The translations under genes and the position numbers were made by a program. This document shows, piece by piece, positions 1 to 64,000 of a stretch of DNA of 64,000 nt. Source of the DNA: Acidipropionibacterium acidipropionici (lineage in GTDB: Bacteria > Actinomycetota > Actinomycetes > Propionibacteriales > Propionibacteriaceae). The stretch is taken from contig NZ_CP013126.1 in the NCBI RefSeq assembly GCF_001441165.1, positions 2,385,551 through 2,449,550 on the forward strand, written 5' to 3'. The notes under the pieces are model-generated. The model was not told where the DNA came from. It saw only the letters and a program-made list of their open reading frames with translations, and did not search any database. The number at the start of each line of letters is the position of its first letter. Positions within the stretch are counted from its first letter, which is position 1.

Positions 1-1
1 C

Positions 2-1183
2 GACTTCGACCAGATCAAGTACTTCGTGCGCGCCCAGGAGCAGCAGGCCCAGTCCTGGGAGGATCTGCCCGCCGACATCAAGAACACCTACGACCGGCTC
101 GGCATCCCCGAGGCCGAGAAGGACCGCCTGGTGGCCGGCGTGGCCGCCCAGTACGAGTCCGAGGTGGTCTACCACAAGATCAACGAGGAGCTCGGCAAGC
201 AGGGTGTCATCTTCCTCGACACCGACACCGCCCTGCGGGAGCAGCCCGAGCTGTTCAAGGAGTACTTCGCCTCGACCATCCCGGTCGGCGACAACAAGTT
301 CGCGGCTCTGAACTCCGCGGTGTGGTCGGGCGGCTCCTTCATCTACGTCCCGAAGGGCGTCCACTGCACCATCCCGCTGCAGGCCTACTTCAGGATGAAC
401 ACCGAGAATCTCGGCCAGTTCGAGCGGACCCTGATCATCGTCGACGAGGGCGCCTACGTGCACTACGTCGAGGGCTGCACCGCCCCGATCTACAAGTCGG
501 ACTCGCTGCACGCCGCCGTCGTGGAGATCATCGTCAAGAAGAACGCCCGCTGCCGCTACACGACCATCCAGAACTGGTCGAACAACGTGTACAACCTCGT
601 CACCCAGCGTGCCTACGTCGAGGAGGGCGGCACGATGGAGTGGATCGACGGCAATATCGGCTCCAAGTCCAACATGAAGTACCCGGCCTGCTACCTGATG
701 GGCGAGCACGCCAAGGGAGAGGCCCTTTCGGTGGCCTTCGCGGCCGAGGGGCAGCATCAGGACACCGGCGCCAAGATGGTCCACAACGCCCCCTACACGT
801 CCTCGACGATCGTCTCGAAGTCGATCTCCCAGGGCGGAGGCCGCTCGGCCTACCGCGGGCTGGTCGCGGTGGGCAGGAACGCTCACCACTCGGCCTCCTC
901 GGTGCGATGCGACGCGCTGCTGGTCGACGACATCTCCCGCTCGGACACCTACCCCTACAACGACATCCGCACCGACGAGGTGTCGATGGCCCATGAGGCC
1001 ACCGTCTCCAAGGTGAGTGAGGACCAGCTGTTCTACCTCATGCAGCGCGGCCTCACCGAGGAGGAGGCGATGGGCATGATCGTGCGCGGATTCGTCGAGC
1101 CGATCGCCAAGGAACTCCCGATGGAGTACGCCCTGGAGCTCAACCGGCTCATCGAGATCCAGATGGAGGGTGCGGTCGGCTGA
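2..1183 (+). CDS. sufB: Fe-S cluster assembly protein SufB (5' end outside window)
   Basis: Core scaffold subunit of the SUF cytosolic iron-sulfur assembly machinery; with SufD and SufC it forms the SufBC2D complex on which clusters are built. The frame is open from base 2, before any start codon, and reads [15 protein letters not shown], an internal SufB segment, so the N-terminus lies upstream of the window. The visible 393 codons carry typical SufB features: a long beta-helix core and the C-terminal stretch with [13 protein letters not shown] and [11 protein letters not shown]. The GTG at 26 is internal and is not the start. It is the first visible gene of a seven-gene same-strand operon. 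The upstream gene (often the regulator sufR in actinobacteria) is not visible. Confidence 0.96.
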
Positions 1184-1232
1184 GACGCCGATCACCACAT
1201 CACCGACAATCCTCAAGAAAGAGAGCACTGCG

Positions 1233-2426
1233 TTGAGCGCACCCGTCCAGGCCCCCGAGAAGGGTCACAACGTCACCATCGAGGGGGATGTGGAGTCGCA
1301 TCTGCATCCCATGCCCTCCTGGGACGTCGCCGATCACCCGATGCCCACTGGCCGCGAGGAGATCTGGCGCTTCACCCCGGTCAAGCAGTTCAGGCCGCTC
1401 CTGTCGGAGGGCAGCACGAAGGCCGTCGTCGAGTGGGCCGTCCGGGCCCCCGAGCAGGTGACGGTGACCGAGCTGCCCGGTGACGTGATGCGCGGCCTGG
1501 CCGAGATCCCGCAGGACCGCCTATCGGCGATCGCGGCGGCCAACGACACCCATCCGTCGCGTCGCATCGACATTCCGGCCGAGGCCGAGCTGGACGCGCC
1601 CGTCGACATCGACCTCACCGGCACCGGGGTCGAGGAATCGGCCTTCCAGAACGTCGTGGTGGCCATCGGCGCCTTCGCCCGCGCCACCATCGTGGTGCGT
1701 TACAAGGGCTCGGCCAATCTCGGCGAGAACTGGACCTTCCGGATCGGCGACGGCGCGGAGGTGACGATCGTCTTCCTCCACGAGTGGGCCGACGACGCCG
1801 TCCACGGCGCGCAGATCGCCTTCGAGCTGGGTCGCGACACCACCGTGCGCACCGCCCAGGCCACCTTCGGCGGCAAGGCCGTGAGGATCTCCCAGGCGGC
1901 CTCCTACCAGGGCCCCGGCGCCGATCTCAACCAGCTCGGCGTCTACTTCGCCGACGCCGGCCAGCACATCGAGCACCGGCTCTTCGTCGATCACAACGCC
2001 CCCCGGACCAACTCCCGGGTGGACTTCCGCGGCTGTCTGCAGGGTCAGGACGCCCACTCGGTGTGGATCGGCGATGTGCTCATCCGCCCGGTCGCCGAGG
2101 GGATCGACACCTACGAGTCCAACAAGAACCTGGTCCTCACCGAGGGCTGCCGGGCCGACGCGGTGCCGAACCTGGAGATCCAGACCGGCAACATCCGCGG
2201 CGCGGGTCACTCGGCCTCCACCGGCCGCTTCGACGCCGAGCAGCTGTTCTACCTGCAGTCGCGCGGCATCGAGGAGGAGGAGGCCAGGCGCCTGGTCGTC
2301 CACGGCTTCTTCACCGACATCGTGCGCCGGATCGGCGTCGAGGAGATCAGCACCGAGCTCATGCACCTCATCGAGGACGAGCTGCGCGAGACTCTGGGCG
2401 CCAAGACCGAACTGCCGGAGAACTGA
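1233..2426 (+). CDS. sufD: Fe-S cluster assembly protein SufD
   Basis: SufB paralogue and partner in the SufBC2D scaffold complex, needed for iron acquisition and cluster formation. The protein of about 397 residues has the SufBD beta-helix core and a C-terminal motif parallel to SufB (EQLFYLQSRGIEEEEARRL). The TTG at 1233 was chosen as start because AAGAAAGAGAG lies about 8 nt upstream. An in-frame GTG further upstream (1170) would overlap sufB and add a non-conserved tail. The stop overlaps the next start (ATGA at 2423-2426 region), indicating translational coupling. Confidence 0.93.
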   Translation: MSAPVQAPEKGHNVTIEGDVESHLHPMPSWDVADHPMPTGREEIWRFTPVKQFRPLLSEGSTKAVVEWAVRAPEQVTVTELPGDVMRGLAEIPQDRLSAIAAANDTHPSRRIDIPAEAELDAPVDIDLTGTGVEESAFQNVVVAIGAFARATIVVRYKGSANLGENWTFRIGDGAEVTIVFLHEWADDAVHGAQIAFELGRDTTVRTAQATFGGKAVRISQAASYQGPGADLNQLGVYFADAGQHIEHRLFVDHNAPRTNSRVDFRGCLQGQDAHSVWIGDVLIRPVAEGIDTYESNKNLVLTEGCRADAVPNLEIQTGNIRGAGHSASTGRFDAEQLFYLQSRGIEEEEARRLVVHGFFTDIVRRIGVEEISTELMHLIEDELRETLGAKTELPEN

Positions 2427-2764
2427 TGGCGGCGGTGAAGGTGACGACGGTCGACGAGCTGGAGGACGACACCCCCGTCCAGTTCGACGACGTCGACGGA
2501 CTCACCGACATCGTGCTGGTGCGCACCGAGGGACAGACCTACGCGATCGGCGCCTGGTGCAGCCACGCCGACGTTCCGATGTGCGAGGGCGAGATCGAGG
2601 ACTGCGCCATCGAGTGCTACATGCACGGGTCCATGTTCGACCTGCGCACCGGAGCCCCCACAAACCTGCCGGCCACCGAGCCGATTCCCGTATATCCCGT
2701 GACCATCGACGGCGACGACGTTCTCGTCGACGTCGCCAACCCCATTCCCTACAAGGAGTCCTGA
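2426..2764 (+). CDS. Rieske-type [2Fe-2S] ferredoxin in the suf operon
   Basis: A 112-residue non-heme Rieske protein. It shows the classical ligand pair of motifs, C45-S-H47 and C64-Y-M-H67, that binds a [2Fe-2S] cluster through two Cys and two His. The start ATG shares its A with the sufD stop codon, so the two are co-translated. Related small Rieske proteins are found between sufD and sufC in actinobacterial suf operons, where an electron-donor role in cluster assembly is a reasonable inference but is not shown by sequence. It has no signal peptide and should be cytosolic. It resembles NirD/biphenyl-dioxygenase ferredoxins, but the context argues against a catabolic role. Confidence 0.88.
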   Translation: MAAVKVTTVDELEDDTPVQFDDVDGLTDIVLVRTEGQTYAIGAWCSHADVPMCEGEIEDCAIECYMHGSMFDLRTGAPTNLPATEPIPVYPVTIDGDDVLVDVANPIPYKES

Positions 2765-2769
2765 ACCCC

Positions 2770-3537
2770 ATGGCAACGCTCCAGATCAACGACCTCCACG
2801 TCGACGTCCTGACCGAGTCAGGCCCCAAGAACATCCTCAAGGGCGTCAACCTCACCATGAGCTCCGGCGAGGTGCACGCCATCATGGGCCCCAACGGGTC
2901 CGGCAAGTCGACCCTCGCCTACACCCTGGCGGGCCACCCCAAGTACAAGGTCACCGGCGGATCGGTGACCCTGGACGGCGAGGACCTGCTGGCCATGACC
3001 GTCGACCAGCGCGCCCGCGCCGGCCTCTTCCTGGCCATGCAGTACCCGGTCGAGATCCCCGGCGTCTCGGTGTCGAACTTCCTGCGCTCGGCCCGCACCG
3101 CCATCGACGGCCAGGCCCCCAAGCTGCGCACCTGGGTCAAGGAGGTCGACGCCGCCCTGCAGCGCCAGGACCTCGACGACGACTTCGCCGACCGCTCGGT
3201 CAACGAGGGATTCTCCGGCGGTGAGAAGAAGCGCCACGAGATGACCCAGCTCGAGCTGCTCCACCCCAAGTTCGCGATCCTCGACGAGACCGACTCCGGC
3301 CTGGACATCGACGCCCTCAAGGTGGTCTCCACCGGCGTCAACCACTACCTGGAGGACAGGTCCCACGGGGTGATGCTCATCACCCACTACACGCGGATCC
3401 TGCGCTACATCAAGGCCACCCAGGTGCACGTCTTCGTCGACGGACGGGTCGCCGAGACCGGCGGACCGGAGCTCGGCGAGCAGCTCGAGGCCGAGGGCTA
3501 CGAGAAGTACGTCGAGGCTGCGAAGGCGAACGCCTGA
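2770..3537 (+). CDS. sufC: Fe-S cluster assembly ATPase SufC
   Basis: ABC-type ATPase that drives conformational change in the SufBC2D scaffold; soluble, not a transporter. The 255-residue protein has Walker A GPNGSGKS (40-47), the ABC signature FSGGEKKR (148-155) and a Walker B/D-loop LDETDSGLD (171-179), all typical of SufC. Its start lies 5 bp after the Rieske gene stop, and its own TGA overlaps the sufS ATG, so the operon continues without a gap. The start is unambiguous because the only in-frame upstream codons belong to the preceding gene in another frame. Confidence 0.97.
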   Translation: MATLQINDLHVDVLTESGPKNILKGVNLTMSSGEVHAIMGPNGSGKSTLAYTLAGHPKYKVTGGSVTLDGEDLLAMTVDQRARAGLFLAMQYPVEIPGVSVSNFLRSARTAIDGQAPKLRTWVKEVDAALQRQDLDDDFADRSVNEGFSGGEKKRHEMTQLELLHPKFAILDETDSGLDIDALKVVSTGVNHYLEDRSHGVMLITHYTRILRYIKATQVHVFVDGRVAETGGPELGEQLEAEGYEKYVEAAKANA

Positions 3538-4820
3538 TGAGTGAGGCCACTGCGTACGACGTCGAGGCGGTCCGCGCCGATTTCCCGATCCTGTCCACCA
3601 GGGTCGGGGACCACCCGCTGGTCTACCTGGACTCCGCCAACACCTCGCAGAAACCGCAGGTCGTCATCGACGCGGTGGCCGACCACTACGCCCACCACAA
3701 CGCCAATGTGGCCCGCGCCATGCACAAGCTGGGGCTCGAGTCCACCCAGGCCTACGAGGGCGGGCGGGAGCGCATCGCGAAGTTCATCGGGGCGAACCGT
3801 CCCGAGGAGGTCGTCGCGCTCACCAACGCGTCGGAGGCCCTCAACCTGTGCGCGTACACGCTGGGTTCGCGGCTGGGCCCCGGCGACGAGGTGGTCATCT
3901 CCGTGATGGAGCACCACTCCAACCTGGTGCCCTGGCAGCTGGCCTGCCAGCGGAGCGGAGCCACCCTGCGCTGGTTCGACATCACCGATGAGGGCCGGCT
4001 TGACCTGGAGAAGGCGGCTCGCGAGGGGCTCATCAACGAGCACACCAAGGTGGTCTCGGTGGCCCTGGCCTCCAACGTGCTGGGCACCGTCAACCCGATC
4101 AGCCTCATCGCAGAGCAGGCCCACGCGGTCGGCGCGGTGATGGTGGTCGACGCCTCCCAGGCCGTGCCGCAGATGCCCATCGACGTCTCGGCGCTGGGGG
4201 CCGACCTGCTGGCCTTCACCGGCCACAAGATGGTCGGGCCGACCGGCATCGGCATCCTCTGGGGCCGCTACGACCTGCTCGCCGAGCTGCCGCCCTTCCT
4301 GGGCGGCGGCGAGATGATCGAGATCGTCAAGATGGACCACTCCACCTACGCCGAGCCCCCGCACCGCTTCGAGGCGGGCACCCCGCCGATCGCCCAGATG
4401 GTCGGGCTGGCCGCCGCCGCCGACTACCTCGACGGGATCGGGATGGACGCCATCGCCGCCCATGAGCGCGATCTGGCCGATTACGCCCTGGAGGGTTTGT
4501 CCGGGGTCAAGGGGCTGCGCATACTGGGCCCTGAGGAGGCCGTGGACCGTACGGGCACGATCTCCTTCAGCATCGAGGGCGTGCATCCCCATGACGCGAT
4601 GAGCATCATGGACTCCCGGGGTGTGGCGGTGCGCGGTGGTCATCACTGCGCCAGGCCGCTCCACGAGAGGCTGGGGCTGCAGTCGTCGCTGCGGGCGTCG
4701 GGTTACCTGTACACCACCAGAGGCGAGATCGACGCCCTCGTCGATGCCGTGGAGTACGCCCGGGACTTCTTCACCGGGCGCATGAGCGTGGGCGCCGGTT
4801 CAGGGAGGCGACAGTCATGA
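3537..4820 (+). CDS. sufS: Cysteine desulfurase SufS
   Basis: PLP-dependent class II cysteine desulfurase that releases sulfur from L-cysteine as an enzyme persulfide for Fe-S assembly. The 427-residue chain has the PLP-binding lysine K231 in FTGHK and the catalytic cysteine C371 in RGGHHCARPL, with the short active-site loop typical of SufS rather than IscS. The start codon overlaps the sufC stop (ATGA), and the stop overlaps the sufU start by 4 bp. The expected partner, SufU, is encoded immediately downstream. This is the Gram-positive SufS-SufU arrangement rather than SufS-SufE. Confidence 0.97.
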   Translation: MSEATAYDVEAVRADFPILSTRVGDHPLVYLDSANTSQKPQVVIDAVADHYAHHNANVARAMHKLGLESTQAYEGGRERIAKFIGANRPEEVVALTNASEALNLCAYTLGSRLGPGDEVVISVMEHHSNLVPWQLACQRSGATLRWFDITDEGRLDLEKAAREGLINEHTKVVSVALASNVLGTVNPISLIAEQAHAVGAVMVVDASQAVPQMPIDVSALGADLLAFTGHKMVGPTGIGILWGRYDLLAELPPFLGGGEMIEIVKMDHSTYAEPPHRFEAGTPPIAQMVGLAAAADYLDGIGMDAIAAHERDLADYALEGLSGVKGLRILGPEEAVDRTGTISFSIEGVHPHDAMSIMDSRGVAVRGGHHCARPLHERLGLQSSLRASGYLYTTRGEIDALVDAVEYARDFFTGRMSVGAGSGRRQS

Positions 4821-5305
4821 ACGTCGAGGACATGTACCAGGAGATCATCCTCGATCACTACCGTGAGAAGCACCATGCGGGGCTCCGTGAGGACTTCACC
4901 ACACAGGTGACCCAGGTCAACCCGTCCTGCGGGGACGAGCTGCTGCTTCGGCTCCACCTGGACGGGGACCGGATCCGCGACGTCTCCTATGACGCCGTCG
5001 GCTGCTCCATCTCGCAGGCCTCCACCTCGGTGATGACCGACCTGGTGATCGGAAAGACCGTGGAGGAGGCGCAGCAGCTCTACCGGGGCTTCCAGGAGAT
5101 GATGCGCTCCCACGGCGACACGAGCCTGGATGAGGACGTCTACGAGGACGCCGTGGCCTTCGAGGGGGTGGCCAAGCTGATGGCGCGGGTCAAGTGCGCC
5201 ATGCTCGGCTGGTCCGCCCTGGAGGAGAGCCTCATGGAGGCCGAACAGAACAGCGACACAGCTCCGGCCGTTGCCGGGGCGCCGGCGAAGGGAGAGACGG
5301 CATGA
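4817..5305 (+). CDS. sufU: SUF system sulfur-transfer protein SufU
   Basis: Zinc-containing IscU-like protein that accepts persulfide sulfur from SufS and passes it to SufBCD. The 162 residues include the conserved zinc/sulfur cysteines C38 (PSCGD), C63 (VGCSIS) and C127 (VKCAM), with D40 next to the first. A Gram-positive-type insertion lies between the second and third cysteines, which separates SufU from IscU. The start overlaps the sufS stop by 4 bp. The C-terminal tail after about residue 140 is Ala-rich and poorly conserved. It overlaps the start of sufT by ATGA. Confidence 0.95.
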   Translation: MNVEDMYQEIILDHYREKHHAGLREDFTTQVTQVNPSCGDELLLRLHLDGDRIRDVSYDAVGCSISQASTSVMTDLVIGKTVEEAQQLYRGFQEMMRSHGDTSLDEDVYEDAVAFEGVAKLMARVKCAMLGWSALEESLMEAEQNSDTAPAVAGAPAKGETA

Positions 5306-5709
5306 GCGAGGAGACGACCGAGGGGGTCAGGCCCTCGGACCTGGTGCGCGACACCCTCCCCGACCAGGAGCCCGCTGCTCCGGCGGAGACCGCTGTGTCG
5401 CTGCCGACGGTGGACGACGTCGTGGAGGCGATGAAGGACGTCATCGATCCCGAGCTGATGGTCAATGTGGTGGATCTGGGGCTGGTCTACGGCATCCAGA
5501 TCGACGATGACGCCAATGTCACCATCGACATGACGCTGACCAGCCCGACCTGTCCGCTGACGGATCGGCTGGAGTACGACACCCAGACGGTGCTCGAGGG
5601 GATCGTCAACAGTGTGGCGATCAACTGGGTGTGGCTGCCGCCGTGGGGCCTGGAGAGGATCACTCCCGACGGACGCCAGCAGCTGCAGGCGATCGGCTTC
5701 AACGTCTGA
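5302..5709 (+). CDS. sufT: Metal-sulfur cluster assembly factor SufT (DUF59/MIP18 family)
   Basis: A 135-residue MIP18/DUF59 protein acting in maturation of Fe-S proteins. The family core is clear: DPELMVNVVDLGLVY, followed by the TSPTCPL loop holding the conserved cysteine, and the hydrophobic segment with VWLPPWG. About 35 N-terminal residues are acidic and Pro/Ala-rich and precede the domain. It is the last gene of the operon, with a 4-bp overlap with sufU. Only 2 bp separate its stop from the stop of the convergent lipoprotein gene, and no obvious terminator hairpin fits between them. Confidence 0.93.
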   Translation: MSEETTEGVRPSDLVRDTLPDQEPAAPAETAVSLPTVDDVVEAMKDVIDPELMVNVVDLGLVYGIQIDDDANVTIDMTLTSPTCPLTDRLEYDTQTVLEGIVNSVAINWVWLPPWGLERITPDGRQQLQAIGFNV

Positions 5710-5711
5710 TC

Positions 5712-6263
5712 TCAGCCGTTGGCCTCGAGTGGCATGAGTTCCTCGACGGAGTAGGCGTGCGCCCCGGACGGGCCCGGTGAGGCTGTGGACATGGGGACGC
5801 CGGGCCCCAACGGGGCGGCGGTGCCGCCCGTGATGGTGAAGACGCCGTTGGCCCCGCCCTCGATCCGGTAGACGTCGCCGTAGCTCTGGAGGTCTGAACG
5901 GGATGCCTTGGCCACCTTCCGGACGAAGATCAGGTATGTCGTGCCGGTCTTCATCTTGGCCAATGTTTCGGTGTGAGGATCCTGATTGCCGTTCTCCCCG
6001 GTCATGTCGATGGTCAGCGTCCCGGGCGATGCCGACGTGGAGCGGGCAACCTGGAATGTGCCCAGGCGGATTCCTTCCACGTTCTTGAAGGTGCTGAACC
6101 GTCCGACGACGGCTGCGGTGCTCATTGACGCGATGGCCTCGACCGAGTCGTAGACCGGCCCATCGTAGCCTCCTGTCTGAGTGGTGGTGCAGGCCACCAG
6201 TGGAACGGCGACGAGGCCGACGAGAGTCGCGACGATGCGGCGTCGAACGATGAGCGCGGCCAT
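5712..6263 (-). CDS. Putative secreted lipoprotein, unknown function
   Basis: A 183-residue protein with an N-terminal signal: basic MAALIVRRR, a hydrophobic stretch, then the lipobox-like VPLVAC with Cys near residue 24. Lipid anchoring to the outer face of the membrane is predicted. The remainder is Gly/Thr/Ser-rich and contains short beta-like segments (for example TTYLIFVRKV). No known domain was recognised. The ATG at 6263 was chosen because GGAGGGACTC lies just upstream and it places the signal peptide at the N-terminus; the frame stays open further upstream but without a plausible start. It converges on sufT. Confidence 0.72.
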   Translation of the reverse strand: MAALIVRRRIVATLVGLVAVPLVACTTTQTGGYDGPVYDSVEAIASMSTAAVVGRFSTFKNVEGIRLGTFQVARSTSASPGTLTIDMTGENGNQDPHTETLAKMKTGTTYLIFVRKVAKASRSDLQSYGDVYRIEGGANGVFTITGGTAAPLGPGVPMSTASPGPSGAHAYSVEELMPLEANG

Positions 6264-6377
6264 GAGTCCCTCCGGCACTAGTGGATCCCTGGGTGATCCA
6301 GAGACCGAGATCTCAACTAGGTTTGTGGGGAGAGCCCCCGACATTATCAGGATCCGGGGCGCCGATAGGATCACGCC

Positions 6378-6998
6378 GTGAGTGACAGTGCGCCCCGACG
6401 TCGTCTTAAGGAGGCAGAGGTTGAGAGGGCGCAGCCGAGCGGGTTCCACAAAGTGGTCGCACACGCACTCCTGCTCGGAGGGAGAGTTCTGTCTCTGGTC
6501 ACGATCGCCGTCGTCGCCAGAAGCCACGTCACCCAGGATGAGTGGCGCACGGCCCCACTCGACGACGCCGGATTCACGACTGCCGGGCTCCCGACCGCCT
6601 CGGTCGTACTCCTGTTCTGCCTCGGAATGGCGTTGCCGTTCATTATTCTTCCAGTCGGATCGACGGCGCTGGCCACCCGCGATGGAACCCGACTAACCGT
6701 TCGCGCTGTGCTCGGTCGGCGCACGGCGGATCTTTCGGCGGCGCGGCTGCGGACGGCAATAATTCCCGGACGCGGACCCGACACCTACATGGCCTCGGTG
6801 CGCTCCGGGTGGCGATGGGCCATCGTCGCGGCCTCGGAAACCTGGTACGACACCGACTACCGGATCCTCGACGGCTATGACGTCTGGGAGGATGGATCGC
6901 TGCTTCCCACGGTTCGTGGCTGGGTGTTCATGCTCGGCTGGGTATTGCTCGTCCTTGTCGTGGTCACTGTCGGCGGCGCGATTGCAGGGACGTTCTGA
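6378..6998 (+). CDS. Putative membrane protein, unknown function
   Basis: A 206-residue protein with about three hydrophobic segments: roughly residues 33-47, 73-95 and 178-203. A polar region of about 80 residues lies between the second and third. No domain is recognised, although the overall layout (two early helices, a PH-like soluble stretch, a late helix) resembles small actinobacterial PH-domain membrane proteins; this is a guess. The GTG start at 6378 is supported by TAGGAT at 6366-6371, exactly 6 nt upstream, the leaderless pattern seen repeatedly in this window. It is divergent from the lipoprotein gene at 6263. Confidence 0.68.
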   Translation: MSDSAPRRRLKEAEVERAQPSGFHKVVAHALLLGGRVLSLVTIAVVARSHVTQDEWRTAPLDDAGFTTAGLPTASVVLLFCLGMALPFIILPVGSTALATRDGTRLTVRAVLGRRTADLSAARLRTAIIPGRGPDTYMASVRSGWRWAIVAASETWYDTDYRILDGYDVWEDGSLLPTVRGWVFMLGWVLLVLVVVTVGGAIAGTF

Positions 6999-7021
6999 CC
7001 TGTTCAATGCGAACCAGGGCC

Positions 7022-8332
7022 TCAGCCCAGCGCGACGCAGCTTGTGTACACAAGGTCGATCCGCTCATCAGACCTGTCTCGGAACTCGGTTGTGCGGCCT
7101 CGGGTGACTGTCCAGCGTCGGCCGGCGCGGTTGGTCCATTCGTAGACGCCGGGTTCGGGCTGGCTCAGTGTCCAGATGCCGGCGGTCTTGGCGCGGTGCT
7201 CTCTGCGGCTCAGCGGGCCGAGGTTGGAGATCCGGGTCTGGCCGGGCGGGGCCGGGGAACCGGGTGTCGATCTGCGGTAGGGGATCGTGTGGTCCAGGTC
7301 GGCGGTGCGGGATCTGGATGTTGAGTAGGGGAAGACGGAGCTGTCTTCCCGGATCACCAGCTGCCGGCGGAGTCTGTCGGGGATCTCATAGGCGTCAGCC
7401 GAGGGATCCCCCGCCAGGTCGGTGAGCGGCAGGACGCGGATCCGGTGGTGGCCCAGCAGGTGGGCCAGCTGGTCGAGGAGGACCGGGCCGACGTCACCGC
7501 CGCGGGCGAGGACGCGGGCCACATTCGTGGCGTCGGTGGCTGCGGTGTCGAGGGCTTCGGCGGCGATGTGGACCACCACGTCGGCCAAGGGCAGGCCCGG
7601 GGTGCCGGTGGTGTCGTCGGTGGTGGGAGTGGCGATCTCCTCCAGGGCCCGGGCCGCGAGGATCGGCAGCGGCTCCTGGGCCCCGTCCTTTCTCATCCGG
7701 GTCGTGATCCGGGTGATCTCGGCTTCCAGGGTGAGCGCGGCGGCGGTGTCCATCCGGGCCGTCAGCACCGAGGTCGAATCCCCCAGATGACGGATCGACA
7801 CGAACCGGTCGCGCCGGGCAATCTCGGCCTTCCGCCGCGCCAGGTCGGCGTCGGCGCGCACGATCAGCCCGGCCAGACGCCGCCGGATCCTCGGCCACGC
7901 CACAACCCCCCACAGGTCGGCCAGTTCCGCGTCGACCCACCGGGCCGCCTCGGCCGACAGGTCCTGGGCCGCCAGGGCGACTTTCCGGGCCTGCCAGGCC
8001 TCGACCCTCAGGTCGGCGACCGCCGCCCACAGCAGGGGATGCCGGGCCCGCAGGTTCGCGACGTCGTGGACGAGGCTCCAGGCGGCCGGTTCGCTCAGGT
8101 GCAGTAGGGCACCGACCTCCAGGGCCACGAACTCCCCGATCGCCCCGGCGCCCTCGGCCCCCGCCGAGACCACCTTCTCGGCGGCCGGGGATTCCACGAT
8201 CGGAGTGGGTGCCGGATACGCGTCGATCATGGCGGCCACCGCGGCCAGCCGGTCGGCCTCGGCGCGACGCACCGCGGTATCGGCGTCGACCAGCCGGTCG
8301 CTCGCCTGCCTGAACCGCGTCATCGCCTCCAT
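7022..8332 (-). CDS. DUF222 / HNH endonuclease domain protein (13E12-repeat type)
   Basis: A protein of about 436 residues of the actinobacterial DUF222-HNH family (REP13E12 proteins of mycobacteria). The N-terminal two thirds are helical and Ala/Arg-rich, as is usual for DUF222. The C-terminal HNH region reads DLDHTIPY, then ISNLGPLSRREHRAKT. The DH and N of the motif are present, but the first His of the usual RHHR is Glu here (RREHR), and the zinc cysteines of many relatives are absent. Nuclease activity is therefore uncertain. These genes are often multicopy and are associated with mobile DNA. The ATG at 8332 was chosen; a TTG at 8344 is also possible. No clear Shine-Dalgarno sequence is present. 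Confidence 0.85.
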   Translation of the reverse strand: MEAMTRFRQASDRLVDADTAVRRAEADRLAAVAAMIDAYPAPTPIVESPAAEKVVSAGAEGAGAIGEFVALEVGALLHLSEPAAWSLVHDVANLRARHPLLWAAVADLRVEAWQARKVALAAQDLSAEAARWVDAELADLWGVVAWPRIRRRLAGLIVRADADLARRKAEIARRDRFVSIRHLGDSTSVLTARMDTAAALTLEAEITRITTRMRKDGAQEPLPILAARALEEIATPTTDDTTGTPGLPLADVVVHIAAEALDTAATDATNVARVLARGGDVGPVLLDQLAHLLGHHRIRVLPLTDLAGDPSADAYEIPDRLRRQLVIREDSSVFPYSTSRSRTADLDHTIPYRRSTPGSPAPPGQTRISNLGPLSRREHRAKTAGIWTLSQPEPGVYEWTNRAGRRWTVTRGRTTEFRDRSDERIDLVYTSCVALG

Positions 8333-8357
8333 GACACAAGCCAACCAGCCGGGTCTG

Positions 8358-8418
8358 ACAATTCCCGGGGACAGAACCCCCTGGGTCTCAGAATGTGGAC
8401 ACCATTTTTGGGAATTCT
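8358..8418. repeat. Imperfect inverted repeat upstream of the HNH gene
   Basis: ACAATTCCC at 8358-8366 is matched by GGGAATTCT at 8410-8418 (8 of 9 positions complementary). A small GGGG/CCCC hairpin lies inside the left part (8367-8380). It occupies the gap between the HNH gene start and the metallopeptidase gene end. It could terminate the metallopeptidase transcript or be a remnant of a mobile-element end. No transposase is nearby. Confidence 0.35.
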
Positions 8419-8428
8419 GGAACCGTCG

Positions 8429-9307
8429 TCAGTCACCCAGGTTGTTGGTGGAGAAGGTGTCGCAGGACTTGAGGCTGGTGGCGTTGAACCCCTTCTGGGT
8501 CCAGTAGACGCGCATCTTCGAGGAGCCGTGGGTCCAGGCGTCCTGGTTCACCCGGCCCGAGGACTGCTGCTGGATGTGGTCGTCGCCGACCGCCTTCGCG
8601 GCATTGACGATCTTGGTGATGTCGGAGGAGGTCACGTTCTCGATGAGGTCGTCCGGGTTGTCGGCGGCCCACTTCAGGTAGGCCCCGGCGTAGCAGTCGG
8701 CCTGCAGCTCCAGCCGGACGGAGGGGGAGTGGGCGCCGGTCTGGTTCCCTGAGGCGTGGGCCTTTGCCATGGTGCCCAGCAGGTCCTGGGCGTGATGGCC
8801 GTACTCGTGGGCGATGACATAGGCCTCTGCCGCGGTCGACGTCTCGGTGCCCAGCTGTTCGAGCAGCTGGGAGAGGAAACTGGTGTCGAGGTAGACCAGC
8901 TTGTCGCCGGAGCAGTAGAAGGGGCCCACCTCGGCGGTGGCCGATCCGCAGGCCGTCGAGATCGAGGAGCTGAAGGGCTTCGTGCGGGCCTTGGTGTAGC
9001 CCGAGATCTCCTCGCCCCAGTACTGGTTGATGCTGGTGGCGTAGGCCGCCCACCGGCAGGTCGGGTCGCGGTCGGCGTCGGCGCCGGTGTGGCAGGTCGA
9101 TGATGTGGTCGAGGTCGGCGCGGCCTGGGATCCGTCGTCGGTGCCGAGGATGTCTCCGGGGTTGATGCCGAAGATCAGGGCGAGGATGAGCACGACCACG
9201 CCGGCCCCGCCTCCCAGCGCGATCTTGCCGCCCCCTCCGCGTCCCGGTCCGCCGGCGCTGCTGTCGATGGAGTCGGAGTCGATTGTGGCGTCGTCCTTGA
9301 AGTCCAT
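8429..9307 (-). CDS. Neutral zinc metallopeptidase (YpfJ-like), membrane-anchored
   Basis: A 292-residue member of the putative neutral zinc metallopeptidase family. It has a short acidic cytoplasmic N-terminus, a Gly-rich linker, one membrane helix (about residues 31-48), then an extracytoplasmic domain. The zinc motif HEYGH is at 167-171, with the downstream ELQADCYAGAY segment supplying the third ligand glutamate. Cys residues around 72, 84, 120 and 132 may form disulfides. The ATG at 9307 is preceded by CGGAGGAAGC, a good ribosome binding site. Physiological substrates for this family are not known. Confidence 0.9.
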   Translation of the reverse strand: MDFKDDATIDSDSIDSSAGGPGRGGGGKIALGGGAGVVVLILALIFGINPGDILGTDDGSQAAPTSTTSSTCHTGADADRDPTCRWAAYATSINQYWGEEISGYTKARTKPFSSSISTACGSATAEVGPFYCSGDKLVYLDTSFLSQLLEQLGTETSTAAEAYVIAHEYGHHAQDLLGTMAKAHASGNQTGAHSPSVRLELQADCYAGAYLKWAADNPDDLIENVTSSDITKIVNAAKAVGDDHIQQQSSGRVNQDAWTHGSSKMRVYWTQKGFNATSLKSCDTFSTNNLGD

Positions 9308-9400
9308 GCTTCCTCCGAGTCAGGCGGTGCGTCCGAAGAGGGACGGGAGCTCATTCTGCCAGTCTGTTCAGGAGGTCTGCCCGCTCTGTGCTCAGCTGAT

Positions 9401-9450
9401 CGAGGACGGAGTAGTGCCGCCACGCCTTGGCGTCGGCGATGAGTTCTTCC
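9401..9450 (+). repeat. Duplicated 50-bp fragment (copy 1; copy 2 at 10221-10270)
   Basis: Bases 9401-9450 match 10221-10270 in direct orientation at about 43 of 50 positions, including the uninterrupted CGCCACGCCTTGGCGTCGGC. In copy 2 the sequence encodes, on the minus strand, the N-terminal EEELVADAKAWRRYSVL of the small membrane protein. Copy 1 still reads EEELIADAKAWRHYSVL on the minus strand and then runs into unrelated sequence. Copy 1 therefore looks like the remnant of a second such gene and abuts the truncated acetyltransferase. Confidence 0.7.
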
Positions 9451-9935
9451 TCGAGGTCAACCGGACCCGGCCCGGCGACCTGGACAGACGCCGTGAACTG
9501 ATGGAGCAGATCTTCGCCTCGGTGGGCGAGGGCGTCGTCCTCAACTCTCCGCTGAGCGCCGCCTTCGTCAGCAACACCAGCATCGGGGACGGCTTCTACG
9601 GCAACTCGAATCTCATGCTGGTCGACGACGTCGCGATCACGATCGGCGACGGCGTGCTCATCGGCCCCAATGTCACCCTCACCACGACGGGCCATGCCAT
9701 CCACCCCGACATGCGGTACGACTTCGGCCGGTTCTCCGAGCCGATCGTCATCGAGGATCAGGTGTGAATCGGTTCGAATGTCACCGTGCTGCCCGGGGTG
9801 CGGATCGGCCACGGCTCGGTGATCGGCGCGGGATCCGTGGTGAGCCATGATGTGCCGCCGATGGTGGTGGCCGTGGGAGTGCCCTGCCGGGTGGTCCGTC
9901 CCATCACCGATGCGGACCGCTCCTACCGGCAGTGA
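9450..9935 (+). pseudogene. Sugar O-acetyltransferase (LbetaH, maltose acetyltransferase type), broken
   Basis: The reading frame encodes a hexapeptide-repeat acyltransferase of the maltose/galactoside O-acetyltransferase type: SIGDGFYGNSNL, ITIGDGVLIGPNV, the TTTGHAIHP active-site histidine, then [27 protein letters not shown] and [11 protein letters not shown]. Two lesions are visible. An in-frame TGA at 9765-9767 stands where the family has Trp (EDQV-stop-IGSNV; normally VWIG). The 5' end lacks a start codon and the usual N-terminal maltose-acetyltransferase segment, being fused to the 50-bp duplicated fragment at 9401-9450. It is probably non-functional. A sequencing error (TGG read as TGA) could explain the stop but not the missing start. 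Confidence 0.82.
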
Positions 9936-9954
9936 CGCGCGGCCGGCCCGAGGC

Positions 9955-10305
9955 TCAGACCACGAACCAGAACACCACCGCGACGATGACGACCAGGACG
10001 GGCAGTCCGATGCTCAACCCGATGTGCGCCTTCCGGGGCAGCCAGATCTGGGACAGGATGCCGATGATCGCCCCCAGGGCCGCGGCGGCCACGGTGGATC
10101 CCCAGTAGGTGGCGGCCTCGCCGGGCCGGCATCCGGTGACGGTGGAGTCGCACAGACTCCACCAGCCCAGGTAGCCGAAGACCCCCAGTCCGAGGACGGC
10201 CACCACGATCCCGATGATCACCAGAACGGAGTAACGCCGCCACGCCTTGGCGTCGGCGACGAGCTCCTCCTCATTCTCGGGGGCTGCGCGTCGGGGGGCT
10301 GACAT
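9955..10305 (-). CDS. Small three-helix membrane protein, unknown function
   Basis: A 116-residue protein: a charged N-terminus with ENEEELVADAKAWRRYS, then hydrophobic segments at roughly 27-47, 69-90 and 96-115. Two Cys lie in the first external loop (LCDSTVTGC). No family is recognised. The ATG at 10305 was chosen because GGGTGG lies just upstream; an ATG at 10314 is an alternative. Its N-terminal coding region is the source or sister of the duplicated fragment at 9401-9450. It is divergent from the GNAT gene at 10434. Confidence 0.62.
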   Translation of the reverse strand: MSAPRRAAPENEEELVADAKAWRRYSVLVIIGIVVAVLGLGVFGYLGWWSLCDSTVTGCRPGEAATYWGSTVAAAALGAIIGILSQIWLPRKAHIGLSIGLPVLVVIVAVVFWFVV

Positions 10306-10433
10306 GCCACCCATTGTGCCAACAGTTCGGCCGGGGGACGGGAAACGTCCGCCGAGCGGCGCGCCGGGATGCCGTGCAGTCGTGCGCCGTGGACGCGACG
10401 CCGGGCCACGGCATCCGCTGACATACTGCCGGC

Positions 10434-10880
10434 ATGACTGCTGAGCCTCCCGCACCGCAGATCTTCTGCCGTCGTCTCGACGAGATGGACCCGGTGGTGC
10501 TCTACCGGCTGCTGTGGCTGCGCAGCCGCGTCTTCAACGGGGAGCAGCACGCCACCGACGACGATCTGGACGGCCGCGAACTGGAGTCGGCGTCGCGCCT
10601 CATGTGGGCCGAGGTCGACGGCCCGCCGGTCGCCTGCCTGCGCCTCCTCGACGAGGACGGGAGGACGATGATCGGGCGCCTGGTGACCGAGCCCGCCTAC
10701 CGTGGCCGTGGGATCGCCGCGGCGCTTCTGCGTGAGGTCATCGCCACCGTCGACGGTCCACTGGCGTTCCATGCCCAGGCTCATCTGGCCGGCTGGTACG
10801 CCCGATTCGGCTTCGCGGTCGACGGCCCCGAGTTCATGGAGGCGGGCATCCTCCATGTGCCCATGTCCATGACGCGGTGA
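10434..10880 (+). CDS. GNAT family N-acetyltransferase, ElaA-like
   Basis: A 148-residue GCN5-related acetyltransferase. The N-terminal LYRLLWLRSRVFNGEQ followed by DGRELES is characteristic of ElaA-type proteins. The acetyl-CoA pyrophosphate loop is RGRGIA (90-95), followed by the C-terminal YARFGF and GIPH-like GILHVPM segment. The substrate is unknown. CATACT at 10422-10427 lies 6 nt before the ATG, suggesting a leaderless transcript; no Shine-Dalgarno is present. The gene stands alone between the small membrane protein and the ABC-F gene. Confidence 0.87.
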   Translation: MTAEPPAPQIFCRRLDEMDPVVLYRLLWLRSRVFNGEQHATDDDLDGRELESASRLMWAEVDGPPVACLRLLDEDGRTMIGRLVTEPAYRGRGIAAALLREVIATVDGPLAFHAQAHLAGWYARFGFAVDGPEFMEAGILHVPMSMTR

Positions 10881-10935
10881 GCGGATATTCTCCCGTGCAT
10901 TTGGCCGTGCGCCCCGGTCGGGGCAGGATTGTCCG

Positions 10936-12534
10936 GTGCTGCAGGTCAATGATGTGGAGGTCCGAATCGGGGCCCGTCTCCTCCTCAATCCGGTGAGTTT
11001 CCAGGTCGCGCCCGGGGACAAGATCGGTCTGGTGGGGCGCAATGGCGCCGGCAAGACGACTCTCACGAAGATCCTGGCGGGGGAGGGGCTGCCCACCTCC
11101 GGCACGGTGAAGCGCACCGGGGAACTGGGCTACCTGCCCCAGGACCCCCGCGACCCGGACCTCACCCAGCTGGCCAAGGACCGGATCCTGTCGGCCCGCG
11201 GCCTGTCCCACATCCTCGAGAAGATGCAGAAGCTCGAGGATCAGATGTCGGCCGACGATGACGCCGTCCGCGAGCGGGCGATGGACAGGTACGCCAAGGC
11301 GGAGGCCCGGCTGATGGCCCAGGGCGGCTACGGGGCCGAGGCCGAGGCCGCCCGGATCTCCTCGAACCTCGCCCTGCCCGACCGGGTGCTGGGTCAGCCT
11401 CTGGGGAACCTGTCGGGCGGTCAGCGGCGCCGTGTCGAGCTGGCGCGAATCCTCTTCTCGGGCGCCGACACGCTGCTGCTCGATGAGCCCACCAACCACC
11501 TGGACGCCGACTCCATCGGCTGGCTGCGCACCTTCCTGCAGAGCTACCAGGGCGGCGTGCTGATGATCTCCCACAACACCGAGCTGATGGGCGCCATCGT
11601 CAACAAGGTCTTCCACCTGGACGCCAACCGGTCCACCATGGACATCTACTCGATGGACTGGAAGCGCTACCTCAACCAGCGCGCCGCCGACGAGAAGCGC
11701 CGCCACAAGGAGCGCGTCAACGCGGAGCGGAAGGCCTCGGCCCTGATGGCCCAGGCCGACAAGCTGCACGCCAAGGCCACCAAGGCCGTCGCCGCCCAGA
11801 ACATGGCCAAGCGGGCGGAGCGTCTCCTGGCCGGTGTGGAGGGGGAGAGGGCCGCCGACAAGGTGGCCGCGATCCGCTTCCCCAGCCCGGCGCCCTGCGG
11901 CAGGACCCCGCTGACCGCCCACAACCTCACCAAGACCTACGGCTCCCTGGAGGTCTTCACCGGCGTCGACCTGGCCGTCGACCGCGGCTCCCAGGTGGTG
12001 ATCCTGGGCCTCAACGGCGCCGGCAAGACGACCCTGCTGAGGATCCTGGCCGGGGTGGAGACCCCCGACACCGGCGAGGTGGTGCCCGGCCATGGGCTGA
12101 AGATCGGCTACTTCGCCCAGGAGCACGATCTCATCGAGATGGACCGCACGGTGCTGGACAACATGGCCCGCACCGCAGGCGACATGACCGACACCGACAT
12201 CCGCAAGATCCTCGGCTCCTTCCTGTTCACCGGTGACGACGTCGAGAAGCCCGCCCACGTGCTGTCCGGCGGTGAGAAGACGCGGCTGGCGCTGGCCATG
12301 CTCGTGGTCTCCTCGGCCAACGTCCTGCTGCTCGACGAGCCCACCAACAACCTCGACCCGGCCAGCCGGGAGCAGGTGCTGGACGCCATCGCCCACTTCG
12401 GTGGCGCAATCGTACTGGTGACCCACGACGAGGGGGCCGTCCAGGCGCTGGAGCCGGACCGGGTGCTCGTGCTGCCCGACGGCACCGAGGACCTGTGGAG
12501 CCAGGACTACGCCGAGCTCATCTCGCTGGCCTGA
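10936..12534 (+). CDS. ABC-F family ATPase
   Basis: A 532-residue soluble protein with two ABC domains and no membrane segments. The first Walker A is GRNGAGKT (about 34-41) with signature LSGGQRRRVELAR and LLLDEPTNHLD. The second Walker A is GLNGAGKT (about 358) with LSGGEKTRLALAM and LLLDEPTNNLD. The two are joined by the charged, Lys/Arg-rich linker (about 240-305) that marks the ABC-F class of ribosome-associated translation factors and antibiotic-resistance proteins. The subfamily (housekeeping versus resistance) cannot be decided from sequence alone. The GTG start at 10936 has CAGGAT 6 nt upstream and no Shine-Dalgarno. Confidence 0.92.
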   Translation: MLQVNDVEVRIGARLLLNPVSFQVAPGDKIGLVGRNGAGKTTLTKILAGEGLPTSGTVKRTGELGYLPQDPRDPDLTQLAKDRILSARGLSHILEKMQKLEDQMSADDDAVRERAMDRYAKAEARLMAQGGYGAEAEAARISSNLALPDRVLGQPLGNLSGGQRRRVELARILFSGADTLLLDEPTNHLDADSIGWLRTFLQSYQGGVLMISHNTELMGAIVNKVFHLDANRSTMDIYSMDWKRYLNQRAADEKRRHKERVNAERKASALMAQADKLHAKATKAVAAQNMAKRAERLLAGVEGERAADKVAAIRFPSPAPCGRTPLTAHNLTKTYGSLEVFTGVDLAVDRGSQVVILGLNGAGKTTLLRILAGVETPDTGEVVPGHGLKIGYFAQEHDLIEMDRTVLDNMARTAGDMTDTDIRKILGSFLFTGDDVEKPAHVLSGGEKTRLALAMLVVSSANVLLLDEPTNNLDPASREQVLDAIAHFGGAIVLVTHDEGAVQALEPDRVLVLPDGTEDLWSQDYAELISLA

Positions 12535-12581
12535 GATCTCCCATAGCATGGGGCCGACGACCGACTCACTGGAGGTACCTC

Positions 12582-13064
12582 ATGGCCCCATCGCAGGCCC
12601 GGCTCACCGGGGATGAACGGGCCGCGATGGCCCGGGTACTGGCCGACCGCTACCGCGAGGGCGCCTCGATCCGCTCTCTTGCCGCCGACTTCGGACGCTC
12701 CTACGGACTCGTGCAGCGACTGCTGAGCGAGGCCGGCGTGCGGACCCGCCCTCGTGGCGGGGCTGATCCGGCGTCCCCCGCCACCCGGGCCGGGCGGCAG
12801 GGCGAAGCGGGCCCCGTTGGCCAGATCCCGGACGACCAGCCCGATCCGGCCCTCCTCGTCGAACTCCAGGAGGCCGAGGCCAAGGCGCGCAAGGCCGAGA
12901 AGAGGCTCGCCAAGGCCGAGCGCTCCCGGGCCAAACTCACCAAGCGCACCAGCACGAAGAAGGAGCGCCGGGCCGCGAAGGAGAAGGTGGCCAGGCGCTC
13001 CCGGAAGGCCGACAAGGCCGCCCAGCGTCTCGGGCGCCTCCGCGAGCAGATGGACCGGCCCTGA
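12582..13064 (+). CDS. Helix-turn-helix protein with basic coiled-coil tail
   Basis: A 160-residue protein. Residues about 10-50 form a helix-turn-helix (RYREGASIRSLAADFGRSYG, then VQRLLSEAGV) of the type found in small actinobacterial HTH proteins. A Pro/Gly-rich linker follows, then a highly charged Lys/Ala/Arg-rich helix (about 90-155), probably a coiled coil. DNA binding is likely and the target is unknown. GGAGG at 12571-12575 lies well placed before the ATG at 12582, which decides the start. The gene follows the ABC-F gene with 47 bp between them. Confidence 0.8.
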   Translation: MAPSQARLTGDERAAMARVLADRYREGASIRSLAADFGRSYGLVQRLLSEAGVRTRPRGGADPASPATRAGRQGEAGPVGQIPDDQPDPALLVELQEAEAKARKAEKRLAKAERSRAKLTKRTSTKKERRAAKEKVARRSRKADKAAQRLGRLREQMDRP

Positions 13065-13103
13065 GCCTCAGACGGGAGAGCGGGGTCGGGGTTCGGGGCC
13101 GTC

Positions 13104-13943
13104 TCAGGATCGCGCCGTCAGGGCGAAGGTGGTGACCTCCACGGCCACCGTCACCTCGATCGGTTCCACCAGCTGCGGATGGGTGCTGTGGTGAGCGCTG
13201 GGGCCCATCAGCACGGCGTCGGCCGCCAGGTCCGGAGAGAGTGTGCGCTGCTCGCGAACGACGTCGTGGGCGACCGGCGAGAAGGCCCCCGACATGGCGC
13301 GCACGATCTCCTGATGCTTGTCGGCCTGGATGCCGATCATCCCGGTGGCCTCGCGCAGCTCAGCCAGGTGATCGGGCAGCGGGCTGGCGACCACCAGATG
13401 CCCGCCCGGCGTCAGCACCCGGGCGAATTCGTCGCGGTTGCGGGGCGCGAAGACGCACAGCACGGCGTCGACCGCCCCGTCGCGCAGGGGAAGACCCGCC
13501 CAGGTGTCGGCCACCACCGCGGCCATCCGCGGATGGGCCCGTGCGGCCCGGCGCACTGCGGCCACCGAGATGTCGGTGGCCAGCCCGGTGGCCGCGGGGA
13601 CGGCGTCCAGCAGCCGTGCTAGGTGGTGGCCGGTGCCGGCCCCGGCCTCCAGGATCCGTCGTGAGCGCGCCAGACGCCGGGCCAGGATCTCGTCGACGCC
13701 GGCCAGCAGCCCCGATTCCAGCGACCGGGTGCGGGCGTCGACCATCGCGACGGTGTCCGCGTTGACGCCGGGTCGGGCGCCGATCATCGTGACATGCCCC
13801 TGGCGGGCCACATCGAGGCTGTGTCCGGCGGCGCAGCGCAGGGCCGAGCCCTCCAGCCTCAGATGTTCGCGGCGGCCGGTCCGTCGCAGGCAGGTGGGGC
13901 AGCACAGCCAGCCGACCACCTGGGACAGGGCGGCCGTGTTCAC
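13104..13943 (-). CDS. RlmA/TlrB-like 23S rRNA (guanine-N1) methyltransferase
   Basis: A 279-residue SAM-dependent methyltransferase with an N-terminal zinc-ribbon (C15-P-T-C18 and C37...H41), as in RlmA-I/RlmA-II (G745/G748 of 23S rRNA). The SAM-binding motif I is ILEAGAGTGHHL (97-108), and FAPRN(R)DEFARVL-type motifs follow. The zinc ribbon and the ARQGHV segment support the RlmA family over generic methyltransferases. Whether it acts on G745 or G748, or confers resistance as TlrB does, is not visible. The GTG start overlaps the stop of the upstream SDR gene (GTGA), so it is the last gene of the DUF3099-SURF1-SDR unit. Confidence 0.85.
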   Translation of the reverse strand: MNTAALSQVVGWLCCPTCLRRTGRREHLRLEGSALRCAAGHSLDVARQGHVTMIGARPGVNADTVAMVDARTRSLESGLLAGVDEILARRLARSRRILEAGAGTGHHLARLLDAVPAATGLATDISVAAVRRAARAHPRMAAVVADTWAGLPLRDGAVDAVLCVFAPRNRDEFARVLTPGGHLVVASPLPDHLAELREATGMIGIQADKHQEIVRAMSGAFSPVAHDVVREQRTLSPDLAADAVLMGPSAHHSTHPQLVEPIEVTVAVEVTTFALTARS

Positions 13944-14686
13944 GGCACCCTCAGTGCGCCGCCGTCGACCGGGATGAGGGAGCCGGTGATGTAGGAGGCC
14001 CGGTCCGACAGCATGAAGGCGGCGACCGCCCCGAACTCCTCGGGCTGTCCCAGGCGGCCGAGCGGAATCGGCCCCTCGGTGGCGGCGCGCGACCCCTGGT
14101 GGCCGCTGCCGTGGAGCTGGGCGATCCTCGGGGTGGCGATGGTGCCGGGCATCAGCCCCACCGCGCGCCCGCCCTGCGGGCCGATCTCGTCTGCCAGCTG
14201 CGAGACCAGCATCGCCAGCCCCCCGCGGGTCGCGTTCGACGGTGCCATCGCCGGAAGCGGGGAGCGCGCCGAGCTCGACAGTACGAAGGCCAGCCGGGCG
14301 TCGGGGCGTTCGGCGACCACCTCCCGGGCGACCCGCACCGCCGGCAGCATCACCGACTCCACGGCGTCCCGGTAGGTCTGGTCGTCGGTGCCCAGCACTG
14401 ATCCGGCCGACGGCCCGCCGACGCTCACCAGCGCCCCGTCGATGCCACCGAAGGCCTCCAGTGCGGTCTTCACGGCACGGCGCGGGGTGCCGGGATCGGT
14501 GAGGTCGCCGGCCATCGGCCGCGCGTGCTCGCCGATCCCGTCGGCCAGCTCGGCCAGGGTCTCGGCGCGGCGGGCCACCATGACGACGTTGGCCCCCTCG
14601 GCGGCCAGGGCTTGTGCTCCGGCCAGCCCGAGGCCGGAGCTGGCCGCGGTGACGACGAAGGTGCGCCCGTTCAGTCCCAGATCCAT
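13940..14686 (-). CDS. SDR-family oxidoreductase with altered catalytic residues
   Basis: A 248-residue short-chain dehydrogenase/reductase-fold protein. The Rossmann nucleotide motif is TAASSGLGLAGA near residue 13, and the C-terminal YITGSLIPVDGG is typical. The catalytic YxxxK is missing: the equivalent segment reads SNATR, with Ser for Tyr and Arg for Lys, while an upstream serine cluster (SSSARS) is kept. Relatives with the same substitution occur in actinobacteria, so this is probably a family feature rather than decay, but normal SDR catalysis is doubtful. It lies 1 bp after the SURF1 stop and overlaps the methyltransferase. Confidence 0.85.
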   Translation of the reverse strand: MDLGLNGRTFVVTAASSGLGLAGAQALAAEGANVVMVARRAETLAELADGIGEHARPMAGDLTDPGTPRRAVKTALEAFGGIDGALVSVGGPSAGSVLGTDDQTYRDAVESVMLPAVRVAREVVAERPDARLAFVLSSSARSPLPAMAPSNATRGGLAMLVSQLADEIGPQGGRAVGLMPGTIATPRIAQLHGSGHQGSRAATEGPIPLGRLGQPEEFGAVAAFMLSDRASYITGSLIPVDGGALRVP

Positions 14687-14687
14687 C

Positions 14688-15536
14688 TCAGTGCCTTTCC
14701 TGATCGGTGGTGGCGTCGGTGAGCTGGTCGATCGGCACTCCGCCGCGGGTCGCCGGCTTGCCGACCGGTGCCGGCCTGGCCCGGTGCCGTTTCTCGGCGC
14801 GATCCCGGCGCTTCCTGCGGTCCTTGATGTCGCCGCGGATGAGGATGAACAGCCCTCCCACCGCGATCGCGGTGAAGCAGAACCACTGGACGGCGTAGGA
14901 CAGGTGCGGGCCCTCGTCCAGCTCGGGGAAGGGCACCGGCGTCATCCCCGTCTGCCCCGGGGTCGAACTCATGAGCACGATGTAGCCGTTGACGTAGCCG
15001 GCGCCGGCCACCTTGCCGAAGGAGTCGGAGTTGATGAGGCGGGCACGGCCGTCGACGGGCACCACCGCGGTGTCCTTGCCGTTCTCGTTGCCCTTGACGT
15101 AGCCCACCACCGTCACCTGACCCGACGGCGGGGCGGGGATGTCGGTGATGTCGGGATCGGTGCCGTCGTCCTTGCGGCCGATGAATCCCCGGTCCACCAG
15201 CACAGTGCGGCCGTCGGCGGCGCGAAGCGGTGTGAGGATCTCGCTGCCCTGCTGATCCCCGACCTTCCGGTAGCGGACCTGCACCTGATGGGAGACGTCG
15301 TAGCGGCCGGTCACCCGGACCCTTTTCCACTGGTCGTCACCCGAGACGGCGGTTCCCGGAGACATGACCGCCGTCCACTCCTGGACCGCCTGGGCCCGAT
15401 GGACGCGGATCGTGGCGTTGGCCTCGCGGCGACCCTCCAGGCGGTGGATCTGCCACTGGCCCAGTCGGATCATCACCCCGCTCAGGACGACGACGAAGAG
15501 GGCCAGCCCGATCCAGCGCAACCACAGCTTCCTCAC
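14688..15536 (-). CDS. SURF1 family protein (cytochrome oxidase assembly)
   Basis: A 282-residue SURF1/Shy1 protein, implicated in cytochrome c oxidase assembly (heme a insertion). The layout is typical: an N-terminal membrane helix (WIGLALFVVVLSGVMIRLG), the LGQWQIHRL motif, an external beta domain with VLVDRGFI, and a C-terminal membrane helix around VQWFCFTAIAVGGLFIL, then a long basic cytoplasmic tail. The GTG at 15536 was chosen because it places the helix at the N-terminus and lies 10 bp after the DUF3099 stop; the frame extends upstream without conservation. No cytochrome oxidase genes lie in the window. Confidence 0.88.
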   Translation of the reverse strand: MRKLWLRWIGLALFVVVLSGVMIRLGQWQIHRLEGRREANATIRVHRAQAVQEWTAVMSPGTAVSGDDQWKRVRVTGRYDVSHQVQVRYRKVGDQQGSEILTPLRAADGRTVLVDRGFIGRKDDGTDPDITDIPAPPSGQVTVVGYVKGNENGKDTAVVPVDGRARLINSDSFGKVAGAGYVNGYIVLMSSTPGQTGMTPVPFPELDEGPHLSYAVQWFCFTAIAVGGLFILIRGDIKDRRKRRDRAEKRHRARPAPVGKPATRGGVPIDQLTDATTDQERH

Positions 15537-15546
15537 TCGCGCCAGC

Positions 15547-15927
15547 CTAGTCGCCGGGCCCGCCGGGCCCGCCGGGGTCGTCCTCGTCGTCCTCGAGCTC
15601 CCCGGGGATGGTGAGCGACGGGCCGATCTCGCGACGCCGATCCTGGTCCTGGGTGGGCTGCGGCGAACGGCGGTCGTCGACATTGCCCAGCACCACCGCG
15701 ATCGCCGGAAGGAAGGCGGCCCCCGGGATGAACAGCCACCGCCACGGGCTCGGGGTGATCACCAGGCCGATGAAGCACAGGGTGCGGATCCCCATCGACA
15801 CCAGATAGTGCCGCTGGCGCTTCTCGAGATCGTCGGAGGCCGGGGGCCGGGCCCCGGTGATGACCTGGCCGTCGCGCCTCCGCCGTCGGTGCCGGTGCTC
15901 CCCGGCGGCCCTGGCAGGTGTGGACAC
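15547..15927 (-). CDS. DUF3099 domain membrane protein
   Basis: A 126-residue protein matching actinobacterial DUF3099: a basic N-terminus, the conserved [18 protein letters not shown], two adjacent hydrophobic segments (about 48-60 and 64-82), and an acidic, Gly/Pro-rich tail ending in GGPGGPGD. Its function is unknown. The GTG start is preceded 6 nt upstream by TAACCT (read on the minus strand, 15934-15939), the leaderless pattern. It is the first gene of the minus-strand unit that continues with SURF1, the SDR and the RNA methyltransferase. Confidence 0.82.
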
Positions 15928-16076
15928 GCAGACAGGTTAGGCCCGGAACCGCGGTGGTGGGGACCCCACAGACAAGCAATGCCAAGATTGTGCCGACAGC
16001 GCAGCAGCGGGATTTCCCGGCCCCGAAGGATCCCGTTGTCTGGCCGCCGAGCCGGGGTTGACGCTAGGTTCAGAGC

Positions 16077-16811
16077 ATGACTGATGAGCCTGCCAGCACA
16101 GCCGGGGAGGGCCGGGTGGCCCTGGTCACCGGGGGATCACGGGGCATCGGGGCGGCGATCGCCGCCCGCCTGGCGGCCGATGGCTACCGCGTTGCGGCCA
16201 CCAGCAGGGCCGGTACCGCACCCGACGGCGTCCTGCCGATCGCCTGTGACGTCACCGACGCCGACTCCGTCGACGCCGCCTTCACGACGGTCGAGAAGGA
16301 GCTCGGCCCCGTCGAGGTGCTCGTCGCCAACGCCGGCATCACCAAGGACACGCTCCTGGCGCGGATGAAGGAGGAGGACTTCACCTCCGTCGTCGACGCC
16401 AACCTCACCGGCGTCTACCGGGTGATCCGGCGCGGCGCCCGCGCGATGACCCGGGCGCGCTTCGGCCGCATCATCGTGATGTCCTCGGTGGTCGGGCTCA
16501 TGGGATCGCCCGGCCAGGTGAACTACGCCGCCTCCAAGGCCGGCCTGGTCGGCATCGCCCGCAGCGTCTCCCGGGAACTCGGTTCGCGCGGGATCACCTG
16601 CAACGTCGTCGCCCCCGGATTCATCAACACCGACATGACCTCGGTGCTGCCGGAGAAGACGATCGCCGACTACGAGCAGCGCATCCCCGCCCACCGGCTC
16701 GGCGAGGTGGACGACGTCGTCAACGCCGTCCGATTCCTCGCCGACGACGCCACCTCCTACATCACCGGAGCCGTCATCCCGGTCGACGGCGGCCTCGCCA
16801 TGGGGCACTGA
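16077..16811 (+). CDS. fabG: 3-oxoacyl-ACP reductase FabG (MabA type)
   Basis: NADPH-dependent beta-ketoacyl-ACP reductase of fatty acid synthase II. The 244-residue SDR has TGGSRGIG near residue 20, the NAGIT segment, the catalytic Ser (MSSVVG) and an intact YAASK. It is followed by fabI, the same pairing as mabA-inhA in mycobacteria, which supports the FabG assignment over other SDRs. TAGGTT at 16065-16070 lies exactly 6 nt before the ATG and no Shine-Dalgarno is present, so a leaderless mRNA is likely. Confidence 0.92.
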   Translation: MTDEPASTAGEGRVALVTGGSRGIGAAIAARLAADGYRVAATSRAGTAPDGVLPIACDVTDADSVDAAFTTVEKELGPVEVLVANAGITKDTLLARMKEEDFTSVVDANLTGVYRVIRRGARAMTRARFGRIIVMSSVVGLMGSPGQVNYAASKAGLVGIARSVSRELGSRGITCNVVAPGFINTDMTSVLPEKTIADYEQRIPAHRLGEVDDVVNAVRFLADDATSYITGAVIPVDGGLAMGH

Positions 16812-16825
16812 GCTATGCCGCCGGC

Positions 16826-16843
16826 GGGGGAGACGACTCCCCC
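16826..16843 (+). terminator. Perfect hairpin between fabG and fabI
   Basis: GGGGGAG (16826-16832), loop ACGA, CTCCCCC (16837-16843): a perfect 7-bp stem with a tetraloop just after fabG. No T-tract follows. It could attenuate read-through into fabI or act as an mRNA processing/stability element. The function is inferred from structure only. Confidence 0.45.
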
Positions 16844-16953
16844 TGCACCCCCTCGAGCGGGTCAAGTTTGGCTCGCTGCCTCCCCGAACAGGTCGGGACG
16901 GCGTGGAGGCTCGGGTTCTGGTTCATCTTGCTGGTTTTCTGAAAGGACATGAA

Positions 16954-17727
16954 ATGGGACTTCTCGACGGTAAGACCATCCTCGTCACGGGCGTGACGAT
17001 GCACACCTCGATCGCCTTCAAGGTGGCCGAGATCGCCCAGCAGCAGGGCGCCCGCGTCATCGTCTCCAACATCCCCCGCGCCATCCGCGTCACCAACCGC
17101 GCGGTCAAGAAGCTTGACCCGGTACCCGAGGTGATCGAGCTCGACGCCACCGACGACGAGGCCCTGGCCGCCCTGCCCGAGACCCTGCGCGGCCTGGGCG
17201 TCGAGCAGCTCGACGGTGTCGTCCACGCCATCGCCTTCGCCAACCCGAAGACGGCCCTGGGCGGGGAGTTCCTCAACACCGAGTGGAAGGACGTCGACGT
17301 CGCCCTCCACACCTCCACCTACTCCTACGTCTCACTGGCCAAGGCCGTCCAGCCGCTCTTCGGCGACACCGCGTCGGTAGTCGGCCTCACCTTCGACGCC
17401 ACCGTCTCCTGGCCCTTCTACGACTGGATGGGCGTCGCGAAGTCCGGCCTCGAATCGGCCAACCGGTATCTCGCTCGCTACCTCGGCAAGGACCAGGTGC
17501 GCTGCAACCTCGTCTCCGCCGGACCCCTGGACACCATGGCCAAGACGTCGATCCCCGGAGCCGACGCCTTCAACGACCTGTGGGGGGAGCGGGCCCCGCT
17601 GGGCTGGGACACCAAGGACGCCACCGCCGCCGCGAAGGCCATCGTGGCCCTGCTGTCTGACTGGTTCCCCGCCACCACCGGCGAGATGATCCACGTCGAC
17701 GGCGGGCTGCATTCCACCGGCGCCTGA
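16954..17727 (+). CDS. fabI: Enoyl-ACP reductase FabI (InhA type)
   Basis: NADH-dependent enoyl-ACP reductase completing the fatty acid elongation cycle. The 257-residue chain has the divergent FabI/InhA nucleotide loop (LVTGVTMHTSIAF) and the characteristic catalytic spacing Y-D-W-M-G-V-A-K (Tyr, then Lys six residues later), followed by LESANRYLARYLG. The start ATG at 16954 is supported by GAAAGGA at 16941-16947 and by the conserved GLLDGKTILVTG beginning. The 142-bp gap to fabG holds the hairpin at 16826-16843, so fabI may have its own control. FabI of this type is the target of triclosan and isoniazid-like inhibitors. Confidence 0.94.
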   Translation: MGLLDGKTILVTGVTMHTSIAFKVAEIAQQQGARVIVSNIPRAIRVTNRAVKKLDPVPEVIELDATDDEALAALPETLRGLGVEQLDGVVHAIAFANPKTALGGEFLNTEWKDVDVALHTSTYSYVSLAKAVQPLFGDTASVVGLTFDATVSWPFYDWMGVAKSGLESANRYLARYLGKDQVRCNLVSAGPLDTMAKTSIPGADAFNDLWGERAPLGWDTKDATAAAKAIVALLSDWFPATTGEMIHVDGGLHSTGA

Positions 17728-17753
17728 GGTTCTCGCTCCGGTAGAGTCGGTGC

Positions 17754-18416
17754 ATGACCGGGGAGCTGCTCGGCGGGCGCGACAGCAATGCCCGTCGCCT
17801 TGGTCGGGTCGTCCAGCGCGGCCCGACCCCCGACTTCGCGGCCCAGGTGCTGCGGCACCTCAAACGCAGCTCCTGGCCGCACGCCCCGACCCTCATCGCC
17901 CGCAATGCCGAAGGCTCCGTGCTGTCCTACGTCGACGGCACCGCAGCAACCACCAGGCTGCTGCGCCACGAGGCGGCCGAGGACGATCCCCTGGCTGCGG
18001 TCGCCGCACTGGTGCGCCAGTTCCACGATCTGATGGCCGGCACTGATCTGGCCGGTGACGCCGAGACCGTCTGCCACAACGACCTGGACCCCAGCAACAC
18101 CGTCTACCGGTGGATCGGCCAGCGCCTCGTGCCGGTGGCCCTCGTCGACTGGGACATGGCCGCCCCCGGATCCCGGATCACCGACCTGGCCCAGATGTGC
18201 TGGGCCTTCACCGGGGTCGGGCCTCGCGCCGACCCGGAGATCGTGCGGCACAGGATCGGCGTCATCACCGCGGCCTACGGCTGGGAGTGCGGGCTCGACG
18301 AGGTGGTCGAGGTGATGCTGGCCCGCCAGCAGGACGCGGCGGATGTGAGTACCGGCGCGCTGTCGGCCGCCGAGAACGAGGCCGACCGCCGGTGGACGCT
18401 GCGACACCTGCGCTGA
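17754..18416 (+). CDS. Phosphotransferase, APH/choline kinase-like fold
   Basis: A 220-residue aminoglycoside phosphotransferase-family protein. The catalytic loop is HNDLDPSN (108-115), and the metal-binding VDWDMAAPG (131-139) follows. It is shorter than typical APH enzymes (about 260-300), and the N-terminal ATP-binding lobe is reduced. The substrate is unknown, and there is no basis for calling it a resistance gene. TAGAGT at 17742-17747, 6 nt before the ATG, and the absence of a Shine-Dalgarno indicate a leaderless transcript. It converges on aspA. Confidence 0.85.
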   Translation: MTGELLGGRDSNARRLGRVVQRGPTPDFAAQVLRHLKRSSWPHAPTLIARNAEGSVLSYVDGTAATTRLLRHEAAEDDPLAAVAALVRQFHDLMAGTDLAGDAETVCHNDLDPSNTVYRWIGQRLVPVALVDWDMAAPGSRITDLAQMCWAFTGVGPRADPEIVRHRIGVITAAYGWECGLDEVVEVMLARQQDAADVSTGALSAAENEADRRWTLRHLR

Positions 18417-18419
18417 ATC

Positions 18420-19874
18420 TCACATCGGCATCCAGGGGTGGATGAGGTGCTCGGGCTCCAGGGCCGCCGTCAGCGTCTCCTCGTCCAGCAGCTTCTCTTC
18501 CAGCACGATCTCCCCGATGGTGCGCTTCTCGGCCAGGGCCTGTTGGGCCACCCGGGTGGCGGTGCGGTAGCCCAGCGCCGGGGACAGGGCGGTGACGATG
18601 GAGACCGACTGCCACACCTCGTCGCGCAGTCGCTCGGTGTTGGCCGTGATGCCGATGATGCACCGGTCGGTGAACACGTCGAGGGCCCGCTGGAGGTGGC
18701 GGATCTCCTCGAAGAGCAGGTGGGCGATGATCGGCTCGAAGGCGTTGAGCTGGAGCTGCCCGGCCTCGGCGGCCATCGAGATGGTGACGTCGTGGCCGAC
18801 GATCTCGAAGGCCACCTGGTTGACCATCTCCGGGATCACAGGGTTCACCTTGCCCGGCATGATGGAGGAGCCGGCCTGGACGGCGGGCAGGTTGATCTCC
18901 CCGAGGCCGGCGCGGGGGCCTGAGGAGAGAAGCCGCAGGTCGTTGCAGATCTTGGAGGTCTTGACGGCGATCCGCTTGAGCACCCCCGACAGCTGTACGA
19001 AGCCGCCGACATCTTGGGTGGCCTCCACCAGATCGTCCGAGCCGGACAGGTCCAGCCCGGTGAGCCTATTGAGCTCGGCGATCATCGCCGGGGCGTAGGC
19101 CGGGGGAGTGTTGATGCCGGTGCCGATGGCGGTGCCGCCGAGGTTGAGCTCGGTGAGCAGCTTGCGTGCCGCGGCCAGTACGGCGACGTCGTTGCGCATC
19201 ATCACCGCGTAGGTGCCGAACTCCTGGCCCAGTGTCATGGGGACGGCGTCCTGGAGCTGGGTGCGGCCCAGTTTGAGGACGTCTGCGAACTCCTCGGCTT
19301 TGGCGGCGAAGGCGTCGGCGGTGCGCTCCAGGGCGGCCGACAGTTCGTCGAGCATGAGCAGCAGGGCGATCTTGATGGCCGAGGGGTAGACGTCGTTGGT
19401 CGACTGGCAGCAGTTGACGTGATTGTGGGGGTCGACGACGTCATAGCGGCCCTTGGCGATCCCGAGGTGCTCGAGGGCGGCGTTGGCGATCACCTCGTTG
19501 GCGTTCATATTGGTCGAGGTGCCGGCCCCGCCCTGGATGGTGCCGACGATGAACTCGTCGTGGAGCTCGCCGGAGCGGATCCGGGTGCAGGCGGCGACGA
19601 TGGCCTCGGCCACCTCGGGCGGGACGAGGCCCTGGTCGGCGTTGACGGTGGCCGCGGCCTGCTTGACGAGCGTCAGGGCCTCGACGAAGTGCGCGTAGTG
19701 ACCGATGCGCTTGCTGGTGATCGGGAAGTTCTCCAGGGCGCGGGCGGTGTTGATGCCCCAGTAGTGGCGGTCGTCGATCCTCACCTCGCCGAGCAGGTCG
19801 CGCTCGGTGCGGGTGGGGACGGTCGGGGCTGGTGCTGAAGTCGTGGCGGCTGGTGTCGTGGATGTCGTCTTCAT
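18420..19874 (-). CDS. aspA: Aspartate ammonia-lyase
   Basis: Class II fumarase/aspartase-superfamily enzyme interconverting L-aspartate with fumarate and ammonia. The 484-residue chain has the family signature GSSIMPGKVNP, the conserved GGAGTSTNMNANEV segment and the TNDVYPSA segment. Aspartase is favoured over fumarase by length and by the aspartase-like GRTQLQDAVPMTLGQEFG region; the distinction rests on family resemblance. About 20 low-complexity Thr/Ala/Pro residues precede the conserved N-terminus. The ATG at 19874 was chosen, with GAGGTGAG about 8 nt upstream; a GTG at 19895 is an alternative. In propionibacteria, aspartase feeds fumarate respiration. Confidence 0.9.
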   Translation of the reverse strand: MKTTSTTPAATTSAPAPTVPTRTERDLLGEVRIDDRHYWGINTARALENFPITSKRIGHYAHFVEALTLVKQAAATVNADQGLVPPEVAEAIVAACTRIRSGELHDEFIVGTIQGGAGTSTNMNANEVIANAALEHLGIAKGRYDVVDPHNHVNCCQSTNDVYPSAIKIALLLMLDELSAALERTADAFAAKAEEFADVLKLGRTQLQDAVPMTLGQEFGTYAVMMRNDVAVLAAARKLLTELNLGGTAIGTGINTPPAYAPAMIAELNRLTGLDLSGSDDLVEATQDVGGFVQLSGVLKRIAVKTSKICNDLRLLSSGPRAGLGEINLPAVQAGSSIMPGKVNPVIPEMVNQVAFEIVGHDVTISMAAEAGQLQLNAFEPIIAHLLFEEIRHLQRALDVFTDRCIIGITANTERLRDEVWQSVSIVTALSPALGYRTATRVAQQALAEKRTIGEIVLEEKLLDEETLTAALEPEHLIHPWMPM

Positions 19875-19937
19875 GTCAGTTCTCACCTCGCCCACGACTC
19901 TTCCCGGTTCCCGTTTCGGCGAGGTGACAGAACTGTT

Positions 19938-20675
19938 TCAGCTGTTCTGCGGCCAGGAGGAGGCGGCGGCGACGGCGTCCAGGGCGGCGTCGCGCAGGCG
20001 TCGCAGGGAGGTCTCGCGGATGCCGGTGCCGTGGGCGGTGAGCATCTGGCCGGCCGTCTCCAGGCCGGCGTCGGCGGCCGCGAGCATCGTCCAGGCCAGA
20101 TCGAGCAGCACCTGGTCGGAGTGGCGGTGGCCCCTGCCCAGCCTGGGGGCCAGGGCGTCCGGCCTGCGCCCGGCGACGGTCTCGAGCCGTCCCAGGTCCG
20201 CGGCGACCTGGCTCACGACCGCGCGCAGCTGCTGGCCGGCCTCCGGAGCGGTGGGCGGTGGCAGAGGCGGTGCGGCGCGGTGGATCTGCCACTGGACGGC
20301 CGGGCCGACCGGGGTGGGGATCCACGCGGTGCCGGCCGGGATCGCCCCGGGCATCGAGGCGTGGCAGACCACCGCGACCCCGGCGGTCATGGCCTCCTGA
20401 TTGACCCGCGCAGGCCCGCGGAGCCCGGCCAGGCGTCCCGGGGCCACCGGGTAGAGACCCCACACAGTGCCCGGGGAGGCGCGGTGGGCGACCCTGGCCA
20501 GGGGCTGGCGGATGGGCACCGATGCGATCGGATCGGGATCGCCGGGCCCCAGCGCCTCGTCGGCGTCGTGGACGTGGTGCAGCGGGCCGAGTTGCCTTTC
20601 GGCCTCGGGTGCGGTGATGCGTCCGGCCGAGAGGTCGTTGAGCAGACATGTCAGACGCAGGCAGGTCTCCAGCAC
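19938..20675 (-). CDS. Hypothetical protein divergent from dxr
   Basis: A 245-residue soluble protein without recognised domains. Its N-terminal part ([20 protein letters not shown]) is helical, its middle is Pro-rich, and a helical C-terminal half (about 130-240) is rich in Ala and Leu. The GTG at 20675 was chosen because TATTCT (minus strand, 20683-20688) lies 7 nt upstream, matching the leaderless pattern. The frame stays open to an ATG at 20711, which would overlap the dxr start codon. Codon use is normal for the window, and the frame does not simply shadow another gene. Confidence 0.62.
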
Positions 20676-20709
20676 GCACAGAAGAATACGAGCCCCTACG
20701 CTGAGATCC
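20676..20709. promoter_or_regulatory. Back-to-back promoters for dxr and the divergent gene
   Basis: Only 34 bp separate the two start codons. TACGCT (20697-20702) lies 7 nt before the dxr ATG. TATTCT on the minus strand (20683-20688) lies 7 nt before the divergent GTG. Both transcripts would be leaderless, and each promoter's -35 region would lie inside the other gene's coding sequence or promoter. Confidence 0.55.
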
Positions 20710-21792
20710 ATGCGTCGCATCATTCTGCTCGGCTCCACGGGATCCATCGGGACCCAGGCTCTGGACGTCATCTCCCGTAACCGGGACCGCTTCGAGGTGG
20801 TGGGCCTGGCCGCCGGATCCAACCGGAACAAGGTCGCCGAGCAGGCTGCACAGTTCGGCGTCGAGCACACCGCATTCGGCGCCGCCGAGGCCGCCCGGCT
20901 GGTCCGCGACGTCGACGCCGACGTCGTGCTCAACGGCATCACCGGATCGGTCGGGCTCGGCCCCACCCTGGCGGCCCTGGAGGCCGGACGGACCCTCGCC
21001 CTGGCGAACAAGGAGTCCCTCATCGTCGGCGGGGAGCTGGTCAGGGCCGCCGCCGCACCGGGCCAGATCGTGCCGGTGGACTCCGAGCACTCGGCCATCG
21101 CCCAGTCGCTGCGCTCGGGCACCCACCAGGAGGTGCGGCGCTTGGTGGTCACCGCCTCGGGAGGCCCGTTCCGCGGCCGCAGCCGGGCCGAACTGGGCGA
21201 CGTCACCCCCGCCCAGGCCCTGGCCCACCCCACCTGGGCGATGGGCCGGGTGGTCACGACGAACTCGGCGACCATGGTCAACAAGGGCTTGGAGGTGATC
21301 GAGGCTCACCTGCTCTTCGACGTCGACTTCGACGACATCGCCGTCGTCGTCCACCCCCAGTCGATCGTCCACTCCATGGTCGAGTTCGTCGACGGGGCCA
21401 CCATCCTGCAGGCCTCGCCCCCCGACATGCGGCTGCCCATCGCCCTGGGCATGAGCTGGCCCGACCGGATCCCCGACGCCGTCCCGCCCCTGGACTGGAG
21501 CACCGCCTCGTCGTGGACCTTCGAACCGCTGGACGACGCCGCCTTCCCCGCCGTCTCCCTGGCCCGCCAGGTCGGGACCGCCGGCGCCACCTACCCGGCG
21601 GTCTACAACGCCGCCAACGAGCAGGCAGTGGAGGCCTTCCACGCCGGCAGGCTGAGTTTCCTGGGGATCGTCGAGGCGATCCAGCGGGTCGTCGACGCCC
21701 ACGACGCCCCCGGCGAGCTCACCCTGGAGACCCTGGCCGAGGCGGAGCGATGGGCTCGGCGCCGGGCCGACGACGTCATCGCAGCTCTGTGA
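20710..21792 (+). CDS. dxr: 1-deoxy-D-xylulose 5-phosphate reductoisomerase
   Basis: Second enzyme of the MEP isoprenoid pathway, converting DXP to MEP with NADPH. The 360-residue protein begins with [14 protein letters not shown] (NADPH site). It has [12 protein letters not shown], the metal-binding [15 protein letters not shown] and HPTWAMG, and [15 protein letters not shown] near the C-terminus. It is slightly shorter than the E. coli enzyme. The ATG at 20710 fits the conserved N-terminus exactly. In most actinobacteria dxr sits directly before rseP and ispG; here those genes are about 28 kb downstream. Confidence 0.96.
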
Positions 21793-21859
21793 GGACGCGG
21801 CAGGCCCTCCCGTAGCCGGGCAGTCATTACCGGCGGGGATTGTTGGTAGGTTCGTCCTC

Positions 21860-22654
21860 ATGAGTGCAGTGGCGCAGCTTGCCGGAGTCGGGGTACGACG
21901 CGGATCCACCCAGATCCTCACCGATATCGACTGGGAGGTCGACGAGGGGCAGCGCTGGGTGATGGTGGGCCCCAACGGGGCCGGCAAGACGACACTGCTG
22001 CAGATCCTCGCCGCCCGAATGCACCCCACAGAGGGTCTCGTCGAGATCCTCGACGAGTTCATCGGGGCGGTCGACGTCTTCGAGCTGAGGCCCCGCATCG
22101 GTGTGGCCTCCTCGGCCCTGGCTCACCGCATTCCACCCCACGAGGTCGTCCGCGACGTCGTCGTCTCCGCGGCCTGGGCGGTCCTGGGGCGCTGGCGCGA
22201 GACCTACGAGCCGATGGACGTCCAGCGCGCCGCCGAGCTCATCACCAGGATGGGGCTGGCCGGCCTGGAGGAGCGCACCTATGGGACGCTGAGCGAGGGG
22301 GAGCGCAAGCGCGTGGAGATCGCCCGGGCGCTGATGACCGACCCCGAACTGCTGCTCCTCGACGAACCCGCCGCCGGCCTGGACCTGGCCGGGCGCGAAC
22401 AGCTGGTGAGTGTGCTCTCGGGCATCTGCACCGACCCCGACGCTCCGGCCACCGTCCTGGTGACCCATCACCTGGAGGAGATCCCGGCCGGCATCACCCA
22501 CGGGCTGGTGCTTGACAAGGGACGCATCGTCGCCGCCGGGCCGGTCGAGTCGGCGCTCACCTCGCCGATCCTCTCGCAGGCATTCGGGCTACCCTTGGAA
22601 GTCACATCGCGCAACGGTCGCTGGAGCGCACAGGCCTCCGGCAAGGTGTTGTGA
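21860..22654 (+). CDS. ABC transporter ATP-binding protein (MolC/ModF-like)
   Basis: A 264-residue ABC ATPase with Walker A GPNGAGKT (about 37-44), signature LSEGERKRVEIARAL (Ser-Glu-Gly variant) and LLLDEPAAGLDLAGRE. No permease or binding protein is adjacent. The relatives I recall are actinobacterial stand-alone ATPases next to NfeD genes. Whether it energises transport or acts otherwise is not visible. TAGGTT at 21847-21852 lies 7 nt before the ATG, suggesting a leaderless mRNA. The nfeD gene follows after 19 bp. Confidence 0.86.
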   Translation: MSAVAQLAGVGVRRGSTQILTDIDWEVDEGQRWVMVGPNGAGKTTLLQILAARMHPTEGLVEILDEFIGAVDVFELRPRIGVASSALAHRIPPHEVVRDVVVSAAWAVLGRWRETYEPMDVQRAAELITRMGLAGLEERTYGTLSEGERKRVEIARALMTDPELLLLDEPAAGLDLAGREQLVSVLSGICTDPDAPATVLVTHHLEEIPAGITHGLVLDKGRIVAAGPVESALTSPILSQAFGLPLEVTSRNGRWSAQASGKVL

Positions 22655-22673
22655 TGTCAACAGGAGGCGGGCG

Positions 22674-23168
22674 ATGAACGAGTTCTGGGACTGGGTCGCA
22701 CGCCACGGCTGGGTCGCCTGGCTCGCCGCGTCGGCCGTGCTGGCCTGCGCGGAGATGCTCACCCTGGACTTCACCCTCCTCATGCTCGCCTCCGGGGCGC
22801 TCGCCGGTGCGATCACCGCTGCGATCCTGCCGGGCGCCTGGATCGCCCAGGTGCTCGTGGCGGTGGCGGTCGGAGGCATCATGCTCGCCGTGCTGCGGCC
22901 GACCCTGCTCAAGAAGGTCCGCGACGCCCCCGGCTACCGCTCCTCCCTGGACACCCTGCTGGGCGCCGAGGGTACCGCCACCCACCAGATCACCGAGGGG
23001 GCCGGTGAGGTGAAGGTGCACGGCGAGCTGTGGGAGGCCCGCCCCATGGCCCCCGGCGTCACCATCGAGGCCGGTGAGAGCATCGAGGTCTTCCAGATCG
23101 ACGGGACGACGCTCATCGTCTACCCGTCCAGCCAGGGGCTGGGCTGGTCGGGCGGGGCCGGGGTCTGA
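22674..23168 (+). CDS. NfeD-like membrane protein
   Basis: A 164-residue NfeD-like protein: membrane helices at about 12-32, 34-50 and 54-72, then a C-terminal OB-fold (NfeD domain) from about 90 (LGAEGTATHQI, GEVKVHGELWEARP, IEVFQIDGTTLIV). Such proteins pair with SPFH/stomatin proteins, and an SPFH gene follows here. The ATG at 22674 has AGGAGG about 8 nt upstream, which decides the start against longer readings. The family is thought to work in membrane microdomain organisation or quality control. Confidence 0.88.
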   Translation: MNEFWDWVARHGWVAWLAASAVLACAEMLTLDFTLLMLASGALAGAITAAILPGAWIAQVLVAVAVGGIMLAVLRPTLLKKVRDAPGYRSSLDTLLGAEGTATHQITEGAGEVKVHGELWEARPMAPGVTIEAGESIEVFQIDGTTLIVYPSSQGLGWSGGAGV

Positions 23169-23276
23169 GTCCTCAACCCGATTCCCGGCGTCCGTCCACG
23201 TGCTGGCCTGCGGGAATGGCAGGATGGAGGACGTCGGGGGACCGTACGGGCCCCGCAGTCTCGTCGAGGAGCTCAG

Positions 23277-24587
23277 ATGCCCGAACTCATCATCGCGCTG
23301 ATCATCGTCGTGCTGGTGGTTGTCGCACTCGCCTCGTCGGTGAAGATCATCCACCAGCAGAAGATCGGCCTGGTCGAGCGGCTCGGCAAGTTCCACCGCC
23401 GTCTCAACCCCGGCCCGCACCTGGTGGTGCCGGTCATCGACAGAGTGCAGTACAACCTGGACATGCGCGAGCAGGTGCAGCCCTTCCCACCCCAGGGGGT
23501 GATCACCGAGGACAACCTGATGGTCAACATCGACTCGGTGATCTACTTCCAGATCGTCGATCCCGAGCGGGCCGCCTACGAGGCGCAGTCCTACCGCACC
23601 GCCATCGAACAGCTCACCATGACCACGCTGCGCAACATCATCGGTGGCATGGACATGGAGGCGGCGCTGACCAGCCGCGAGGAGATCAACCAGAAGCTCC
23701 GCTCGGTTCTCGATGAGGCCACCGGCAAATGGGGCATCAAGGTGAACCGCGTGGAGCTGCGGGCCATCGAGCCGCCGCCCACCATCCGCGACGCGATGGA
23801 GAAGGGCGCCCGCGCCGAGCGCGACAAGCGTGCGGCGATCCTGCTGGCCGAGGGCCAGCGGCAGTCCCAGATCCTGGCCGCCGGCGGCGACCGCGAGTCG
23901 GCGATCCTGAGGGCCCAGGGCGACCGCGAGGCTCAGGTGCTGCGCGCCCAGGCCGACCGGCAGGCCCAGATGCTGAGGTCGGAGGGCGAGGCGCAGGCCA
24001 TCACCACCGTCTTCAACGCCATCCACGCCGGACAGCCCGACCAGGGTCTGCTGGCCTACCAGTACATGCAGATGCTGCCCACCCTGGCCCGCGGCGACGC
24101 CAACAAGGTGTGGATCGTGCCGAGCGAGCTCAACGACGCCCTGCGCGGCCTGGGGCAGATGGTCGGCGACGGCGAGAACCGGAAGCCCACCTACCAGGCC
24201 ACCGACCCGTCGAATTTCGACGCGCCGAAGAAGGTCGACGTGATGGCCGAGATCGCCCAGCAGAAGGAGGACGAGAAGGCCCAGTCGGACGCCACCGTCC
24301 AGCAGGCCATCGAGGAGGCCGCCAAACTGGAGAACCCCGGCCTGGCCACCAAGCCCAAGCAGAGCTCCCTACCGTCCTCGAAGCCGGCAACCCCTCCCAA
24401 CCCCGGCCCGCAGCGCAGCGGCGGCCACACCCCCGCCGACCAGCAGGCCCAGGGCCCGATGGGGGGCAGCTATCAAACCGGATGGGGAGCCCCCACCCCG
24501 CCCGAGGAGCAGGCGACCACCCAGCGTCCGCAGCCGCCCCGTCCCGACGATCAGCCCTTCAACCCGCGACGCGGCGACGAGGGGTGA
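23277..24587 (+). CDS. SPFH/band-7 (stomatin-like) membrane protein
   Basis: A 436-residue protein with a membrane anchor at residues 3-20, a band-7/SPFH domain (about 20-190; KIGLVERLGKFHR, LNPGPHLVVPVIDRV), a long Ala/Gln/Arg coiled coil (about 190-245), and a disordered Pro/Gln-rich tail from about 330. It is the usual partner of the NfeD protein encoded 108 bp upstream; together they resemble the QmcA/YbbK or stomatin/STOPP pair. GAGGAGC precedes the ATG. The long tail is an actinobacterial feature. Confidence 0.92.
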   Translation: MPELIIALIIVVLVVVALASSVKIIHQQKIGLVERLGKFHRRLNPGPHLVVPVIDRVQYNLDMREQVQPFPPQGVITEDNLMVNIDSVIYFQIVDPERAAYEAQSYRTAIEQLTMTTLRNIIGGMDMEAALTSREEINQKLRSVLDEATGKWGIKVNRVELRAIEPPPTIRDAMEKGARAERDKRAAILLAEGQRQSQILAAGGDRESAILRAQGDREAQVLRAQADRQAQMLRSEGEAQAITTVFNAIHAGQPDQGLLAYQYMQMLPTLARGDANKVWIVPSELNDALRGLGQMVGDGENRKPTYQATDPSNFDAPKKVDVMAEIAQQKEDEKAQSDATVQQAIEEAAKLENPGLATKPKQSSLPSSKPATPPNPGPQRSGGHTPADQQAQGPMGGSYQTGWGAPTPPEEQATTQRPQPPRPDDQPFNPRRGDEG

Positions 24588-24588
24588 G

Positions 24589-25584
24589 TCAGCCCTCGGG
24601 GTGCTCGGCCGCCCACTGCCGGGCGTAGCGCGATGAGATCGCCCCGCAGGCGATGAGCTGGGCCATGTGGAAGATCATCAGCGGCAGCACGATGAGCCCG
24701 ATGGGCTGACCGGCGAACAGCACGGTGGCCATCGGCAGCCCGGTGGCCAGGGACTTCTTGGTGCCGCAGAACTGAATGGCGATCCGGTCGGCCCGGTCGA
24801 ACCCGAGCCGGCCGGCCGCCGCCCAGGTGAGCCACAGCATGAGCGCCAGCAGCACCAGGCAGATGCCGATCGTCAGAGCCAGCTGGCCGATGCTCGTCAT
24901 GGACCAGATGTGCTCGCGCATCCCCGAGGAGAAGGCCGAGTACACCACCACGAGGATGACGCCGTTGTCGACGAATTTCAGCGGCTTCTTGTGCTCGGTG
25001 ACGAAACGGGCCGTCAGAGGCCGTGACAGCTGACCCAGGATGAACGGCAGCAGGATCTGAAGCAGGACGTCGAGGATCGAGGCCGGCGTGATCGTCACCC
25101 CCGAGCTGGAGGAGACCAGCGCGAAGGCCAGCAGCGGGGTGAGGAAGGTGCCCAGCAGATTCGAGATGGTCGCAGAGACGATGGCGCCGGGAATGTTGCC
25201 GTGGGCGATCGAGGTGAAGTTGATCGACGACTGCACCGTGGAGGGCACCAGGCACACCCACAGCAGCCCCAGGTAGAGCATGTTCGGCAGCGCCCAGCCG
25301 ACCAGGAGCTTCAGGGCGATGCCGATGATCGGGAAGACCACGAAGGTGAACACCAGGATCGTGACGTGCAGCCGCCAGTGCTTGATGCCGGCCACGGTCT
25401 CCGAGGGCTTCAGACGTGCGCCGTAGAGGAAGAACAGCAGGAAGACCAGGACGATCACGGCGTCGTCGACCACCGGCACCATGGGCCCGCGGGCCGGCAG
25501 GATGCTGGCCACCACCGCGGCGGCGACGATCCCGACCAGGAACCAGTTGACGCGGAACCCGTGCTGACCAGAGGACTGACTCAC
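24589..25584 (-). CDS. Bile acid:sodium symporter-like protein (SBF-like, YfeH type)
   Basis: A 331-residue integral membrane protein with about nine or ten hydrophobic segments, matching the SBF-like (PF13593) family: LLFFLYGARLKPSE, CLVPSTVQSSINFTS and the late FCGTKKSLATGLPMA motif. Transport of organic anions by Na+ symport is inferred from the family; the substrate is unknown. The GTG start has TAAGGT (minus strand, 25591-25596) 6 nt upstream and no Shine-Dalgarno. It converges on the SPFH gene with 1 bp between stops. Confidence 0.88.
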   Translation of the reverse strand: MSQSSGQHGFRVNWFLVGIVAAAVVASILPARGPMVPVVDDAVIVLVFLLFFLYGARLKPSETVAGIKHWRLHVTILVFTFVVFPIIGIALKLLVGWALPNMLYLGLLWVCLVPSTVQSSINFTSIAHGNIPGAIVSATISNLLGTFLTPLLAFALVSSSSGVTITPASILDVLLQILLPFILGQLSRPLTARFVTEHKKPLKFVDNGVILVVVYSAFSSGMREHIWSMTSIGQLALTIGICLVLLALMLWLTWAAAGRLGFDRADRIAIQFCGTKKSLATGLPMATVLFAGQPIGLIVLPLMIFHMAQLIACGAISSRYARQWAAEHPEG

Positions 25585-25621
25585 CCGGTCACCTTATGAC
25601 CGGTGGCCCTAGGCTGTGGCG
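25585..25621. promoter_or_regulatory. Back-to-back leaderless promoters
   Basis: A 37-bp divergent gap. TAAGGT on the minus strand (25591-25596) is 6 nt from the symporter GTG, and TAGGCT on the plus strand (25610-25615) is 6 nt from the GTG at 25622. The plus-strand hexamer argues for 25622 rather than the in-frame GTG at 25616, which would abut the -10. Confidence 0.55.
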
Positions 25622-26437
25622 GTGGCCCGTTTCATAGACATCGATGATCCCGCTGATCCCCGCCTGGCCGACTACGTGAGCCTGCGCGACGTCAACCTGC
25701 GCAAGAGCCTGGAGGCCGCCGAGGGGCTGTTCATCGCCGAAGGGGCCAAGATCATCCGGCGGGCCGCCGAGGCGGGATACCGGCCCCGGTCCTTCCTGCT
25801 GGCGCCGCGCTGGATCGATGGGCTCCGCGATCTGCTGGACGCCGTCGACGCTCCGGTCTACGTGGTGAGCGAGGCGATGGCCGAGACGGTCACCGGGTTC
25901 CACGTCCACCGCGGGGCGCTGGCCTCCATGGAGCGGGTCACCCGGTGGACCGAGGACGATCTCATGGACGCCCGGCGTCTGGTGGTGTGCGAGGACATCG
26001 TCGACCACACCAATGTGGGGGCCATCATCCGGTGCGCCGCCGGGCTGGGCTGGGACGGAGTGCTGCTGGCTCCGCGCGCCGCCGACCCGCTGTACCGGCG
26101 GGCCATCAAGACGTCGATGGGCACCGTCTTCGCCGAACCCTGGGCCCGGATGTCCGACTGGCGGCAGGGCCTGGAGCATCTCAAGGCCCACGGCTTCACG
26201 GTGGCGGCGATGGCGCTGAGCGAGGACTCGGTGAGCCTGGACGAGTTCGCCGCCGACCTGGCGCGGACGCCGAGGAAAGTGGCGCTGCTGATGGGCACCG
26301 AGGGGGCCGGGCTGTCCTCGCACTGGATCTCCCAGGCCGACGTCGTGGTCCGCATCCCGATGGCCCACGGCGTCGACTCCCTCAATGTCGCCGCCGCGGC
26401 GGCGGTGGCGTGCTACGCGCTCAACCGGTCGAGCTGA
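25622..26437 (+). CDS. TrmH/SpoU family RNA 2'-O-methyltransferase
   Basis: A 271-residue SPOUT methyltransferase: an N-terminal substrate-binding region (GLFIAEGAKIIRRA), then the knot domain with VVCEDIVDHTNVGAIIRCAA (motif 1), LLMGTEGAGLS (motif 2) and VRIPMAHGVDSLNVAAAAAV (motif 3). It modifies ribose 2'-OH of rRNA or tRNA, but the target cannot be read from sequence. The GTG at 25622 fits the leaderless spacing from TAGGCT. Its 3' end overlaps the antisense hipA remnant by 17 bp. Confidence 0.9.
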   Translation: MARFIDIDDPADPRLADYVSLRDVNLRKSLEAAEGLFIAEGAKIIRRAAEAGYRPRSFLLAPRWIDGLRDLLDAVDAPVYVVSEAMAETVTGFHVHRGALASMERVTRWTEDDLMDARRLVVCEDIVDHTNVGAIIRCAAGLGWDGVLLAPRAADPLYRRAIKTSMGTVFAEPWARMSDWRQGLEHLKAHGFTVAAMALSEDSVSLDEFAADLARTPRKVALLMGTEGAGLSSHWISQADVVVRIPMAHGVDSLNVAAAAAVACYALNRSS

Positions 26438-27089
26438 GCCAGGACTTCGCCTGTGCGGCCGCCTCGTGATCGAATGCAGGTTCCATGGCGGTGATCTCGG
26501 CCTCGGCGATACCGGACCGGCGGGCGTATTCCCGCCACCTGGCCGTGACTACAAGGACCTTCCTGACGGCAGAGGCAGCCGATTCAGGGTCGAGATCGAA
26601 GAGCGGGGCCGCGCGCGTGAAGAGCTGCTGACGGTCTGACGAAGTGTCGGCCGTCTCGGCGATCTCCGCGAAGCTGGATTCGGTGCCGTCGTGGCTCACC
26701 AGCCGGGTCATGGCAGACATGTACGGAATACGTATGACTGTCCCGTCGGGCCGGTACTCGCGATCGAAGCGGTCCAGGAGAAGCACGGGTCGGCCTCCGA
26801 CCCGGATGAGTCGTGTGGCCGGTACGTCGATGCCGCTGTCCTCGGCCATGCGTCCCAGGCGATGACGCTCAGATCATCGCTTTTCTCAGTCTGTCGTCGA
26901 CCCCCAGTAGCGCATCGAGGTCGTCTCAAGGAGCGCCGGATCGACCGGATAATGCCGGGGGTCTTCCAGATAGGACTGCTCGTAGTGGAACGCCAGGCGC
27001 CGTCCGCCGCCGGTGACGTACAGCGTCCCGACCCGGATCGTGTCGGGCCCGACCTGGGTCCACACGTGGATGCTCCGATCGCCCCTCAC
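26421..27089 (-). pseudogene. hipA: HipA-like toxin kinase, decayed
   Basis: Three pieces of a HipA-family protein lie in order on the minus strand but in different frames. First comes the N-terminal HipA domain (27089 to 26886, with SIHVWTQVGPDTIRVGTL and FHYEQSYLEDPRHYPVDPALL). Then, in another frame, LLGVDDRLRKAMI. Then, in a third frame, the start of the kinase domain (from about 26870; SGIDVPATRLIRVGGRPVLL, DRFDREYR, SAMTRL) joined to the C-terminal helices. The segment between the N-terminal domain and LLGVDD, and the catalytic NTDDHxRN part, are missing. At least two deletions and frameshifts are therefore present. The toxin should be inactive. Confidence 0.8.
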
Positions 27090-27379
27090 GGCGCGCTCCT
27101 GCGATCGAGTTCCGCGCCCGCGAGGAGTTGGCCGCGCTCACTGGCCCACGGACTGGTGGACTCGGTGACCTCGCCGAGTACACCGAGCGCTCGGGCGACT
27201 TTCAGAAGGTTGTCGAGCGAGGCGCCCTGCCCGGACTCGAGCCGCGTGAGGGTGGATTCGGAGACGTCGGCACGACGTGCCAGTTCCCGACGAGACAGGT
27301 GAAGCAATCGTCGCCAGTGCCGCAGGTTCTCCCCGATCTGCGTCATCGCGGACCGGACGCCGATCGGCTGCCGAGCCAT
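27086..27379 (-). CDS. hipB: HipB-like XRE-family antitoxin
   Basis: A 97-residue protein with a Cro/C1-type HTH (about 18-72: NLRHWRRLLHLSRRELARRA, DVSESTLTRLESGQG, SLDNLLKVARALG). It overlaps the start of the hipA remnant by ATGA, the usual antitoxin-toxin coupling. The ATG at 27379 was chosen because AAGGTGG lies 5 nt upstream; a GTG at 27388 is an alternative. Its reading frame is intact although the toxin is broken. The long palindrome directly upstream (27388-27453) is the obvious autoregulatory site. Confidence 0.85.
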   Translation of the reverse strand: MARQPIGVRSAMTQIGENLRHWRRLLHLSRRELARRADVSESTLTRLESGQGASLDNLLKVARALGVLGEVTESTSPWASERGQLLAGAELDRRSAP

Positions 27380-27387
27380 AAGGACCA

Positions 27388-27453
27388 CCTTCCCCTGTCA
27401 GATATGAACAGAAATCACCTGAGTTCTGTCATATCTGACGTGAACAGGGAAGG
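27388..27453. promoter_or_regulatory. Extended palindromic operator upstream of hipB
   Basis: GTCAGATATGAACAGAA (27397-27413) faces TTCTGTCATATCTGAC (27424-27439), complementary except for one extra A. Outer arms CCTTCCCCTGT (27388-27398) and ACAGGGAAGG (27444-27453) are also complementary apart from one extra C. TGAACAG occurs twice (27405-27411, 27441-27447). The position, between the def stop and the hipB start, fits a HipB operator; it could also terminate def transcription. Confidence 0.7.
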
Positions 27454-27458
27454 GGTGA

Positions 27459-28061
27459 TCAGCCCTTCGGGTGGACCGGCCAGTCCTCCGGGTAGAGGTG
27501 GTCGAGGTTCTCGTGCTGCTCGTCGAGCTTGCGGCGGGAGCGCTTGGAGAGCCGGTCGCCGAACACCGTGCCGTTGCAGTGATCGGTCTCGTGCTGGAGG
27601 CAGCGGGCGAAGAAGCCGGTGCCGGTGACGGTGAACTCGGTGCCCCACGGGTCCTGGCCGGTGCAGGTGGCCAGGTCGGGGCGGGCCAGCGGCTGGAAGG
27701 CGCCGGGCCACGACAGGCAGCCCTCGTCGCCGGAGACCAGGTTACGGTCGCGGCCGGTGGGCAGGGTCACCACCGGATTGCACACCGCACCCTTGTGGGG
27801 GCGTCCGTCGTCATCGGGGCAGTCGTAGACGAACAAGGAGAGGCCCAGGCCCACCTGGGTGGCGGCCAGCCCGACCCCCTCGGCGGCGGTCATGGTGGCG
27901 AACATGTCGCGGATGAGCACGCGCAGGTCGTCGTCGAACTCGGTGACGGGTTCGGTCTGCGCATGCAGCACCGGCTCACCCCACCGGGTCACCCGCCGAA
28001 GCGTCCCCCCGGTCAACAGATCCGCCCATCCGGGGTTCTCGGTCGGGGTGTTGTCGCGCAT
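27459..28061 (-). CDS. def: Peptide deformylase
   Basis: Metalloenzyme removing the N-formyl group from nascent proteins. The 200-residue protein has all three motifs: GVGLAATQ (62-69), EGCLS (113-117; Cys metal ligand) and HETDH (157-161). Actinobacterial type 1/3-like features include the long N-terminus before the domain and a C-terminal extension. The ATG at 28061 has AAGGAGC upstream, which decides the start; the frame continues upstream into unrelated sequence. Confidence 0.95.
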   Translation of the reverse strand: MRDNTPTENPGWADLLTGGTLRRVTRWGEPVLHAQTEPVTEFDDDLRVLIRDMFATMTAAEGVGLAATQVGLGLSLFVYDCPDDDGRPHKGAVCNPVVTLPTGRDRNLVSGDEGCLSWPGAFQPLARPDLATCTGQDPWGTEFTVTGTGFFARCLQHETDHCNGTVFGDRLSKRSRRKLDEQHENLDHLYPEDWPVHPKG

Positions 28062-28098
28062 GGATGCTCCTTGAAGATGCTGGGAAACGCGCCTGATT

Positions 28099-29136
28099 CT
28101 ACGCAGTTCCGAGCAGTACGTGCGTCGCGCCGGGACGGTCCAGCCGGACGTCCGCACGCCAGCCGTCGGGTGTGCGCACCATACCCACCACGACACCGTC
28201 GTCCTGCTGCGCTACCCAGACCCGGTCCCCGTCGGAGGTGATGTCGCGCGGATTCGCGCCGCTGCAGTCGAACTCCTCGGACACGCTCACGTTGCCCGAC
28301 CACGTCGTGAGGGCGTCCAGGCCGGTGAGCACCGAGACCGTCCCCAGCATCCGGTTGGCCACCAGCAGGTCGCCCCCGCCGGTCGGGATGAGCCCCGAGG
28401 GCTGCGAACGCCCATGGGCGGAGGCGGGCACCGGCGTGCGGGGATGCCAGTCCTTGGCCCAGACGTCGTCGCCGGCCGCGCGGGTGAAGATCAGCACCTC
28501 GCCCGACAACTCGCCGTCGACCACCAGCACCTGGCGAGTACCGCGGGTGGTGAGCACCAGATGGCGGGGGCCGAAGCCGTGAGGTGTCTCGATGACACCG
28601 ATCTGCTCCAGCCCGGCGGGCCCGAACTTGAGGATCCGAATGAGATCGGCCCCCAGATCGGTGACGGCCAGATGGGTGCGGTCCAGCCAGGTCACCTGAT
28701 GGGAATGGGCCGACTCCTGGCGGCCGGTCACCGGGCCGTGGCCCTCGAAACGGATCCGGGCCGCCTGCTGCGGCCCGTCACCCCACCGGTCCAGCTCGAT
28801 CATCGAGACCTCGCCGGATCCGTAGTGGGCGATCGCCAGCAGACGCCCCGAGGGGTCGAGGGCGGCGTGGCAGGGCAGCCCGCCGCCCAGATCCAGATCC
28901 GCGGTGATCGACAGGCGGGACGGGTCCACCAGCCACAGGTGGGCATCGCGCTCCCCGATGACGGCCAGCCCCGAGGGGGTCGGCGTCACCCAGGAGGCGT
29001 CGCCCAGGACCAGCTCGCCGGTCACCTCCGCCGTCGTCGGCTCCTCCCCGGTGGCGACCAGCCAGGTGGTGAGGCCGCCGGGCCCCGAATCAGTGGTGTA
29101 GCCGGAGGCGAGCACGGGGATGGGGCGACTGGTCAT
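28099..29136 (-). CDS. Lactonase family (beta-propeller) protein
   Basis: A 345-residue protein matching the lactonase/6-phosphogluconolactonase-like seven-bladed propeller family (Pgl/YkgB type). Supporting segments are GGLPCHAALDPSGRLLAIAH, the SAHSHQVTW, TDLGADLIRILKF and GFGPRHLVL motifs, and blade-like repeats. It has no signal peptide. Its role as a 6-phosphogluconolactonase is possible but not shown. TAGCCT (minus strand, 29143-29148) lies 6 nt before the ATG. It is divergent from xerC. Confidence 0.86.
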   Translation of the reverse strand: MTSRPIPVLASGYTTDSGPGGLTTWLVATGEEPTTAEVTGELVLGDASWVTPTPSGLAVIGERDAHLWLVDPSRLSITADLDLGGGLPCHAALDPSGRLLAIAHYGSGEVSMIELDRWGDGPQQAARIRFEGHGPVTGRQESAHSHQVTWLDRTHLAVTDLGADLIRILKFGPAGLEQIGVIETPHGFGPRHLVLTTRGTRQVLVVDGELSGEVLIFTRAAGDDVWAKDWHPRTPVPASAHGRSQPSGLIPTGGGDLLVANRMLGTVSVLTGLDALTTWSGNVSVSEEFDCSGANPRDITSDGDRVWVAQQDDGVVVGMVRTPDGWRADVRLDRPGATHVLLGTA

Positions 29137-29193
29137 GTCCCGAGGCTAGCGGGCGCACGCTCGTGACACAGTGGGGGAGTGGGAGGTGGAGGA

Positions 29194-30138
29194 ATGAGCG
29201 AGGACGGGGACGAAACGGCCCAGGCGCTGCCCGATGCGCTGTCGGTGCCCCTGGAGGATTTCTGCACCCACCTGGTCGCCGACCTGTCACGGTCGGCGCA
29301 CACCGTCGAGGCTTACCGGACCGACCTCACCGAGCTGTTCACCGACCTCGCCGGCCACGGCGTCACCCGGCTGGCCGACGTCGGGCTGGCAGACCTGCGC
29401 GGCTGGCTGGCCCGCCAGCGCAGCGCCGGAATGGCACCGGCCACCCTGCAGCGGCACTGGGCCAGCATCCGGGTTTTCTTCCGCTGGACCCGCGACGAGG
29501 GACTCACGGCCACCGACCCGGCCGCCGTGCTGAGATCGGCGAAAGTCCCGAAACGACTGCCGCGCACCCTGGGCATCGACCAGGCCCGCCGGATCCTCGA
29601 CGACGCCGTGGCCGCCGCCCGCACCGACGAGACCCCCAAGGGCGCCCGCGACGCCGCGATCCTCGAGGTGCTCTACGGCTCGGGTATCCGCGTCGCCGAA
29701 CTGTGCGGCCTGGATCTGGGCGCCGTCGATCGGGCCCGGGGCACCCTGAGGGTCCTCGGCAAGGGGGACAAGGAGCGGACCGTCCCGCTGGGGGATCCGG
29801 GGATGAGAGCCCTCGACGCGTGGCTCGGCCGCCGCGGCGAATGGATGTCCGAGGCCTCCGGTGACGCCGTGTTCCTCGGAGCCAGGGGAGGCCGGATCGA
29901 CCCGCGGGTGGTGCGCCGCGTCGTCCACCAGCACCTGCGCACCGACGGAGAGGCCCCCGATCTGGGGCCCCACGGGCTGCGCCACGCGATGGCCACGCAT
30001 CTGCTGGAGGGGGGCGCGGACCTGCGCACCGTCCAGGAGATCCTGGGCCACGAGTCCCTGGCCACCACGCAGATCTATACCCACGTCTCCACCGAGAGGC
30101 TCCGGCGAGCCTTCAATCAGGCCCACCCGCGTGCCTGA
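29194..30138 (+). CDS. xerC: Tyrosine recombinase XerC
   Basis: Site-specific recombinase for chromosome dimer resolution at dif. The 314-residue protein has an N-terminal SAM-like core-binding domain (about 18-105) and a catalytic domain with the full set R166, K190, H260, R263, H286 and Y295 (HGLRHAMATHLLEGG, LGHESLATTQIYTHVS). Its location next to an M23 peptidase and near rpsB is the usual actinobacterial xerC neighbourhood, which favours XerC over a phage integrase. GGGAGG at 29181-29186 is 7 nt before the ATG. Confidence 0.94.
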   Translation: MSEDGDETAQALPDALSVPLEDFCTHLVADLSRSAHTVEAYRTDLTELFTDLAGHGVTRLADVGLADLRGWLARQRSAGMAPATLQRHWASIRVFFRWTRDEGLTATDPAAVLRSAKVPKRLPRTLGIDQARRILDDAVAAARTDETPKGARDAAILEVLYGSGIRVAELCGLDLGAVDRARGTLRVLGKGDKERTVPLGDPGMRALDAWLGRRGEWMSEASGDAVFLGARGGRIDPRVVRRVVHQHLRTDGEAPDLGPHGLRHAMATHLLEGGADLRTVQEILGHESLATTQIYTHVSTERLRRAFNQAHPRA

Positions 30139-30154
30139 CTGATCGCCGCAGGGC

Positions 30155-31162
30155 TCAGCGCAGGTAGCCCATCGGATCCACGAGTGATCCGTTGCGCTCC
30201 ATCCCGAAGTGCAGGTGGCAGCCGGTCGAGAACCCTGTGGTGCCCACGATGCCGAGCACCTGGCAGCGGGCCACCACGGAGCCGACCGCCGCGCCGGGGG
30301 CCGACAGATGGTTGTAGGTGGTGCGCACCCGTGCCCCGGCGACCACCCCGTGATCGACGACCACCCTGTTGCCCCAGGCAGCGCTGTAACCCGACTCGAC
30401 CACCCGGCCGGTCGCCGCGGCCTGCACGGGGGTGCCGCACGCGGCGGCGAAGTCTGTGCCGTCGTGGAGCTTGTAGATGCCGCGGACCGGGTGGAAGCGC
30501 ATCCCGAAGGGCGAGGAGATGGGTCCCGGGGCGGGCCGGGAGAAGGTGCCCGGCTGCCCCGCGCCGACGGCCATGGGCATTCCGATGCCCGGATCGAATC
30601 CCGGCGGGGGCTGGGAGGGCTTGTGACCGGCCGGCCACAGCCGCACCGGGCCGCGGGTTCGGGTGTCGGTCTGCACGCCCACCAGACTCAACGGGTTCTC
30701 GTAGGTCTTCCCGCGCAGCAGCCCCCAGTGCAGGCAGGACACGGCGCAGTGGCTGCCGGCGGCCAGTTCGCCCAGGATCTGCCCGGCCGCGACCGCCTGC
30801 CCGACGACCACGACGGCCAGGACCGGTTGGTGGGTGGTGCGTCGCCCGTCGGGCAGTTGGACAGAGACGGTGGGGGTCCCCGCCACCACGCCGGCGAAGA
30901 CCACCACACCTGCGGTGGCCGATCGCACCGGGTCGCCGATCTCGGCGGCCAGATCGACGCCGCGATGGCCGGCCAGCCACCGCTGGGCCGGTGGGGCGAA
31001 GCCGTCCAGGACCCTGCCCGCAACGGGCGGCGCGAGGCCGACGTCGGCCCAGGCGCGGGGCGCGTTTCGTGCTCCGATGCATGACAGGAGCAGGGTCGCC
31101 AGGACCGTACAGGCAAGGGTGGCGGCCCACTGGCGGGCGGGGGTTCTCAGTGCACCTCTCAT
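30155..31162 (-). CDS. M23 (LytM) peptidase with two tandem domains, first degenerate
   Basis: A 335-residue exported peptidoglycan hydrolase. The signal peptide holds a lipobox-like LLSC with C28, so it may be a lipoprotein. Two LytM-like domains follow. Domain 1 (about 46-165) keeps H66xxxD70 and H145, but the first His of the HxH motif is C143, so it is probably inactive. Domain 2 (about 212-333) has the full zinc set: H233xxxD237, H285 and H316-x-H318 (CHLHFGMERNG). A Pro-rich linker separates them. Single-domain M23 proteins are common next to xerC/rpsB; the doubled form is unusual. Confidence 0.9.
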   Translation of the reverse strand: MRGALRTPARQWAATLACTVLATLLLSCIGARNAPRAWADVGLAPPVAGRVLDGFAPPAQRWLAGHRGVDLAAEIGDPVRSATAGVVVFAGVVAGTPTVSVQLPDGRRTTHQPVLAVVVVGQAVAAGQILGELAAGSHCAVSCLHWGLLRGKTYENPLSLVGVQTDTRTRGPVRLWPAGHKPSQPPPGFDPGIGMPMAVGAGQPGTFSRPAPGPISSPFGMRFHPVRGIYKLHDGTDFAAACGTPVQAAATGRVVESGYSAAWGNRVVVDHGVVAGARVRTTYNHLSAPGAAVGSVVARCQVLGIVGTTGFSTGCHLHFGMERNGSLVDPMGYLR

Positions 31163-31211
31163 ACTTCAGTTCTCGCTGTCGGGACCCCCGATCTGTCGAT
31201 GACGGCAACAT

Positions 31212-31261
31212 CTGTGGACAACTTCTTCGCAACGCCACTTCGGGCCGTCCCTGTGGACAAC
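31212..31261. promoter_or_regulatory. Pair of DnaA-box-like sequences
   Basis: TGTGGACAA occurs at 31213-31221 and 31252-31260, each within the identical 11-mer CTGTGGACAAC. Its reverse complement TTGTCCACA is the actinobacterial DnaA-box consensus. The copies are 39 bp apart in the same orientation, in the 103-bp gap between the M23 gene start and the end of the SWIM gene. Confidence 0.5.
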
Positions 31262-31265
31262 CGGT

Positions 31266-33209
31266 TCAGCGCACGTCGATGGTGGCGAGAAGCCGCAGTT
31301 CGACGCGCACCCAGGCGGCCCCCGGATCGGGGCCCCGCAGGGCGTCGAGGTCGGCGGCGAGGCGATGCAGGCCGATGCGATGCAGCCTCTCGCAGGCGCT
31401 GACGACCCGGCCCGGGAAAGCCCCGCCGACGTGACGCAGACCCGCATGGGCGGCGTCTGCCATCAGGTCGGCGGCGGCCGCCAGGGCCCGGTCGAGCTCA
31501 TCGCCCGGGTCCGGGGCGCCATGCATCAGAGCATCCGCGTCCCCGCCCTCGGTCAGGTCGGGCACAACGATCCCGTCGGGGGTCGCCACCGCCAGCGGAT
31601 CGATGAGAAGTCGGCCCGACCTGCGTCCCAGCACTGCGCTGATCATCTGAGGGCCGGACGCCAGGGCTGTGGCCAGTGCGTCCAGGCCGGCCGGGGCGGC
31701 GGGCCGGTAGCGGGCCACCACCTGCGCGCGGTGCCCGTCGGCGTCGGTGACGTCGGCGGTGAGCAGCTGGTCTCCCGGGCTGTAGCCGATCGTCCCCACC
31801 TCGGCGACCTCCACCTCCCGCACCGATTCGGCGGCCACCCGAGGGCGGACCAGCCGGAAACTGCGCGCGGCCAGCTGTTCCAGGGCCTCGGAGTAGTCGC
31901 TCACCACCAGGCCCGGTTGCAGCGCCCGGGCCCAGATCTGCGGGGGAGTGGTGACGGTGGTCTTCGCCACGCGGCTGTTGGCCAGGCTGAGCATCCGGGC
32001 CGCCGACCGGGAGGCGGACTCGGTCACCAGGCTGCCGCGGGCCAGGTCGCCGATCCGCACGCCGCCCGCCCGGTTCCCGGCCGTGCTGTGCGGCGCATCC
32101 TCCGAAGGCTGGTGGGTGCGGGTCCTCAGCGCCACCACGACCGCGGAGTCGACGTCCCCCAGGAAGATGTCGGTGGTCACCGTGACGGGCCCCTCGACCC
32201 TGGAGCCGTCATCGTCGGACCGCGACACCCGGGCCCCCAGTCCGACCAGGCGCACCCTCCTCATCGGGGTGGACGCCGCGACCCCGGAGCCGAGAACGGC
32301 CGCGGCACCGAGGGTCCCGGCCGCCTGTGCGCGTGCGTGGGACTCGGCGAGCAGCTCGGCGGTGATCCGCCTCGAGTATCCGGAGTGGCCGGTGGCGTAG
32401 GCGCTGAGCTGGTCGGAGAGGTCGTCGGCCACCGCCACCGCCCAGCGCAGCCCGGCCCGGTCCAGCCGGGCCCGGGCGGCGGCCAGACGCTGGGTGAGGG
32501 TGCCGGCGCTCTGCCTGACGCCGTCGGACAGGACGATGCGCGCGATCCCGGTGAGATCGTCGGTGCGGGTGGCCGCCGAGGCCACCCCGCCCAGGGGCAG
32601 TTCCACCCGCCGTGAGGACGGGTCCTGATGGTCGGCCAGTCTCCAGGCCAGCACCGCGACGGCGATCTGCTCGGCCCGGGCGGCGGCGTCGACGTCGGTG
32701 TGCGCGGCCCCCAGATCGCCGGGCACCAGGAACCTGACGGTGGTGGACGGCAGCTCGACGGCGGCCGCATTGGCGCCCACCGCCGGGCAGGAGGGGTCGG
32801 GGCGCAGCACCACCGCCACCAGACCGGAGGCGATCCGTGACCGGGCCGCCTCCAGGACGGCGGTGCCGTAGCGCCTCACGAGCTCCTCGTCGTCGACGCA
32901 GGACGGCGTCCACCCCTCGGGTGAGGCTTCGGGTGCGGTGGGCGGCAGGGAGGCACGGTAGGAGAGGACGGCGGCGAGGATGTGGCGGCACAGGCCGGTG
33001 GCGGCGCAGGAGCAGCGGGCCCCCTCCAGGCCGGAGGAGTCGATCACGGCCCGGGCGCCGTCGCCGAAGTCGCAGGTGACCGTGCCGTCGTCATCGGCCC
33101 GGCACCGGGTGGCGGGCTCCTCGGCGAGCCGCGCGGCCCGCTTGACCAGGCCGCGGTTGGTGAGGGCGGCCAGGGCGTCCTGATCCAGAGCGGTCAGATC
33201 GGCGCGCAT
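31266..33209 (-). CDS. SWIM zinc finger protein (YehQ-like), last gene of the MoxR operon
   Basis: A 647-residue protein with an N-terminal SWIM zinc finger, C66-x-C68-x5-C74-x-H76, thought to bind DNA or protein. The remaining 550 residues are alpha/beta, Ala/Arg-rich and have no recognised domain. The start ATG at 33209 shares a base with the stop of the VWA gene, so the two are coupled. SWIM genes at the end of MoxR-DUF5682-VWA operons are known from many bacteria, including yehQ of E. coli. No enzymatic motif was found. It is the last gene; 4 bp after its stop lies the DnaA-box pair. Confidence 0.88.
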   Translation of the reverse strand: MRADLTALDQDALAALTNRGLVKRAARLAEEPATRCRADDDGTVTCDFGDGARAVIDSSGLEGARCSCAATGLCRHILAAVLSYRASLPPTAPEASPEGWTPSCVDDEELVRRYGTAVLEAARSRIASGLVAVVLRPDPSCPAVGANAAAVELPSTTVRFLVPGDLGAAHTDVDAAARAEQIAVAVLAWRLADHQDPSSRRVELPLGGVASAATRTDDLTGIARIVLSDGVRQSAGTLTQRLAAARARLDRAGLRWAVAVADDLSDQLSAYATGHSGYSRRITAELLAESHARAQAAGTLGAAAVLGSGVAASTPMRRVRLVGLGARVSRSDDDGSRVEGPVTVTTDIFLGDVDSAVVVALRTRTHQPSEDAPHSTAGNRAGGVRIGDLARGSLVTESASRSAARMLSLANSRVAKTTVTTPPQIWARALQPGLVVSDYSEALEQLAARSFRLVRPRVAAESVREVEVAEVGTIGYSPGDQLLTADVTDADGHRAQVVARYRPAAPAGLDALATALASGPQMISAVLGRRSGRLLIDPLAVATPDGIVVPDLTEGGDADALMHGAPDPGDELDRALAAAADLMADAAHAGLRHVGGAFPGRVVSACERLHRIGLHRLAADLDALRGPDPGAAWVRVELRLLATIDVR

Positions 33210-34234
33210 CAGGAGCCCCCGATCGTGGCGGCCAGGAACTCGGCGAGGCGGCCCGGCGTCATAGCGCCGACCCGCGCGCCCAGATAGGCCAGCCGCTGGC
33301 CGAGCCCGTGGTCGAACTCGGGGGTCCCCTCGTCGTCGAGAGCCGCGAGCACCAGCACCACCGACCCCTGGTCCAGCAGCCGCGAGACCTGCTGGACGAG
33401 CAGCCCGGGCGCTCCTCCCTCGTACAGGTCGGTGATGAGGACGACGACGGCGCGCCGCGGGTTGTCGATGAGCTGGGCGCCGTACTGGACGGCCCGGCCG
33501 ATATCGGTGCCACCGCCCAGATGCACCTTCATGAGCAGTTCGACGGGGTCGGTGACGTCGCGGGTGAGATCGACCACCTCGGTGTCGAAGGCCACCAGGT
33601 GGGTGCGGATGCCGGGCAGACCCCACAGGCAGGCCGCGGTGACCGCCGAGTGGATCACCGATCCGGCCATCGAGTCGGACTGGTCCACCAGCAGGATCAC
33701 CTGCCAGGGGTGCAGCCGCCGCTGGTCGCGGGCGACGAACAGGGGCTCGGAGATCACCACCCGGCGGTGGACGGGGTCGTAGTGGCGCAGGTTGGCGCGC
33801 AGGGTGCGCCCCAGGTCGAAGTTGCGGCTGTTGCGCACCCGGGTGGGTGTGCGGGTGCGGGCCCCGGTGAAGGCGGTACGCACCCTGCGCGTCAGCCGCT
33901 CCATGAGCTCGTCGATGACTCTGCGGACCAGCCGTCGGGCGGCCTGGAGCACCTGCGGGTTCATGAGGTGCTTGGTCCGCAGGACGGCCTTGAGCATCGC
34001 GGTGCTGGGCTCCACCCGGGCGAGCACCTCCGGGTCGGTGAGCAGATCGTCGATCTGGAAGCGCTCCACGGCGTCGCGCTCCAGCCGCTCGACGGTCTCG
34101 GTGGGGAACAGCCGGGTGATGTCGTCGAGCCAGTCGAAGGTGGTCAGCTCCGATGCTCCTCGGCCCCCGGTGCGTCGGATGCCACCCCTCCCCCTGGCGC
34201 GGCGGACGCCGCGACGGGCCAGGGCCTCATCCAT
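33209..34234 (-). CDS. VWA domain protein (YehP/CoxE-like)
   Basis: A 341-residue protein with a helical, basic N-terminal half (RTKHLMNPQVLQAARRLVRR) and a C-terminal von Willebrand A domain. The MIDAS is intact: D184-Q-S186-D-S188, then GGGTDIG (239-245) with the Thr, and ITDLYEG (266-272) with the Asp. The combination is the CoxE/YehP type that partners MoxR AAA+ ATPases as a metal-dependent adaptor. The start ATG at 34234 overlaps the DUF5682 stop by 8 bp. No signal peptide or membrane helix is present, so it is cytosolic. Confidence 0.9.
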   Translation of the reverse strand: MDEALARRGVRRARGRGGIRRTGGRGASELTTFDWLDDITRLFPTETVERLERDAVERFQIDDLLTDPEVLARVEPSTAMLKAVLRTKHLMNPQVLQAARRLVRRVIDELMERLTRRVRTAFTGARTRTPTRVRNSRNFDLGRTLRANLRHYDPVHRRVVISEPLFVARDQRRLHPWQVILLVDQSDSMAGSVIHSAVTAACLWGLPGIRTHLVAFDTEVVDLTRDVTDPVELLMKVHLGGGTDIGRAVQYGAQLIDNPRRAVVVLITDLYEGGAPGLLVQQVSRLLDQGSVVLVLAALDDEGTPEFDHGLGQRLAYLGARVGAMTPGRLAEFLAATIGGS

Positions 34235-36518
34235 CGTGGTCCCCCAGTAGCCCGGCCGATGACAGCAGCGCCTCTGCGCGGGCCTCGGCGGCGAGGGCCT
34301 CGGCCACCAGCTCCGGCGCCGGGCCGCCGCCGCGGACCAGCGCGGACGCCCCGGCCGTACCAGTCCCATGAAGGCTCAGGACGACGGCGGCCAGGGACTG
34401 CCGTTCTGCGGGCGGGAAGACCGAGAAGGCCTCCCGCAGGCCCGGCAGACAGACCAGGAACTCCTCGGGGCCCATCGCCGTGATCACCTCGTCGACGGCG
34501 CGCATCACCGACGGGTCGTCGACCGCCTCGTCGCGGGCCAGGGCGAACAGTCCGAAGAGCCAGTCCCCGACGGTCTGCGGCCGCGACGAGGCGCGCACCT
34601 GACGGCCCGGATCCGCCGGGGCCTCGCCCAGGGCCCAGCACAGGCCGAGCGCGGCCCCCCGCAACCGGGCCGGGGCCCGGTCATCGCTCCAGGTGCGCCG
34701 GCACACCGCCAGCACGGCGGCGCGGTCGATGTCCTCGGGGCCCGATGCCACGGCGTCCCGCACGGCGGCCAGTGCGGCCACCGGAGCCCGGCCGCCGGAC
34801 TGGTCGGACGGCCCCGCGCCCGGGATCTCGCGCAGGCTCTCGACCAGCCACATGATGCGCGGCACGCAGGCCCGCACGGCGGCGCCCAACCCCTCGCCCC
34901 CGGCCGAACCGAGGACCCGGTCATGGCGCCACAGCGTCAGCATCGACGACAGACAGGCGCCCAGCGATCCCAGATCGTTCTCCCGCCCGATCCCGGCCCG
35001 AAGGCTGCCGACCAGCGAGCCGGTGAGATCGCCCAGTCCGCACAGGGCCGCATCCATCAGGACGGCCGAGGCGGCCGCCACCGGCTCCGCCGCGAGGTCG
35101 GCGGCCCGCTGCGTCAGGGCGGCCATGGCGGCGTCGTGCAGGGTGGCGCCGAATCCGGAGGCCTCGATGATGCTCGGCCCGCGCATCTCGTCGTCCTCGA
35201 TGCGCCAGGTCTCCTCGAGCACCTCCTCGGAGCCGCTCCAGGGGCCCTCGAGGCGCTGGAAACCGGCGATCGGCAGCACCCTCAGCCGGTGCAGGACCCG
35301 CGAGCGGTCCAGACCCGAGGGGCTCAACAGCGAGATCCGGTGCTCCCCGGGGCCCAGGGCGCAGCGGGAGATCTCGGCGTCGACGTCGTGCCACAGGGGC
35401 GGCAGGGGAGTGGCCTCGGCCAAACTGCCGGTGGCCTCCCCGGACAGCGCCGCCACCATCTCCACGACCACCGGGTCTGTGGCGGCCCGGATGGCCCCGC
35501 GGCGGCCCCACGGCAGCGGCACGTCGAGGGCCTCGGTGACCAGTGCGGAGGTCAGACCGTCGAGGACGTCGGTGCGTGCCGGCACCCGATTGCCCCGCAG
35601 ACCGGCCAGGCCCTCGGCCATCACCCGCGCCGAGATGAGGTCGGCGGTGGAGACCGGCTGGCGTCTGGCGCGCAGCCGGGCGGCGACGTCGGCCATCAGG
35701 CCGTCCCCGGCGGCGCGGGGCCCCTCCTCCCAGACCCGCTGGTAGTAGCCGGGTGAGGGCATCCCCGACTGGTAGCCGGAGAAGGCGTCCAGACGCCGGA
35801 AGGAGAAGGGCACCAGGTAGGAGGCCGCCTGTGCGCCCTCGGGCAGGGACGGCACCTGCGGCCACCCGCTGCACCCGTCGTCGTCGCGGGCGAGCCGCTC
35901 CAGGGCCGGGGCGTGGAAGCCCCCGGTGACCACCACGACGTCCCCGCCGTCGCGGCGGGCCGCCCGCACCCAGGAGGCCATGTGGGCCTCGCGTGCGGCG
36001 TCGGACTCGTCGGCGGCGGCGTCGCCGCGCAGCATCTCGAACCAGGCGGTCAGGCGCTCCCCGACGCCCGACGGGTCGGCGACCTCGAAGACCCGGTCCC
36101 ACAGGGCGTCGGCCGACGCCGCCCCGAAGTCCGCCTGGAGGCGGGTCATCGCCCGGTCGTAGCGCTGGTCGGCGTCGGCGTACCGGTTCTGGCGGTCCGC
36201 CAGGGCCGGATGCCAGGCGGGCAGATCGATGAAGCGCAGCTGCGCACCCACCCGAGCACCCTCCTGGAGGGCGACCCATTCGGGGGAGTAGTCGCACATC
36301 GGGCTCCAGGAGGAGTGCATGCGGGCCCCGTCGCGGTAGCCGGTGAAGATGGCGATGGGCGGGCGATGGTCGAGCAGCAGCTCCCCGATCCGATCGTTGA
36401 AGTCCGCGGGGCCCTCCACCAGGACATGGCGGGGCCGGACCGCGGCGATGACCGCGCCGACATGGCGGGCGCAGGCGGGGCTGTGGTGACGCACCCCGAT
36501 GATCGTGACGCCCATCAT
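34227..36518 (-). CDS. DUF5682 family protein (YehM-like)
   Basis: A 763-residue cytosolic protein of the DUF5682 family. The N-terminal region carries GVRHHSPA (8-15), VEGPADF (34-40) and GGFHAP (199-204). These His/Glu-containing motifs look like the pattern of TraB/ChaN-type folds; this comparison is my inference and would need structure modelling. The C-terminal 500 residues are helical, without recognised motifs. Its start overlaps the MoxR gene stop (ATGA), and it overlaps the VWA gene by 8 bp. DUF5682 genes nearly always accompany MoxR, VWA and SWIM genes, indicating a shared complex. Confidence 0.88.
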   Translation of the reverse strand: MMGVTIIGVRHHSPACARHVGAVIAAVRPRHVLVEGPADFNDRIGELLLDHRPPIAIFTGYRDGARMHSSWSPMCDYSPEWVALQEGARVGAQLRFIDLPAWHPALADRQNRYADADQRYDRAMTRLQADFGAASADALWDRVFEVADPSGVGERLTAWFEMLRGDAAADESDAAREAHMASWVRAARRDGGDVVVVTGGFHAPALERLARDDDGCSGWPQVPSLPEGAQAASYLVPFSFRRLDAFSGYQSGMPSPGYYQRVWEEGPRAAGDGLMADVAARLRARRQPVSTADLISARVMAEGLAGLRGNRVPARTDVLDGLTSALVTEALDVPLPWGRRGAIRAATDPVVVEMVAALSGEATGSLAEATPLPPLWHDVDAEISRCALGPGEHRISLLSPSGLDRSRVLHRLRVLPIAGFQRLEGPWSGSEEVLEETWRIEDDEMRGPSIIEASGFGATLHDAAMAALTQRAADLAAEPVAAASAVLMDAALCGLGDLTGSLVGSLRAGIGRENDLGSLGACLSSMLTLWRHDRVLGSAGGEGLGAAVRACVPRIMWLVESLREIPGAGPSDQSGGRAPVAALAAVRDAVASGPEDIDRAAVLAVCRRTWSDDRAPARLRGAALGLCWALGEAPADPGRQVRASSRPQTVGDWLFGLFALARDEAVDDPSVMRAVDEVITAMGPEEFLVCLPGLREAFSVFPPAERQSLAAVVLSLHGTGTAGASALVRGGGPAPELVAEALAAEARAEALLSSAGLLGDHDG

Positions 36519-37606
36519 CCCGGCAGCAGGCCGCGGGCCTCGCCCAACCCCCGCCAGGCCCTTCCTCGTTTGCGGGGCACCTGCTGCTCGAGATAGCGGC
36601 GAAGACGGGTGAGGTCCTCGGCGTCGTCCTTGACCGCGGCCCCGGCGAGGGTGGCGACGATGTCGCCCGGATCCGGCTCGGTACCGCGCAGGTACCAGGC
36701 CCGCACCCCCATGGCGTGGGCCACTGAGACGGCCTCGGCGGTGCTCATGACGGTCGACATCGGGTCCATCGCGTCGCCGTCGGCGGTGCGTCCCTCGCGC
36801 AGCTCCCGAAAAGCGGTCACCAGCACCTCCATGACGTCGGGTGGAGGGGAGACGGGCACCCCGGACTCGTGCAGCAGCCGGGTGGCCTCGTCGAGCACCA
36901 GCCGGTACTCGGTGTCGAAGTCGGCGATCGGGAAGACGGTCTCGAAGTTGAACGGTCTCTTGAGGGCGGCGCTCATCTCGTTGACGCCCCGGTCCCGGGT
37001 GTTCGCGGTGGCGATGACATTGAACCCCTGCCGGGCGAAGGTCATGGCCTCGGGCCCCGACAGCTCCGGGACGGCCAGGCTGCGCTCCGAGAGCAGGGAG
37101 AGCAGGCAGTCCTGCACCTCCAGGGGGCAGCGGGTGATCTCCTCGAAGCGGACGACGCCGCTCCGGACCATCCCGGTGAGCATCGGCGCCGGCACCAGGG
37201 CGGCTGGGGTGGGGCCGTCGGCCACCAGCATGGCGTAGTTCCACGAGTACTTGATCTGGTCCTCCGTGGTGGCCGCCCCGCCCTGGATGGTCAGTGTCGA
37301 GTCCCCGGAGACGGCGGCGGCGATGAGTTCGGACAGCAGAGACTTCGCCGTGCCCGGCTCCCCGATGAGCATCAGCCCGCGGCTGGTGGCCAGGGTCACC
37401 AGGCAGCGGTCCACCAGAGACGGGTCGCCGACGAATTTGGCGGTGACGCCCCGGGCGGGGTCCCCGCAGATGAATCGCCGGGCGGCGTCCAGCGACATCG
37501 CCCACCCCGGTGGCCTGGCCGCGGTGTCGGAGCGTCGCAGGGCCTCCAGCTCGGCGGCGAAACGCACCTCCGCGGGCGGTCGCTGCACATCCGGGGCGCT
37601 GCTCAT
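36515..37606 (-). CDS. MoxR-type AAA+ ATPase (YehL-like)
   Basis: A 363-residue AAA+ ATPase. Walker A is GEPGTAKS (82-89), Walker B VVRFEEI (151-157), sensor 1 ATANTRD (199-205), and the arginine-finger region LKRPF (215-219). The insertions and the neighbours place it in the MoxR/YehL subgroup, which acts as a chaperone-like remodelling ATPase together with a VWA partner. The ATG at 37606 was chosen for its ATGA overlap with the upstream DUF4132 stop; an ATG at 37618 is the alternative. Its stop overlaps the DUF5682 start. Confidence 0.9.
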   Translation of the reverse strand: MSSAPDVQRPPAEVRFAAELEALRRSDTAARPPGWAMSLDAARRFICGDPARGVTAKFVGDPSLVDRCLVTLATSRGLMLIGEPGTAKSLLSELIAAAVSGDSTLTIQGGAATTEDQIKYSWNYAMLVADGPTPAALVPAPMLTGMVRSGVVRFEEITRCPLEVQDCLLSLLSERSLAVPELSGPEAMTFARQGFNVIATANTRDRGVNEMSAALKRPFNFETVFPIADFDTEYRLVLDEATRLLHESGVPVSPPPDVMEVLVTAFRELREGRTADGDAMDPMSTVMSTAEAVSVAHAMGVRAWYLRGTEPDPGDIVATLAGAAVKDDAEDLTRLRRYLEQQVPRKRGRAWRGLGEARGLLPG

Positions 37607-40600
37607 GAGACCAGCCATTCCAGGTCGCGCAGGATCTCGGAGACGAGCACCTGGCCCAGGGCGCCCAGGTCGCCGTCCGGCTCGTTCTGCCAGGAGTACC
37701 CGCCGCGGGTGAGGATCGCCGGGCCGAGTTTCTGCTCGGCGAAGTCCTCGAAGTTCGGGTCTCCGACGATGATGCCGGGTTCCAGGGCGATCACCAGGGT
37801 CTGGTCCCCGGGCAGGTCGCGGCACACCCACGACTGGATTCCGGCGTCCTCGGGGGCGGCCCGGTACCAGCCGCGGCTCTCCAGGACGAGGATCTTGGTG
37901 GTCTTGACAGTCCTGGCCTCGGCGCGCCGGATGGTGCTGCTCGACATCTCCTCGGCGGTGGGCGCGTACACCGCCCGGCCCAGCTGCTCGAAGGGCTGGA
38001 GGATCTCGTAGTCGCCGAAGATCTGCGACCAGCCGGCCGTCAGGTCGGCGCCGAGCAGCAGCGGATGGGCCACCCGGATCTCCGCGGCCTCGGGGAGGGT
38101 GTACTCCTCGTCCTCGACGTCGGCCAGTGTGCGGTCCTCGGCCACCCGGAACCCGATGGAGACGCCGCCGGTCTGCGCGGTCCACACCAGCCGGCGGGCC
38201 AGATGCACCATGAGGGGGTGTTCGGAGAACACCTGTGTGAAGATCTCCGGTGTCCAGCTGCGCTGGGACACCATCGCCGACTCAAGGCGTCTCACCTGAT
38301 CCGAGGCGACCGCGCGGGCCTCCTTCTTCATCACCCGGAACCAGTCGTAGGAGGCCTTCGCCAGTTCGGCGTCGTCCTTGGCGCCGGGCTTCGGCAGGGC
38401 CTTGCGGCGCACACCGTCCTGGCTGACGAAGGGTCTCAGGGTCTCGTCGAAGCCGACGGTGAACTGCCTGGGGCCGTAGTTCAGCACCCGCGATCCGTCC
38501 GCATCCAGATCGAGATCGGGCACCAGCCTGTCGGCGAGCTCCTCGGACGTCAGGCCCCGTTCCTCGGCGATCTGGTCGATGAGGGCCACCGCCTGGGCGC
38601 GCAGCGGCTTCGAGGGCACCTTCAGCGAGATCCGGTGCAGGTGCATCAGGGCGGTGTCGGTGCCGATCGCAGCCAGCACGGGCAGGGCGTTGACGGCACG
38701 CCGATAGCCGCCCGCTTTCGGCCAGGCCCGGATGAGCGGGGAGAGCATCCGTACCGTCTCGTCGTCGCCGAGAAATCCCTGGGCGTCCAGCACCCATCCC
38801 TGCTTCGACGGGAATCCGGCGATCCGCCACTGCTCGAACAGGGCCCGGGCGAAGGCCGCCAGGATGCCGGCGTCGAAGGACTCCCGGAGCACCTGCACCC
38901 CGGCGTAGCGATCATCGAGACTCGACAGCGCCAGAACGGTGACGACGTCGGGCACCATCGGCGACGGAACGGCCGAGTCCGCACGGGTGAGGAGCCGGGG
39001 CAGCGCAGCGGGGTTCAGCCAGGTCGGCTGCTTCGGGATCCTGGCGGGCAGGGCCTCCAGCGGGTCGGCGTCCAGCACGGTGGCCAGGGCGGCCGCAACC
39101 CCGGGCCCGAAGGCGGACGCCGCCTGCTCGACCCTCGGCCGGCCCGCCTGCGCGGCGATCCGGCGCAGCGCGTTCTCGGCCTCGGAGCGTGCCTTCCCGG
39201 GCTTTCCCAGGGCTATCGGGGTCAGCCCGGTCACCGCGCTCTCAAGATGACGTGCGAACCACTGCTCGGCGAGGGGGCGCACCGTCTTGGGGCGGAGCCA
39301 GCCGGCCATCATGGCGGCCACCGGGGCCCCGCCCACCGGCATCAGGAGACTGGCGCAGGTGCTCGGCTGGCGGCGCGCGGCGTCCAGGACGATGGGCAGC
39401 GCGTCGTCGGCGAAGCGCGCCAGTACGATCCGCATCCAGTCCTGGGCCTGCCACAGATCGCGGATCGTCATACGGCCCAACAATGGCCGCAGTAGTTCCT
39501 CGGGGGCGTTGATGAGCAGCAGCTGGAGGTGCCCCCACATTCTGTCCCCGGCCAGCACCTGATCGGCGAGCTGCTGCCAGCTGACCCCGGACGGGGGGGG
39601 TTGTGGCCGCGCTGATAGTTCGGCACCGTCAGCCACTCCTCCTGCTCACCGGGCAACCAGTCCAGGCGGGTGTCGTCAGGGGCTTCGAGGCCCTCGATCA
39701 CCGTCTGAGTCTTCCGGGACCGCTTCCCGGCCCACGGCGGGGAGACGAGGAGGGCCGGGAGCTGCGACGGGTCGGCATCGGGGTGGTCCCCCTCGGCCAG
39801 AACCTCCCTGATTCGGGCCGCCGCACCGGCCGGAAGCCGATCCGCCACCTCGGCGGCCAGGTCGCGGTCAGACCGCGCCCGGGCGGCCAGGAGCTCGGCG
39901 GTCCCCCGGCCCGCAGAGGCTCTGCGGGCCAGCAGATCCAGGGCGGGCCCGGGCCGCCGGTCGGTGGCGGTGAGGACGGAGGCACCGGCACGAGGATCGT
40001 CGATGTGCTCGATCAGCAGGTCCAGCGCCTCGTCGGAGGGCAGTTCGGCGATCAGGGAGTAGTAATTCCTGGCCTCCGCGGCATCGGGATCGTCGTCGAG
40101 GAGGGCCTTCAGGGTCGGCAGGGCATCCGCACCGATCCTGTCCACAGCGGTCACCAGGTTGGTGAAGCCCGTCCCTCCCACCGAGTAGCTGGGGACCCGG
40201 TCGAGGAGCCCGAGGAGCTGGTCGCCGGTGTGGGGCACGGCGAGGGCCATCACGGGCAGCGGATCGGCTCCCTCCAGGGCTGCCTGCGCCCAGTCCCCGC
40301 GGTCGGGGGCGAGATAGGCCGCGACGAGCCTCTGCAGGGGCTCGGCGGAGGCGTAGCTCGTGAGCACCTCGACCACCTGCTCGTGGGTGGCGTCGTCGCA
40401 GGCGGCCACCGGGGTGCGAAGCGCCTCGGCCGCCCACGTCCAACTGACGGTCCATGCCTGAGATGTGTCACCGGTGCCGGCAGGTCGCACGATCATCTGC
40501 TCCCCGTCCTCCTCGAGGCAGAGCCCGGCGAGGCCGGCGGCACAGGACACCGCCGAGGGAAGGGACATCTGAGCCAGCCACAGCTGCGGGAGGGTCTGCT

Positions 40601-40892
40601 GCAGCTCGCCCCGCGTCCTCCAGTCCGCCCGCGCGACGGACAGCATGGCCAGGGTCATGGCGGCCACTCCGAGCGGGCTGGCCGGATCGGCGTCGCGGAC
40701 GGGGGAGGGGCTGGCGGCCACCATCCGGCGCGCCTGAGGTATCAGAGGGGAGATGGTCTCCCGGGCGGTGTCGACGTCCCCCTGGCGGATCGTCGGTGCC
40801 GACGCCGGCCGATGCCTGTTGCGATCGGGCAGGATCTTTCGCCGCCAGGGATCGGGAAGCTCGAACCGGACCTCGTCCACCCGCTGTGACAC
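37603..40892 (-). pseudogene. DUF4132 protein (YehI-like), frameshifted in a G8 tract
   Basis: First gene of the MoxR operon. One protein of about 1,100 residues is encoded in two frames. The upstream part (from GTG 40892, with AAGGAG 7 nt before) runs to NYQRGHN and then leaves frame at a run of eight G (39593-39600; C8 in the coding strand). The downstream part resumes at PPPSGVSWQQLADQ and continues to 37603, containing the DUF4132 region (LESAMVSQRSWTPEIF, HLARRLVW). One added C (C9), or loss of two, restores the frame. This may be a sequencing or assembly error, slippage-based phase variation, or real inactivation. The stop overlaps the MoxR start by ATGA. Confidence 0.85.
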
Positions 40893-41215
40893 CGGGCACT
40901 CCTTCGCGTCGTCGACATCAGATAGCGGCACGGTACCGGTCCCGGGTGACAGTTCTGTCCCGGAAGGGCAGGAGGCGGCCTCGTGCGGTCCTGGGCCGGG
41001 ACCGCCCGGGTGGCGTCGCGTCGGCCTGCGGCATATACTGGCCGGGCAGTCCGGGCCGTCCCGGGCTGACTTCGCATGCGCCGGACTCCCCGAGGAGGCC
41101 GAGGTCCCGGTCCCGCCACGGCGGGTGGCCCACGGTGGCGCATCAGGCGGTGGCGATCCCCGTCACCGGACAACCGACCGGCGCATCCGTGCGCCCAGAT
41201 GAAAGGACGAGCCCC
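40893..41215 (+). promoter_or_regulatory. rpsB promoter and leader region
   Basis: A 323-bp gap between the divergent DUF4132 and rpsB genes, without a supported gene. TATACT at 41034-41039 is the best -10 here. Seventeen bp upstream stands only TGGCGT as a weak -35. The resulting leader would be about 170 nt, GC-rich and structured, ending in the hairpin at 41180-41195 just before the rpsB ribosome binding site. The left end should hold the promoter for the MoxR operon, but no convincing hexamer was seen. Confidence 0.5.
41180..41195 (+). promoter_or_regulatory. Hairpin in the rpsB leader
   Basis: GGCGCA (41180-41185), loop TCCG, TGCGCC (41190-41195): a perfect 6-bp stem with a UNCG-type tetraloop, 5 nt before GAAAGGA, the rpsB ribosome binding site. 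It is a candidate site for S2 autoregulation or for initiation control. Confidence 0.4.
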
Positions 41216-42130
41216 ATGGCCGTCGTCACCACCCGTCAGCTGCTCGAGAGCGGCGTCCACTTCGGGCACCAGACCCGTCGCTGGAACCCCAAGATGAAGC
41301 GCTTCATCTTCACCGAGCGCAACGGCATCTACATCATCGACCTGCACCAGTCGCTGACCTACATCGACAAGGCCTACGCCTTCGTCAAGAAGACCGTCGC
41401 CAACGGCGGCCAGATCCTCTTCGTCGGCACCAAGAAGCAGGCTCAGGAGTCCATCTCCGAGCAGGCCAGCCGGGTCGGCATGCCGTTCGTCAACCAGCGT
41501 TGGCTCGGCGGCATGCTCACCAACTTCCAGACCATCTCCCAGCGCATCGCCCGCCTCAAGGAGCTCGAGGCGATGGACTTCGACACGGTCGCCGGCTCCG
41601 GCCTCACGAAGAAGGAGCTGCTCATGCTCTCCCGTGAGAAGGACAAGCTGGCCAAGGATCTGGGCGGCATCCGCGACATGCCCAAGACCCCGCAGGCGGT
41701 CTGGATCGTCGACACCAAGAAGGAGCACCTCGCCGTCGACGAGGCCCGCAAGCTGCGCATCCCGATCGTGGGGATCCTCGACACCAACTGCGATCCCGAC
41801 GAGGTCGACTACGCGATCCCGGGCAACGACGACGCCATCCGCTCCGTCTCGCTGCTCACCCGGATCATCGCCGACGCCGCCGCCGAGGGCCTGATGGCCC
41901 GCTCGCAGGGCAGCTCGGAGGCCGCCGAGGGCAAGACCGCGGCCGAGCCCATGCCCGACTGGGAGCGCGAGCTCCTCGAGGGTTCCGAGAAGGCCGAGGC
42001 CGAGAAGCCGGCCGAGGAGGCCAAGCCCGCTGAGGAGGCCAAGCCGGCCGCCCAGGCCGAGGCCGCAGACGCCCAGGCCCAGCAGCTCGCCGCCGAGGTG
42101 GAGACCGCCAAGCCCGCCGAGAACAACTGA
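41216..42130 (+). CDS. rpsB: 30S ribosomal protein S2
   Basis: Ribosomal protein S2 of 304 residues. The conserved core is [46 protein letters not shown] and [20 protein letters not shown]-terminal extension of about 55 residues is rich in Ala, Glu and Lys with near-repeats of EEAKPA, as often seen in high-GC Gram-positives. GAAAGGA at 41201-41207 precedes the ATG. It is followed by tsf in the usual order. Confidence 0.98.
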
Positions 42131-42167
42131 GCCCTGCTCACACACACCACGACAGGATCAATCACAC

Positions 42168-42980
42168 ATGGCAATCACTGCTGCTGATGTCAAGAAGCTC
42201 CGCGACGCCACCGGCGCCGGGATGATGGACGCCAAGAAGGCGCTCACCGAGGCCGACGGCGATTTCGACAAGGCCGTTGACCTGCTGCGCGTCTCCGGCG
42301 CCGCCAAGGCCGCCAAGCGCGCCGACCGCGAGGCCAGCAACGGCCTGGTGGCCGCCTCCGGCAAGGCCCTGGTGCAGATCGGCTCCGAGACCGACTTCGT
42401 CGCCAAGAACGCCGAGTTCATCGAGGCCGCCGAGGGCATCGCCAAGGCCGTCGAGGCCGCGAAGGCCGACGGCAAGCAGGCCGCCTCGGCGGCCGTCGTC
42501 GACGGTGGGAAGACCGTCGCCGCGACCCTCGGTGAGCTCGCCGCCAAGATCGGCGAGAAGATCGAGCTGGCCGACGCCGCCTACTTCGAGGGCGACGCGG
42601 AGGTCTACCTCCACCGCCGTTCCGCCGATCTGCCGCCCCAGGTGGGCGTCATGGTCGAGTACACCGGTGACGACGCCGAGGCCGTGCACAGCACCTGCCT
42701 TCAGATCGCCGCGATGAGCCCCCGCTGGCTGTCGCGCGCCGATGTCCCGGCCGACGTCGTCGAGCACGAGCGCGGCGTCGCCCGTGACATCGCGCTGGAG
42801 GAGGGCAAGCCCGAGAAGATCATCGACCGCATCGTCGAGGGTCGTCTGGGCGGCTTCTACAAGGAGAACTGCCTGCTCGAGCAGCCCGCCGTCTCCGACG
42901 ACAAGAAGACCGTCGAGCAGCTGCTCAAGGCTGCCGGCGTGACCGTCTCCCGGTTCGTGAGGTTCTCGGCCGGCGACTGA
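42168..42980 (+). CDS. tsf: Elongation factor Ts
   Basis: Guanine nucleotide exchange factor for EF-Tu, 270 residues. The N-terminal UBA-like domain is [19 protein letters not shown]. The TDFVAKN motif (75-81) contacts EF-Tu, and the dimerisation/core domains follow ([18 protein letters not shown]). It lies 37 bp after rpsB. A strong hairpin follows at 42997-43025, so rpsB-tsf forms its own transcription unit. Confidence 0.98.
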
Positions 42981-42996
42981 TAGCGCCATCTGACCT

Positions 42997-43025
42997 GCGG
43001 GCCCCGTCCACCGGACGGGGCCCGC
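42997..43025 (+). terminator. Strong hairpin after tsf
   Basis: A perfect 13-bp stem: GCGGGCCCCGTCC (42997-43009), loop ACC, GGACGGGGCCCGC (43013-43025). It starts 16 nt after the tsf stop. There is no T-tract, but stems of this strength without T-tracts commonly terminate transcription in actinobacteria. Confidence 0.75.
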
Positions 43026-43113
43026 TCGTCGTCCTCGGACCCGGGGACCCGGCGGCGACAGGGCCGGATGCTCTAAGCTGAGGCGACGGAACTGCCCCGA
43101 TCCAGGAGAAACG

Positions 43114-43827
43114 ATGCCCACGCCCTACCGCCGTGTCCTGTTGAAGCTGTCCGGAGAGGTCTTCGGAGGGGGCAAGGTCGGCGTCGACCCCGACGTCATC
43201 GCCGAGAAGTCCCGTGAGATCGCCGAGATCGCCGCCTCCGGCGTCCAGGTGGCCGTCGTGGTGGGCGGGGGCAACTTCTTCCGCGGAGCCGAGCTGCAGC
43301 AGCGCGGCATGGACCGCGACCGCGCCGACTACATGGGGATGCTCGGCACCGTGATGAACTGCCTGGCCCTCCAGGACTTCTGCGAGAAGGCCGGGGTCGC
43401 CACCCGGGTGCAGACCGCGATCACCATGGGGCAGGTCGCCGAGCCCTACATCCCCCGTCGCGCCGAGCGGCACCTGGAGAAGGGCCGCGTCGTGATCTTC
43501 GGCGCCGGTTCGGGCATGCCGTATTTCTCCACCGACACCGTCGCCGCCCAGCGGGCCCTGGAGATCGGGGCCGACGCGCTGCTGATGGGCAAGCAGGGGG
43601 TGGACGGCGTCTACGACTGCGACCCGAAGAGCAATCCCGCCGCCCGCAAGTTCGACGAGCTGACCTACGATGAGTTCCTGGCGCGCGACCTCAAGGTGGC
43701 CGACGCCACCGCGGTGGCGATGGCCCGTGACAACGACCTCACGATGATCTTCTTCAACCTGGAGAAGAAGGGCAATATTGCACGCGTCGTGGCGGGGGAG
43801 CCGATCGGCACCACCGTCCACCGCTGA
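43114..43827 (+). CDS. pyrH: Uridylate (UMP) kinase
   Basis: Bacterial hexameric UMP kinase of the amino acid kinase fold, 237 residues. [11 protein letters not shown] is the phosphate-binding start, followed by [13 protein letters not shown], the GTRMN-equivalent [14 protein letters not shown], and [14 protein letters not shown] precedes the ATG by 6 nt. TAAGCT at 43074-43079 is a plausible -10 with a leader of about 30 nt. The frr gene follows after 46 bp. Confidence 0.97.
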
Positions 43828-43873
43828 CATCCATCACCCCCACATACCAGACAGATTCTCGGAAGGACCGACA

Positions 43874-44431
43874 GTGAGCGCAGACATCATCAAGGACGCA
43901 GGCAAGAAGATGGAGTCTGCCGTCTCCCACGCCCGGGAGGATTTCGCGGCCATCCGCACCGGCCGCGCCAACCCGGCGATGTTCAACAAGATCATGGTGG
44001 ACTACTACGGCGCCATGACCCCTCTCCAGCAGCTGGCCAGCTTCCAGGTGCCCGAGGCCCGTACGGTCCTCATCTCCCCCTACGACAAGGGCTCGGTCAA
44101 CGCCGTCGAGAAGGCCGTCCGGGACTCCGACCTGGGCGTCAACCCCTCGACCGACGGCAATGTGGTGCGCTGTGTGCTGCCCAGCCTCACCGAGGAGCGC
44201 CGCAAGGAGTACACCAAGATGGCCAAGGCCAAGGCCGAGGAGGGGCGTATCGCGGTGCGCAACGTCCGCCGCTCGGCCAATGACGACCTCAAGAAGCAGG
44301 AGAAGGACAAGGAGATCTCCGAGGACCAGCTCACCCGGCTGGAGAAGGAGCTCGACCAGGTCACCAAGAAGCACGTCGAGGAGATCGACGAGCTCCTCAA
44401 GGCCAAGGAGGCCGAGCTGATGGAGGTCTGA
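43874..44431 (+). CDS. frr: Ribosome recycling factor
   Basis: Dissociates post-termination ribosomes together with EF-G. It is 185 residues, the standard length, with the conserved RTGRANPAM, ISPYDKGSVNAVEKAV and VRNVRRSANDDLKK segments. The GTG at 43874 has GGAAGGA upstream and the expected N-terminus (SADIIKDAGKKM). A perfect 7-bp hairpin (GGAGGTC, loop TGAG, GACCTCC at 44422-44439) covers the stop codon. It may limit read-through to cdsA. Confidence 0.97.
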   Translation: MSADIIKDAGKKMESAVSHAREDFAAIRTGRANPAMFNKIMVDYYGAMTPLQQLASFQVPEARTVLISPYDKGSVNAVEKAVRDSDLGVNPSTDGNVVRCVLPSLTEERRKEYTKMAKAKAEEGRIAVRNVRRSANDDLKKQEKDKEISEDQLTRLEKELDQVTKKHVEEIDELLKAKEAELMEV

Positions 44432-44456
44432 GGACCTCCCTCAAGGATCCCATGCC

Positions 44457-45326
44457 GTGACCAGCGCATCCCCCGACACCACCCCCACGCCCGGACGCAC
44501 CCCCAGAGCCGGGCGAGACCTGCCCGCTGCCATCATCACCGGCGTCGTGCTCGTGGTGATCGTCATCGGCACGGTCTTCTGGTGGCACTGGGGATTCGTC
44601 ATCTTCGTGGCGATCATGCTGGGCCTGGGGGCGGTGGAGCTGCACCGTGCGATCGGCGTCCTGGGGATGCGCTCCGCGGTGGTGCCGATCGTCATCGGAA
44701 CCGTCATCATGGTGCTGGGCTCCTTCGCGGCGTCCAGCTACGACCTGGGCATCGGCGCCAACACCTTCCTCATCGCCGCACTGGGGCTGACGACCGTCAC
44801 CTCCCTCATGTGCCGCCTGCCGGGCGGTGCGAAGGGATTCGTGGGGGACGCCGCGGCCAGCCTGTTCACCATCGCCTACCTGCCGCTGATGGGATCCTTC
44901 ATCCCGCTCATGATGGCCGACGATCTGGGCGCCCGTCGGATCCTCTCCTGGATGCTGTGCATCATCGCCTCCGACACCGGCGGTTACGCCGTCGGCGTGC
45001 TCATCGGCCGCCATCCGATGGCTCCGCGGATCAGCCCGAAGAAGAGCTGGGAAGGGATGGCGGGCTCGATCGTGCTCGCTGCGGCGGTCGGAGCCGGCTG
45101 CTCGGTATGGCTGCTGGGGGCCCCGGCATGGGTGGGTCTGGTGCTTGGCGGGGTACTCTCGGTGGTCGGCACCTGCGGGGATCTGGTCGAATCCATGATC
45201 AAACGCGACGTCGGGATCAAGGACATGTCGAACTTCCTGCCCGGCCATGGCGGCGTCATGGACCGGCTCGACTCCATGCTGCTGTCGGCCCCCTTCGCCT
45301 GGGCGGTCCTCTCGCTGTGCCTGTAG
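44457..45326 (+). CDS. cdsA: Phosphatidate cytidylyltransferase
   Basis: Makes CDP-diacylglycerol, the precursor of anionic phospholipids and phosphatidylinositol. The 289-residue integral membrane protein has about seven or eight helices. The CdsA signature is intact near the C-terminus (SDTGGYAVG, KKSWEGMAGS, then CGDLVESMIKRDVGIKDMSN and PGHGGVMDRLDS). The GTG at 44457 lies after a modest AAGGA. Its last codons (CTGTGCCTGTAG) are part of the first copy of a 17-bp tandem repeat. Confidence 0.95.
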   Translation: MTSASPDTTPTPGRTPRAGRDLPAAIITGVVLVVIVIGTVFWWHWGFVIFVAIMLGLGAVELHRAIGVLGMRSAVVPIVIGTVIMVLGSFAASSYDLGIGANTFLIAALGLTTVTSLMCRLPGGAKGFVGDAAASLFTIAYLPLMGSFIPLMMADDLGARRILSWMLCIIASDTGGYAVGVLIGRHPMAPRISPKKSWEGMAGSIVLAAAVGAGCSVWLLGAPAWVGLVLGGVLSVVGTCGDLVESMIKRDVGIKDMSNFLPGHGGVMDRLDSMLLSAPFAWAVLSLCL

Positions 45327-45367
45327 GAACCGCGTGCCTGTAGGAGCTGCGTGCCTGTAGGAGACAC
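45317..45367 (+). repeat. Three tandem 17-bp repeats at the cdsA 3' end
   Basis: Copies begin at 45317, 45334 and 45351: GTGCCTGTAGGAACCGC, GTGCCTGTAGGAGCTGC, GTGCCTGTAGGAGACAC. Twelve leading bases are invariant. Copy 1 contains the cdsA stop, and the others repeat the stop-codon context and an AGGAG-like element. They lie 18-69 bp before the rlmN start. Confidence 0.85.
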
Positions 45368-45385
45368 TTCACCTCGAGGAGACCG

Positions 45386-46603
45386 ATGACCACCGATCCG
45401 CGCCCTGCCACGTCCCCCTCGGGACTGGTGCTGCCGATCACTCCGCTCGCCGAGCCCGGCAAGGAGATGCCGGTGGTGGTCCGCTCACCGCGGCGCACCA
45501 AACCCCCGAAGCACTGGATAGACCTGAGCATCGAGGAGAGGGTCGACGCCGTCAAGGAGATGGGGCTGCCGGGGTTCCGGGCCAAGCAGATCTCCGAGCA
45601 CGTCTTCGTCCATCACGACCTCGACCCCGAGAACTGGACCGACCTGCCCAAGGCGGTTCGCGGGCAGGTGGCCGATGCCTGGTTCCCCGAACTCCTCACC
45701 GAGGTCTCCCGGCAGTCCTGCGACAACGGCACCACCGTGAAGACGCTGTGGCGCCTGCACGGCGGCTCGCTGGTGGAATCGGTGCTCATGCACTATCCGG
45801 CCACCCGGCACAACTCCGCACGCACCACCCTGTGCATCTCCTCCCAGGCCGGGTGCGGCATGGCCTGCCCCTTCTGCGCCACCGGCCAGGGCGGCATCCA
45901 GCGCAACATGGCGACCTCCGAGATCGTGGCGCAGGTGCTGGCCGCCGATCGTCTCCTCGAGTCGGGGGCGGTTCCGGGGGCGGGCCGGGTGAGCAACATC
46001 GTCTTCATGGGCATGGGCGAGCCGATGGCCAATTACAAGGCGGTCCTGGCGGCGGTGCGCACCTTCATCGCGCCGGCCCCGCACGGCATCGGGATGAGCG
46101 CCCGGGGCATCACCATCTCCACCGTCGGCCTGATCCCCCGGATCAAGGCCCTCACCGAGGAGGGGATCCCGGCCACTCTCGCCGTCTCCCTCCACGCCCC
46201 CGACGACGAGCTGCGCGACGAGCTCATCCCGGCCAACAGGCGATGGAAGGTCGACGCCCTGCTCGACGCCGCCTGGGAGTACGCCCGCACCACCGGCCGC
46301 CGCGTCTCCATCGAGTACGCCCTGATGCGCGACATCAACGATCAGGCCGATCGCGCCGCGGTGCTGGCCCGCCAGATCCGCCGTCGTGGGGACTGGACCT
46401 GGGCTCACGTCAACCTCATCCCGCTCAACCCCACCCCGGGCTCCCGGTGGACGGCCTCGCGGCCCGAGGACCAGGACGCCTTCGTGGCCACCCTGGAGCG
46501 CTGGAAGATCCCGGTGACCGTCCGTGACACCCGCGGCAAGGAGATCGACGGGGCCTGCGGCCAGCTGGCCGCCCGCGGCCGGGCCGAAGGGGTCGGAGTC
46601 TGA
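45386..46603 (+). CDS. rlmN: Dual-specificity 23S rRNA/tRNA adenine-C2 methyltransferase RlmN
   Basis: Radical SAM enzyme methylating A2503 of 23S rRNA and A37 of some tRNAs. The 405-residue protein has the radical SAM cluster motif C157-x3-C161-x2-C164 ([11 protein letters not shown]). It also has the GMGEPMANY motif and the C-terminal GACGQL with the catalytic cysteine. An N-terminal helical domain precedes the barrel. GAGGAGACCG precedes the ATG. Its [4Fe-4S] cluster depends on the SUF system encoded at the start of the window. Confidence 0.95.
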
Positions 46604-46642
46604 GGGGCATCCCCGCCCGGCTCGGGGCATCTCAGAATGTAA

Positions 46643-48064
<1,422 letters not shown>

Positions 48065-48068
<4 letters not shown>

Positions 48069-49441
48069 CGGCCGGGCGCCGGGCGCGCCTGGCCGAACAG
48101 GCCCCCCGGGTTGAGCGGTTCGGTGTCCCACTGCTCGCTCAACCCGTCGGGGCCCCACCGCAGCCGCAGGGTGTGCGGGGTGGTGACCACGGCCAGGTCG
48201 ATGGTCAGTTCGGGACCCGCCCATCCTCCCGAGGCGGCGACCTCCAGCTCGCCGTCGGCCAGCCGGAGGTGGGTGTGCAGCCACTGCCCGCAGCCCACCC
48301 GGATCGCGAACCGCCCGCCGTCGGTGCGGGTGAGATCGACGGTCCAGCCGCCACCGGTGGGCCTGATCACCAGCCGATCCCCGGCGCCGGTGGTGGCCCG
48401 GACCGTGCGCTCCGGCGCCGGCTCCCCGGCCACCGGCGCCACCTCCAGGGTCCGACGGTAGGGCTCGACGTCGTCGTTGAGCCCGGAGCCACGGGCCTCC
48501 AGAGCGGGCCACAGGTGGGCCCACACGGCGTCGAGCACCGGCTGTGCGCCGTCGATATTGTTCGTGGTGACGATCACGGCGTCCGCCTCGGGCAGGATCA
48601 GTGCCAGCTGGCCCATGGCCCCGTCGATCCGGTAGCCGTGCAGGCCGCGCCAGACCTGCCAGCCGTAGCCCATTCCCCAGTCGGTGCCGGTGTCCCCGTC
48701 GGAGTCGATGTGGGAGACGCGGTGGCCGGCGATCCACTCGGCCGGCAGGAGCCGCCTGCCCCGGTGGACGCCGTCGTCCAGCAGCAGCTGGGCGAAACGG
48801 GCGAGCTGATCGGGCCTCAGATGCATACCCGAGAAGCCCAGCGGAAAACCGTCGAGATCCCTGGTCCAGGGCACCGGGCCGATGCCGATCGGATCCAGCA
48901 CCCGCCGGGTGAGGAGCTCGGCGACGTCGCGCCCGGTGGTCCGGGCCACGATCCGCGACAGCATCCAGGTGGCCAGGTTGTTGTAGGCGAAGGAGCTGCC
49001 AGGATCGTGCTCCGGCTCGGCGGCCAGGAAGGCGCGGGCGGTCTCGTCGCCGACCGGGCGGCGGTGCCAGGCCATCGCGGTGGCCACCTCGTCGGCCTGC
49101 TCCTGGCTGTGGCCGGTGGCCATCGCCAGCGCGTCGCGGATCCGGATCCGCGACGCCCTGGGCCCGGCCGCGTCAGCCACCTCGGGCCACAGGTCGACCA
49201 GCGTGTCCTGGTAGCCGAAGGCCCCGTCCTCGACGGCCATGCCGACCGCCGCCGAGGTGAAGGTCTTCGAGCAGGAGTAGACGAGGCAGGGTTCCTCGGT
49301 GTCCCAGGGCGCCCACCGCAGATCGGCCAGGGTCCGGTCGTGCTGGCGCACCAGCAGGCTGTGGGGCCTGGTTCCGGCCCTGGTGAGGGCGGCGGCGGTG
49401 GCGTCGATCGCAGGGGCGAGGTCCGCGGCGGTGAGGCTCAT
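48065..49441 (-). CDS. Serine hydrolase, beta-lactamase/class C-like family
   Basis: A 458-residue penicillin-binding-protein-fold hydrolase (beta-lactamase superfamily, EstB type). The active site is S56-x-x-K59 (YSCSKTFTS), with the Tyr-Asn motif AYNNLATW about 90 residues later. The final 120 residues form a separate beta-rich domain. No signal peptide is visible, so an esterase or peptidase acting in the cytosol is as likely as a beta-lactamase; resistance should not be inferred. TATCCT (minus strand, 49448-49453) lies 6 nt before the ATG. Confidence 0.87.
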
Positions 49442-49497
49442 GTGGGAAGGATATGACCGGCGCGCCGCCCGTGGGAGGGCGTGTCAGACTGGGGCGC
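49442..49497. promoter_or_regulatory. Divergent leaderless promoters for the hydrolase and rseP
   Basis: A 56-bp gap. TATCCT on the minus strand (49448-49453) is 6 nt from the hydrolase ATG. CAGACT on the plus strand (49485-49490) is 7 nt from the rseP GTG. Neither gene has a Shine-Dalgarno sequence. Confidence 0.5.
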
Positions 49498-50781
49498 GTG
49501 ACTGTGCTTCTCGAGATCCTGGGCGCCCTGGCCTTCTTCGCGCTCATCATCGTGTCCGTCCTGCTCCACGAGTGCGGTCACTTCATCCCGGCCAAGATCT
49601 TCGGCGTCAAGGTCACCGAGTACTTCGCCGGCTTCGGTCCGAGGATCTGGTCGGTGAAGCGCGGCGAGACCGAGTACGGCTTCAAGTGGATCCCGCTGGG
49701 CGGTTACGTGAAGCTCGTCGGGATGTACCCGCGCCATGTCGAGAGACGCCGGCACAACCGGCTCACCAGGCTGGCCGACGAGGCCCACGAGGTGGAGGCC
49801 GAGGACATCGGACCCGGCGACGAGGGCCGGATCTTCAGCGACAAGCCGGTCTGGCAGCGTCTGGTGATCATGAGCGGCGGCATTCTCACCAACCTGCTGC
49901 TGGCCTTCCTCATCTTCTGGGCGGTGTTCGGCATCTACGGGCGCACCGGGCAGACCACGACGGTGGCCACCGTCCAGGAGTGCGTCATCGCCGCCGACCG
50001 CGCCGACCAGCACTGCCGCGCCGGTGATCCGGAGACCCCCGCCCGGCAGATGGGGCTGCGCAGCGGGGACACCATCGTCTCCTTCAACGGCCACGCGATC
50101 ACCTCCTGGGAGCAGCTCTCCGATCTCATCCGGGCCAACCGGGACAGGCCGGCCGCCATCGTGGTGGAGCGCTCCGGGCAGCGGGTGAGCCTTCCGGTGG
50201 CCGACACCCGGATCAACCAGGTCGCCGACCGCCTGGATCCCGGCAAGACCGTCGAGGCGGGATTCCTCGGCTTCAGCCCGGACACCGAGATCATCCATTC
50301 GGGGCCGATCGACACCGCCGATCAGATGTGGACGATGTCGCAGCAGGCCCTCTACGCCCTGGTCCGGCTGCCGGTGCTCACCTGGAACGTGGCCTCCGAC
50401 ATGGTCACCGGGCAGGCCCGTGACGTCAACAGCCCGATGAGCATCGTCGGTGCCTCCCGGGTCGCCGGGGACGTCGCCGGCGACAAGGCGCTGGGACTGG
50501 GCGACAAGGTGGCGATCGGCGGGAGCCTGCTGGGCTCCCTCAACCTCTTCCTGTTCTGGCTCAACGTCGTGCCGCTGCCGCCGATGGACGGCGGGCATAT
50601 CGCCGGCGCCGTCTACGAGTCGATCAAGAGGGCCATCTGGCGGCTGCGCGGCAAGGCCGATCCCGGGCCCGCCGACACCGCCATGATGCTGCCGGTGGCC
50701 TGGGCGATCGGCGTCGCGATGGTGCTGATGGGGGCGGTCCTCATCGTCGCCGACATCGTCTCCCCGGTGAAGATCCTCTGA
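49498..50781 (+). CDS. rseP: Site-2 protease RseP/Rip1-type M50 metalloprotease
   Basis: Intramembrane zinc protease cleaving anti-sigma factors or similar membrane substrates. The 427-residue protein has HECGH (24-28) in the first helix, a PDZ domain (about 180-260; GLRSGDTIVSFNG), and the C-terminal FWLNVVPLPPMDGGH supplying the third ligand. A GTG at 49498 was chosen from the leaderless spacing and the conserved N-terminus; the reading frame upstream is non-conserved. It is followed by ispG, as usual; dxr is missing from its usual place upstream. Confidence 0.93.
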   Translation: MTVLLEILGALAFFALIIVSVLLHECGHFIPAKIFGVKVTEYFAGFGPRIWSVKRGETEYGFKWIPLGGYVKLVGMYPRHVERRRHNRLTRLADEAHEVEAEDIGPGDEGRIFSDKPVWQRLVIMSGGILTNLLLAFLIFWAVFGIYGRTGQTTTVATVQECVIAADRADQHCRAGDPETPARQMGLRSGDTIVSFNGHAITSWEQLSDLIRANRDRPAAIVVERSGQRVSLPVADTRINQVADRLDPGKTVEAGFLGFSPDTEIIHSGPIDTADQMWTMSQQALYALVRLPVLTWNVASDMVTGQARDVNSPMSIVGASRVAGDVAGDKALGLGDKVAIGGSLLGSLNLFLFWLNVVPLPPMDGGHIAGAVYESIKRAIWRLRGKADPGPADTAMMLPVAWAIGVAMVLMGAVLIVADIVSPVKIL

Positions 50782-50884
50782 GCCTGGTGGAGAAATCCAC
50801 TGCTCAGCACGGCGGATGCCGGTCTTGGCCGAAGGTGAGAGACTGGGCCGTGGATAACGTCGACTTCTCAGGAGCTGGACCTCG

Positions 50885-52027
50885 ATGAGCGTCAATCTGG
50901 GCATGCCCAAACCCCCCGTCCCCACCTTGGCGCCGCGCCGCCCCACCCGTCAGATCCGGGTCGGCGACGTGCTGGTCGGGGGAGACGCCCCCATCTCGGT
51001 GCAGTCGATGACGACCACCAAGACCCACGACATCGGCGCCACGCTCCAGCAGATCGCCGCCCTGACCGCCGCCGGCTGCGACATCGTCCGGGTGGCCTGT
51101 CCCACCGACAAGGACGCCGCCGCCCTTCCGATCATCGCCCAGCAGTCCCAGATCCCGGTGATCGCCGACATCCACTTCCAGCCGAAGTACGTCTTCGAGG
51201 CCATCGAGGCCGGATGCGGCGCGGTGCGCGTCAACCCCGGCAATATCCGCAAATTCCACGACCAGATCGCCGACATCTGCAAGGCCGCCACTGAGCACCG
51301 GGTGAGCCTGAGGATCGGCGTCAACGCCGGATCCCTGGACCCCCGCCTGCTGGCCAAGTACGGATCCCCGACCGCCGAGGCGCTCGTCGAGTCGGCCCTC
51401 TGGGAGGCCAGTCTCTTCGAGGCCGTGGGCTTTAGGGATTTCAAGATCTCGGTCAAGCACCACGACCCGGTCGTGATGATCAAGGCCTACGAGCAGCTCT
51501 CCGAGCAGTGCGACTACCCGCTGCACCTCGGCGTCACCGAGGCCGGCCCCGCCTTCCAGGGGACCATCAAGTCCTCGGTGGCCTTCGGGCATCTGCTCGC
51601 CGAGGGGATCGGCGACACCATCCGCGTCTCGCTGTCGGCGGATCCGGTCGAGGAGGTCAAGGTCGGCATCAAGATCCTGGAGGCCCTCAACCTGCGCGAG
51701 CGCGGCCTGGAGATCGTGTCCTGCCCCTCCTGCGGGCGCTGCCAGGTGGACGTGCTCACCCTGGCCAACCAGGTCACCGACGCCCTGGAGGGTCTGGACG
51801 CCCCGCTGCGCGTCGCCGTCATGGGATGCGTGGTCAACGGGCTCGGCGAGGGCCGGGAGGCCGATCTCGGCGTGGCGGCCGGCAACGGCAAGGGCAAGAT
51901 CTTCATGCACGGCGAGGTGATCCGCACCGTTCCCGAGCACGAGATCGTGCCCACCATCGTCGAGGAGGCGAACCGGCTCGCCTCGCAGATGAGCGAGGCC
52001 GGCGCCCCCGCGGTCTCGGTCTCCTGA
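50885..52027 (+). CDS. ispG: (E)-4-hydroxy-3-methylbut-2-enyl-diphosphate synthase (flavodoxin type)
   Basis: Penultimate enzyme of the MEP pathway, converting MEcPP to HMBPP using a [4Fe-4S] cluster. The 380-residue protein has the cluster ligands C280, C283, C315 and the Glu ligand E322 ([17 protein letters not shown]). The TIM-barrel start is [15 protein letters not shown] precedes the ATG by about 8 nt. It follows rseP after 103 bp and precedes the DUF4081 GNAT after 1 bp. Its cluster is a client of SUF assembly. Confidence 0.97.
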
Positions 52028-52028
52028 G

Positions 52029-52862
52029 ATGAGCACCCGGATCCGGGTGCTCGACGACGCCGACCTGCCGGCCGCCCGCGAGCTGGCGTCGGCCGATCCC
52101 GTCACCAACGTCTTCCTGCTCTCCCGGATGACCGAGGGCGGCCTGGACCGCTCCCGTCTCGGATGCCCCGTTCACGGGGCGTGGCGCGACGGCGAACTGC
52201 TGGCGATGCTCCACGTGGGCGCCAACCTGGTGCCCTGCGGGGATCCTGAGGCCGTCGCGCAGCTGGCCGGGCATGTCGGGCCGTGGCGGCGCTCCTCCTC
52301 GATCATGGGGCGCTCGGATCTTGTGATGGCGCTGCACGCCGAGCTGTCGCGACGCTGGGGGCATCCGTGGGCGCACACCCGCGAGATCCGCGCCCACCAG
52401 CCCCTCATGGCGATCGACGGCCAGCCGGCGATCGCCTGCGACCCACGGGTCCGCAGGATCGACGAGTCCGACTTCGACTCCTACTTCCGGGCCGCGGTGG
52501 CCATGTACACCGAGGAGGTCGGCGTCTCCCCGCTGGACCCCGGCGGCTCCTACAGCAGGCACATGCGTGCCCTGGTGGCCCGCGGCCAGTGCTTCGGCAT
52601 CGTCGACGACGGCCGGGTCCGATGGAAGTCCGACATCGGCGTCGCATGGCGCGACGTCTGCCAGATCCAGGGGGTGTGGCTGGATCCCGTGCTGCGCGGG
52701 CACGGCACCTCGGCGTCCGCCATGGCGGGAGTGGTGAGCCTGTGCCTGCGCAGCCACTCCACGGTCTCCCTGTACGTCAACGACTTCAACACCCGCGCGC
52801 TGCGGATGTACCGGCAGGTCGGCTTCCGTCCGGTCGGGGAGATGGCCACCGTCCTCTACTGA
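52029..52862 (+). CDS. DUF4081 / GNAT family acetyltransferase
   Basis: A 277-residue protein with an N-terminal DUF4081-type domain (about 1-125; DPVTNVFLLSRM) and a C-terminal GNAT domain with LDPVLRGHGTSASAM as the acetyl-CoA loop and LYVNDFNTRALRMYRQVGF. Actinobacteria commonly carry this gene directly after ispG (Rv2867c of Mycobacterium tuberculosis has the same position). The substrate is unknown. Only 1 bp separates it from ispG, so it is in the rseP-ispG unit. Its stop overlaps the end of the small minus-strand gene. Confidence 0.9.
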   Translation: MSTRIRVLDDADLPAARELASADPVTNVFLLSRMTEGGLDRSRLGCPVHGAWRDGELLAMLHVGANLVPCGDPEAVAQLAGHVGPWRRSSSIMGRSDLVMALHAELSRRWGHPWAHTREIRAHQPLMAIDGQPAIACDPRVRRIDESDFDSYFRAAVAMYTEEVGVSPLDPGGSYSRHMRALVARGQCFGIVDDGRVRWKSDIGVAWRDVCQIQGVWLDPVLRGHGTSASAMAGVVSLCLRSHSTVSLYVNDFNTRALRMYRQVGFRPVGEMATVLY

Positions 52863-53074
52863 GGCTCGGTCGCCCGCTCCGCCCAGGACACCTCCAGCGG
52901 TTCGGTCAGGGTGAGGCGCTCGGCCACCTCCCCGCCGTCGCATCGGCACAGGGCAACGGTCGCCGAGCCCTCGCCGACGCTCAGCACCCGCCAGGTGCCG
53001 CCCAGCCCCTCCCACCGCAGGACCGCCGGAGGGGGAGGGGCTGGGCGGCGATCGCTTCCGCGGCTCTCAGCCAT
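52856..53074 (-). CDS. Small hypothetical protein after the multicopper oxidase
   Basis: A 72-residue protein. The first 18 residues are Arg/Pro-rich, then a compact beta-like stretch follows (VLRWEGLGGTWRVLSV, TVALCRCDGGEVAERLTL). No family is identified. The ATG at 53074 overlaps the 3' end of the multicopper oxidase gene by 8 bp, so translational coupling is possible. Two Cys close together (CRC) could bind metal, but this is speculative. It could also be a chance open frame; the sensible codon use and the overlap favour a real gene. Confidence 0.45.
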   Translation of the reverse strand: MAESRGSDRRPAPPPPAVLRWEGLGGTWRVLSVGEGSATVALCRCDGGEVAERLTLTEPLEVSWAERATEPQ

Positions 53075-55121
53075 GGTCATGGCCGCCCGAACCGTGGCCG
53101 TCATGCATGGCCAGGATGTCGCGGGGCAGCACCACGAAGGGCCGCATCATCGTGTGGTCCTCGTGATCGAGGATGTGGCAGTGGTACATGAACTCTCCCG
53201 TCGCGCCGCCGAAGCGTCCCAGCACGCTCACCACCTCGCCGGGCTGGACCACCCAGGTGTCCTTCGTGCCGCCGGTCACCGGGTCGATCGCCGGCCCGGC
53301 ACCGGGGACCGGGAGTGGGGAGGGGGTGGAGCCGGTGGCCGGATCGAAGCCGGGCACATTGCCGGTCTTCTGATCCAGCTTCCAGGCGAGGCGCTCGATC
53401 ATCTGGAAGGACGTCATGTGGATGTGCATCGGATGGGCCGGGCCGCCGAGGTGGACGACGTTCCACCGCACCCACGCCCCGTCGGCGATCATGACGTTGA
53501 CGGTGTCGTCGAAGAGTTTCGCCGCGGCGCGCAGCACCATCGGCTTCCCGCCCTTCCCACCGGACAGCCGGATGACGTCGTTGGCACCGACCTGGTCGGG
53601 CGGCAGGTCGCTGACGTCGGCCATCTCCCACAGCTGGGGGTGACCGTTGCCCTCGGTCCCGGGCGGGGCGACCACGAGCCAGACCTGCTGCTCGGGGGTC
53701 ACGACGTCGTGGTCGGGATCGGGCCCGACCACCACCCGGTTGTCGGGCAGCAGCTTCCAGCGGGGGTTCGGGGACAGCGACTCGGGCAGCGTGAACGGGT
53801 CGTCGACCGGTCCCGAGCCGACCCTGATCTGCATCGCCGTGGCGTCGGTCTGGCCCGGCTGCGGGTTCAGCGCGGTGGCGCTCTCATTGCGCAGCTCCAG
53901 GGTCCGTCCGGCCAGGGGCGCCAGGTCCACCAGGACATCCATCCGCTCGCCCGGGCCCAGATTCACCGCGCCTCCGGGTGCCACCACCGGTGCGGGCAGC
54001 AGGCCGGCGTCGGTGCCGATCACCACCAGGGCCTCGGGCAGCCGGTGCATCCCGAAGGCGGTGGGGTCGTCGCCGAATCCGCCGTCGGAGCGGGCCGGCA
54101 GCGGATCGCTGTCGGCCGGGATGGCCTCATCGGTGGTGTCGTAGAGGGCCAGCCTGAGGATCCGCGCGTTGGAGGCGTTGAGGAGCCGCAGCCGCTGCCA
54201 GCCGGGCCGGGCCTCATGGGTCGGCCAGATCTTGCCGTTCACCAGCGTGTAGGGACCGGTGACCGGGATCTCGGCCGCCGCGTCGCCGGTGCCGATCCCG
54301 GCCTGCTTGTACAGGAGTCTTCCGGTCGGGACGAAGGAGTCGGCCGCACCGGCCTCGGTCTCCAGGTTCGCGTCGCGGATCGCAAGGACCAGCTCCCGGT
54401 TTCCGGAGGGCAGGTGCAGGGACTCCTCGACGTCGTCGCGGATCAGGTAGAAACCGGCCAGGCCGGCGAAGACGCTGAAGCGGGTCACCGCCATGGCGTG
54501 GTCGTGGTACCACAGCGTCGCCGACTCCTGGCCGTTTGGGTAGGAGCAGCGCGTCCAGCGGCCCGGCAGGGCGACGTTGTGCGCCCAGCCGTCGTTGTGG
54601 CCGTCGGTCAGGGATCCGTGCAGGTGGACGACGGTGGCCGATCGGATCTGGTCGGTGCCCTCCAGCATGGGGTAGGCGTTCGCCGGGCCGTGCCGGCCGT
54701 GGGCCTGCATGCGGCCTCCGGGAAGGGTGGCGATCCGGACGGTGTCGGCCACGCCGCCGGGCTGCGGAGGCACCCGCACCACGTCATAGGGCAGGGCCGC
54801 CCGCTCGTCCGAGCCGCCCGCGTCCTCGCTCACCAGGGCGTTACCCCAGTCGATGCGCACCGGATGGCCCGAGCGCACCACGATGGTGGGGCCGGGCACC
54901 GAACCCTCGTAGCCCCAGATCTCGGTGTCGGGCAGGTCGGCGTGCAGCCGGGTGCGGAACGGTCGGGCGCAGATCGGCAGCACCCGGCCCTCGGCAAGAT
55001 CCCGGGCGTCGATCACCGACAGCCTGCGCGGGGCCGTGGGGGAGGAGGGCAGTGCGAGGCCGCCGGTCTCGGCGAGTGCGCGCAGCCTGGCCTGGGACTC
55101 CGGGACGGGTTCTGCAGACAT
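53067..55121 (-). CDS. Multicopper oxidase (CotA/phenoxazinone synthase-like)
   Basis: A 684-residue three-cupredoxin-domain oxidase. Copper motifs are all present: HLHG and WYHDHAM (domain 1), HPMHIHM and HCHILDHEDHTMM (domain 3; the Cys-His bridge and axial Met of the type 1 site). The C-terminus is His/Gly/Asp-rich (MHDGHGSGGHDHG). No Sec or Tat signal is seen at the chosen start, which fits CotA/phenoxazinone synthase relatives and suggests a cytosolic enzyme. AAGGAG lies 6 nt before the ATG at 55121. Phenol, bilirubin or metal oxidation are all possible; copper tolerance is an inference. Confidence 0.92.
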   Translation of the reverse strand: MSAEPVPESQARLRALAETGGLALPSSPTAPRRLSVIDARDLAEGRVLPICARPFRTRLHADLPDTEIWGYEGSVPGPTIVVRSGHPVRIDWGNALVSEDAGGSDERAALPYDVVRVPPQPGGVADTVRIATLPGGRMQAHGRHGPANAYPMLEGTDQIRSATVVHLHGSLTDGHNDGWAHNVALPGRWTRCSYPNGQESATLWYHDHAMAVTRFSVFAGLAGFYLIRDDVEESLHLPSGNRELVLAIRDANLETEAGAADSFVPTGRLLYKQAGIGTGDAAAEIPVTGPYTLVNGKIWPTHEARPGWQRLRLLNASNARILRLALYDTTDEAIPADSDPLPARSDGGFGDDPTAFGMHRLPEALVVIGTDAGLLPAPVVAPGGAVNLGPGERMDVLVDLAPLAGRTLELRNESATALNPQPGQTDATAMQIRVGSGPVDDPFTLPESLSPNPRWKLLPDNRVVVGPDPDHDVVTPEQQVWLVVAPPGTEGNGHPQLWEMADVSDLPPDQVGANDVIRLSGGKGGKPMVLRAAAKLFDDTVNVMIADGAWVRWNVVHLGGPAHPMHIHMTSFQMIERLAWKLDQKTGNVPGFDPATGSTPSPLPVPGAGPAIDPVTGGTKDTWVVQPGEVVSVLGRFGGATGEFMYHCHILDHEDHTMMRPFVVLPRDILAMHDGHGSGGHDHG

Positions 55122-55226
55122 CTGAACTCCTTGGACAGATCCTCGATCGAAGGACGGAACGGTGCCCCGGTCGACGGCCTCTGGTCGGCATCGACCGGGC
55201 AGTAGCAATGGTTACCCCAGAGCGCC

Positions 55227-55236
55227 GTGTATACAC
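55227..55236. promoter_or_regulatory. Palindrome in the divergent region
   Basis: GTGTATACAC is a perfect 10-bp palindrome in the 214-bp gap between the multicopper oxidase and the ATP-grasp operon. Such GTnTAnAC-like sites are bound by several GntR-type regulators, and copper regulators also use related TGTA/TACA half-sites. No regulator gene is adjacent. I see no gene in this gap. Confidence 0.4.
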
Positions 55237-55335
55237 CGCCGCGGGTTCAGGTCGGCCGCGGCCGGGGGCGGGGGCGAAACACTGCTGTAACGGCGCTCAC
55301 CGGGCCCTGTAACACGATTCAGCCAGCATGTGGCC

Positions 55336-56964
55336 ATGGAGTCACTGCTCGACGGATATCCGACCTCCCCGCTCATCCACGATGAGCTGCTCGGCAGTGA
55401 CGGCGTCCGCCCCCAGTGCGCCCGCCTGGCACGCGGATTCGACCGCCTGGGGGCCGAAGAGGTGCGCTCCCGGGCCGCCTACCTGGCATCCCGATACGTC
55501 GACTCCGGGGTCACCTTCGACCTCGGCGGAACGGAGAAGCCCTTCCCGCTCGACATCATGCCCAGGATCATCGAGGCCCGCGAGTGGGACACCATCAGCA
55601 CCGGCGTGGCCCAGCGCGTCTACACCCTGGAGCGCTTCCTGGGCGACGTCTACGGGTCCGGGCAGGTCTTCGACGACGGGGTGGTGCCCCGCAGGCTCGT
55701 CGTCTCCTCGCCGAATTTCATCCGGGAGGTGGCGGGCATCGCGCCGGCCAACGGGGTGCGGATCCACGTCGCGGGGATCGACCTGATCCGCGACGGCGAC
55801 GGCACCATGAGGGTCCTGGAGGACAACGTCCGGATACCCTCGGGGGTCTCCTACGTGCTCACCAACCGGGCCGCGATGGCCGGCGTCCTGCCCGACATCA
55901 TGCGCCGGCACAATGTCGAGCCGGTCGACGTCTACCCCTCCCGGCTGCGCGCCGCTCTGGAGGCCGCGGCCCCCGCCGGGGTCTCCGAGCCCAACGTCGT
56001 CGTGCTCACCCCCGGCGTCTACAACTCCGCCTACTACGAGCACTCCCTACTGGCCCGCACCATGGGCGTGCCGCTGGTCGAGGGCCCCGACCTGGTGTGC
56101 CGCCAGGGCCGGGTCTACGTGCGCACCACCTCGGGGCTCAACCGGGTCGACGTCATCTACCGGCGGGTCGACGACGACTTCATCGACCCGGTCCACTTCC
56201 GGCCCGACTCGGTCCTGGGCGCCGCGGGACTCGTCTCGGCCGTCGCCAACGGCACTGTGACGGTGGCCAACTGGATCGGCAACGGAGTCGCCGATGACAA
56301 GCTCATCTACACCTACCTGCCCGATCTCATCCGCTACTACTGCGGTGAGGAACCGGTGCTGCCCAATGTCGACACCTGGCGTCTCGAAGAACCCGACTCC
56401 CTGGCCGAGGTGCTCGACCGGCTCGACGAGCTCGTCGTCAAACCCGTCGACGGATCCGGCGGCAAGGGCATCATCATGGGACCCGAGTGCACCGGCGCGC
56501 AGATCGACGCCGCCCGCGCCAGACTGCGCGCCGACCCCAGAGGATGGATCGCCCAGCCCCTCGTGCAGCTGTCCACCGTGCCCACCTTCATCGACGACAG
56601 GCTGGTGCCCCGGCGCGTCGACCTGAGACCCTTCGCCGTCAACGACGGCAACGCCATATGGGTGCTGCCCGGAGGGCTCACCCGGGTCGCCCTGGGAGAG
56701 GGCCAGTTCATCGTGAACTCCTCCCAGGGAGGCGGATCCAAGGACACCTGGGTGCTGGGCGCACCCGGTACGCGCAGGACCGAGCCGTTGCCCTCGATCC
56801 AGATCCAGGCCGCCGCGCCGACCCGCCAGGCCGAGCCGCGGCTGGCCGCATCCGGGCCGATGGAACAGCCCGACCGGTCCATCTGGGAGGCCCAGCAGGG
56901 CCAGCAGCAGCAGGCCGGGCTGCCGGGCCGCGACGTCGAGGCGGGGGAGGAGACGGCATGCTGA
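55336..56964 (+). CDS. Circularly permuted ATP-grasp type 2 protein
   Basis: A 542-residue protein of the CP_ATPgrasp_2 (DUF404/DUF407) family, proposed to ligate amino acids or peptides. Family features are seen: FPLDIMPRII, the YTLERFLGDVYG segment, VRIPSGVSYVLTNR, VVKPVDGSGGKGIIMG (ATP-binding lysine loop) and RRVDLRPFAV. The C-terminal 60 residues are low-complexity and Gln-rich. The ATG at 55336 was chosen; an in-frame GTG at 55330 is the alternative. It is the first of three genes with the alpha-E and transglutaminase genes, overlapping the next by 7 bp. Confidence 0.92.
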   Translation: MESLLDGYPTSPLIHDELLGSDGVRPQCARLARGFDRLGAEEVRSRAAYLASRYVDSGVTFDLGGTEKPFPLDIMPRIIEAREWDTISTGVAQRVYTLERFLGDVYGSGQVFDDGVVPRRLVVSSPNFIREVAGIAPANGVRIHVAGIDLIRDGDGTMRVLEDNVRIPSGVSYVLTNRAAMAGVLPDIMRRHNVEPVDVYPSRLRAALEAAAPAGVSEPNVVVLTPGVYNSAYYEHSLLARTMGVPLVEGPDLVCRQGRVYVRTTSGLNRVDVIYRRVDDDFIDPVHFRPDSVLGAAGLVSAVANGTVTVANWIGNGVADDKLIYTYLPDLIRYYCGEEPVLPNVDTWRLEEPDSLAEVLDRLDELVVKPVDGSGGKGIIMGPECTGAQIDAARARLRADPRGWIAQPLVQLSTVPTFIDDRLVPRRVDLRPFAVNDGNAIWVLPGGLTRVALGEGQFIVNSSQGGGSKDTWVLGAPGTRRTEPLPSIQIQAAAPTRQAEPRLAASGPMEQPDRSIWEAQQGQQQQAGLPGRDVEAGEETAC

Positions 56965-57866
56965 GCAGGTTGGCGGAATCCATGTTCTGGATCGGCCGGT
57001 ACCTGGAGAGGGCCGAGGACGTCGCACGGCTGTTGCGCGTGCACCTCGAGGTGACCGCCGAGGAGACCGGAGAGCGCGGCGCCGACTCGGCGACCCTGAT
57101 GGCCAGCATCGGCGCCCCTCCCGATCCCGACTCCGGGCCACCCGACGTGTGGGGGGTGCTGGGCCACGACGCCTCCTCCCCGGTGTCCATCGTCTCGGCG
57201 CTGAGCAGCTGCCGAGACGCAGCCAGACGCGCCCGCGAGGTGCTCTCCCTGGAGACCTGGGAGGAGATCAACCGCGCATGGCGGGCCGTCTCCCAGGGCC
57301 AGCTGCGCAGCACCTACCAGCAGCTGGCACTGCGAACCGTCCTGGACCACTGCTACGCGGTCACCGGCATCGTCGACTCCACCATGAGCCACGAGGAGGG
57401 CTGGGACTTCCACTGCCTGGGCCGGATGATCGAGCGGATCGACATCACCGCACGGATGGTCTCGGTGGCCCCGGTCGACGACGGGGAGGCGCAGATCACC
57501 ACGCTGCGCGCCTGCGGGGCCGATCACGCCTTCCTCATCAGCCGCGGAGGAGACCGCAGCCGAGGCGCCGCCGTCGACTTCCTGCTGCGCGACAGGCTGT
57601 GCCCCAGGTCGGTCGTCCACTGCCTGGCCGAGGCCGAAGGATGCCTCGCGCGCCTCGACACCGGGCGGCGCACCGGCTTCCAGTCCGACGCGCAGCGGCT
57701 CCTCGGCCGTGCCCGCGCCGAGTTCGAGTACCGCTCCGACGAGGCCCTGCTCACCGGACTGGGGGAGCAGATGTCCGATCTCAGCCGGACCTGCCACCGG
57801 GCGACCGACGCCCTGTCCGCCCACTACTTCCATGGGGCCGATGTGGCCTACTGGCATGAGGGATGA
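56958..57866 (+). CDS. Alpha-E domain protein
   Basis: A 302-residue helical protein of the alpha-E (DUF403) family, beginning with the typical MLSRLAESMFWIGRYLERAE. Further conserved segments are CLGRMIERIDITARM and the EFEYRS element. Its biochemical role is unknown; it almost always accompanies the permuted ATP-grasp and a transglutaminase-like peptidase. The start overlaps the upstream stop by 7 bp, and the next start follows after 4 bp, so all three are co-expressed. Confidence 0.92.
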   Translation: MLSRLAESMFWIGRYLERAEDVARLLRVHLEVTAEETGERGADSATLMASIGAPPDPDSGPPDVWGVLGHDASSPVSIVSALSSCRDAARRAREVLSLETWEEINRAWRAVSQGQLRSTYQQLALRTVLDHCYAVTGIVDSTMSHEEGWDFHCLGRMIERIDITARMVSVAPVDDGEAQITTLRACGADHAFLISRGGDRSRGAAVDFLLRDRLCPRSVVHCLAEAEGCLARLDTGRRTGFQSDAQRLLGRARAEFEYRSDEALLTGLGEQMSDLSRTCHRATDALSAHYFHGADVAYWHEG

Positions 57867-57870
57867 CGCC

Positions 57871-58713
57871 ATGACCTCCACCCTGCGCATCCAGCACCGC
57901 ACCAACGTCCACTACGACGGCCCGGTGTCCCACAGCTTCGACGAGGTGCGGATGACCCCGCTCTACTCGGAGTCCCAACTCATCAGGCACACCGCGATCA
58001 GCGTGACGCCCCAGCCCTGGCAGTACTCCCACGTCGACTACTGGGGCACCCAGGTGACCTCCTTCGAGATCCACGAGCCGCACCAGCGGCTCACCATCAC
58101 CGCCGACACCACCCTCGATGTCGTCAAACTGCCCCACCTCGATTCCGGCATGACCCTGCCGCAGGTCGGAGCCGGCCACGACCGCTGGTACGAGTACGTC
58201 CTCAACTCCCCGGTCACCGACCCCGGCCAGGAGCTGCGGGAGCGGACCCGCGAACTCGTCGACGACACCATGACCATCAACCGGATCGGCCACACCGTCT
58301 CGGAGATGATTCACGACCAGGTGCACTACGTGCCCGGATCGACCCGCGTCGACACGACCGCGCAGCAGGCCTGGGAGGCCAGATCCGGGGTCTGCCAGGA
58401 CATCGCCCACCTGGTCATCGGGTGTCTGCGCAGCCTCGGAATCCCCACCCGGTACGTGTCGGGATATGTGCTGCCCCGCAACGAGGCCGAACCGGGGGAG
58501 CCCGTCGACGCCCAGACCCATGCCTGGGTGCAGTGGTGGGACGGCGCATGGACCGGTTTCGACCCCACCAACCTCGTCGACTCGGGGGAGAGCCACGCCC
58601 GGGTGGGCACCGGACGCGAGTACGCCGACGTCGCCCCCTTCAAAGGGGTGTTCACCGGGGCGGGCAGCACGTCGACCTACGAGGCCTCGGTGGTGATGCG
58701 CAGACTCTCCTGA
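57871..58713 (+). CDS. Transglutaminase-like protein (peptidase or amide-forming)
   Basis: A 280-residue cytosolic protein with an N-terminal bacterial transglutaminase-associated region (about 1-80) and a catalytic core with the triad C175 (SGVCQDIAH), H217 (QTHAWV) and D231 (GFDPTN). Together with the ATP-grasp and alpha-E proteins it forms a triad proposed to make and trim or transfer a peptide tag. An ATG at 57856 is an alternative start; 57871 has GAGGGA upstream. Confidence 0.92.
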
Positions 58714-58745
58714 GGGGCCCGGGAACAGTCGGGCAGACTTGACCC

Positions 58746-59282
58746 ATGACCCCCTCAACCCCGGCCTCATCCAGACCTGCCGATCTTGTGTGGCGGGGAC
58801 TCACCTTCCCTCTGCCCGTGCCCGCCCACACGCGCAAACTCATCCTGCCCCGGGCCGGTACCCCGAAGCGATACGCCACCGAACCGCTGCTGCTGGTCAA
58901 CGTGGAGCGCCCCGCCATCACGGCGCCCTGGCTCAAGGACCACCAGTGGCACCGGCTGGTGCGCGGTCAACTGTCCGGGGGACGCCAGATGGACAGGGCC
59001 ACCGAGGCCGTGCTGGAGGTGTCCCCGGGCCGCGTGGCGGTGAGCGCCTTCGAGGGCGGTCCGGTGATAGAGGCCGAACTCGCCCCCGATCTGGAACCCG
59101 ACGTCGCGACGAACAGAAGGCTGCTGGTGATCGTGGCCGAGCGCCCGACCCTCGAGGACCTCCGCCAGATCCCCAAACGCCCCGACGCCTTCGTCCACTC
59201 CGTCTCCGAGACCATGCTCAGTTCAGGACCAGTGTTCTACACGGTTTCTACTGTGGCGGGGGGACAACCCGCCACAGTGTGA
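58746..59282 (+). CDS. Hypothetical protein after the ATP-grasp operon
   Basis: A 178-residue soluble protein, no domain recognised. The middle portion (about 25-140) has alternating beta-like segments ([27 protein letters not shown]). It lies 32 bp after the transglutaminase gene, but CAGACT at 58734-58739, 6 nt before its ATG, suggests a separate leaderless promoter. An 11-bp hairpin covers its 3' end (59250-59278). A link with the peptide-ligase operon is only positional. Confidence 0.65.
59250..59278 (+). terminator. Hairpin at the end of the 58746 gene
   Basis: ACTGTGGCGGG (59250-59260), loop GGGACAA, CCCGCCACAGT (59268-59278): a perfect 11-bp stem ending 1 nt before the stop codon TGA at 59280. 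It probably terminates transcription upstream of the proS promoter. No T-tract follows. Confidence 0.65.
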
Positions 59283-59300
59283 TGCAACGCCCTGGACCGG

Positions 59301-59306
59301 TAAGAT
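59301..59306 (+). promoter_or_regulatory. Probable proS -10 element
   Basis: TAAGAT at 59301-59306 lies after the hairpin at 59250-59278 and about 69 nt before the proS GTG. It would give a leader of roughly 60 nt. No convincing -35 was seen. Confidence 0.4.
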
Positions 59307-59374
59307 CTGCGCGGATCGTGCCGGGTCACGCCGAAGGGCGGCGGAGGGCCAGGGCGACCGGAAAGGTAAGTCAC

Positions 59375-61132
59375 GTGTTGACCCGCATGTCAGAGCTGTT
59401 CGTGCGCACCCTGCGGGAGGATCCCGCCGCCGCCGAGGTCCCGAGCCACCGCTGGCTGGTCCGCGCCGGCTACATCCGCCGGGCGGCCCCCGGCATCTAC
59501 ACCTGGCTGCCGCTGGGGCTGAAGGTGCTGCGCAAGGTCGAGGGCATCGTCCGCACCGAGATGGACGCCATGGGCGCCCAGGAGGTCCTCTTCCCGGCCC
59601 TGCTGCCCTCGGAGCCCTACAAGGAGTCCAACCGCTGGGTCGAGTACGGCGACAACCTCTTCCGCCTCAAGGACCGCAAGGGCGTCGACATGCTGCTCGG
59701 CCCCACCCACGAGGAGATGTTCACCCTCCTGGTCAAGGACCTGTACTCCTCCTACAAGGACCTGCCGCTGGCGATCTACCAGATCCAGACCAAGTACCGC
59801 GACGAGGCCCGCCCCCGGGCCGGCATCCTGCGCGGCCGCGAGTTCGTGATGAAGGACTCCTACTCCTTCGACGTCGACGACGAGGGCCTGGACGCCTCCT
59901 ACAACAGGCACCGCGACGCCTACATCAAGATCTTCGACCGGCTCGGATTCGACTACGCCATCGTCAAGGCCATGTCCGGCCCGATGGGCGGCTCCCGCTC
60001 CGAGGAGTTCCTGGCCGTCGCAGAGAACGGCGAGGACACCTTCGTGCGCTCCCCGGGCGGCTACGCCGCCAATGTCGAGGCCGTGCGGATCGCCGCCCCC
60101 GAACCCCTCGACTACTCGCAGACGCCGGCCCCGGAGGTGGTCCACACCCCCGACGTGCCGACCATCGAGACCCTCGTCGCCATGGCCAACGAGGTCAAGC
60201 CCCGCGCCGACCGGCCCTGGCAGGGCTCCGACACCCTCAAGAACGTCGTCTTCATGGTCACCGGCCCCGACGGCACCCGCGAGCCTCTGGCGATCGGGCT
60301 GCCCGGCGACCGCGAGGTCGACGAGAAGCGCCTCGAGGCGGCCCTCGACCCGGCCGTCGCCGAGCCCTTCACCGACGAGGACTTCGCCGACCACCCCGAG
60401 CTGGCCAAGGGATACATCGGCCCGCGAGCCCTGGGCGAGGAGAACCCCTCGGGAATCCGCTACCTCGTCGACCCGAGGGTCGTCACCGGAACCAGCTGGA
60501 TCACCGGCGCCGACCGGAAGGACCACCACGTGTTCAACCTGGTGGCCGGCCGCGACTTCACCGCCGACGGCATCATCGACGTCGCCGAGATCCGCGAGGG
60601 CGACCCGGCCCCCGACGGCTCCGGCCCGCTGACCCTGGCCCGCGGCATCGAGATGGGCCACATCTTCCAGCTCGGACGCAAGTACGCCGACGCCCTGGGC
60701 CTCAAGGTGCTCGACCGCAACGGCAAGCTCGTCACCGTCACCATGGGCTCCTACGGCATCGGGGTCTCCCGAGCCGTGGCGGCCGTCGCCGAGTACACCT
60801 GCGACGACAAGGGCCTGTCCTGGCCGCGCGAACTGGCCCCCTTCGACGTCCACGTGCTGGCCACCGGCAAGGGGACCGACGTCCTGGCCGAGGCCACCCG
60901 GATCGCCACCGAGCTCCAGGAGGCCGGCCTCGAGGTGCTCCTCGACGACCGCAAGGCCTCGCCCGGCGTCAAATTCGCCGACTCCGAGGTGCTCGGCATG
61001 CCCACATCCGTGGTGGTCGGCCGCGGCCTCAAGGACGGCGTCGTGGAGATCCGCGACCGCCGCACCGGCAACCGGCGCGAGGTGCCGGTGGCCGACGCCG
61101 TCGCCGAGATCCTCACCGAGGTCCGGGGCTGA
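59375..61132 (+). CDS. proS: Prolyl-tRNA synthetase
   Basis: Class II synthetase charging tRNA-Pro. The 585-residue protein is the bacterial long form: motif 1 around [17 protein letters not shown], motif 2 [20 protein letters not shown], a YbaK-like editing insertion (about 230-390), motif 3 [13 protein letters not shown] and the C-terminal anticodon domain ([14 protein letters not shown]). The GTG at 59375 has AAAGG about 8 nt upstream; an ATG at 59387 is an alternative. It is followed by a large palindromic terminator. Confidence 0.96.
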
Positions 61133-61156
61133 GAGGGATTCGCGGCTGAACGCCCT

Positions 61157-61184
61157 GCGGCGTCACCGGGCCCGGTGACGCCGC
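61157..61184. terminator. Perfect 28-bp palindrome between convergent proS and CGNR genes
   Basis: GCGGCGTCACCGGG (61157-61170) is directly followed by its reverse complement CCCGGTGACGCCGC (61171-61184). It overlaps the last codons of the minus-strand CGNR gene and lies 24 nt after the proS stop. It would form a 12- or 13-bp hairpin on either strand, so a bidirectional terminator is likely. Confidence 0.7.
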
Positions 61185-61675
61185 ACGGCCGCCCTGTTGT
61201 TGCAGCGGGTGGAGCAGTACTTCTGCCGCCCGTTGCGCGAGGTGTCGGCGAAGACCCGGTCGCAGTCGCCGGCCGCGCATCGTCCCAGACGGTCCATCCC
61301 GCGCCCGGACAGGTGCAGCGCGGTGCCCACGCTGATGAGGGTGCCCAGCATCCCGGCGAAGGTGACGTCGTCGTCCCGGTAGTGCAGATGCCATCCCTGG
61401 TCGTCATGACGGATCAGACGCGGATGACCCGACCAGCGCTCCAGCAGGTCGTTGAGCAGCCCCGCACGGGCGTCCTCGTCAGCAGAGTCGACGACGGCGA
61501 CCCAGTCGGCGAGCAGGCCGCGGGCCGCCTCCAGGTCCCTCCCGGTGACGGGACGGTCGACGTTGAGGCCGGCCGCATCGCAGCGAGCCTCCAACTCGGC
61601 GGGGGACTCCGGCGGATCATTCACCAGATCCGCGGCCAGATTCACCGGATCGGCTCCGTAAGGGTTGAGCAGCAC
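61163..61675 (-). CDS. CGNR zinc finger / ABATE domain protein
   Basis: A 170-residue protein with an N-terminal ABATE (DUF1470-like) domain (about 1-120; ADLVNDPPESPAELE) and a C-terminal CGNR zinc finger: RCAAGDCDRVFADTSRNGRQ then KYCSTRCNNRAAV. Here the name-giving CGNR is CNNR. Such proteins are presumed stress-linked DNA- or RNA-binding regulators. The GTG at 61675 was chosen; TGTAAT (minus strand, 61682-61687) lies 6 nt upstream. It is divergent from the TSUP gene with only 25 bp between starts. Confidence 0.86.
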   Translation of the reverse strand: MLLNPYGADPVNLAADLVNDPPESPAELEARCDAAGLNVDRPVTGRDLEAARGLLADWVAVVDSADEDARAGLLNDLLERWSGHPRLIRHDDQGWHLHYRDDDVTFAGMLGTLISVGTALHLSGRGMDRLGRCAAGDCDRVFADTSRNGRQKYCSTRCNNRAAVRRHRAR

Positions 61676-61700
61676 AAACCGATTACACCACAGTGGTGCC

Positions 61701-62495
61701 GTGACTCTCGACGCCTCGCTGGCCCCGCACCTCATGATCCTGCTGATGGCCGCCGCCTTCCTCGCCGGATGGGTGGACGCCGTGGTCGGCGGCGGAGGGC
61801 TCATCCAGCTCCCCGCCCTGCTGGTCGGCCTGCCCCAGGCCACCCCGGTGGCCACCGTCGCCGGCACCAACAAGATCTCCTCGTTCGCGGGAACCCTCAC
61901 CGCCTCGGCCACCTATCTGCGCACGGTCCGGGTGCACTGGCCCTCGGCGGCGACGATCATGGCCGGAGCCTGCCTGGGGTCCAGCGCCGGTGCGCGCCTG
62001 GTGCAGTTCCTGCCCAAGCGGTGGTTCACCCCGATCGTGCTGGTGGTGATCATCGGCGTCGGCATCTTCACCTGGCGGCGGCCCACGATGGGGCTGGTGA
62101 ACCGGGTCCGCCACCACGGTGCTGCCCGGTACCTGCGACTGGCCGGCATCGGAGCCCTGATCGGCGTCTACGACGGCGCCGTCGGCCCGGGCACCGGCAC
62201 CTTCTTCGTCATCTGCCTGGTCGCCGTGATCGGCTACGGCTTCCTCGAGGCCTCGGCCCTGGCCAAGCTCGCGAACCTGGCCACCAACGCCGGCGCCATC
62301 GCGGTGTTCTGGGCGCACGGCGTCATCTGGTGGAGGGTCGGCCTGGTGATGGCCCTGGCCAATCTCACCGGTGGCTGGATCGGGGCTCGCACCGCGGTGC
62401 GCCACGGCAGCGGCTTCGTGCGGAAGGTCTTCCTGGTCACGGTGATCGGACTGGGCGTCAAGCTGGCCCACGACACCATCATTCAATTCACGTGA
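61701..62495 (+). CDS. TauE/SafE (TSUP) family sulfite/organosulfur exporter
   Basis: A 264-residue integral membrane protein with about seven or eight helices. The two TSUP repeats are seen as AGWVDAVVGGGGLIQLPALL and the later GVYDGAVGPGTGTFFVI. Substrates in the family are sulfite, sulfoacetate and related anions; the specific substrate is unknown. The GTG at 61701 was chosen, with CACAGT 6 nt upstream; an ATG at 61734 is an alternative that would lose 11 residues. Confidence 0.9.
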   Translation: MTLDASLAPHLMILLMAAAFLAGWVDAVVGGGGLIQLPALLVGLPQATPVATVAGTNKISSFAGTLTASATYLRTVRVHWPSAATIMAGACLGSSAGARLVQFLPKRWFTPIVLVVIIGVGIFTWRRPTMGLVNRVRHHGAARYLRLAGIGALIGVYDGAVGPGTGTFFVICLVAVIGYGFLEASALAKLANLATNAGAIAVFWAHGVIWWRVGLVMALANLTGGWIGARTAVRHGSGFVRKVFLVTVIGLGVKLAHDTIIQFT

Positions 62496-62521
62496 GCGTC
62501 CGGTTCACACCGACCGGGCGA

Positions 62522-63481
62522 TCACACCCATCCTGGCCAGGCGGGCAGGCCCGAGCCGTAGGCCCGCAGCTGTGCCGCCTGGTCGGCCATCGCGGGGATC
62601 GCCGTCGATCGCGCGGGCCCGGGGGTCGCGGCGACCACCCGGCCGTGGCCGGCCAGAACCCCGAGCTCCAGGGAGACCCACAGCTCGCGGGTGGATGCGG
62701 GCGTCGACGGGGTGGCCGGCATCTGGTACCCGGGCAGCGCCGGGGTCGGGGAGGCCGAGGCCTGTCTCAGGTCCTGGCGCAGCCGGGCCCGCTGGATCTC
62801 GACGGCGTCGAGCCGGGCCGCCCCGGTGGCGTGCAGGGGGTCGGAGGAGGGGAGCCGCCCGACCCCCCACTCCAGGCCGGCCACCAGGGCGTTGAGCCGT
62901 GACAGCAGCACCTGGCGCGCATCGGTGAGGGTCTCGACGGGCAGCGTCATCGGGTGCGCGTCCCCCTGAGTCGGCGGCGCCCCCTGGCCGCTCACCCCGG
63001 AGGCGAAGACCGACAGCGAGGCCCACAGCAGGGCCTCGCCGGGGGTCTCGGCCGCACCGGCGTCGGCGAGGTACTGGCCGGCGGCCGCCTTCTCGTCGGT
63101 GAGGAGCTGGGCGAGCGATGGCGGCGACGCCGAGGAGGGTGAGGGGCTCGGGGTGATGACCGGCTCGGAGTCGGCGTTCTGGCCGCCCAGCGGATCGGCC
63201 TGGGCGAGCACCCCGGCATGGAGGGTGTGGATCCGGGCCACGGCGGCCAGCAGCGCGGCCACCGAGCCGGTCGCCGCGGCCGCGGCCCGCTTCGCGGTGG
63301 CCGCCAGCTCGGACTCGGCGTTGAGAGCGGCGCGGCGCCGCGGGGTGATGGTGATCGTCGGGGACTCCCTGGTGCCGGGGTCGATGATCGGGGAGACGGT
63401 GTAGCAGCCCGCGGCTCCGATCCCGATGAGCCCGGCCCCCGCGATGAGGATGCCGCGTCTGCTCGGGAGTCCGAAAGTCAT
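62522..63481 (-). CDS. DUF4439 ferritin-like lipoprotein
   Basis: A 319-residue exported protein. The N-terminus has a twin-arginine-like SRRGILIAG and a lipobox GAAGC, so it is probably a Tat-exported lipoprotein. The middle is Ser/Pro-rich (SEPVITPSPSPSS) and the C-terminal region (about 180-315) has the helical DUF4439 ferritin-like fold. DUF4439 genes commonly lie next to rimP in actinobacteria. TACCCT (minus strand, 63488-63493) lies 6 nt before the ATG: leaderless. Its function is unknown. Confidence 0.82.
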   Translation of the reverse strand: MTFGLPSRRGILIAGAGLIGIGAAGCYTVSPIIDPGTRESPTITITPRRRAALNAESELAATAKRAAAAATGSVAALLAAVARIHTLHAGVLAQADPLGGQNADSEPVITPSPSPSSASPPSLAQLLTDEKAAAGQYLADAGAAETPGEALLWASLSVFASGVSGQGAPPTQGDAHPMTLPVETLTDARQVLLSRLNALVAGLEWGVGRLPSSDPLHATGAARLDAVEIQRARLRQDLRQASASPTPALPGYQMPATPSTPASTRELWVSLELGVLAGHGRVVAATPGPARSTAIPAMADQAAQLRAYGSGLPAWPGWV

Positions 63482-63566
63482 GGTCTCAGGGTATCGGCAA
63501 CGGCGATCCGCGGATCATCTCCTAGACTGGCCCCACAACCGACACCACAACAGGACGAGGCGAGGG

Positions 63567-64000
63567 ATGAACGAGAATCAGCTCAGCGGCCTGATCGAAC
63601 CGCTGCTGTCCCAGCTCGGCATGGAGCTCGAGAAGCTGGACGTGGTTCGAGCGGGCCGTAGGAGCCTGCTGCGGATCACCGTCGACGGCGACGGTGCCGA
63701 CGGCCACGGGCCGGGCCTCGATGAGATCGGGGAGGCGACCTCGGAGATCTCCAGGGCCCTCGACGAGTCCGATGCCACGGGCAGCGCCCCCTACACGCTC
63801 GAGGTGTCCTCCCGAGGTGTGTCGACCCCGCTCACCGAGCCCAAGCACTTCCGGCGCAACCAGGGCCGGCTGCTGGCGGTAACCGTCGACGAGGAGCCCC
63901 CCGTCGAGGGGCGGATCGTCGCCTCCGACGACACCACGGTGACCCTCGAGGTGCCCGCGCCCGGCTCGAAGCCGCACAGACCGCTCACGCAGACCCGTGA
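63567..64000 (+). CDS. rimP: Ribosome maturation factor RimP (3' end outside window)
   Basis: Required for 30S subunit maturation. The first 144 codons are present: the N-terminal domain (LIEPLLSQLGMELEKLDVV, LRITVDGDGADG) and the start of the C-terminal SH3-like domain (LEVSSRGVSTPL, KHFRRNQGRLLAVTV). The frame is open at the window end. GAGG precedes the ATG. TAGACT at 63523-63528 is a good -10 and would give a leader of about 32 nt. In actinobacteria nusA and infB normally follow. Confidence 0.95.
   Translation, partial: MNENQLSGLIEPLLSQLGMELEKLDVVRAGRRSLLRITVDGDGADGHGPGLDEIGEATSEISRALDESDATGSAPYTLEVSSRGVSTPLTEPKHFRRNQGRLLAVTVDEEPPVEGRIVASDDTTVTLEVPAPGSKPHRPLTQTR

Follow-up and report, generated by a model that had tools for sequence, protein, structure and literature searches.

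Does the block of five genes lying between an M23 peptidase gene and rpsB in Acidipropionibacterium acidipropionici constitute a genuine unit, and if so, what could such a unit do? The locus was analysed within a window of 64,000 nucleotides (contig NZ_CP013126.1, positions 2,385,551 to 2,449,550), and all coordinates given here are those of the window. The cassette occupies 31266-40892 on the minus strand, and profile searches against Pfam placed its genes in the five families named in the preliminary description: a DUF4132 gene, the YehI counterpart (37603..40892; PF13569, 180 bits, in the C part, and a match to the protein of the same-genus genome G003 in the N part); a MoxR AAA+ ATPase of YehL type (36515..37606, 363 aa; PF07728 AAA_5, 107 bits); a DUF5682 protein, the YehM counterpart by Pfam, tblastn and alignment (34227..36515, 762 aa; PF18934, 349 bits); a CoxE-type VWA protein, the YehP counterpart (33209..34234, 341 aa; PF05762 VWA_CoxE, 184 bits); and a SWIM zinc-finger protein, the YehQ counterpart (31266..33209, 647 aa; PF04434, 19.8 bits where the cut-off is 19.6).

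The coordinates of the stop and start codons at the four junctions bear out the earlier claim that these minus-strand genes overlap by 1 to 8 bp, the lengths resting on the chosen start codons: the DUF4132 stop (37603-37605) and the MoxR ATG (37606) overlap by 4 bp, the MoxR stop (36515-36517) and the DUF5682 ATG (36515) by 1 bp, the DUF5682 stop (34227-34229) and the VWA ATG (34234) by 8 bp, and the VWA stop (33209-33211) and the SWIM ATG (33209) by 1 bp. By themselves the overlaps suggest no more than coupled translation. An Rfam scan of the window returned no matches, and promoter and terminator scans gave matches no commoner than chance.

The five genes form a real unit. All five families occur together in 71 of the 80 loci selected by DUF5682, and 67 of these 71 have the order DUF4132 (one to three copies), MoxR, DUF5682, VWA and SWIM on one strand; complete cassettes in other orders were found at L158, L162, L163, L164 and L166. 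Nine loci are short of at least one family; six of them are cut by contig ends (L090, L096, L097, L098, L099, L105), and the other three have no DUF4132 in the stretch (L057, L107, L115). Of 29 DUF4132-positive genomes, 10 showed no other member of the five in the stretch, which counts against the preferred reading set out below. No sixth conserved neighbour was found among the 556 ORFs around the 80 loci; the largest neighbour cluster, from a comparison made without functional annotation, is present at 11 loci and at scattered positions.

At its borders the cassette is flanked by the M23 gene (30155..31162, minus strand) and by rpsB (41237..42130, plus strand), the latter divergent from it. 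This genome and one relative carry the cassette between the two genes, and in three other genomes of the genus (G027, G047, G057) M23 and rpsB are adjacent with no cassette between them; the earlier statement that the cassette separates these neighbours is thus correct. The cassette seems to pass as a block between distantly related bacteria. Plasmid records with a DUF5682 match number 29 among 72,556, and several of the 29 are as large as chromosomes; among 50,697 phage records there is 1.

One of the five genes is not intact as it stands. The reading frame of DUF4132 shifts within eight consecutive C (39593-39600), with the N part (39612-40892) read in one frame and the C part (stop at 37603) in another; the copy in G003 is a single open frame of 1085 codons. 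The preliminary description missed this break: with the DUF4132 frame broken, this assembly does not hold five intact genes. The frame break may be a sequence error. As an observation on this genome, it counts against reading the cassette as a functional machine.

Colinearity with the yeh genes of E. coli, put forward in the preliminary description, agrees with both gene order and tblastn. The order in NC_000913.3 is yehI, (yehK), yehL, yehM, yehP, yehQ, and the best tblastn segments are 33, 59, 37, 55 and 26% identical to yehI, yehL, yehM, yehP and yehQ, respectively. With a MoxR 59% identical to YehL, and five families in yeh order, the cassette is of YehL type. A tree of 41 hand-chosen rows, without the other MoxR subfamilies and without L041, whose row has a stop, places the window MoxR beside YehL; RavA forms a far branch of unsure placement. 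YehL is one of two MoxR ATPases in E. coli K-12, as noted in PMC3893208.

The motifs expected of the ATPase, VWA and SWIM proteins are for the most part as first described. Walker A (GEPGTAKS, aa 82-89), the MIDAS motif (D184xSxS, with T243) and the finger C66xCx5CxH76 were all found in the window proteins; the finger is single, a second being absent from the SWIM protein. The Walker B stretch, first described as intact, reads VRFEEI, with Glu at the position where Asp is usual; both glutamates (155-156) are invariant. K88, E155 and E156 of MoxR are invariant in 80/80 rows, and D184, S186, S188 and T243 of the VWA protein are kept in 76/76. In sequence searches of the PDB, MoxR matched midasin alone (E<=0.001) and VWA matched nothing (E<=0.01); the best E values were 0.11 for SWIM and 0.23 for DUF4132.

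From profile comparison we infer that the N-terminal domain of DUF5682 (about aa 1-211; 35883..36515, minus strand) belongs to the TIKI/TraB/ChaN superfamily, a point absent from the preliminary description. With hhalign, DUF5682 aa 1-270 gave P values of 8.7e-6 against TraB/GumN, 1.5e-4 against TraB and 2.4e-5 against ChaN, the last over an alignment of 33 columns only. As a yardstick, the accepted pairs ChaN-TraB and ChaN-TraB/GumN gave 1.3e-4 and 1.7e-6, and the controls, with one side reversed or with unrelated profiles, gave Prob <=0.9% in both cases. The DUF5682 alignment comprised 47 sequences (the window and 46 loci; among 52 rows, two had stops and four more were excluded). The sister DUF5682 type described below scored more weakly, at 9.6e-5 against TraB/GumN, 0.0028 against TraB and 0.014 against ChaN. 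Single-protein Pfam scans of DUF5682 gave no superfamily match above the cut-off; the best E for ChaN was 0.031, three other-family matches, each in one member, having lower values, and no sequence relative was found in the PDB at E<=10.

The residues point in the same direction. The domain has two GxxH motifs (G7xxH10 and G198xxH201) with a conserved Glu (E34) and an Arg (R175) at TraB spacing; H10, E34, R175, G198 and H201 are kept in 74/74 rows and G7 in 72, one row having been dropped from this alignment for a stop along with rows below the coverage limit. The pattern of two GxxH motifs plus Glu is common to the alignments of TraB (12 sequences) and ChaN (5 sequences). As judged by profile comparison only, DUF5682 keeps two His and one Glu of the superfamily's catalytic type, and this part looks like the TIKI-type hydrolases, with a predicted rather than observed activity. 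Another TIKI enzyme is reported to have a 2His/2Glu set, and a member of the superfamily that lacks this motif is reported as inactive (PMC6254334); the second Glu is unconserved in the DUF5682 rows, and likewise in the TraB alignment.

A sister cassette in the same bacterial family has the arrangement SWIM-DUF5691-MoxR-DUF5682-VWA. Four kinds of part are common to both, with MoxR, DUF5682 and VWA detectably homologous, whereas the sister has DUF5691 in place of DUF4132, another gene order and a shorter SWIM protein; the swap hints at which part selects the target. Our preferred reading, held tentatively and a little short of even confidence, is that the self-contained YehL-type cassette, transmitted as a block, encodes a machine that uses ATP to remodel a client and has a predicted hydrolase built in. 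DUF4132, which is HEAT-like, often carries WGR, and is duplicated or replaced by DUF5691, would be an exchangeable adaptor that chooses the client; the VWA protein would bind client peptide or metal and couple the client to the MoxR ring; the ring would remodel the client; the TIKI-type domain would either cut the client at a peptide or ester bond or supply it with a bound cofactor; and SWIM might hold the assembly or nucleic acid. Stress or DNA damage would be the likeliest setting. In Deinococcus, the DUF4132 protein DRA0166, considered here regardless of its gene neighbourhood, is reported to rise with mitomycin C in an IrrE-dependent manner (PMC8533742). It is possible, if rather doubtful, that the Yeh and DUF5691 cassettes together make up a novel class of processing machines dependent on ATP and conserved from E. 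coli to actinobacteria, in which MoxR ring and VWA feed clients to a TIKI-type protease or esterase and swappable HEAT/WGR adaptors determine the client.

The same parts could serve other ends. MoxR and VWA, by comparison with CoxD-CoxE and the chelatases, might mature a metalloenzyme, whether of molybdenum or of another metal, and the ChaN-like domain of DUF5682 would then carry metal or haem; the VWA_CoxE match, the haem binding ascribed to ChaN by Pfam, and molR, which adjoins yehI in E. coli (PMC10652928) and which titles of cited references call essential for using molybdate, are consistent with this. Among 57 genomes of the family, Mob_synth_C is present in 10/10 DUF4132-positive genomes (one of which, G032, is below the Pfam cut-off) versus 27/47 others (Fisher p 0.010), but at order level the counts are 28/29 versus 165/186 (p 0.32); both tests ignore kinship and genome size, and their DUF4132 genomes are not always cassette-bearing. 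G131 has DUF4132 without Mob_synth_C, just DUF4132 and part of MoxR being found there, the cassette has no recurrent neighbour family, and moeA and moeB of Deinococcus are reported to show no differential expression alongside the DUF4132 regulon (PMC8533742). We regard metal insertion as rather improbable. WGR binds DNA ends, and its presence in 34/102 DUF4132 N-terminal stretches (102 of 121 frames were kept, the rest being too short or cut, and frames overlapped at three loci) evokes a complex in which broken DNA or its proteins would be recognised through WGR-DUF4132 and SWIM, to be cleared or processed by a MoxR-VWA motor. Both DRA0166 and the WGR protein DR2173 are reported to rise with mitomycin C, and MolR is said to belong to the LexA regulon (PMC8533742). 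However, no WGR match was found in the genome that holds the window, and SOS boxes are inconsistent over 86 loci; CTGTN8ACAG within one mismatch is absent from a 400-bp stretch scanned close to yehH of E. coli, and the SOS pattern in the window is no commoner than chance. Such a complex is unlikely. A shared LexA-type site is unsupported, the 33 GAACN4GTTC matches over the 86 loci being at scattered positions.

The preliminary description also raised a conflict role, and an anti-phage or other conflict system, as suggested for expanded MoxR-VWA operons, would fit the patchy spread, the transfer between phyla, the tandem DUF4132 paralogues, and the analogy with MoxR-vWA ternary systems (PMC7159879), some of which are described as CRISPR-linked (PMC10910872). 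Against it, yehL-Q is present in 5162 of the 5426 complete E. coli genomes searched, with low dN/dS (0.045-0.111 for yehL, M, P and Q in one pair of strains), PADLOC matched 0/8 ORFs scanned at E<=0.01, neighbour families recur in at most 11/80 loci, and the main text of PMC7159879 nowhere mentions yeh, SWIM or DUF4132. The suggestion does not hold up well, and we consider it very improbable.

The preferred reading, a client-remodelling machine with a predicted hydrolase, has practical consequences. Placing YehM in the TIKI superfamily, with mutable residues named, offers a biochemical handle on YehL, and an enzyme of this type acting with the ATPase, if true, would mean that proteins are processed in an ATP-dependent way of a new kind. 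In open-licence PMC text, the scope of our literature search, DUF5682 is unmentioned, DUF4132 never appears alongside MoxR, no paper joins four of MoxR, EreA, TraB, TIKI, SWIM and vWA, and no function for yehL-Q was found among the matches listed.

Among known systems, E. coli yehI-L-M-P-Q is identical in its five families and their order, whereas in the window DUF4132 is frame-broken, yehK is missing, the genomic site is different, and the SWIM protein has one finger to the two of E. coli YehQ. CoxD-CoxE and RavA-ViaA likewise pair MoxR with a VWA partner, and the window VWA matches VWA_CoxE, but DUF5682, SWIM and DUF4132 are extra parts found in the Yeh cassette; of the two ATPases, the one compared with the window MoxR was RavA, which lies on a very remote branch. 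The MoxR-vWA ternary conflict systems, whose pairs PMC7159879 derives from CoxD-CoxE, have the MoxR and vWA core in common with the cassette; none of the five proteins matches their third components (VMAP, iSTAND, beta-propeller) in Pfam at E<=0.01, and the bpMoxR match is sub-threshold (21.2 versus 27 bits). With the TIKI/TraB/ChaN superfamily DUF5682 shares the two GxxH motifs plus a Glu and an Arg spaced as in TraB, the profile comparison giving P 8.7e-6, and it differs in having about 550 extra residues after the domain and a gene tied to that of an AAA+ protein.

The window's five minus-strand genes (31266-40892) belong to the Pfam families DUF4132, MoxR, DUF5682, VWA_CoxE and SWIM, in frames that agree with codon-position GC, and the genome that carries them is assembled as one 3.65 Mb contig. 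The preliminary description had these genes overlapping by 1 to 8 bp and colinear with yehI, yehL, yehM, yehP and yehQ of E. coli; neighbouring gene ends indeed share 4, 1, 8 and 1 bp, and the order in E. coli K-12 is the same, with identities over the best segments of 33% (DUF4132), 59% (MoxR), 37% (DUF5682), 55% (VWA) and 26% (SWIM). Families, order and overlaps thus stand, but in this assembly DUF4132 is split between two frames, with the switch at eight consecutive C (39593-39600, minus strand). Its counterpart in G003, a genome of the same genus, has 1085 codons and no stop. Compared with G003, the portion downstream of the switch has a dN/dS of 0.295, the remaining cassette pieces 0.21 to 0.39, and the flanking genes 0.22 (rpsB) and 0.15 (M23). 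The downstream portion is still under constraint, which leaves three readings of the break: a recent origin, an error in the sequence, or slippage that bridges it.

Co-occurrence of the five families was addressed through a DUF5682 profile search over genome contigs; at least 579 places were confirmed, of which the best 80 were kept, drawn from Actinomycetota, Pseudomonadota, Myxococcota, Acidobacteriota and Planctomycetota. Of these 80 loci, 71 have the complete five, and 67 have the one-strand order DUF4132 (one to three copies), MoxR, DUF5682, VWA, SWIM; since the loci were selected by DUF5682, 71/80 measures how often this type of DUF5682 has its partners. DUF4132 is carried by 29 of the 215 genomes of the order, and the stretch around it contains the complete five in ten (the window's genome, G003, G034, G068, G101, G114, G189, G212, G218, G245), DUF4132 as the only one found in ten (G051, G102, G104, G113, G117, G123, G139, G144, G149, G246) and a partial set or a contig end in eight, with none recovered in one (G075). 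Some of the complete cassettes around DUF4132 (L158, L162, L163, L164, L166) have an altered order, for example DUF5682-VWA-SWIM-DUF4132-MoxR. A DUF4132-like gene with the other four families absent from the stretch was seen at L170, L171, L173, L175, L176 and L177, in genomes of about 8.4-9.3 Mb from one genus of the order. Within the family (n=57 genomes), all ten DUF4132-positive genomes, one of them below the Pfam cut-off and some, such as G051, with DUF4132 apart, fall among the 24 with DUF5682 (Fisher p 4.5e-5, uncorrected for kinship).

The cassette had been described as separating M23 from rpsB, and this was borne out: it lies between both genes in the window and in G003, and XerC, M23, rpsB and tsf adjoin one another in G027, G047 and G057 of the same genus, with an M23-rpsB gap of 319 to 373 bp by alignment ends. 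No DUF5682 or DUF4132 match was found anywhere in the G027 and G047 genomes, nor in G057 at the M23-rpsB site, where that genome was searched. All five genes were gained or lost together, as a block. A 41-row MoxR tree places the window with Pseudonocardiaceae and other actinomycetes, and L045/L104, from another genome of the window's family, inside a Pseudomonadota clade with YehL. For the MoxR, DUF5682, VWA and SWIM proteins of L045/L104, the E. coli counterparts give higher scores than those of the window; the DUF4132 of L045/L104 breaks the pattern, being 40% identical to the C part of the window's protein and 30% to YehI. The simplest reading would be that the cassette was transferred as a set.

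A sister cassette, SWIM, DUF5691, MoxR, DUF5682, VWA, occurs at L023-L038, 16 loci from the window's family, and has DUF5691 where the window has DUF4132. Its SWIM and DUF5691 were confirmed by Pfam in L023 and L026, and by automatic ORF choice homologous DUF5691-type ORFs occur in 12/16 loci and SWIM-type ORFs in 10/16. DUF4132 proteins match HEAT_2 weakly (7/33 members, best E 0.019), and WGR matches (E<=0.01) occur in 34 of 102 DUF4132 N-terminal stretches; no WGR match was found in the window's genome. The exchange of DUF5691 and DUF4132, together with the HEAT_2 and WGR matches, suggests that the large HEAT-type subunit is the part choosing the client.

MoxR K88, S89, E155 and E156 are invariant in 80/80 rows, and VWA D184, S186, S188 and T243 in 76/76. 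The first SWIM finger is present in 67/70 rows and the second in 21/70, the second finger of YehQ being absent from the window's gene (31269-33209), G003 and most actinobacterial rows. For DUF5682, a Pfam scan of 47 members (E<=10) returned DUF5682 for all 47; apart from it, ChaN of the Tiki superfamily alone was hit by several members (3/47, best E 0.031), and 19 families were matched by one member apiece, three at lower E than ChaN's. In profile comparisons, DUF5682 residues 1-270 matched TraB/GumN (P 8.7e-6, spanning residues 3-211), TraB alone (P 1.5e-4) and ChaN (P 2.4e-5, over only 33 columns); within the superfamily, ChaN-TraB gave P 1.3e-4 and ChaN-TraB/GumN 1.7e-6. Sister-type DUF5682 gave 9.6e-5 (TraB/GumN), 0.0028 (TraB) and 0.014 (ChaN). 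Probabilities were 0.9% or less with one profile reversed and for the unrelated VWA, MoxR, SWIM and DUF4132 profiles, 0.4% or less for the rest of DUF5682, and 24 to 57% with both sides reversed, which preserves kinship. A GxxH, Glu, Arg, GxxH signature falls at G7/H10, E34, R175 and G198/H201 in the window's DUF5682, at G38/H41, E65, R212 and G235/H238 in TraB, and at G37/H40, E68, R176 and G199/H202 in ChaN; first His and Glu are 24, 24 and 28 residues apart, respectively, and Arg and second His 26 in all three. Work on one TIKI enzyme gives 2His/2Glu as its catalytic set and notes an inactive member without it (PMC6254334); compared with this set, DUF5682 retains two His and one Glu, as does the TraB alignment. 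By sequence, DUF5682 has a TIKI-type domain, and YehM is a putative hydrolase.

The Deinococcus DUF4132 protein DRA0166 hints at a stress role, since it rises after mitomycin C in the wild type but not in an irrE mutant (PMC8533742). A molybdenum role is suggested by the gene name molR and by Mob_synth_C in 10/10 DUF4132-positive versus 27/47 other genomes of one family; at order level, however, the counts are 28/29 versus 165/186 (p 0.32). A defence role, as proposed for expanded MoxR operons, is unlikely in E. coli: 5162/5426 genomes cover at least 80% of yehL-Q (a query without yehI), and dN/dS of the yeh genes is low in one measured pair. The yeh cassette is non-essential, because it is absent from DGF-298 (PMC10652928) and mostly gone, with insertion sequences alongside, from E. 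coli strain a7. The strains a7 and HNSQ2209 (L190 and H1) show either such a loss of most of the yeh region or a DUF5682 annotated as two pieces on either side of an IS5 transposase. As separate observations, a perfect palindrome of the actinobacterial SOS-box type, CGAACATATGTTCG, lies near the 5' side of the DUF4132 match at one locus only (L055:4831-4844), and a phage-collection contig, putatively phage, has a DUF5682-like stretch (MT835988.1:11487-12755; 27.7% identity, 55% of the query).

Searches of open-licence PMC text found neither the TIKI assignment of DUF5682 nor the sister cassette in print. YehL is already a named subfamily of MoxR (PMC3893208).
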